Shown in pieces: positions 1-27,498 of a DNA stretch of 27,498 bases (position 1 is the stretch's first letter; each line of letters begins with the position of its first letter). The notes beneath the pieces are model-generated. The model saw nothing but the letters and a program-made list of their open reading frames with translations. It made no database searches and had not been told where the DNA came from. The stretch spans positions 1 to 27,498 of the IMG/VR virus record IMGVR_UViG_3300028735_000029. The stretch is one strand, 5' to 3'. Position numbers and translations under genes: made by a program. This DNA comes from a virus.

Positions 1-111
1 AAGCTTTATACCGTCTATGGTAGGCAAACTCTCCACGACCCACTTGAAGCTAAGAAGTGGGTCTGGTCTATTATATAACTTCGCTATCTGAGTTAAACCA
101 ACGTTAGCCAC
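1..111 (-). CDS. Second tail-tube-like protein, 5' part only
   Basis: The first 37 codons of a gene that runs off the low-coordinate edge. The frame is open to base 1. It begins with GTG at 111, overlapping the last 8 bases of the tail tube gene. An in-frame stop lies about ten codons upstream with no ATG between, so GTG is the only sensible start. The visible N-terminus contains LTQIAKLYNRPDPLL followed by SFKWVVESLP. This lines up with LGQIAAAVLDPMLS and FQLNFPSVP at the start of the neighbouring tube protein. I infer a tandem paralogue of the tube, possibly a specialised tube or tube-terminus subunit. The homology rests on about 30 residues, so the family call is moderate. The open frame and overlap are direct observations. 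Confidence 0.6.
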   Translation of the reverse strand, partial: MANVGLTQIAKLYNRPDPLLSFKWVVESLPTIDGIKL

Positions 112-619
112 CGCGCACTTCCCACCAGTCGTACTTAAAGGTTACAGACAGGGAAATAATGTTAGAGGCTTGACCGTCAAATGGTAGGTCGGGCAATTGA
201 GAGGGCCAGCATCCATGAATGATATAAGAACGGATAGTGTTGCCCTTTTGGTCAAAGACAGTCAATTCGCCATCACGCTGATACTCCGACTTATAAGCAC
301 CCGTTTGGGTTTCAGGGTTACGAACCATGTGACCCCAGTCCTCTAAGATTTTGCTAATCTGAGCGGACCGGTTCTCTACGTACTCAACAGTTAGGTCATG
401 ACCATAAGTTAAGTTCCCGGCATGCTCCAAGGTATGGCCAAATAGCTGAACCTCAACGTTGTTGATCGTCCAACCAGGCTTAGAAGCAGTACGGCACTGC
501 ATGAGTAGGGGCTGACTATTTGCCCCCGTGGGTACACTAGGGAAATTCAGTTGAAAGTTGTCCGATAGCATCGGATCCAATACGGCAGCTGCTATCTGAC
601 CTAAGGTAGGCTTACCCAT
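104..619 (-). CDS. Tail tube protein (T4 gp19-like)
   Basis: A 171-residue protein of typical length for contractile-tail tube subunits, which stack as rings inside the sheath and form the channel for DNA. The pattern fits the T4 gp19-like family. There is a central GHDLTVEYVENRSAQISKIL segment, then ELTVFDQKGNTIRSYIIHGC, then WPSQLPDLPFDG and a terminal strand ending in TFKYDWW. The start at 619 is set by GAGGAG eight bases upstream. The gene follows the sheath and a coiled-coil gene, which matches the sheath-then-tube order of myoviruses. Its stop overlaps the GTG start of a second tube-like gene. Confidence 0.9.
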   Translation of the reverse strand: MGKPTLGQIAAAVLDPMLSDNFQLNFPSVPTGANSQPLLMQCRTASKPGWTINNVEVQLFGHTLEHAGNLTYGHDLTVEYVENRSAQISKILEDWGHMVRNPETQTGAYKSEYQRDGELTVFDQKGNTIRSYIIHGCWPSQLPDLPFDGQASNIISLSVTFKYDWWEVRGG

Positions 620-624
620 TTCAA

Positions 625-1029
625 TTACTCCTCATTCTCTGAACTAGGCTCATCTTTTGATGCAACACCGAGGTCCGCCAATTTTTGGTTAATGTCCTCG
701 AGCTGACTCAGCAACTTAAGCTTTTTAGGGTCATTTTTATGCTTCACTTCTAGATCATCGAGCTCTTGTTTCATGGCCTCCTCTTTTTCCTCAAGAGCCA
801 TACGCTGCTCTGAAAGCTTGGCCAATTCAGCACTCAACATAGATTGTTCTTTGAACTGATTTTTGTTGATAGCGGCGATGGCTTTTGTAGTAGCCTTTAG
901 CTTATCTTTTAGAGCTTTGATTTGAGATCGGGTCTTGGCCTTGAGTTTAGCGGCCTTTTCCCTTTCAGCCTCTTTCAAAATAGCTCGAGCCTTCTTGAGC
1001 TTAGCAGGAGATGCACTTATGGATTGCAT
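625..1029 (-). CDS. Small coiled-coil protein between sheath and tube
   Basis: A 134-residue, highly charged protein. After a short N-terminus (MQSISASPAKLKKARAI) nearly the whole chain is rich in Lys, Glu, Ala and Leu with heptad-like spacing, so a long coiled coil is likely. The tail ends acidic (KDEPSSENEE). I chose the ATG at 1029 because AAGGA lies seven bases upstream and it begins just after the sheath stop; longer readings run back into the sheath gene. I recognise no family. Its place between sheath and tube suggests a tail-assembly or tail-associated protein, for example a chaperone or tape-like accessory. That role is inferred from position only. Confidence 0.75.
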   Translation of the reverse strand: MQSISASPAKLKKARAILKEAEREKAAKLKAKTRSQIKALKDKLKATTKAIAAINKNQFKEQSMLSAELAKLSEQRMALEEKEEAMKQELDDLEVKHKNDPKKLKLLSQLEDINQKLADLGVASKDEPSSENEE

Positions 1030-1039
1030 AGATTTGTCC

Positions 1040-2602
1040 TTACTGGTTAACAAACTTAGCGCCTGTCCGGTTGACAATAGCCGTAAGATGGATACGCTTG
1101 GCCGGAAGAACTGGATCCAGATAAACATCAAGGATAAGATCGCCAGCAGCTATAGTGGCAGGTGTATTATTCGTCTCATCGCAGACAACGCCGAAGGTGT
1201 AAAGACCCCGAGCATTCTGAATGGGACGTAAGAACCTCTCACACAGCTCTACGAGCTGAGCACGTAAAATGTAGTCATTGGGATCAAAGACAGAGTAAAG
1301 AGCTGCTTCACTCAGGCTTTTCTCAAGGAAAATCATCAATCGCCGTACACTTACGTTCGAGAGAGCGCTAGTCTTTGTCTGGAGCGTATCAGCACCCCAG
1401 ATCTTAATTCCCGAGCCTATGATTACTCTAGTAGCATTAATCTGATTTTCGTATAAGGCATCTCGATCACCCTGGTTGTACACCTTACGCACGCCCAGAA
1501 CATTTAGTCGACCGCGGTTCATGCCGGCAGGAGCAAACCAGAGTTCAAACTCTGAATCTGTACGGGCGTACGCACCGGCTACGTGACCACTAGGTGGAAC
1601 ATAGAGCTTAATGTCATTGTACTGGTCGAGGATTAAGTAGTCTGGAGTGTAGAGTGCCGCATAGGATGAGTCAACCATTAAAGTGTTGCGCCTATAATTG
1701 ATGGCATCTTGCGTAGACTGCTCCATCGGAGGAGTATCTAGGATAGCAACGCAGTCCATCCGAGACTCACACAACTCAGCCATTTTGATTTGAATTTCAG
1801 GCTGAGCATATCCGCCATTGATTAAGATGTTTACGTCGATAACCTCAGGGTCAGCATAGAGGTCCCATGCCTCCATTAGTTCGCTCGAAGTTGCCCTCCG
1901 AGGGTTGACACCCCCAACTAAACTTTGACTTACCAGGGTGTTGATGAACTGCCTAGTAGGGTTAGCAACAAAATCAGCCTGGTCGTAGTTTTGAGCTACC
2001 CGGATATAAGCAGATCGCTTGTTGATGTGCTCCTGGATGTTGAGCTGAACCCCGTACCCATCAATGCGGTAGTTCAAACTAACTAAAAATCGTTCCAAGG
2101 GCTGGCCATGACCTACCTGGTAAACTTCTACGTAGAAGGTTCCGTCATCTTGATTGGTATTGGGATAAATACGAACCTGAATATCATTATTCCACGCACC
2201 CGGATCAACCCCGTAGATGTGGAACAAGTCAGAAGCCTGGAACGCAGGATCCACAGTTGGATCCTCTACACCGGATACCCAAGGCTCCGCTACGTTTAAG
2301 TTATTGTTCAAGTAGATGGTACACCCTCCATACTTAGCTTGGGGGGCAACACGAGTCACATACAGACGAGATCCATGCTCTAGAAAGGCCAGTGCACAGT
2401 AGTGTAAATAACCCATGGTTGCATCGGGCTTACCAAAAAGCTCTAGGAACTGCTTAGGGCTAGTTACAAGCTGAGTAACGCCCACGGGTCCTCGATTGGA
2501 CTCACCAACTATGGCACCTATGGAAGAACTAGCCCCAGCAACACCTTGAGACAAGTCTATTTCGTTGACATAGACACCGGCACTCGGATAGGGACTTCCC
2601 AT
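1040..2602 (-). CDS. Tail sheath protein
   Basis: A 520-residue contractile tail sheath subunit. The N-terminus carries the sheath signature: YPSAGVYVNEIDLSQ, then a GAIVGESNRGPVG segment and a SPKQFLELFGKPD segment leading to FLEHGSRLYVTRV. The C-terminal domain has the conserved sheath core: a VRRLMIFLEKSLSEA helix, FDPNDYILRAQLVELCERFL, and a final block with FGVVCDETNN and YLDPVLPAKRIHL. The last of these is the region that links neighbouring subunits in known sheaths. The start at 2602 has AGGAG eight bases upstream. The protein polymerises around the tube and contracts to drive the tube into the cell. Confidence 0.96.
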   Translation of the reverse strand: MGSPYPSAGVYVNEIDLSQGVAGASSSIGAIVGESNRGPVGVTQLVTSPKQFLELFGKPDATMGYLHYCALAFLEHGSRLYVTRVAPQAKYGGCTIYLNNNLNVAEPWVSGVEDPTVDPAFQASDLFHIYGVDPGAWNNDIQVRIYPNTNQDDGTFYVEVYQVGHGQPLERFLVSLNYRIDGYGVQLNIQEHINKRSAYIRVAQNYDQADFVANPTRQFINTLVSQSLVGGVNPRRATSSELMEAWDLYADPEVIDVNILINGGYAQPEIQIKMAELCESRMDCVAILDTPPMEQSTQDAINYRRNTLMVDSSYAALYTPDYLILDQYNDIKLYVPPSGHVAGAYARTDSEFELWFAPAGMNRGRLNVLGVRKVYNQGDRDALYENQINATRVIIGSGIKIWGADTLQTKTSALSNVSVRRLMIFLEKSLSEAALYSVFDPNDYILRAQLVELCERFLRPIQNARGLYTFGVVCDETNNTPATIAAGDLILDVYLDPVLPAKRIHLTAIVNRTGAKFVNQ

Positions 2603-2656
2603 TGCAACTACTCCTAAGTATTGACCTATACAATCTAAAAATTATGGTTCAGTGTT

Positions 2657-3010
2657 TCAGGCACACAGGTAAGTTATTCGGGTATCAACCGTGCTCTTGC
2701 GAACAACTACTCGATCGAACTGACCAAAGACTATAAATAGACCAGTACAGGTGAACGAGACGCTGGTCATTTGGTTGACCAGGTCAATAATGAAATCTTC
2801 GTAGCCGTGTACCTCAACGGCTACCTGAATGTCGTCAAGTACGAGTTGATTAGGCTGAGTTAAGTTAAAATCTCCAACCCTTAGGTTGGATGTGCTAGGA
2901 ATTTTTGCAGCTATAGATTCCTTAAGATGCTTTTGCCGCAAATAAACATCGGCAAGTTCCGTTCTGAACTCAGTTACCAGTGTCTTGGCCAAAGGAAGTG
3001 TTTTAGGCAT
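2657..3010 (-). CDS. Unknown protein, possible neck or tail-completion factor
   Basis: A 117-residue protein with no family that I recognise. The first half is helical and charged (LVTEFRTELADVYLRQKHLK). The second half is strand-rich, with QLVLDDIQVAVEVHGYEDFI and a closing FGQFDRVVVRKSTVDTRI stretch. The ATG at 3010 overlaps the last codons of the upstream gene, with GAAGG eight bases before it, so the two are translationally linked. It sits between that connector candidate and the sheath, where head-to-tail connectors, tail terminators and sheath initiators usually lie. Any such role is inference. Confidence 0.75.
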   Translation of the reverse strand: MPKTLPLAKTLVTEFRTELADVYLRQKHLKESIAAKIPSTSNLRVGDFNLTQPNQLVLDDIQVAVEVHGYEDFIIDLVNQMTSVSFTCTGLFIVFGQFDRVVVRKSTVDTRITYLCA

Positions 3011-3680
3011 CAGCTAAACCTTCGATTAAAGTCGTTGTCACCACAGGATGCTCAGAGTGAACCGCCGATACGTCCCGGAAAAATCCTGCGTAAGTGTTAA
3101 CTACAAAAGACAGTGTAACCTCCATGCCACCGGGGGCAGCAGGTACCTCACTATCTGCAACTGGAATGGTAACGGACGTTGGAATCTCAAGTCGCACCTC
3201 AAGCCGCATTCCATCTTTTTCATCTTCTTCATTAGAACTACCTATAACCAGATCAAAGAACAAACAACCAACTTGACCTAGGAGTAACATGGCTTCTGCG
3301 ACCTTAATTACCCTTTCTGGGTTATTGTCAATGTACTTTAGGTCTACACTAGCTTGAACAGGAAAAATGTAACCCTTAGAAGACGTCGCTCGAGTAGCTC
3401 CTATGGTACCCATGCGGTAGCCCAAGCGCCTTACTACCTTGCCGGGTTGCAGCTCCTTCACAGCCTGCAACTCATTTATAACCATGTAGGCGTACGGATA
3501 CGTTGGAGCCTCATGCTGCTTAGTGCGCTGAAGAATACGTAGCTTAATCATCTCGCTAGTTTCAATCAAGATGTTCTTTAAGCCAAGTTCGCGCTCAAAC
3601 ACCGTGCGGACACCATACAGGCTCGTCAAGAAGAGACTGCTCTCATCTAGTTCATCTAAGAGAGTACGGGGTTTAGCCAT
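3003..3680 (-). CDS. Putative head-tail connector or tail-terminator-like structural protein
   Basis: A 225-residue protein. The N-terminus (MAKPRTLLDELDESSLF) precedes a mixed alpha/beta body with PYAYMVINELQAVKEL, RRLGYRMGTIGATRA and FPVQASVDLKYIDNNPERV. A possible second strand-rich part includes RLEVRLEIPTSVTIPV and EVTLSFVVNTYAGFF. Size, composition and position between the capsid and sheath genes resemble tail-terminator or neck proteins of myoviruses, but I see no diagnostic motif. A longer reading to 3731 would run through a terminator-like hairpin, so I prefer the ATG at 3680. That start has no good Shine-Dalgarno: CCTTAAAT directly precedes it. Confidence 0.7.
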   Translation of the reverse strand: MAKPRTLLDELDESSLFLTSLYGVRTVFERELGLKNILIETSEMIKLRILQRTKQHEAPTYPYAYMVINELQAVKELQPGKVVRRLGYRMGTIGATRATSSKGYIFPVQASVDLKYIDNNPERVIKVAEAMLLLGQVGCLFFDLVIGSSNEEDEKDGMRLEVRLEIPTSVTIPVADSEVPAAPGGMEVTLSFVVNTYAGFFRDVSAVHSEHPVVTTTLIEGLADA

Positions 3681-3687
3681 ATTTAAG

Positions 3688-3727
3688 GAAACAAAAGTGA
3701 AGAGCCCCAGGTTGTGCCCGGGGCCCT
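3688..3727 (-). terminator. Terminator-like hairpin upstream of the connector gene
   Basis: On the minus strand AGGGCCCC (3720-3727) and GGGGCTCT (3701-3708) form an 8-bp stem with one G-U pair and an 11-base loop. It is followed by TCACTTTTGTTT. It lies just past the stop of the acidic protein gene at 3739. The T-run is interrupted, so termination may be partial. It separates the capsid group from the connector and tail group. Confidence 0.55.
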
Positions 3728-3738
3728 TCATTATGTAC

Positions 3739-4158
3739 TTACTTCACCTTAATCGCGCTTTTGACGCTACTCAAGGCAGCGGGGATAATGCGCTCACCGG
3801 GGCTGTCCGGATCGACATCGTCGCTTTCGAGTTCCTCATCGGAGTCTTCAGTTGCGGCAGAAGAATCCGTGTCTTCATCTTCGTCCTCGAAATCAAAATC
3901 ATCAGCTGATAAAGATTCAGAGGTTGCCTTCATACTCTTTTTAAGTATTCGAGCAATGGACCTCAAACTTGATTTGCCGGAAGACGTAGACTCAGTCTCT
4001 TCCAAAGAGTCCTCATCGGCCATCTGATCAACTTGATTCAGAAACTCTTCCGCATCGTCAGAACTCATACTAGATGCGAATAGCGATGCCGATTTGTCAT
4101 AATCACCTTGTTGAAATGCAATTGCCGCTAAAAGGAATAGGTCACGGGAAACGTTCAT
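3739..4158 (-). CDS. Acidic Ser/Asp/Glu-rich protein downstream of the capsid gene
   Basis: A 139-residue protein of unknown family. The N-terminal third is hydrophobic and helical (RDLFLLAAIAFQQGDYDKSA), resembling a single TPR-like helix pair. A short basic helix follows (SLRSIARILKKSMKA). The rest is low complexity: runs of Asp, Glu and Ser such as DDFDFEDEDEDTDSSAATED. GAGGAG lies six bases before the ATG. It follows the major capsid gene after a perfect hairpin. The acidic, probably disordered tail resembles that of the core/scaffold-like protein at 6110-8050, so an assembly or internal-head role is possible. That is inference from composition and position. Confidence 0.75.
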   Translation of the reverse strand: MNVSRDLFLLAAIAFQQGDYDKSASLFASSMSSDDAEEFLNQVDQMADEDSLEETESTSSGKSSLRSIARILKKSMKATSESLSADDFDFEDEDEDTDSSAATEDSDEELESDDVDPDSPGERIIPAALSSVKSAIKVK

Positions 4159-4177
4159 CAGTATCTCCTCAACTAAT

Positions 4178-4200
4178 GCTGGGCCCGGTTAGGGCCCAGC
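4178..4200 (-). other. Perfect GC-rich hairpin after the major capsid gene
   Basis: GCTGGGCCC and GGGCCCAGC form a perfect 9-bp stem around a 5-base loop, 18 bases after the capsid stop. On the minus strand it is followed by ATTAGTTGAGGAG, with no T-run, so it is not a standard rho-independent terminator. It may stabilise the 3' end of the abundant capsid message or attenuate downstream expression (inference). Confidence 0.6.
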
Positions 4201-4218
4201 TAACGCTCAAGATACCGA

Positions 4219-5331
4219 CTACACCCGCTTACCCTTGGCCACGCTACGGGGGTTGGCCAGAACGAAGGAGAGCAGCTCGGAGATGAGCCAACCCTTAGTC
4301 GTATTGCCCTGGTCAGCACCGGACGTCGGAGTAGAGCGAACACCACCACGATCAGTATAGCCCGCATGGTTCTCAGGGCTTGCAATGACGTAGATCTCAC
4401 CGCGACTCAGAACCTTCTGGTTGGGCTGGCGGAACGCATCCGTAATCAGATTCATGCCCACCAACGTACCCAGGTAACCATTCAGAACCAGGTCGTACTT
4501 GCTGACCGGATCCAGGAAGGTTGCGAAGTCATTGGAACCAATCACGTCAGACCAGAAATCATTGGAGATGATAGCGTTGGTAGCAGGTAGGTTCCAATCA
4601 GTTACGGCCTGACGAATGGTGGCCAGCATCTGGGTTGTCAAGGTACCGCTGATGTAGTTCAGCGGATTGACGACACCGACAGCCATATCAGCAGCCTTCT
4701 TCCACATGCGGTCCTCACCAACCATGATGGCATCCAGGCCCTGGTTGTAGGCTTCGTCTAAGAGATCGCCTGAGACCTGCTCGATGTCCAGGTTCTCAAC
4801 GCGCAGGTTGGCCAGTATCTCGAATTCACCAGGCATGAAGACCTTAGAGCGAACCAGCTGATAGCCGATAGAGCTAGCTGAGGTAGCCACGATTGAGACA
4901 GAATCCCACGCAGGCATTGCAATGCGAGGAATCTCACCCTGCTTCAGAGTAGAGCCAACAGCGACGCGGCGTAAGAAACCTTCACGGTTACGCTGCTCTT
5001 GCAACTGCAGGGCAATTGACGCTCCCAGAGAAGCCCACTTAGCCCCAGTAGTGTCGTTATAGGCGGCGGCCAGGACTTCACGACGCTCTTGGACCATCCG
5101 GCTATACTCTTCAGAAGAGCTCAAGGCAGACTTGTACTCAGGAACAACGTCACCATTGCTAACGGACTGCATCAGCTTGGTAATTGCACCGATGAGTTCC
5201 TTCTTATCATGGGCGTTAAACTCACCATTAGAAGATAACGCCATTTGATTGGACTTGCCAAACCGCAGTTCGGACAGGGGATCACCATTTTTCAGAACCA
5301 GTTGGGCTCCAGCAAACGGATTTTTACGCAT
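4219..5331 (-). CDS. Major capsid protein
   Basis: A 370-residue protein that fits an HK97-fold major capsid subunit in length and pattern. A charged N-terminal region (about residues 1-115) has KKELIGAITKLMQ and EYSRMVQERREVLAAAYND. It is followed by a shell-forming part with GEIPRIAMPAWDSVSIVATS, VFMPGEFEILANLRVENLDI and AYNQGLDAIMVGEDRMWKKA. The later ATNAIISNDFWSDVIG, YLGTLVGMNLITDAFRQPNQ and GEIYVIASPENHAGYTDRGG pieces match the strands and P-domain order seen in capsid proteins of large phages. The start at 5331 has AGGAG eight bases upstream. Context is strong: core/scaffold-like protein, then decoration-like protein, then this gene. Confidence 0.87.
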   Translation of the reverse strand: MRKNPFAGAQLVLKNGDPLSELRFGKSNQMALSSNGEFNAHDKKELIGAITKLMQSVSNGDVVPEYKSALSSSEEYSRMVQERREVLAAAYNDTTGAKWASLGASIALQLQEQRNREGFLRRVAVGSTLKQGEIPRIAMPAWDSVSIVATSASSIGYQLVRSKVFMPGEFEILANLRVENLDIEQVSGDLLDEAYNQGLDAIMVGEDRMWKKAADMAVGVVNPLNYISGTLTTQMLATIRQAVTDWNLPATNAIISNDFWSDVIGSNDFATFLDPVSKYDLVLNGYLGTLVGMNLITDAFRQPNQKVLSRGEIYVIASPENHAGYTDRGGVRSTPTSGADQGNTTKGWLISELLSFVLANPRSVAKGKRV

Positions 5332-5377
5332 GGTCAAAACTCCTATTTTATGACTTAATACTTACCCGTTAACCGGA

Positions 5378-6058
5378 TTAAGCGACGTTAATGGACAGAA
5401 CCAGGAAGGGGCTAGCTGCCGAGGGAGTGTTCTTGACCACGACGTTAGGAATATGGTCAGTCGCATCACCCACAGTAAACGTGCCGCCTGCAGCCAGCTT
5501 GACATACATAGCACCAGACCAGTCAACAGAGGCATCAAACTTGCTGGTACCCAGCTGAGCTTCTTTCAGCACACCAGTGGTATCCACGGCGGGGATGCCA
5601 CCAGCAGGGAGGTTACCAACGATAGTTGCCGCCTCAACCACGGTAGGCTGATACATGTACTGGGCGAAAACTTCTTTGTTAGCATCACCCGCGGGCAGCT
5701 GTAGCGTGGTACCAGAGATCTGAACCTCACCAGAGCTAGGGGTAGTAGTTACAACGGTGTACTTAGTACCATCCACCTTAACCAGCAGCTGGCCCGCGAT
5801 GGGAGCACGGCTCAGCTCGAAAGCAGCCTGCGCATTGGCCCGGCCCTCGTTAACCATGGGAAGAACCGTAGGAGGAGCATTGCGAGCAAGGTTGACGCCC
5901 GCGAAAATCTCGCCAGGAACACCAGTTGAAGGCTGAACCTTGGTTACACCGTCTTCCTTGACGTAGGCCAAGGCAAAGCCTTCTTCATTCAGAACCACGC
6001 CAGTGGCGACAGGCTCGTGCTTAGTAATAACTACACGGGTTTCGCGCAGTAGTAACAT
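5378..6058 (-). CDS. Putative capsid decoration or minor head protein
   Basis: A 226-residue, beta-rich protein with few charged residues and many Val, Thr, Ala, Gly and Pro. Segments such as RETRVVITKHEPVATGVVLN and GVPGEIFAGVNLARNAPPTV, and a closing SAASPFLVLSINVA strand, suggest a compact beta-sandwich typical of virion surface proteins. AAGGAG precedes the ATG by eight bases. It lies directly upstream of the major capsid gene with a 46-base gap, where many phages encode the protein that decorates or clamps capsomers. The fold is inferred from composition and the role from position. No specific family motif was seen. Confidence 0.75.
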   Translation of the reverse strand: MLLLRETRVVITKHEPVATGVVLNEEGFALAYVKEDGVTKVQPSTGVPGEIFAGVNLARNAPPTVLPMVNEGRANAQAAFELSRAPIAGQLLVKVDGTKYTVVTTTPSSGEVQISGTTLQLPAGDANKEVFAQYMYQPTVVEAATIVGNLPAGGIPAVDTTGVLKEAQLGTSKFDASVDWSGAMYVKLAAGGTFTVGDATDHIPNVVVKNTPSAASPFLVLSINVA

Positions 6059-6109
6059 TTGTAAAACTCCTTAAAAAGATTCGAGGATAAGAATCCAAAC
6101 CGAACAAGT

Positions 6110-8050
6110 TTAACGCAAACGACGGCCGAGACTGGCCACCACGGTAGCGACTTTAGCGCCGAACCCGCTATCACCGGAGCTTTCAGACGCTTCCCCGGGT
6201 TGTTCTTGAGATGCCGCCGTATGAGCGGGCATACCCATAGAAGACAAACGCTCCTCGACGGGGTTGGGGGAACTACCCGCAGTTCCCACGTAGTTCATTT
6301 CGAGCACGGCTTTAGCCAACCCTTCTTGAACTTCAGCGGGTTTTTCGAGGATCTCACAAGCCTTAGCAAAAAGGACATTGTGATATTGGTCAGAGGAGGC
6401 CTTAAACGCATTATGGAGCAACACATCGGGGTTGCGGACCCCGGCGGAACTCAAAGCATTAAAGAGGGTCTCCTTCAAGGGATTAACTGCTCCCGTAAAG
6501 AACCCACGGGTCAAACCAACCGCAGCAGTAGCTAGAGCAGCCTTAAATCGTTCTTGGTACTCTTTCTGAGCCGAGGCCATAGCAGCACGTTCTTCAGCCA
6601 ACTTTTGGTCAATTTGCTGCTGTACATGCCGATCCAGGTTTACCCTTGATGAAAGAGCTTTGAATCCCATCTCACGAAGAGTGTTTACTACACCCACGTG
6701 CTTTGCTGAAGCCAGGACGGCCCGCCCAAAAGAGCTATCATCGAAGATGTCTTGATGCTTGGACTCGCTCTTGCGAGCCATAGCAACCGGGGTACCGGCG
6801 TAATACGCCGTCCAAACAGGAGAACCAGCTACGCTTGAGCTATACACTACGTCTAATTTGGACGGAGCGTCTTCACTACTATCATCCAGGTTGTCTAAAG
6901 CATCGACCTCAGTGTCTAAAGTTGAGTCAGATTCGGACTCGTCTCCACCATCCTCAGCCGGCATAACTTCGAGATCTGAGTTAGACTCGTCCTCCTCAGA
7001 GTCGGGATCGACTAAGGTGGAGGCACAAACAGGGCAAGCCTTAAGATCGTCAGACTCATAAATAACGTGAGCACCGCACTTAGCAGAAGAGCACACTTGG
7101 TAGTTCACTTCTACGGCACTAGCATGGATTACGCCAATGCGCTCCGCTTGATACAAGGCAATAGCTTCATCTTTAGAAGAAGCGGCCACAACCACAGGCT
7201 CGTTAGGATCTTCCTCAGATTCATCCTCCTCGGACTCGTCAGATTCATCCTCTTCGGACTCGTCAGATTCATCTTCCTCGGACTCGTCAGATTCATCTTC
7301 CTCGGACTCGTCAGATTCATCCTCCTCGGACTCGTCGCTAGATTCTGATTCACCCATCTCATCAGACTCATCAGATTCGTCTTCCTCGGACTCGCCAGAT
7401 TCATCTTCCTCGGACTCGTCAGATTCATCTTCCTCGGACTCGTCGCTAGATTCTGATTCACCCATCTCATCAGACTCGTCCTCGTCAGACTCAGACTCGT
7501 CTTCGGATTCATCATCAGACTCATCCCCATCAGACTCAGACTCAGACTCATCTTTGGATTCATCATCAGAGAGGTCATCAGAAGATTCAGACTCAGCATC
7601 AGAGTCATCAGCTTCTTCCACCTCATCCACTGACTCATCATCTTCATCGCTTTCGCTGTCCTCGGCATCGTCACATGACTGAGACACAGGTGTGGTACAC
7701 ACTGGACAATGCTTCACCAGGTCTTCGGAGTCGTAAACAACGTGGGCCCCACAACCTGCCTCGCACTTAAAGTAATTGACCTCGCGTCCTTTAGTGCTAG
7801 AGTTGGATTCAAATTCCAGCCCTTTAATTAGCTCGGGCGATTCCTCGAGGTCCAGATCACCCGTCTTGGGATTGAACAGCTCAGAAATATTGGAATTAGC
7901 GGTTGTAACGAAAGATAAGCTACGGGCTTTATCAATGTACGCAGAAACTCTTTTACCGACCGCAGCCATCTTATACCGGTTGATAGCTTCGTCTTTCGAG
8001 TTTCCAACGCTCACGATGCCGTAGAATGGCACAGCTTTGCGGTCAGACAT
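6110..8050 (-). CDS. Putative prohead core/scaffold protein with duplicated zinc modules and an acidic Ser/Asp/Glu repeat
   Basis: A 646-residue protein. A first module (about residues 15-125) has SKDEAINRYK and then EVNYFKCEAGCGAHVVYDSE with a later CPVC. A long disordered stretch of Asp, Glu and Ser follows (roughly 125-285), including repeated DESEEDES octamers. A second module repeats the first: SKDEAIALYQ, EVNYQVCSSAKCGAHVIYES, CPVC. After another acidic linker comes a helical C-terminal domain with VQQQIDQKLAEERAAMASAQ and a basic end (SLGRRLR). The start at 8050 follows AGGAG; an upstream in-frame GTG at 8095 has poor spacing. Its place before the decoration-like and capsid genes suggests a core or scaffold role like T4 gp22, but the zinc modules are not part of a standard scaffold, so the role is inferred. 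Confidence 0.75.
   Translation of the reverse strand: MSDRKAVPFYGIVSVGNSKDEAINRYKMAAVGKRVSAYIDKARSLSFVTTANSNISELFNPKTGDLDLEESPELIKGLEFESNSSTKGREVNYFKCEAGCGAHVVYDSEDLVKHCPVCTTPVSQSCDDAEDSESDEDDESVDEVEEADDSDAESESSDDLSDDESKDESESESDGDESDDESEDESESDEDESDEMGESESSDESEEDESDESEEDESGESEEDESDESDEMGESESSDESEEDESDESEEDESDESEEDESDESEEDESDESEEDESEEDPNEPVVVAASSKDEAIALYQAERIGVIHASAVEVNYQVCSSAKCGAHVIYESDDLKACPVCASTLVDPDSEEDESNSDLEVMPAEDGGDESESDSTLDTEVDALDNLDDSSEDAPSKLDVVYSSSVAGSPVWTAYYAGTPVAMARKSESKHQDIFDDSSFGRAVLASAKHVGVVNTLREMGFKALSSRVNLDRHVQQQIDQKLAEERAAMASAQKEYQERFKAALATAAVGLTRGFFTGAVNPLKETLFNALSSAGVRNPDVLLHNAFKASSDQYHNVLFAKACEILEKPAEVQEGLAKAVLEMNYVGTAGSSPNPVEERLSSMGMPAHTAASQEQPGEASESSGDSGFGAKVATVVASLGRRLR
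7218..7477 (-). repeat. 24-bp coding repeats and a 46-bp duplication
   Basis: Tandem 24-bp units encode the octamer DESEEDES. Five copies lie at about 7218-7340 and more at about 7380-7445. A 46-bp segment that includes the MGESESS codons is present as exact copies at 7324-7369 and 7432-7477, 108 bp apart. Copies differ at a few third positions. The array is in frame, so copy-number changes by slippage or recombination keep the reading frame open. Confidence 0.9.
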
Positions 8051-8165
8051 ATTTAAGCTCCTGAAGAGGACAAAAAGCGATGTGAAAAACTTCACGCCTT
8101 AAAATTATGGTGTGCAAATTTTCGGGCATTCGTGGAGATACTACTAAAATAGGTAGAATAAGTTA
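8051..8165 (-). promoter_or_regulatory. Leader region of the core/scaffold-like gene with a small hairpin
   Basis: Non-coding leader between the terminator and the ATG at 8050. On the minus strand GTGAA (8091-8095) and TTCAC (8082-8086) form a short stem with a 4-base loop, extended past a bulge by GC/GC. TTTTTG follows at 8071-8076. This resembles a weak terminator or attenuator 25 bases before the start. GCCCGAAAAT (minus strand, 8118-8127) is complementary to ATTTTCGGGC (minus strand, 8171-8180), inside the terminator, so the two could pair alternatively. I could not identify a convincing promoter. Confidence 0.35.
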
Positions 8166-8191
8166 AAATGGCCCGAAAATATGGGCCATTT
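8166..8191 (-). terminator. Rho-independent terminator-like hairpin
   Basis: AAATGGCCC and GGGCCATTT form a perfect 9-bp stem with an 8-base AT-rich loop. On the minus strand it is followed by TTAACTTATTCT. It lies 24 bases after the stop of the gene ending at 8216 and before the core/scaffold-like leader, so it closes the accessory run. Because both arms carry A/T flanks it could act in both directions. Confidence 0.7.
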
Positions 8192-8215
8192 ACGCTCAAC
8201 TACAAGAATCCTCGC

Positions 8216-8650
8216 TTATTCTAGGTTTTGTAGCTTATACAGCGTAGAGTTGTTCAATGCTTGGATGTTGTCTATAAGATTTTGAAGCTCAGGCTCAGAA
8301 CCGCAAGAAGCCCGGTTCGCGTCTACCCAAGAACGAAAGGCATTTATAGAACACACGATACCAATATTGGGCTCTAAGAGTTCTTGCGACATAGGATACG
8401 AAAGAATCCCATAACGACCTTGAAACGCCTCGGCGAAAGAATCAGCATAATCGACAATACGCTCGTAGTAATCGTTTAAGGCTTTGTGACGAGCATAACT
8501 ACCGACCCCAGTCTCCTGGAGATGGGAAATATGTGCCCTATTACGAAGCTCAAAGCATAGGACTACCAACATACTCGCAGCAGCCCTTTGGGCTACGGTA
8601 GATCGAACTGAAGTATCTCTCTGACCTGGAATTTGAATCTTTGATAGCAT
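8216..8650 (-). CDS. Unknown helical protein
   Basis: A 144-residue protein with no family that I recognise. It looks all-helical: AQRAAASMLVVLCFELRNRA, ALNDYYERIVDYADSFAEAF and LQNLIDNIQALNNSTLYKLQ. The last of these could form a short coiled coil. GAGGAG lies six bases before the ATG, and the reading just upstream (8662-8823) stops within that leader. It is the last gene before the hairpin at 8166-8191 and the core/scaffold-like gene. Its N-terminus (MLSKIQIPGQRD) does not carry the shared MK-type tag seen in nearby genes. Confidence 0.75.
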   Translation of the reverse strand: MLSKIQIPGQRDTSVRSTVAQRAAASMLVVLCFELRNRAHISHLQETGVGSYARHKALNDYYERIVDYADSFAEAFQGRYGILSYPMSQELLEPNIGIVCSINAFRSWVDANRASCGSEPELQNLIDNIQALNNSTLYKLQNLE

Positions 8651-8661
8651 TTGCTTCTCCT

Positions 8662-8823
8662 CTATATAAAGTTCAACTTATCACTACAGCTAAGGTTTGG
8701 TGATGAGCTTCGTTGTTCCATATATTCCCAAGTTCTTCGAGTGTGGGTCGGGAGCATACGACGTGCTACGGTGAGCATCGCTGTCCAAAGATGTTCCAGC
8801 GTAGGGGATACTAAGATTTTCAT
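8662..8823 (-). CDS. Small ORF with the shared MK-type N-terminus
   Basis: A 53-codon reading in what would otherwise be an empty 200-base gap. It starts MKILVSPTLEHLWTAML, which matches the N-terminal tag of neighbouring genes, and ends 11 bases before the ATG at 8650. There is no clear ribosome site near its ATG (the nearest AAGAGA is about 16 bases away). The C-terminal half (RRTWEYMEQRSSSPNLS) is unremarkable. The tag match and the snug fit in the gap are the only support. Confidence 0.4.
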   Translation of the reverse strand: MKILVSPTLEHLWTAMLTVARRMLPTHTRRTWEYMEQRSSSPNLSCSDKLNFI

Positions 8824-8854
8824 GGTTATTAGTACAAAATCTCTTAGGTCGAAT

Positions 8855-9040
8855 CTACTGATATTCAGCAGTAGTACCTAAATTTAGTTGGTTCTTCGAG
8901 TCCCGAATCATAGAACTAGACACAGCTGCACAATTAACAATAGCAGCTGGACCAAAACCAGCTACATAAGCCTGAGTATTATAGCCAAGGTTTGGAGTGT
9001 TGAGCATCGTTTCGAGTATTCCAGACTCGACGCTGTTCAT
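8855..9040 (-). CDS. Small unknown ORF overlapping the end of a tagged gene
   Basis: A 61-residue reading. The visible sequence, MNSVESGILETMLNTPNLGY followed by a VAGFGPAAIVNCAAVSSSMI stretch, is moderately hydrophobic and has a natural amino-acid mix. It overlaps the last 62 bases of the upstream gene in another frame. The ribosome site is weak (GAAGC directly before the ATG). A TTG five codons upstream is also possible. No family is recognised. Without this reading the stretch from 8824 to 8978 would be empty. Confidence 0.4.
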   Translation of the reverse strand: MNSVESGILETMLNTPNLGYNTQAYVAGFGPAAIVNCAAVSSSMIRDSKNQLNLGTTAEYQ

Positions 9041-9641
9041 GCTTCGACATCTCAACCCTAGTAGTTAGCATTTTCAGGTCATACGGTATATGGCCCAGCC
9101 GCGTCTGAGGTGACACCGGCCCGCCGGTATCAACGTCAATGGTATTGAGATTTTTAAGCACCCTAAGTACATTTTCATCGAAGGAGTGAACAGTAAGACC
9201 ATGCTCCAAGGTCTTCAGCAGGGAAGTAATAATCTCTTCCCTAATACCTAGGTCTAAATGATCGTCGTCCACCCACGCACGATAAATGCCTAAAATATCC
9301 CTAACCTTGTGCCTATCGTCAACCACTAGATCAAAATAACCTAGGGGCTTTGCACTTCTATTACGCATTAGATCATCAGATCGAAAGATCAAGTAACGGA
9401 GAACGTTGTTAGGCAAGGTTACGGTGTCATGAGAGATACGACGCCCACCTCGCAGCAAGTAGTTATAGTTAAAGAACACGGTGGTAGCCATGTTAGTACG
9501 ACCAAAGTGGAAGATCGGTACCGGTGACTTGTCCAGGTCTTCTAAGTCAGGCTCGTAGTCATTTTCTACACTTTTGTCTTGGACCCGACGGACGTTCTCA
9601 AGATCAGCTAGGATGGAACTCATTGAAATCCAAAGTTTCAT
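8979..9641 (-). CDS. Unknown protein with the MK-type N-terminal tag
   Basis: A 220-residue protein starting MKLWISMSSILADLENV, one of the clearest examples of the shared tag. The body is charged and mostly helical with aromatic patches: MATTVFFNYNYLLRGGRRIS, VLRYLIFRSDDLMRNR and YRAWVDDDHLDLGIREEIIT. No catalytic motif is obvious and I recognise no family. Its ATG overlaps the stop of the upstream gene as ATGA, so translation is likely coupled. Confidence 0.8.
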   Translation of the reverse strand: MKLWISMSSILADLENVRRVQDKSVENDYEPDLEDLDKSPVPIFHFGRTNMATTVFFNYNYLLRGGRRISHDTVTLPNNVLRYLIFRSDDLMRNRSAKPLGYFDLVVDDRHKVRDILGIYRAWVDDDHLDLGIREEIITSLLKTLEHGLTVHSFDENVLRVLKNLNTIDVDTGGPVSPQTRLGHIPYDLKMLTTRVEMSKHEQRRVWNTRNDAQHSKPWL

Positions 9642-9922
9642 TTCTGCCCTTCTATGGACCGTGTAAAGGAGTAGGGGTACTCGTGCTCAAGTCTGCGTAA
9701 CTCAGCCGTAAACTTTTCGGCGTCGGTAATTTTACTGAGACGCTCAAAGTCCCTTATTTTCTTTTTCCATACCTTTGGATTGAACATATTGGGTGAGTAC
9801 GCGCTACGCAAGAAGGCTAAATGACGATCTATAAGATAACGAGCGAGAACCCCATGCTTCATATTTAGGGGTAGTAGGCCGTACTTAGAGGTAGAGGCCT
9901 GGGCGTGTATAAAAATTTTCAT
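9638..9922 (-). CDS. Small basic protein with the MK-type N-terminal tag
   Basis: A 94-residue protein starting MKIFIHAQASTSKYGLLPLN. A longer reading from 9979 exists, but it overlaps the upstream gene. I prefer the ATG at 9922: GAGG lies five bases upstream, it begins just after the preceding stop, and it exposes the shared tag. The rest is basic and helical, with LIDRHLAFLRSAYSPNMF and KVWKKKIRDFERLSKI. A closing helix contains AELRRLEHEYPYSF. DNA or protein binding is possible, but no family is recognised. Confidence 0.72.
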   Translation of the reverse strand: MKIFIHAQASTSKYGLLPLNMKHGVLARYLIDRHLAFLRSAYSPNMFNPKVWKKKIRDFERLSKITDAEKFTAELRRLEHEYPYSFTRSIEGQK

Positions 9923-9938
9923 AATAGCCTCAGGGGGC

Positions 9939-10235
9939 CTACGAAGTAATGCTATAGATTGTTCTATGACCTTGCTCATTCCGTAGGGTCATACGAACAG
10001 TGGTGTTTCCTTTTACATAGTAGAAATCATCTAGACCTGTATTCTGAGGATTGATCCGCCGGAATTTTATAGACTTCAATAGAGCAAAAAACAAATCTAC
10101 CTTAGCGTCATCTTCTTGAGAATTTGACACAAACGATCCGTTCGAGTCAAGAGTCAAACCGGCTCTACTCAGAGCTTCAGCAACCTGAGGGTCTAACTTG
10201 TCCCACATTCGGCTAGTACTTATCCAGATCTTCAC
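9939..10235 (-). CDS. Small protein with the MK-type N-terminal tag, GTG start
   Basis: A 98-residue protein starting (GTG) MKIWISTSRMWDKLDPQVAE. AAGG lies six bases before the GTG, which supports this start. A helical first half (DPQVAEALSRAGLTL) is followed by VDLFFALLKSIKFRRINPQN and a strand-rich end with FYYVKGNTTVRMTLRNEQG. No family is recognised. A Leu/Pro/Val-type motif, DP.VAEAL, also occurs in the next tagged gene upstream (PPDVAEALKKAI). The two may therefore be distant relatives, or both may carry the same local helix after the tag. Confidence 0.75.
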   Translation of the reverse strand: MKIWISTSRMWDKLDPQVAEALSRAGLTLDSNGSFVSNSQEDDAKVDLFFALLKSIKFRRINPQNTGLDDFYYVKGNTTVRMTLRNEQGHRTIYSITS

Positions 10236-10329
10236 GAAACACCTTCTATGACAGAACTAAGTTGTAGAACACTCACGGCAAACGGAGGGCTTAAACTCAT
10301 GCAAGCCCAAGCTGTCCGGCACCCCTACT

Positions 10330-10608
10330 CTAATTGGCCAGGGCCCACTTAGTAAGTATCTTCTTCACAGCGCGCGCTTCGTCACCTTTCCAAGACTTTA
10401 AGTTGGAAAGCAGATACGCTATCTGCATGGCCAGCCCATGTGATCCATGCTCATCAGCAGCGCGCGTCATCGCATTAGCATACGTTCGCGCAGCGGGGTT
10501 ACCGGATTCTTGCGCTGCCTTTATTGCTTTTTTGAGAGCCTCAGCCACGTCAGGTGGCATATAAGCACTGAAGTCAAAGTTAGAGGCGAGAGATATGAAG
10601 ATTTTCAT
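10330..10608 (-). CDS. Small Ala-rich helical protein with the MK-type N-terminal tag
   Basis: A 92-residue protein starting MKIFISLASNFDFSAYMPPD. After the tag it is almost entirely helical and Ala/Lys-rich: VAEALKKAIKAAQESGNPAA, RTYANAMTRAADEHG and LLSNLKSWKGDEARAVKKIL. AAGGA lies nine bases before the ATG. The tag ends at a Pro-Pro before the first helix, so tag and body look like separate units. No known family. The 94 bases after its stop contain a 6-bp hairpin (GGGCTT/AAGCCC) and only very short readings. Confidence 0.78.
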   Translation of the reverse strand: MKIFISLASNFDFSAYMPPDVAEALKKAIKAAQESGNPAARTYANAMTRAADEHGSHGLAMQIAYLLSNLKSWKGDEARAVKKILTKWALAN

Positions 10609-10650
10609 GAGTGCTCTTCCTTATGCTACTTGAACATTAGTTGGACCAAT

Positions 10651-11022
10651 TTAGCCCTGGATAATTCGTATTGAAGATCCGGCTACAGTAAGCTCGGAGG
10701 ACAGGTTCCCAGTAACGCTTACATAAGATGCACCTAGGCTGACCTTAAAGGTAAAGCTAGAGTCAGTTCTTTCTAGCTCTTGAACCTTAAGACCTTCGCG
10801 GTTAGCCGCACGCTTGAGCTCAAAGATAACTTTCTCTAAAGGCAAGCCATTGAGATTGTCTAGATCTATTGACTTCATCATCAAGAAATTCCCCGAGAAC
10901 AGGGTAACATCTTGCTTAGAACCAAACTTTGACACCAAGGCTTGCTCAAACTTATAAAAATTGCTCACTACCGGAAAAATGTTACCGGAAGGCATAGATA
11001 AAGAAACATAAATTGTGGACAT
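10651..11022 (-). CDS. Unknown alpha/beta protein with a variant N-terminal tag
   Basis: A 123-residue protein starting MSTIYVSLSMPSGNIFPVVS. The tag here begins MSTIYVSLS instead of MK but keeps the hydrophobic-Ser-x-Ser pattern. The body is mixed: FYKFEQALVSKFG, KVIFELKRAANREGLKVQEL, and a beta-hairpin-like end with SSFTFKVSLGASYVSVTGNL. The ribosome site is weak (GAAAG nine bases upstream). No family is recognised. Confidence 0.75.
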   Translation of the reverse strand: MSTIYVSLSMPSGNIFPVVSNFYKFEQALVSKFGSKQDVTLFSGNFLMMKSIDLDNLNGLPLEKVIFELKRAANREGLKVQELERTDSSFTFKVSLGASYVSVTGNLSSELTVAGSSIRIIQG

Positions 11023-11075
11023 GCTAAGTACTTTCTATACAGGAGGATTAACAACACCGGTTGAGCACCCCAGAC

Positions 11076-11288
11076 CTAAGGTCTTACCGGAGATCTTGCT
11101 AGATCTTTTCTTGAACCTCGCAGATGAATCGGACCACACGAATGAAGCTGGATATGATAAACATCAAGCCCTTGGGAAGATAAACCAACCCAAAATTTCG
11201 CGCTATTTCTCAAATTACAAACTATGCCATTCCCACTTTTACCTGAGTCAAAGATAACGATTTTATTGTTATCCGGCAAATTTTGCAT
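11076..11288 (-). CDS. Doubtful small ORF in a poorly coding stretch
   Basis: A 70-residue reading, MQNLPDNNKIVIFDSGKSGN and onward. The first 45 residues look protein-like. The last 25 (for example RGSRKDLARSPVRP) look like out-of-frame translation. No ribosome site precedes it. In the same stretch a second frame offers a 21-codon reading (MFIISSFIRVV..., 11099-11164) after AAGGG. A third frame stays open almost to the next gene. The region may hold a small gene, a decayed gene or a frameshift. I list the longest reading with low confidence. Confidence 0.3.
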   Translation of the reverse strand: MQNLPDNNKIVIFDSGKSGNGIVCNLRNSAKFWVGLSSQGLDVYHIQLHSCGPIHLRGSRKDLARSPVRP

Positions 11289-11317
11289 TTCAGATCTAGT
11301 TGGGTCGAAGCTATCAC

Positions 11318-11608
11318 CTAGTAAACGTCTAAGATTTTACGCCTAGTATATGACTTATGCCAAGTTCGTAAAAGCTTCTTCAAAGTAGAGGAGTTCTTAG
11401 TTGCCTTAGTTGCTTCTTGTTTGCACCTAGGACAGCTAGTTCTTCCGGCCGTAGCTAACGGCTGTACCCTTCCAGTATATATTAACTGATGCTTATGACA
11501 TTTAATCTTGTACTTACGTTCCGGAGTTTGCTTTAGCAAGGTATATCTAGCTGGACCTTGAGCTTTATCTACTCTTTCCTGCCAATCTCTTAGAGTAAGG
11601 GACTTCAT
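11318..11608 (-). CDS. Small basic protein with a putative zinc-binding treble-clef motif
   Basis: A 96-residue, Lys/Arg-rich protein. The centre reads KYKIKCHKHQLIYTGRVQPL, then TAGRTSCPRCKQEATKA. This C-x-x-H ... C-x-x-C pattern resembles the treble-clef zinc repeat (often seen as C..HG.F ... GCP.C) found in phage and homing-endonuclease-associated DNA-binding proteins. Flanking helices are basic (STLKKLLRTWHKSYTRRKIL). No nuclease catalytic motif is visible, so I call it a putative DNA- or RNA-binding protein. No clear ribosome site precedes the ATG. It does not carry the MK-type tag beyond its first two residues. Confidence 0.65.
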   Translation of the reverse strand: MKSLTLRDWQERVDKAQGPARYTLLKQTPERKYKIKCHKHQLIYTGRVQPLATAGRTSCPRCKQEATKATKNSSTLKKLLRTWHKSYTRRKILDVY

Positions 11609-11635
11609 GAGCCATTTTTGTACGAGTGGTAAGGG

Positions 11636-11702
11636 AGCCCAATTATCCCTAGTGAACAGTGCAAGTGCTCACAGGCTGGCCGGCCTTCAGAACAATTGGG
11701 CT
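11636..11702 (-). ncRNA. Candidate structured RNA between the protease gene and the next gene
   Basis: On the minus strand AGCCCAATT (11694-11702) pairs with AATTGGGCT (11636-11644) in a perfect 9-bp closing stem. Inside, GTGAGCA and TGTTCAC form a 7-bp stem with the 7-base loop CTTGCAC. It can be lengthened by CCT/AGG across a bulged T. A GGCCGGCC palindrome occupies the other arm. The element starts 11 bases after the protease stop and lacks a T-run, so it is not an ordinary terminator. It does not fold as a tRNA, because it has no T-arm or D-arm. Function unknown. Confidence 0.45.
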
Positions 11703-11712
11703 TTACTACTCT

Positions 11713-12459
11713 TTACAATACACTCGGATTCATGACATGAGGACCAATGGCTATTTTAAAGGCGGGGTCCGCTACTACTGAGGTTTCGAAACCGACAATA
11801 TCGTGACATTGACGGTAGGCCAAGCGTCCATCAGGAAGGGCATAGGGGCGCCGGCGAAGGAAAGTATGGTCACAAGTTGATGTACTACCAAACTTTGTTT
11901 GTCCTACGGTCTTACCGCAAATGGAGCACGTGTATGACTTGTAGTAGAAGCCTACTGAGTAGGCATTATTCTCTCCGCTTAGGATAGAATTGACTAACAG
12001 GGGATCTTTGGACCTATCGTATGCCATCAGCTCAACTAACTTATAGTACCGGCCATTACCAAACCTACGAATAGGACGAATAAATACATCTAAAATAATG
12101 CCCTTGGCCTTTGTGTAGTCCCGGTTATCATGTTCTAGATGGCACGGCTTTCCTCTAAATGTCTTAAAGGCCTGCATACCTAACTCGGGGTTAAACTTTA
12201 GCATCTCTTTGAGTGTAACTGAGTCCCCGTTAGTATTGGGGAGGTCACTGTTCATCACCGGAACGGGGACAAGAACGTAATCTCTAATATCTGGACTCAA
12301 GTTATAAACCTTGGCAGCGAAGGGGAGCCAGACATTGGCTTCTATGCTACGAGAAGGATCATCGGATAAGCGTTGAACAACATCCTCAACCTTATACTTG
12401 TTAAGTTCTATAGCTGCCCCGCTCAAACCAAACGAGTGCGAAACGAATTCTTTGTCCAT
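11713..12459 (-). CDS. Prohead (capsid maturation) serine protease with a zinc-binding insert
   Basis: A 248-residue protein matching the phage prohead protease pattern. A hydrophobic strand is followed by MNSDLPNTNGDSVTLKEML. Next come KTFRGKPCHLEHDNRDYTKA with the likely catalytic His (107 or 110), a strand LVELMAYDRSKDPLLVNSIL, and SGENNAYSVGF with the likely nucleophile Ser168. Residues 178-198 (CSICGKTV...STCDH) form a zinc-knuckle-like C-x-x-C ... C-x-H insert directly after the active-site strand. Such enzymes cleave scaffold, core and capsid proteins inside the prohead before packaging. The start at 12459 has a modest TAGG site. It sits among the genes that carry the shared N-terminal tag. 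Confidence 0.82.
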   Translation of the reverse strand: MDKEFVSHSFGLSGAAIELNKYKVEDVVQRLSDDPSRSIEANVWLPFAAKVYNLSPDIRDYVLVPVPVMNSDLPNTNGDSVTLKEMLKFNPELGMQAFKTFRGKPCHLEHDNRDYTKAKGIILDVFIRPIRRFGNGRYYKLVELMAYDRSKDPLLVNSILSGENNAYSVGFYYKSYTCSICGKTVGQTKFGSTSTCDHTFLRRRPYALPDGRLAYRQCHDIVGFETSVVADPAFKIAIGPHVMNPSVL

Positions 12460-12513
12460 GGTTAAACCTAGTTAAAGTTGGGTAGGGTCTTGCTAATATG
12501 CCGTGCCTGGGCG

Positions 12514-12789
12514 TTACTGGCCACCATCAGGTAGACCGCCATATTGCCCGACTACATTTACGATGTTAGTTCTAGGCAGGTCTAGCCGTAGCCGAGTTTT
12601 AGTTGGGACGCCCAGGGGACTCATTGTATCGGGTCCGAGGTCCGGTACTGTCCTCAAAGAGGAAAAAATTTTACGGTAGGGGCTTGTTGGATGCAACTCA
12701 TGATACTGGAGTTTTTGGTTATCTGATAATGACTTGTACCATGATATGGCCTTACCTAACTTCAAGTTCGAGCTAACGATAAGTTTCAT
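12514..12789 (-). CDS. Small protein with the MK-type N-terminal tag
   Basis: A 91-residue protein starting MKLIVSSNLKLGKAISWYKS. I chose the ATG at 12789: AAGGA lies six bases upstream and this start exposes the tag. A longer reading to 12882 overlaps the topoisomerase gene and lacks a ribosome site. The tag is followed by SLSDNQKLQYHELHPTSPYR, a compact W/Y/H-rich helix pair. The rest is Pro/Gly-rich and probably extended, ending GQYGGLPDGGQ. No enzyme motif is visible. Confidence 0.75.
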   Translation of the reverse strand: MKLIVSSNLKLGKAISWYKSLSDNQKLQYHELHPTSPYRKIFSSLRTVPDLGPDTMSPLGVPTKTRLRLDLPRTNIVNVVGQYGGLPDGGQ

Positions 12790-12838
12790 CAGGTTTCCTT
12801 GGTCAGTGGACCGCGCGACGCTTTGGCAAGGTAGCAGT

Positions 12839-14467
12839 TTACTTAGGTAACCACTTGGGACGACGAAGGCCCAAACTTTCAAAGTAATCTGCTATAGGAG
12901 CAGGATCGATATAACTCCTTATAGCGGTAGCGGAAGTGACCTTTTCGCCATTTCTATGGTGTAGCGCTTCCCCGATCTTGAGCGCCTCTTCCTTAAACCA
13001 ACGCTCAACCGCAGACTGCTTGAGAAACGAATTTTTCTTGAAAGGAGCTTTGGCTAAAATAGCCAGAGCTAGTTTCGTACCCGCGATCTGACGGAACTTA
13101 TGCGGGGTAAGTTGAATGCCCAAGCTCTTAAGGTAAGCTGAAACCATCTGACGAGTTATGAGGTGCCGGCGGTACGTGAACACTGCAGCCGTTTTATCTT
13201 TACCAGCTACTAGCTCCTTTATGATCTCAGCAACCTTCTTGGAAATAGCATCGTTTAACTTATACTCTGTATACTGATTAGTACCCTTCTTACCCGTATA
13301 GTCAAACACTATCTTAGTGGGTAGGATCCGCAAGTGGCCAACTTGCAAGGTGCTCAAACCATAGGTAGGCTCACCTGCTGTTTGATTGCCCTTGCCTCCT
13401 ATTCGGGCCGAAGTCTTGTAAAGTAACTCAACCATTGCGGCTAAAATTTGATCCTCGCTACCCTTTTTATTGAGATCGACCCGCCACTTAGCCACATGCT
13501 CATCTTCAGCTTTGAGGAAGTCCTGAACTAGCGAATGCCGAGCAGCCTTGTTGCCAGATAAGAAAGTGGTAGTGCGATACCTAGCAAAGTGATTAACCCC
13601 GCTTAGAACATAAGTATTGTCTAACTCGGGATTATATTTGGGATTCATAACCACAGTACCAAACGGTACTTTATCAAGCATTCGACCTTCTGCTGTATAG
13701 GCCTTGCCGGACTCATCCATCAAACCGCCCGTAAACCCTCTGGGTAAGTTATTGGGCATACCCAAGCCCTCTAAGTGAGAGCGTATCAGATCAATTGAAA
13801 CCAGTGGTGTTTTCTGCTTACGAACAAACCGGAAGATCTCATGCTTAACTGAGCGATTTAAGATCTTAGCGTATTTAGCGTACTCAGCAAATACTTCGGG
13901 ATGGGCTGCTCGGGCAGCCTGAGCTTCTTTAGGAGTCAAGAAATATTCGTCGGTCTTGTTAGTTAATTTTCTAACCAAAGGTTTAATTTTCGCGGCAGCT
14001 TCTTTGAAGGTCATGCCTTCAATTTCTATGTCGTCTTCCGTGGTGAATATAGCCGTTAAAGCCGGGTTATTTAGAATTCGTACATTTTTCTCGATCTTAT
14101 TCCAAGCTGCGTCCGAGTCATTATACAAGTTCTGAGCACACGCTTTCAAGAACTCCAACCGTTCGTGGTCAATAGATACGTCACGATCAAATGAAGCCCG
14201 AGCACCTCTTAAAATCGAGCCTAACTCTACCGCGTCTTCATGGCTAATCTTTTTAGTAAGCAAGAATTTATTGAAGTATTTCGTAACTTGCTTATAAATA
14301 CCGTGCTGCTTCAGCAGGTCGTTTGACAGAAGGATCTTACCTCGAAGCTCAGGGTAAAACTCTTTAATGTCATTTCCATTTACTTCTAAGATCATGAGTA
14401 CAAGTACGGTTAAGAAAGCGTCTATGCTTTCTGTTGAGGTACTAAGACTGGTAAAATAAATTTTCAT
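12839..14467 (-). CDS. DNA topoisomerase IB with a long N-terminal extension
   Basis: A 542-residue protein. The C-terminal half holds a poxvirus/bacterial-type topoisomerase IB core. TSARIGGKGN has Arg355; TYGLSTLQVGHL follows; YTGKKG has Lys393/394. TPHKFRQIAGTKLALAIL has Arg459, and ATAIRSYIDP has the probable nucleophile Tyr519. Spacings between these residues fit the family. The enzyme would nick one strand through a 3'-phosphotyrosine and relax supercoils without ATP. The first 270 residues are mostly helical and larger than in the poxvirus enzyme. The N-terminus is the shared tag (MKIYFTSLSTS). AAGG lies six bases before the ATG, and the gene begins four bases after the ligase stop. 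A tyrosine recombinase is less likely because of the TYGLSTL motif. Confidence 0.85.
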   Translation of the reverse strand: MKIYFTSLSTSTESIDAFLTVLVLMILEVNGNDIKEFYPELRGKILLSNDLLKQHGIYKQVTKYFNKFLLTKKISHEDAVELGSILRGARASFDRDVSIDHERLEFLKACAQNLYNDSDAAWNKIEKNVRILNNPALTAIFTTEDDIEIEGMTFKEAAAKIKPLVRKLTNKTDEYFLTPKEAQAARAAHPEVFAEYAKYAKILNRSVKHEIFRFVRKQKTPLVSIDLIRSHLEGLGMPNNLPRGFTGGLMDESGKAYTAEGRMLDKVPFGTVVMNPKYNPELDNTYVLSGVNHFARYRTTTFLSGNKAARHSLVQDFLKAEDEHVAKWRVDLNKKGSEDQILAAMVELLYKTSARIGGKGNQTAGEPTYGLSTLQVGHLRILPTKIVFDYTGKKGTNQYTEYKLNDAISKKVAEIIKELVAGKDKTAAVFTYRRHLITRQMVSAYLKSLGIQLTPHKFRQIAGTKLALAILAKAPFKKNSFLKQSAVERWFKEEALKIGEALHHRNGEKVTSATAIRSYIDPAPIADYFESLGLRRPKWLPK

Positions 14468-14470
14468 AGG

Positions 14471-16438
14471 TTACCTTAACTTGAACTTACGTAGAAACTC
14501 GTCCGCAGTCATAATCTTTATACCTTGAGCCAAGGCTTTTTTCAGCTTACTCGACCCTGAGTCCCTATCTTTAACTAAAAGTATGGTAGTTTTAGTTGAT
14601 ACACCGGAACCCACCACACCACCGTTGGAAATTATGGTTGCTTCTAAATCCCTGTCCCTAAAACCTGTAAAGGCAACCACTTGCCCACTTAATACAGAGC
14701 TACGTTTTTTCACCTTAGTCGGAAGAACGGGCTTGATACTTACTAGCTTAATCCACTTGAGGAATTTAGGAAAAGCAGCTGCAAACTGCTTGGCGAGTTG
14801 GTTGAAGCCAGGAACGGACCGAACACGGTTCTCTATCTCACCGGTAGTTAAGTCACCCCAGGTCATTAGATTAGGGTACTTATCAACCAAGGGTTGCAGT
14901 CGGCGAGTACCTATACCAACACCAAAGATGCCACTCGCGTCCATAAGGGTAGCTAATTCAACTTCACGAGTTTTTGACTGAATGGCTGTGTACCACTTCT
15001 GCGCCAACGTATCTTTTACACCCGGTATGCTTAAAAAGTCAGAGGGAGTAGCCCTTAGGATCTTGGGTAAGGTATCATACCCATGCTCCATGAGCTTCTC
15101 AATCGTATTCAACCTCAAAAAATCAACGCCTACGGTAGAGAAGAACGAAGCTATGCGCTTGGCCTTAACTAGATCTGTCTTAGTTGTGAGGTATATGTCT
15201 ATTCCGGTACGCCCGTACTTGTACTCAACAGATGGCATTTGAGGTCGAGTACCCTTAACTACCTCTATAACGTGAGGTATAACATCGCCGGATCTGATTA
15301 TCTTTATGACCGCACCCGGGCCAATAGGTAGAACAGGCAAGCCCTTACCTTTATCCTTGCTCCTATATCCGTGCTCAATGAAATAAGCATTATGGCCGGT
15401 GGCCCATTCAACTGTCACACCTGAGAGTTTGACAGGATCGATACGAATACGGGGCTTGAGGGCACCGTGTTTGCTCTCCTCCCACACCACTTCTTTAACT
15501 TTAACTAGAGCAGTGTTTTCTTCTTGAGCTGCCTTAAACGCAACTGCATAGGGTGGAGCAGTTCCGCTAGTTGGGCGCTTATTAACTCTATCCTCTTCAA
15601 TGACTAGGCCATCAATCTCATACTTTGACTTTGACTTTCGGGACTTTAGAATAGCCTGAAGTTTGGACGAGCTTAGGGTTGGGTAGACCTTGTAGGGCAC
15701 TACGTTGAAGCCAAACTTTTTCAGCAAGGCCAAAGCGGCAGAAGGTTTGTAGCGAGGCTCTATAATCTCATAGGCAACTACATGGACGTGAGGGATGGCC
15801 TCATGGACCGTTCTTTTAGTAAGAGCCCCCGCAACTAGGTTGCGAGGGTTAGCGTACTTTTCCTTAAACAGCCTATCGAAGTTATGAGTAGGCATTATCA
15901 CTTCGGCCCGAACAGCAAACTTGCCAGATACGGGAACGGTTGGAGGTATTTCAGAAGTTAAATGAGGACCTAGCGAAGTTACATCCTCACCAGTTAACCG
16001 GTCGCCACGGCGAAATAATCCAGAAAGAGTACCGTTATTGTAGACGATCTCTAGGCTATTCCCGTCCTCCTTATCTGAAACTACATACGGCCCCCGGTGC
16101 TTTGTGAGCCACGCATCAGCAGTTTCAGGCTTTATCTTATCCAAGGAAAACAGCTGAAAAGGTAGCGCAACCTTACGAGAACCCTTAACTGGGGCCCCCA
16201 CTTTCTGTAGAAAAGGGTGCGCAGGGTTACGAGCCTCCAGTTCCTCTTTCAGGGCATCAAAAGCCCTATCTGAAAGTGGGCTAGTTCCCGAGTTGTAGTA
16301 TTTGTCCGAGCATTGCTTAAGAATAGAAACAAGGTCTTTAGTGTAGAGGAGCTTGGCTAAGCCTACAGGATCCCCCTCAATTCTCTTAATGTCTCGAGCG
16401 CTTAATTTAACCGAAGCCAGGCTAATCAAGAGTTTCAT
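14471..16438 (-). CDS. ligA: NAD+-dependent DNA ligase lacking the zinc finger
   Basis: A 655-residue ligase. The Ia-like NAD+-binding part has YYNSGTSPLSDRAFDALKEE. The adenylation motif is KEDG with Lys123. Further motifs are FAVRAEVIMP, YANPRNLVAGAL and YEIDGLVIEE. The OB fold has IGPGAVIKIIRSGDVIPHVI. Helix-hairpin-helix repeats and a C-terminal BRCT domain (VVAFTGFRDRDLEATIISNG) follow. The enzyme seals nicks after adenylation by NAD+. The four-Cys zinc finger that normally follows the OB fold is absent: the protein has a single cysteine (Cys43). It begins with the shared tag MKLLISLASVK. Its ATG overlaps the stop of the 50-residue ORF as ATGA and has no ribosome site of its own, which implies coupled translation. 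Confidence 0.95.
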   Translation of the reverse strand: MKLLISLASVKLSARDIKRIEGDPVGLAKLLYTKDLVSILKQCSDKYYNSGTSPLSDRAFDALKEELEARNPAHPFLQKVGAPVKGSRKVALPFQLFSLDKIKPETADAWLTKHRGPYVVSDKEDGNSLEIVYNNGTLSGLFRRGDRLTGEDVTSLGPHLTSEIPPTVPVSGKFAVRAEVIMPTHNFDRLFKEKYANPRNLVAGALTKRTVHEAIPHVHVVAYEIIEPRYKPSAALALLKKFGFNVVPYKVYPTLSSSKLQAILKSRKSKSKYEIDGLVIEEDRVNKRPTSGTAPPYAVAFKAAQEENTALVKVKEVVWEESKHGALKPRIRIDPVKLSGVTVEWATGHNAYFIEHGYRSKDKGKGLPVLPIGPGAVIKIIRSGDVIPHVIEVVKGTRPQMPSVEYKYGRTGIDIYLTTKTDLVKAKRIASFFSTVGVDFLRLNTIEKLMEHGYDTLPKILRATPSDFLSIPGVKDTLAQKWYTAIQSKTREVELATLMDASGIFGVGIGTRRLQPLVDKYPNLMTWGDLTTGEIENRVRSVPGFNQLAKQFAAAFPKFLKWIKLVSIKPVLPTKVKKRSSVLSGQVVAFTGFRDRDLEATIISNGGVVGSGVSTKTTILLVKDRDSGSSKLKKALAQGIKIMTADEFLRKFKLR

Positions 16439-16587
16439 ACGTCAACCACGGTGGGGTTAGTTGGGGGAAATGAGAATGGTCGGGTTTTAGGAGGCGGAGC
16501 GGAAATTGCAGGCGTGGTAATCTCCAGGACTGGTACGTACCATATCGGAACAAACTGCACGGGAATGAGAAAAATTAGCGTGTACAT
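16435..16587 (-). CDS. Small hydrophobic/proline-rich ORF coupled to the ligase
   Basis: A 50-residue reading that fills the gap before the ligase. The first 23 residues (MYTLIFLIPVQFVPIWYVPV) are strongly hydrophobic, enough for one membrane segment. The rest is Pro/Thr-rich (APPPKTRPFSFPPTNPT). Its TGA overlaps the ligase ATG as ATGA and it begins 12 bases after the previous stop. Its ribosome site is weak (GGTTGG near the ATG). The tight fit on both sides, and the lack of any other ribosome site for the ligase, are the main support. Function unknown. Confidence 0.5.
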   Translation of the reverse strand: MYTLIFLIPVQFVPIWYVPVLEITTPAISAPPPKTRPFSFPPTNPTVVDV

Positions 16588-16599
16588 TGGACCAACCGC

Positions 16600-17424
16600 T
16601 TAGATACGAGTCAATAGGTAGCGAGTCCAAGCTAAATGCTGTGTGTACACGTTGGACTTCATGAGCATAGGGCCTACAGTAGAGCCCAGGGGGAGGTCAA
16701 ACGACTTAGCAAGGCTGCGTTTCATGGAGACAAAAGCTTTGAAGAAGTCTTTGACAACATCTGTTCGGAACGCTAACTCAGGCTTAGGCAACTTAATATC
16801 GATTGAAACTGAAGCTGTTAGTACAAAGTAGCCATCAGGTGAAATTAGCGCCCTGTAGTCCAGGTCAACGTACCTATCCCCGGGCAAGGTCACGGCCGAT
16901 CCTACCCTAACCATGTGAGGCTCAGAGGTAACCTTGATGTGCTCGGCGCTATTATCCGGACGTCCCTCTAAAATACGAGCTAGATTTTTCTTGAAACCAG
17001 CTTGAATCCTAGATTTATTTTCGTTGAAAAACTTCTCTAACTGCTTCTTAGTAAAATAGGGCTTAGGCTTTTGGAGAAGAAAAGCAGAGGGCGCTATAGA
17101 TTCTCCACTATTAATGCGCGCGATCACGTCGGCATCGTTTGGTTTTTTCAAAGGAGGTTCTGTTCGGCTTCCCTGGATCCTAATAGGCGTGTCGTTCTTG
17201 CCCACTCGAAGTTTTTTAGACCGAGATATGAGCTTTTCGTATTGAGCTTCGGTAAGTTTAAACTTGGGAGATCGTTTAGCTGGATCCTCTACAACATAGA
17301 TACTTCTAGGTGTCTTAATTACGTAGAAGTCCTCTCCGGGTTTCAGAATAAGTTCAAAACGAGATGAAGTGATCTTCACCCCGCGCTGTGCAGCGTAACG
17401 ATAGTGTTCAGTATCTGAAGTCAT
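16600..17424 (-). CDS. Unknown protein
   Basis: A 274-residue protein with no family that I recognise. The N-terminal part is strand-rich with RFELILKPGEDFYVIKTPRS. The middle holds KPYFTKKQLEKFFNENKSRI and the C-terminal part has DRYVDLDYRALISPDGYFVL and SVSIDIKLPKPELAF. It ends with a helical AFVSMKRSLAKSFDLP stretch. The ATG overlaps the stop of the upstream gene (ATGA). It lies between the portal group and the ligase and does not carry the shared N-terminal tag. A structural or DNA-linked role cannot be told apart from sequence alone. Confidence 0.78.
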   Translation of the reverse strand: MTSDTEHYRYAAQRGVKITSSRFELILKPGEDFYVIKTPRSIYVVEDPAKRSPKFKLTEAQYEKLISRSKKLRVGKNDTPIRIQGSRTEPPLKKPNDADVIARINSGESIAPSAFLLQKPKPYFTKKQLEKFFNENKSRIQAGFKKNLARILEGRPDNSAEHIKVTSEPHMVRVGSAVTLPGDRYVDLDYRALISPDGYFVLTASVSIDIKLPKPELAFRTDVVKDFFKAFVSMKRSLAKSFDLPLGSTVGPMLMKSNVYTQHLAWTRYLLTRI

Positions 17425-18065
17425 TTTGCTACTCTAAAGTAAGGTCTTAGGCGACGGTTGCGCTTTAGCAAACTTGGCTTAGCCGAAGCTACAGCGAGCT
17501 CAGCGTCACGCTTAGCTTCCTTAGTAATTAAATCATCCGACTGTTTTAGGATACGAGCGATATGCTCAGGTGTCATTTTGACTAAATGCGTTATGTCCTC
17601 TACCGAGGCAAAGTATTTTTCAAATTCACGGGCAGGAAAATTATCTAAAGGCGTGTAATTATCTCCAAGCCTCAAATGGGTAAGGTCAATGACCAGATGG
17701 TTTGCCTTGATAACAGCGTGCTGTATCTGCTGCCTAACCTTGGCCTCACCCACGTTCTTAATAGCCTCCTCCAACCTTGGAGCAGCATTACGAAGGGGCT
17801 TTAGAAAAACCTTGCCTAGAAGAACCTGTGCGTCTATGTCATGGGTAACTAAGAACTTATATAAATCTCGGACAATGCTAGTGTGGTAGCTATCCGCCTG
17901 GGCAGCGCTGCGAAGTGCTGACGCAGCGCGAGGATTTTTCTCCAAAAACTTTCGATACGCCTGAGCCAAAGACATTGAGTTATCTTCGGCCTCATCCATC
18001 TTAGAAAGTTTGCCCGCACTTAAACTATCAAGAGGAAGGGTGAGCACTATCTTTCTTCGTTTCAT
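17421..18065 (-). CDS. Unknown helical protein after the portal
   Basis: A 214-residue basic, helical protein. It starts MKRRKIVLTLPLDSLSAGKL, which may be a longer variant of the hydrophobic-Ser N-terminal pattern. Helices such as AQAYRKFLEKNPRAASALRS, TSIVRDLYKFLVTH and RQQIQHAVIKANHLVI follow. The C-terminus is basic (LLKRNRRLRPYFRVAK). Its ATG overlaps the portal stop (ATGA), so the two are probably made together. Genes directly after a portal often encode head-assembly or ejection proteins, but no family motif is visible here. Confidence 0.78.
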   Translation of the reverse strand: MKRRKIVLTLPLDSLSAGKLSKMDEAEDNSMSLAQAYRKFLEKNPRAASALRSAAQADSYHTSIVRDLYKFLVTHDIDAQVLLGKVFLKPLRNAAPRLEEAIKNVGEAKVRQQIQHAVIKANHLVIDLTHLRLGDNYTPLDNFPAREFEKYFASVEDITHLVKMTPEHIARILKQSDDLITKEAKRDAELAVASAKPSLLKRNRRLRPYFRVAK

Positions 18066-19918
18066 CGTTTCTTACCTTTCAAGGGTACTAACTGAGGGCC
18101 GTACTGCCCACGTTCATCAGCATTACGCATGGCGAGTGCTATGCGTCGGTTTATCTTGGCATTAGCTTTACGCTGGTCACGGACAAATTTGGACTTTCCA
18201 GTTTTTGTCCGCTCTTTTATCTCACCGAACTCCCCGAAGTCACGAGACAGCAGAGGCACACGACCTCCTTGGGCGTGAACGGCCGAGTGTACACCAGAGC
18301 CGGGCGATACCGAGGCTAGTACTTTAGCTGTGGCTTCAGCCTCTTCCCCTTCTGAGGGTTGAGGATTCAGGGCCTGAACTTGCTTCAGATATTCGGCTAG
18401 CTCTTTCCGAGTATGGAGGTCATCTTCTTTCTGGCGCATGAGCTCTTCTATGTTCAAGCCACCTGCCGCAGCCAAAACACGTAAGGGTACGGGTATACCT
18501 TTATCCGCGAGAGTGTTTAACACTTCCAGATACTGAGAATCACCCTCGGGCTTCAAGTTCTTCGCCCAGCTAACCTGAGGTATTAGCAACCTGGAACCAT
18601 CATTTAGGGTGAAAAGGGCCTCCTCGGGGCTTAAAGTATCAAGAAGATTATCCTTTATGGAGATTTTGCCACGGCTATTAAGAGTGTACCCATTGATGAG
18701 GGCAACCAACGGAAATAACTTATCGTAGAACAACTTACGGGTCATCATATCTCGGTATGACCGGATCATGTCTATAAACACCGTAAGGCCAGAGTCGGCA
18801 GTGTTATAGTTAGCATCCCCGCTTAGGAAGGACTCGCTTATACCTAAGGCGCGTAGCTTAGTACTCAAAACCGAATCTGCAAAGTCAGTGACTTTCCAGA
18901 AGTCACCGCCCTGACGTATCTCATTTACCTCCACACCCATTCGAGTAGCGATAATGGCACCCAGAGGATCGGAGTCAGCATTCATAAATAACTCAGTCAT
19001 GTACTCCATGTCTGCAACCGTGGGCTCCCAGGTATCGCCGTCACCTAGAGTTAAATGGACAATGCCGCGCTGCCTACGCGCTGACTCAAGCAAAGTACCG
19101 CGATATAAATTCTTCTCAATCAAATAGATTGGCAAGACACGGCGAAAGTAAGAGGTTCCAGTGTCCGTATTCGAGAACGATTTTCGAGGGATGTAGATAG
19201 TGCTGAGTGGATCCAACTCAAGGGTTCCAGCTGCAATCTTTTCAATAACTGCACTACCTACTAGCCGCTTTAAGCGTTCAATTCGAGGAGAGCCATCTCG
19301 AGCTTTAGAAGAGAATAGCTCTTGAGTCTCTCGGGGAAATTTAACGGTTACTATCGGATCTTGTGAGTAAAAAGGTAGTGTAGTAACCACCATATTTTCC
19401 ACAGCGTGCGGCATAGTGTCTATGAAGACCTTCCGCTCCTTTGAGTACAGCAAGCTAGAGCAGTGCACCCCAAGAACTAAGTAGTCTACACTTATCTCAG
19501 GAAGCAGAGTCCTCAAATTCAGCCGCTCGATAGTCTCAAGGTATGAATTTAGAATTTTCTTGTCCTCCACCCCGCCGAGGCTAAACTCGCTAAACGGCAT
19601 AGCTGACATAAGATCAACAGAGGAACCGCACACCGCATCGTTATAGTACATATCACGATATAGACGATAGAACATCAGATGTTCCTGCTGAGGGGCAAAC
19701 CCCGTCAGCATAGGGTCTAGATCGATAGATATGGGATTAGAGGATAATTCGGTATTTTGTAGACCAGTCGGTGACATGGCACTCAAGGATTCAAATCCTT
19801 GGTACCCGGGTCTCTCAGGACGGGTCTTTGTAGTTGAAGTTGCACCTAGATTGAGCTTAGACCTAGGCTCAAAACTAGGGGTAACTCTATGCTTAGGGTT
19901 ACGGTTTATGTTGAACAT
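18062..19918 (-). CDS. Portal protein
   Basis: A 618-residue portal-type protein. After a disordered, basic N-terminus comes the portal core: EHLMFYRLYRDMYYNDAVCG, SVDLMSAMPFSEFSLGG, and LPEISVDYLVLGVHCSSLLY. Next are STIYIPRKSFSNTDTGTSYF and RRVLPIYLIEKNLYRGTLLE, then the stem/crown region ALGISESFLSGDANYNTADS with GLTVFIDMIRSYRDMM. The C-terminal part is charged, with EELMRQKEDDLHTRKELAEY, and ends basic (RGQYGPQLVPLKGKKR). Twelve copies would form the ring at the capsid vertex through which DNA enters and leaves. It follows the large terminase and the zinc-ribbon protein. No strong ribosome site precedes the ATG. Confidence 0.9.
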   Translation of the reverse strand: MFNINRNPKHRVTPSFEPRSKLNLGATSTTKTRPERPGYQGFESLSAMSPTGLQNTELSSNPISIDLDPMLTGFAPQQEHLMFYRLYRDMYYNDAVCGSSVDLMSAMPFSEFSLGGVEDKKILNSYLETIERLNLRTLLPEISVDYLVLGVHCSSLLYSKERKVFIDTMPHAVENMVVTTLPFYSQDPIVTVKFPRETQELFSSKARDGSPRIERLKRLVGSAVIEKIAAGTLELDPLSTIYIPRKSFSNTDTGTSYFRRVLPIYLIEKNLYRGTLLESARRQRGIVHLTLGDGDTWEPTVADMEYMTELFMNADSDPLGAIIATRMGVEVNEIRQGGDFWKVTDFADSVLSTKLRALGISESFLSGDANYNTADSGLTVFIDMIRSYRDMMTRKLFYDKLFPLVALINGYTLNSRGKISIKDNLLDTLSPEEALFTLNDGSRLLIPQVSWAKNLKPEGDSQYLEVLNTLADKGIPVPLRVLAAAGGLNIEELMRQKEDDLHTRKELAEYLKQVQALNPQPSEGEEAEATAKVLASVSPGSGVHSAVHAQGGRVPLLSRDFGEFGEIKERTKTGKSKFVRDQRKANAKINRRIALAMRNADERGQYGPQLVPLKGKKR

Positions 19919-19921
19919 AGG

Positions 19922-20176
19922 TTATGCTACAGAAGAGGGCATAAGGGAGGCCACGCAGCAATTTGCGCACCAGTACACTTCGTCTCCATTAGAAATCTTA
20001 GCGGTCGTCATTGCCTGGTTACATTTTGGACACACCCCTGCAATCATATTCTGCACAGCCGACTCAGACTTAAACTCGGCTGTAGAAGACAAAGCGGTCA
20101 GAGGATTAAAGATAGGCCTACCGCCCCCACTAGACATGCCTGCAGGGTCGAGAGTTACGGTGATCTTAGCTGGCAT
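19922..20176 (-). CDS. Zinc-ribbon protein between terminase and portal
   Basis: An 84-residue protein starting MPAKITVTLDPAGMSSGGGR. I prefer the ATG at 20176 because AAGGAG lies six bases upstream; an upstream ATG at 20191 would place that site inside the coding region. The C-terminus carries a four-cysteine zinc ribbon, GVCPKCNQAMTTAKI with a second pair in VYWCANCCVASLM. The first half is probably flexible. No family is recognised. Position suggests a packaging or portal-assembly accessory, perhaps binding DNA or the terminase, which has Cys clusters of its own (inference). Confidence 0.78.
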   Translation of the reverse strand: MPAKITVTLDPAGMSSGGGRPIFNPLTALSSTAEFKSESAVQNMIAGVCPKCNQAMTTAKISNGDEVYWCANCCVASLMPSSVA

Positions 20177-20214
20177 AAGTTTCTCCTTCATAATGAACTA
20201 AAATTACAAATTTG

Positions 20215-22416
20215 TCAATTTAATCTGGAAACAACTTTTCCCAGGGCAGAGGTAGACGTAGATCCAGGGCTGCCACTAGGACTACCTGACCCACCGAAAA
20301 ATCCAGAACTGACGCCTCGTCCGACAGCCATCTGTTTGACATCTATGACCTTCATTTCGGCCACAGGCTTATCCCAAAGACTGGCATATTCTTCACCAAT
20401 AAGAAGGCTTACGGCTAGCATACTAGCTCTGGCTAGATCGTCTGTTAACTGCTCACCCTTAATGACCTGAGAGCCCGTATCCTGAATAGTTAATAACTGG
20501 AGGTAAAAATGCCCTACCGGATTCGGTTCAAAGCACCTGGGATAATTGTCTGGATTATATGCTAAGACATCGTCAAGGGTTACGCCCTTAGGAAGGGCAG
20601 GAAGCACAATCTGCCTATCCTCCAAGTACTCTCTAAAGATAAGCATCTCGGAATACTTCAATGAATGCTGACGCGTAACTACATCAAAATCAGTTTCAAT
20701 ATCTGACAAGAGTTTTAGGCTATTCCATCGGTCAGCCGCTACAACTTGTATATTTCTCTGCTCCATAAGGGGCTTCATCAAGTGATCGTATATTGCCCGA
20801 TAGGAAAGGGGTATGCTCGGAAGAGGCTGCACCTCAACAAGAAGATCAATCCGGGGAACCCCATCCCTGATATGCGCCACGCACATAGCAAATGAATTAT
20901 TTGAATAGCCCGCGTCTATAGCTAAGATTGAAGGCATGCCAGAGGGCTTAACTCGACGAAGTTTAGCGTATCGCTTCACCGACCCGTCTGGTGACCTTTT
21001 ACGAGCATAATCTATTTCTATCCAATTACGCTTGTCACCCACGCACTCAAGAACAGTTGAGGGATTTCCTATGAAGGGACTAGAGCTCAAAGGCGGTTGC
21101 GCCCCAAAGTCCCGCATTGCCACCACCGGATCCCTGCGAAAATCTTCAGCAAGACTCTCCCTAGTAACATCTGGGTTGAGTTCCCAAGTAGGCTTTACTA
21201 TGCCATACGTTTTGGCCGAACCTTGGCTCTTCTTAACCAAGTCCATGATCTTGTCACGAGCAGAGCTGGGCGAGCTGATATTCAAAAAATAGGCCGTAGG
21301 GACATTGTAGAAACCCTGACGCATTAGCTTCTCTGCTTTTGACCGTAGCGTTCTCAAACTATTGCCGAGTGAGGCGTAAGTTTCATTAGCATTAGCTTTG
21401 ATCTTCTTAGAAGTTGCTTCGCTATCGAACCATCCCAATTCGTCGATAGCTCCGAGCCAGCGAGTACGGCCACGAAGAATCCTCTTATCGGGTGAAGCTG
21501 GGTAGATTAAGAGCCTCCGATGCTTATAGTTGATGAAGTTATCTTTCAGTTTTACCAGCTCATCACCCCGTTTTCTGGAAAAGTGAAGAAGCATCGAATT
21601 ATAGCCAGAAAACCATGGTGATTCTAAGATGTTACCATAGAAGGGATCCCAAAGGTTTTCTTTAGCCTGCCCGAACGTGAGAGCCACAAAAGTTCCGTGC
21701 AGAACGTTGCTACTCATCAGCCCATAAACCTCATTTGGGTTTTGGAGTTTTAGCATTCTATGCAGGAGATAGGCCGAGATCATTGCTACCAAAGCCGATT
21801 TTCCAGATCGCTGCCCCGCACTTACAGCAAGCTCATCGTAGAACTTCAGGCCTTTCTTACGGATCAGATAACGCCGATCCTTCCTACAACTTGGGCAGAC
21901 GCCGTGCTCCAGAAGAGTTACGTACTTACGAAATTTTCCATAAGAATCATCCACCCGTATCCGTCCAAATAAGTAGCCTGTATCCGAGCAGGCAGGGCAG
22001 TATTCGGCCAACACAATAGTAGCAAGAGCTACTTGCATTATGTATGGCTTAACTTTTAAGTAGCGATCATCTACGCAAAACTCAAAGAAGTTCTTCGCTT
22101 CAGGCCACTCTCGGTCGTTTATCTTCAAGTCAGGGGGAGCTAAAGCATTCTCTGAGATAACGTCTTCTATGACAGAGTAGATATCGAAATCCGTACTACC
22201 GGGGAGCATCAGTTCCCCCCGCTCTGTATCAGGGTAAGTTGGGTCAGGCTCCTCTTCTATTAGGTCGCTAAACAACTTCGTGCTTAGCTTCTCAGAAGCT
22301 GGAGTTAGACTAAACCTAGAGCAAGAATAGAGGAATGACTTGTTCTTGTCCTTACAGCGAAGGTAATGGGAACAAGAAAAACATCCTTTTGCACTATCTC
22401 GAGATAGCGTTAACAT
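20215..22416 (-). CDS. terL: Terminase large subunit with two N-terminal cysteine clusters
   Basis: A 733-residue packaging motor. The ATPase has a Walker A motif at residues 200-208 (GQRSGKSALV, Lys206) and a Walker B in RWLGAIDELGWFDSE. The nuclease domain has SILAIDAGYSNNSFAM, the RNase H-like first acidic strand, with further acidic segments such as VVAADRWNSLKLLSDIETDF. It would couple ATP hydrolysis to pumping DNA through the portal and cut concatemers. Unusual are Cys12, 15, 21 and 32 at the N-terminus, and Cys140, 143, 174 and 177 (CPAC and CPSC) just before the Walker A. Both look like zinc sites. The C-terminus is Gly/Ser-rich. A GGGGCGAG site precedes the ATG. Confidence 0.93.
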   Translation of the reverse strand: MLTLSRDSAKGCFSCSHYLRCKDKNKSFLYSCSRFSLTPASEKLSTKLFSDLIEEEPDPTYPDTERGELMLPGSTDFDIYSVIEDVISENALAPPDLKINDREWPEAKNFFEFCVDDRYLKVKPYIMQVALATIVLAEYCPACSDTGYLFGRIRVDDSYGKFRKYVTLLEHGVCPSCRKDRRYLIRKKGLKFYDELAVSAGQRSGKSALVAMISAYLLHRMLKLQNPNEVYGLMSSNVLHGTFVALTFGQAKENLWDPFYGNILESPWFSGYNSMLLHFSRKRGDELVKLKDNFINYKHRRLLIYPASPDKRILRGRTRWLGAIDELGWFDSEATSKKIKANANETYASLGNSLRTLRSKAEKLMRQGFYNVPTAYFLNISSPSSARDKIMDLVKKSQGSAKTYGIVKPTWELNPDVTRESLAEDFRRDPVVAMRDFGAQPPLSSSPFIGNPSTVLECVGDKRNWIEIDYARKRSPDGSVKRYAKLRRVKPSGMPSILAIDAGYSNNSFAMCVAHIRDGVPRIDLLVEVQPLPSIPLSYRAIYDHLMKPLMEQRNIQVVAADRWNSLKLLSDIETDFDVVTRQHSLKYSEMLIFREYLEDRQIVLPALPKGVTLDDVLAYNPDNYPRCFEPNPVGHFYLQLLTIQDTGSQVIKGEQLTDDLARASMLAVSLLIGEEYASLWDKPVAEMKVIDVKQMAVGRGVSSGFFGGSGSPSGSPGSTSTSALGKVVSRLN

Positions 22417-22477
22417 ACTCGCCCCATAACACGGAAAAACACCCTAGACTGAGCATTTTTAGTAGAACCGTATTCAG

Positions 22478-22603
22478 CTAATACCGAAACATGAAACCGG
22501 GTGGCAAATACCAAGGATGTGGATACAAAGGCATGGGACATGGTGCTGGATTGAGTAAGCTAGGTGCGAGGTGAGGGCAGAATAACTTTTGAAGGCTAGA
22601 CAT
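22478..22603 (-). CDS. Small proline-rich ORF before the terminase
   Basis: A 41-residue reading starting MSSLQKLFCPHLAPSLLNPA and continuing with Pro, Tyr, Trp and Phe (PMPLYPHPWYLPPGFMFRY). The ATG overlaps the stop of the upstream gene (TAATG) and AGGAG lies nine bases before it, which is better support than most ORFs of this size have. Nearly a quarter of the residues are proline. No family is recognised. The remaining 61 bases before the terminase hold nothing that I can identify. Confidence 0.55.
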   Translation of the reverse strand: MSSLQKLFCPHLAPSLLNPAPCPMPLYPHPWYLPPGFMFRY

Positions 22604-23400
22604 TATATGCCACTCCTACGCTTGAGTGAGCCCCGAGCTGGGTAGGCCTGAGGTTCTTGATCGCCCCGATTTGAGGTTGTCACTTTATTATCGGACCTCG
22701 TTCTCATGACAAAGGCTTCCATATCTTTTACCTTATCGGAAAGTTTCTTCTTATTTAAGCTATCTCGGATCGTGGCCAGTATCTGATCTGCGAATCTTTC
22801 AGTTAGCGCATCCAAAAGTTTAACTTTAACGGATTTAGGCAGCTTTGATACTCGGATGAAGTAAGACAAAACCTCGAACCTAACAAGGTCTCCCAAGCTA
22901 TCGGGTATCGTATCATCAGGCGCGGACTCAAAGCCAAAGCCGGCCTCTAGAAAAGTCTTAGTATAGGCTAGGCTGGCGTCGCAAGCTACCATGCTAGGAA
23001 TTACATTCCGAAGTATGAGGTTGGACAAATTTTTTGTCCGAAGCTCAGTCTTAGCTTTAACATACTTTAGAAGATCCTCGCTAATAGAGACCGCATTTTC
23101 CAAAGGTAGGCCTGAGGCCGCGGCTGGCAGCTCAAGCCGGTCGTATTGAATATTTAAACCGGAAATGTAGGAGACCTCGTCACCCTTAAGTAACAACGTT
23201 TTCCTGCGCTTAGGTTTCTTTGAGGTACGCGCTACCTCAGACCTAGCACTCTCGGACTTAGTTTTCTTGATTTTAGTTAAGGGGGCGTTGACCTTCGCTC
23301 GAACAACCTTGCGCTTAGTACGGCTCGGGCGCGGCGGCTCTGTAAGTCCATAAATGCCTTCAGGAAGACCCGGCTCCTCTCGCTTAGTACGTTTTATCAT
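22603..23400 (-). CDS. Basic unknown protein
   Basis: A 265-residue protein. The first 75 residues are very Lys/Arg-rich and probably disordered (RPSRTKRKVVRAKVNAPLTK, TSKKPKRRKTLLLKGDEVSY). The middle and end form a helical domain: ENAVSISEDLLKYVKAKTEL, VRFEVLSYFIRVSKLPKSVK and LLDALTERFADQILATIRDS. The charge and the place just before the terminase suggest a DNA-binding packaging protein such as a small terminase subunit, but no helix-turn-helix is clear and this is inference. The ribosome site is AGGA, 11 bases before the ATG. Confidence 0.75.
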   Translation of the reverse strand: MIKRTKREEPGLPEGIYGLTEPPRPSRTKRKVVRAKVNAPLTKIKKTKSESARSEVARTSKKPKRRKTLLLKGDEVSYISGLNIQYDRLELPAAASGLPLENAVSISEDLLKYVKAKTELRTKNLSNLILRNVIPSMVACDASLAYTKTFLEAGFGFESAPDDTIPDSLGDLVRFEVLSYFIRVSKLPKSVKVKLLDALTERFADQILATIRDSLNKKKLSDKVKDMEAFVMRTRSDNKVTTSNRGDQEPQAYPARGSLKRRSGI

Positions 23401-23413
23401 AAGGCTGAAATTC

Positions 23414-23896
23414 CTATGTTATAAAGTGACGAACCCGCCTGCGGCGGAAACGGCGGGACACGCCATTTCTCCACGCCATGCGGGTAATCAAAGTAAACCT
23501 AGTCTGATCATCTAGGTTGCGAAGTTTAGCAGGTATGGCATTAGTTAGATAGCCCGATACAGGATCTAGGACCATAACACCCACCCCTGTTCCCCTGAGG
23601 TCTTCTAGAAGCTGCACCTTAAGGGCCCTAAAGGTTTTTGATGGCATGACCAAGTACATGCGGTCGCAGTAGTCTAGATACTTACGCCACTTTTTGTCAG
23701 CCACGTAGTCCGCTTTGGACGACTTTATCTCCGATAAAATGATCTGCCCCCTAAGATTCAGGGCTAATACGTCGGCTCTAAGCTTCCCCCAACTACACAC
23801 CGCTATTTCCGAGAAGCAAGAATATCTCTTATGAGCCCAGTATGAGTGAACTGCATCTTTCAAGATCGCAGCTATTTCAGATCTGGTCATACTCAT
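23414..23896 (-). CDS. MmcB-like PD-(D/E)XK nuclease
   Basis: A 160-residue protein whose core matches the MmcB/PD-(D/E)XK nuclease pattern. It reads SEIAVCSWGKLRADVLALNL, then GQIILSEIKSSKADYVADKK, then WRKYLDYCDRMYLVMP. The catalytic set would be Asp in RADVLAL and the E-I-K of SEIKSS. The C-terminus is strongly basic (RRFRRRRVRHF). MmcB of Caulobacter is a DNA-repair-linked protein. In this phage the gene overlaps the helicase (ATGA), so a role in replication-linked repair, recombination or DNA-end processing is plausible (inference). Confidence 0.82.
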   Translation of the reverse strand: MSMTRSEIAAILKDAVHSYWAHKRYSCFSEIAVCSWGKLRADVLALNLRGQIILSEIKSSKADYVADKKWRKYLDYCDRMYLVMPSKTFRALKVQLLEDLRGTGVGVMVLDPVSGYLTNAIPAKLRNLDDQTRFTLITRMAWRNGVSRRFRRRRVRHFIT

Positions 23897-25308
23897 TCTA
23901 CGGCCACATCAGGGTCAGTCAGTGGGTCATCTATTTCTACTGCTTCATGGCGCCTCTTAGCGGAAGATTTACTAGCCTCGTCTTCGTTACCCGAGGACCC
24001 GTCGTCACTTTCATCCAGGTTCGTAACCTGCATCATGCTAAAGTTTTCTCGCAATTCAAACGGGAATAGTTCTTGATCCCGAGCCTTGAGTTGCTTGATG
24101 GGAAGTACATGAAGGTCTCGTTGCTCCTGTTTCGAGTAATTCCAAATCCAGCAGTTATCTGCGTTCTCCAAGATACCCTTAGAGTACCTGATTCTATCGT
24201 CATCGGAATCTAGCTGTGCCAGCAGGATTACCAGACACTTCATCTCCTGGGAGAATATCTTACATTCACGAGTAATATCCGAAAGTAACTTCCATTGGTC
24301 TTTTTGACCCCCATCATCTAGCAATGAGATATAGTCTATGGCTATAGCTTTATACTTATAGGGCTTCAACAGCGTAAGCAATTGATGAATAGATAGACCC
24401 CGAGTGGGGCATAGAAGGGCGTACCTACAATCGTTTGCCTTACCAAATTTATGAAGCCTCCGCCACTCAAGTTTTGCCTGAGCACGCTCTTGTTCCGAAA
24501 GTGCCTTACGCACGAATTTCCAGTACTCTATGCTGGTTAAATTGGATAGAAGACGCCTAGTTTCTTTCTTAGCATTCATCTCCAAAGAGACCGTAGCCAC
24601 GTCTATCTTATTTAGCAAGTATAGATTCTTCATCAGGTTCATTCGCAAAGTGGACTTTCCGCCTGATGTAGTCGCGGCCATGATGAATACACCTTCAGAG
24701 GGTAGCCCTCCATTCTTTTCGTCGAACTCAGAGAATCCAGTCTTGTAGAGGGACTCATCTTCAGTGCTCAAAGCCTCGTCTATTAAACCCAGAGCGTTAG
24801 CCTCCTTACCAATGACCTGAAGTTGATCGGCCGTCATTTCCCTCGACCGTATCTGAGTCAAGGTATCCGTAACCTTATCAACTAGAGCGTCTACATCTAC
24901 CTTGGTTTCCTTAAGGGAATCGATAGTGGCCTTCGCCATGAAGTACAGTGTGCGAGACTTTCTATACTTATCAAGGTTTGAGAATAGTGTCTGAGCAGAT
25001 TCTTGATCCCGTACTGGTTTACGCCTCCCTTCTCGTAAGATGTCTCGGAATTCCTCATCGAGGGCAGGGTCCTCTACTAGGTCATCATACGATAAAATTG
25101 TTGAACGCTTCTGTGCTATTGTACGAATACGCTTAAACGCTGCCTTACAAGGCTCGTAATGAAAATGAGATTCCTCCAAGTTTGCCAGCAAGTAAGCGCT
25201 AATACTTGCAGCATTACCTACACGAATGTCCCCATCTTCTAGGCCAGCGCCCTTGCGTGCTATACTCGCTAAAGCCCGAAGTTCTAGAATTTGGCTATAG
25301 AGTTTCAC
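23893..25308 (-). CDS. DnaB-type replicative helicase
   Basis: A 471-residue helicase. The C-terminal RecA-like domain has GVFIMAATTSGGKSTLRMNL (Walker A, Lys218), VATVSLEMNAKKETRRLLSN, and AIAIDYISLLDDGGQKDQWK (Walker B). It also has VILLAQLDSDD, the position where DnaB has its sensor Q, then ENADNCWIWNY and LHVLPIKQLKARDQELFPFE. The N-terminal 180 residues are helical, as in the DnaB primase-binding part, but little conserved. It would unwind DNA at the fork as a hexamer using ATP. The start is GTG at 25308 with AAGG upstream, overlapping the preceding stop (GTGA). The C-terminus is acidic. A separate primase is not seen in this window. Confidence 0.9.
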   Translation of the reverse strand: MKLYSQILELRALASIARKGAGLEDGDIRVGNAASISAYLLANLEESHFHYEPCKAAFKRIRTIAQKRSTILSYDDLVEDPALDEEFRDILREGRRKPVRDQESAQTLFSNLDKYRKSRTLYFMAKATIDSLKETKVDVDALVDKVTDTLTQIRSREMTADQLQVIGKEANALGLIDEALSTEDESLYKTGFSEFDEKNGGLPSEGVFIMAATTSGGKSTLRMNLMKNLYLLNKIDVATVSLEMNAKKETRRLLSNLTSIEYWKFVRKALSEQERAQAKLEWRRLHKFGKANDCRYALLCPTRGLSIHQLLTLLKPYKYKAIAIDYISLLDDGGQKDQWKLLSDITRECKIFSQEMKCLVILLAQLDSDDDRIRYSKGILENADNCWIWNYSKQEQRDLHVLPIKQLKARDQELFPFELRENFSMMQVTNLDESDDGSSGNEDEASKSSAKRRHEAVEIDDPLTDPDVAVE

Positions 25309-25709
25309 GAGGCAACCTTAGTTCTTCTACTATAGATTGGAGGGTCGAAGAGCAAAAACTCCGGATGTTCCAGTTCGACTTCCCTGATCCAGCTTAAAAA
25401 CTCTTGATTTTCCTTTACGTCTAAATGAAAGTTGGGCAAGGCCTCGGGCCGCACTGCTTTAATCTGATACATGCCTACACAGTTAAACATGGATTTGGAA
25501 GCAAGAACGCTGACGGCCCCGTCAACTAGAGAAGGATTTAGCAAGAGCTCCCCAAACAGAAGGTGGCGAAGCTGGTTTAGAGTAAGACGTTTATTAGCCC
25601 TAATGGTCTTATAGACAATGTAGAGGACCAACTTACTAAACTCTGGGGTATAGGGAGCAAGGAGCAAGTTGGCCAGAGCATCTCTACGCTGCCTTAAGCG
25701 TTGTTCCAT
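25305..25709 (-). CDS. Unknown small protein before the helicase
   Basis: A 134-residue protein starting MEQRLRQRRDALANLLLAPY. It is helical in its first 80 residues (FSKLVLYIVYKTIRANKRLT, LNQLRHLLFGELLLNPSLVD), a pattern compatible with a winged-helix-like fold. It then has more extended segments ending LLFDPPIYSRRTKVAS. I chose the ATG at 25709 over an upstream TTG. It overlaps the end of the preceding gene by 26 bases and the helicase by four. Adjacent overlapping genes suggest a helicase partner such as a loader, but no motif supports this. Confidence 0.7.
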   Translation of the reverse strand: MEQRLRQRRDALANLLLAPYTPEFSKLVLYIVYKTIRANKRLTLNQLRHLLFGELLLNPSLVDGAVSVLASKSMFNCVGMYQIKAVRPEALPNFHLDVKENQEFLSWIREVELEHPEFLLFDPPIYSRRTKVAS

Positions 25710-26820
25710 AATCAAATCCAAGTTCCTTTCTTACCTTAAGAAGGAACACGTTAGCCGAATCCTGCCTCACGTGCATGAACTTACAAACCCAATGTAGGTA
25801 TTCGTCAGGGGAAAGCTCCATCTGCAAATCTGCATTTGTGGAGCCGGCCTTACCAAGCAACCCACGACGCTGAAGCCACTCAGTGAAGTCCGAATCTTCT
25901 TGACCCATTAAGATAAGGAGAAATCGGAATTTTTTCGCACGGGCTCTATACTTATCCAGAAGCTGGACGATAGAGAACGTGAGCTCAAATTTTTCTATTT
26001 GATCGTCTGACTCCCCCAGATCTTCATACTTAATTTCCTTATCTGGGTTAGATGTCACATTTAGCTGATTCTCAGACATAACGGTGAGCGAAAATATAGG
26101 GTTATTATCCCCATCGGTTCCAACCTTTAAGAGCCGTCCTCGTTTTTGAGTAGTGCTAAATTGTATTAGGTTCATAGCATGGTTATGGGCGACTCGCCTA
26201 AGATAGTTGATTACAAAGGCCTCTGTCCTATCCGCAGGTACTAGCTTATAGAAAGCTTGAACAACCTTTAGCATAAGTTCACTGTGCAGGTCAGCCAGAC
26301 AAAAGTTGCTGGAACGAGCAATAAAGCGCAGCTTACGATACGTAATGGACTTGACGTAGCTCAGTACATGAGGATACACTCGAGCAAATAACTCAGTCGC
26401 ATACCCCTCCGTCAGAGGCATGAAGCGAGACACCTTACGGGCGACCCGCTTCAGTCGAGCTCTAAATTTAGACTGATCGCCCCATACCCTATAGGCCTGG
26501 CGAGCGTCAACTTGATCCACACCTACCTTACGAACTATGGCCTTGAAATCAGTAAAATCGGGCCGGTTAATCACACTCAAGTTCAACAGAAAGAGCTTTA
26601 GCCCGAAATATATAGGCCTGTGCTCCAAAAGTTTTAGGCGAAACTCTTTAGCAGACGTACCTACACAAAAAGGCTTCACCAGAGCCTGGAGCTCAAACGC
26701 TGTATAACCGCCCGTTAAATAGGATAGGCTATAGACAAATACATGGTTGTATGTATCCGTCCCCTTCGTAGTTTCAAACGTCTCGCAGATAAGATTAGTA
26801 AGATTCATGGTGTGGTTCAT
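25684..26820 (-). CDS. Putative sigma-like transcription factor
   Basis: A 378-residue protein. The middle (about residues 150-240) resembles sigma region 2: FCLADLHSELMLKVVQAFYK followed by AFVINYLRRVAHNHAMNLIQ, then basic TQKRGRLLKV. This is the D-x-x-x-E/L ... F-x-x-Y-L-R-R-x-A-x-N pattern of extracytoplasmic-type and phage sigma factors. The C-terminal part (DYGTTLKAA at the very end) could carry region 4, but I do not see a clear helix-turn-helix. The N-terminal 110 residues are unfamiliar. If correct, it would direct RNA polymerase to phage promoters. The alternative is an unrelated helical protein, and the match is weak enough that I hold it loosely. Confidence 0.5.
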   Translation of the reverse strand: MNHTMNLTNLICETFETTKGTDTYNHVFVYSLSYLTGGYTAFELQALVKPFCVGTSAKEFRLKLLEHRPIYFGLKLFLLNLSVINRPDFTDFKAIVRKVGVDQVDARQAYRVWGDQSKFRARLKRVARKVSRFMPLTEGYATELFARVYPHVLSYVKSITYRKLRFIARSSNFCLADLHSELMLKVVQAFYKLVPADRTEAFVINYLRRVAHNHAMNLIQFSTTQKRGRLLKVGTDGDNNPIFSLTVMSENQLNVTSNPDKEIKYEDLGESDDQIEKFELTFSIVQLLDKYRARAKKFRFLLILMGQEDSDFTEWLQRRGLLGKAGSTNADLQMELSPDEYLHWVCKFMHVRQDSANVFLLKVRKELGFDYGTTLKAA

Positions 26821-26826
26821 GCCTGG

Positions 26827-27498
26827 TTAGATTATTTTTATTTCGCCTTCGACTTCTTTCTTAGAACGAATATGGCCCCTAGCTAACTTTGCCACCAGGG
26901 ACACTAGGTCATCTTTAGGAGCACGCTTCAGCCGACCCTTAGTTAACGTCGGGTTATCGATGATGTCCTCGTAGTCAGGACTGCCCAGGGACCCGATCCT
27001 TCCCCTGAGGGAGGTCATGACCTCACCTCCGGCTAACTCAGGGTCTACAAAAGCCTTGGCCTCGATCATGGCCTGGCGAATGGGTTGAAACCTCTCTACA
27101 GTGTAGAATGTGCTGCTGTTAGGTTCATTTATAGCATACACGCACACTACATTCTTTCCGCTAAACCCGGCTATACGAACCGTTTCTTTTGAGGCGTCTA
27201 GTATATGGCCTGTAACAAAATTCGAGAAGTAATTATTCTTAACTTGCCCTCGAATGCGAACAAAAACCTTTTGATAGAAATGGTACCCTAATCTCCTTGT
27301 TTGTTTTTCTTTCAAGAGAAGTGAGGCCAAAGCATTTAGTTCAGTCACCCCATAGTTATGGATTATTTCGCTCAAACTTCCCAGGGCGGATTTGTCTGCG
27401 CTGGTGTTGATTAGGCTAAATGCGTCTGAGGTGTGAGATGGGCAGGCCCGGGCCGAAGGAAGTTTCCCCAACTCGGAACATTTCTTTTCAAAGATCTT
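26827..27498 (-). CDS. Unknown protein, 5' end outside the window
   Basis: The frame stays open to base 27498, so the start lies beyond the window; a TTG at 27471 is possible but not needed. The visible 223 residues include a possible metal site near the N-terminus, KKCSELGKLPSARACPSH, giving C ... C-x-x-H. Later segments are VTELNALASLLLKEKQTRRL, GFSGKNVVCVYAINEPNSST and DPELAGGEVMTSLRGRIGSL. The C-terminus is basic, then acidic (LARGHIRSKKEVEGEIKII). No family is recognised. Its stop is six bases before the ATG of the sigma-like gene. Confidence 0.7.
   Translation of the reverse strand, partial: KIFEKKCSELGKLPSARACPSHTSDAFSLINTSADKSALGSLSEIIHNYGVTELNALASLLLKEKQTRRLGYHFYQKVFVRIRGQVKNNYFSNFVTGHILDASKETVRIAGFSGKNVVCVYAINEPNSSTFYTVERFQPIRQAMIEAKAFVDPELAGGEVMTSLRGRIGSLGSPDYEDIIDNPTLTKGRLKRAPKDDLVSLVAKLARGHIRSKKEVEGEIKII

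Follow-up and report, generated by a model that had tools for sequence, protein, structure and literature searches.

A short N-terminal tag on unrelated proteins of PaBG/Lu11-family jumbo phages is probably an address into the virus shell

The capsid-targeting sequence of the T4 internal proteins IPII and IPIII begins with MK. Encapsulin cargo-loading peptides are short motifs of hydrophobic and small residues for loading into an HK97-fold shell and are usually located at the C-terminus. In T4, the internal proteins destined for injection reach the core of the head by means of about 10 N-terminal residues (PMC9958956, PMC5694885). The N-terminus of P1 DarB steers this anti-restriction protein, and also a reporter, into the head (PMC9024508). 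The propeptides of phiKZ and SPN3US are N-terminal parts of jumbo phage head cargo and are thought to target the prohead. They comprise 20–254 residues and are cut at AxE (SPN3US) or SxE (phiKZ) (PMC10052503, PMC5694885). For polyvalent proteins with ART, GNAT and nucleotide-signal enzymes, phage injection is proposed (PMC7824862).

The window analysed here is a 27,498-base virus record (IMGVR_UViG_3300028735_000029, positions 1 to 27,498). It encodes a terminase, a portal, a major capsid protein (MCP), a head protease and a tail sheath, all PaBG/Lu11-like. A sequence-only reading had described a shared N-terminal peptide on about nine proteins. All nine ORFs and their N-termini are present as written, and the protease gene lies among the tagged genes, as stated there. 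The same tag occurs on 8–14 genes of two close relatives. The sister contig G001 (191 kb), whose terminase is 76% identical to that of the window, has 14 tagged starts in two clusters at 126–136 kb and 43–50 kb; G016 (protease 80% identical) has about eight, for example MSKLFVSLS, MKLQISLST, MKLFIALSA and MKLYISLSA. The window features are as follows.

17421–18065, minus strand: 214-aa protein, borderline tag MKRRKIVLTLPL; G001 orthologue MKIKVFMSTS (E 1e-36)
14471–16438, minus strand: NAD-dependent DNA ligase, tag MKLLISLAS (PHROG 3869, E 1.5e-137)
12839–14467, minus strand: topoisomerase IB-type enzyme, tag MKIYFTSLS (Topoisom_I Pfam match)
12514–12789, minus strand: 91-aa protein, tag MKLIVSSNL, then a W[WFY]xxLxxxQKxxY..HPxSxY motif
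11713–12459, minus strand: head maturation protease, untagged, within the tag cluster (PHROG 18299, E 9e-84)
10651–11022, minus strand: 123-aa protein, tag variant MSTIYVSLS, like the MSK- prefix of G016 (MSKLFVSLS)
10330–10608, minus strand: 92-aa protein, tag MKIFISLAS; homologue at G001 133391–134617 (tblastn E 4e-36)
9939–10235, minus strand: 98-aa protein, GTG start, tag MKIWISTS
9638–9922, minus strand: 94-aa protein, weaker tag MKIFIHAQAS
8979–9641, minus strand: 220-aa protein, tag MKLWISMSS; G001 homologue tagged MKISVSLSA (E 2e-14)
8662–8823, minus strand: doubtful 53-aa ORF, MKILVSPTL, short and without a good SD

Eight of the nine proteins start with MK[IL]x[IV]S[LMS][AS] or an evident variation of it; the ORF starting at 8823 may be no gene. 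Behind the tag, the proteins are unrelated, in agreement with the earlier description: no homologous pair was detected among 28 in the window, 91 in G001 and 28 in G016. The serine codons indeed vary among the tagged genes (AGC, AGT, TCT, TCA, TCC and TCG). Because codons differ between genes, the tag is not a recent DNA duplication. In the ligase, residues 1–10 are an add-on ahead of the ligase domain Ia, and the PaBG orthologue starts past the tag. The AF2 model of the ligase, weak as a whole (41), has low confidence for residues 1–10 and a first helix at residue 14. The topoisomerase model was uninformative (mean pLDDT 48), and a scan for topoisomerase relatives found nothing beyond those already known. 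In the G001 homologue of the 92-aa protein, an extra domain sits between the tag and the homologous part. Its inner stretch LFGLSSNFNF still resembles the tag of the window protein.

The shared tag is almost certainly real. A comparison with shuffled N-termini, suggested in the sequence-only reading, revealed an enrichment: the strict pattern MK[IL]x[IVF][STH] is present in 8 of the 33 window N-termini (8823 counted) versus a shuffle mean of 0.04. None of 20,000 shuffles reached 8 matches, and shuffles with residue 2 fixed had a mean of 0.28. The pattern was derived from the same N-termini on which it was scored; therefore, independent replication weighs more. For the window, G001 and G016 together, a similar pattern occurs at 15 of 272 called N-termini versus 2 of 1208 internal methionines. 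In the Lu11/PaBG clade, a generalised pattern occurs at 49 of 2331 N-termini versus 23 of 11152 internal methionines (p 2e-21). A blinder all-versus-all test of N-termini gave a weak signal in two cases, the window on its own (3 pairs against 0.4) and G001 (36 against 22), and a strong one for G016. Compared with shuffles, the all-versus-all similarity was very strong in the MKLNAAxRL genomes (z 10–41) and moderate in Lu11 and Motura (z about 7). PaBG, NCTB and Alexandra had no excess in this blind test; dialects there are thus weak or few. Controls were phiKZ and T4 only. PhiKZ had no excess, and a twofold excess in T4 looks partly due to homing-endonuclease paralogues.

Farther relatives were collected via the head protease and the capsid protein. 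These PaBG/Lu11/Motura-type jumbo myoviruses have shared N-termini in other dialects, each lineage with its own. Lu11 uses MKIQLAVAxA on nine genes and Motura MEIQAAxRLxA on about eleven. MKLNAAxRLLA is present on about 18–19 genes each in G004 and G007, and MKINAAxRLKA in G012, G013 and G014. G010 has MKLTAHY, and PaBG and Alexandra have LIKINLxEA. Dialect tags were recovered even when the profile was built without the tested genome.

Orthologues keep the body, and their N-terminus follows the dialect of the local phage. This outcome is expected from a partner that differs between phages. The HPYD family is the clearest switching case, with bodies matching at E 1e-28 to 1e-40: it starts with MKLYISLSA in G016 (MKLYISLSAVPLS), MRIQLAVAA in Lu11 (MRIQLAVAAVPLS) and MELMVSLSA in Alexandra (MELMVSLSALPPS). 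Topoisomerase orthologues begin with MKIYFTSLS in the window, MNVHIAVAAAS in Lu11, MLITLSRVA in NCTB and MNPLLVTAS in G014. In ligases beyond the window clade, the tag is mostly absent.

Like the T4 capsid-targeting sequence, the tag is a short N-terminal segment common to otherwise unrelated proteins. T4 has it on few proteins and removes it by gp21, whereas 8–20 unrelated proteins per phage carry the tag here, in dialects, each of which differs by inspection from the T4 sequence. The P1 DarB signal requires 10–30 residues and has no consensus among Dar proteins of the unrelated P1; here, the motif is shared. By sequence tests, the tag falls outside the T4 family; functionally, it would be like the T4 sequence or the DarB signal. 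Polyvalent proteins (Iyer et al. 2017, cited in PMC7824862) share ART, GNAT and nucleotide-signal enzymes with the tagged cargo. They are large and multidomain, and the consulted passages of PMC7824862 do not mention an N-terminal tag. No description of the tag was found in the freely accessible papers searched.

Tagged genes cluster around the capsid-protease block in three genomes. Within 25 kb of the protease, 18 of 68 genes are tagged in G004 (versus 1 of 271 beyond), 16 of 67 in G007 (versus 2 of 151) and 8 of 63 in Motura (versus 1 of 239), with Fisher p values of 6e-13, 1e-7 and 2e-5. The same 25-kb test was not significant for Lu11 and G001. Lu11 tags are instead located near or after terminase and portal. 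The second G001 cluster adjoins a homologue of the virion protein gp202 of PaBG (PMC7412058 Table 1). This 2741-aa homologue of the helicase-like gp202 (G001 33912–42137) starts with MLLTLNLNP. Late expression alone could account for the gene neighbourhood of the tags.

Tagged proteins with a recognisable domain include Acb1, PcfJ, NUDIX, SprT-like, GNAT and T7 0.7-like kinase proteins, besides the NAD ligase and the topoisomerase IB. By these domain assignments, the recognisable proteins are similar to factors for takeover, counter-defence and repair. One has a weak ART-PolyVal-like match that fails the cut-off (E 1.6e-4). The anti-CBASS Acb1 homologue of G001 (43386–43895; L008:5386–5895) is tagged MKVMVSLSS. 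The solved Acb1 in the PDB, from its residue 2 onwards, matches the query only from residue 22, so the tag has been added ahead of the domain. More Acb1 homologues are encoded close to the protease in PaBG, L024 and L033. Motura (L127:12975–16908) has three tagged, mutually homologous proteins with R..SxS..ExE-like motifs. Their assignment as ADP-ribosyltransferases, suggestive by eye, was rejected, with no Pfam or PDB match. Besides the tag, another element, W[WFY]xxLxxxQKxxYLxxHPxSKYA, recurs in 18 proteins across dialects, mostly right behind the tag (e.g., window 12514–12789, L095:16845–18808, L071:6881–7570 and L134:8274–10004). No Pfam family accounts for it, and the WW-motif protein at G004 37777 had no match among phages.

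One known virion protein has a related tag. PaBG gp83, present in virions as band 9 (PMC7412058 Table 1), is encoded by an ORF starting MLIKINLLEAV, in the LIKINL dialect. The mass listed in PMC7412058 is identical to the monoisotopic value for this ORF, and gp76 and gp80 have the same ratio of listed to average mass. Five proteins, all from PaBG or Alexandra, have IK[IL][NS]L at the N-terminus, and the motif occurs at three other sites in 834,000 residues; for this motif, picked after being seen, the N-terminal placement has a chance probability of about 2e-8. That gp83 is the only such virion protein, with its dialect recognised afterwards, counts against a targeting function.

A capsid-targeting signal is nevertheless our best explanation of the tag, with a probability of roughly 0.6. 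Packaging is the best-supported reading because of the clustering with head genes, the cargo resembling injected effectors, the co-changing dialects and the tagged PaBG virion protein. The tag would be an N-terminal signal of about 8–12 residues on late proteins. It would bind a component that the phage encodes and that lies within the assembling head, either the scaffold or core, the protease or the inner capsid surface, and tagged proteins would be trapped when the head closes. With the DNA, they would enter the next host for immediate takeover, counter-defence and repair of the incoming DNA. Tag and receptor would evolve together, so that every lineage has a dialect of its own. No receptor was found. 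A possible one is a candidate scaffold or core protein encoded upstream of the head genes:

6110–8050, minus strand: acidic DESE-repeat protein, PaBG gp82 homologue, directly before a structural gene and the MCP

The MCP N-terminus was rejected as a copy of the tag (tag-profile scores −4 to −0.4). A Sec or Tat signal peptide was also rejected; by inspection, the tag has a short alternating stretch of small and hydrophobic residues and no long hydrophobic core. A more specific proposal is tentative, at somewhat less than even odds: a lineage-specific, uncleaved address code with a co-evolving head receptor, by which 10–20 effectors per virion, including Acb1 and repair enzymes, are delivered with the genome.

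Instead of a virion signal, the tag may sort proteins to the site of replication or assembly or dock them to a common chaperone or partner. The DNA enzymes ligase and topoisomerase are among the tagged proteins, and dialects are compatible with any co-evolving partner. Sorting or docking is nonetheless unlikely, given the Acb1 and ART-like cargo, the clustering with head genes and the presence of gp83 in PaBG virions. The tag is also absent from those core structural and replication genes of the window that lie beyond the tag cluster.

Targeting to the head followed by T4-style removal through the head protease had been part of the sequence-only reading. Its packaging part agrees with our best explanation; its cleavage part found no support. 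The protease gene inside the tag cluster and the processing of PaBG virion proteins (PMC7412058) are in line with removal. Against it, no LxE/IxE, AxE/SxE or GE motif was enriched in residues 6–30 of the window-type tagged proteins, and tags of all dialects are poor in acidic residues. We regard removal as improbable, although a cut of some different specificity may occur. A weak excess of [VLI]xA[ST] stems mainly from MKLNAAxRL-type tags, where it largely reflects the tag sequence.

MK starts are common among phage genes, but a residue or codon bias that favours translation initiation, or N-terminal cassettes of mobile DNA, are very improbable explanations considering the excess with residue 2 kept (8 versus 0.28), the differing codons, the variation of dialects between phages and the lack of an excess in phiKZ.

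Within the PaBG/Lu11 family, the tag is probably an address into the virus shell, for entering the next host with the DNA. If such an N-terminal code can be read, the proteins that a jumbo phage sends in with its DNA could be picked out by sequence alone; for most of them, no function is known at present. The code would open the co-evolution of receptor and tag to testing and could serve, like that of T4, as a general tool for loading proteins. The code would also explain how jumbo phages could face CBASS and other defences ahead of gene expression.
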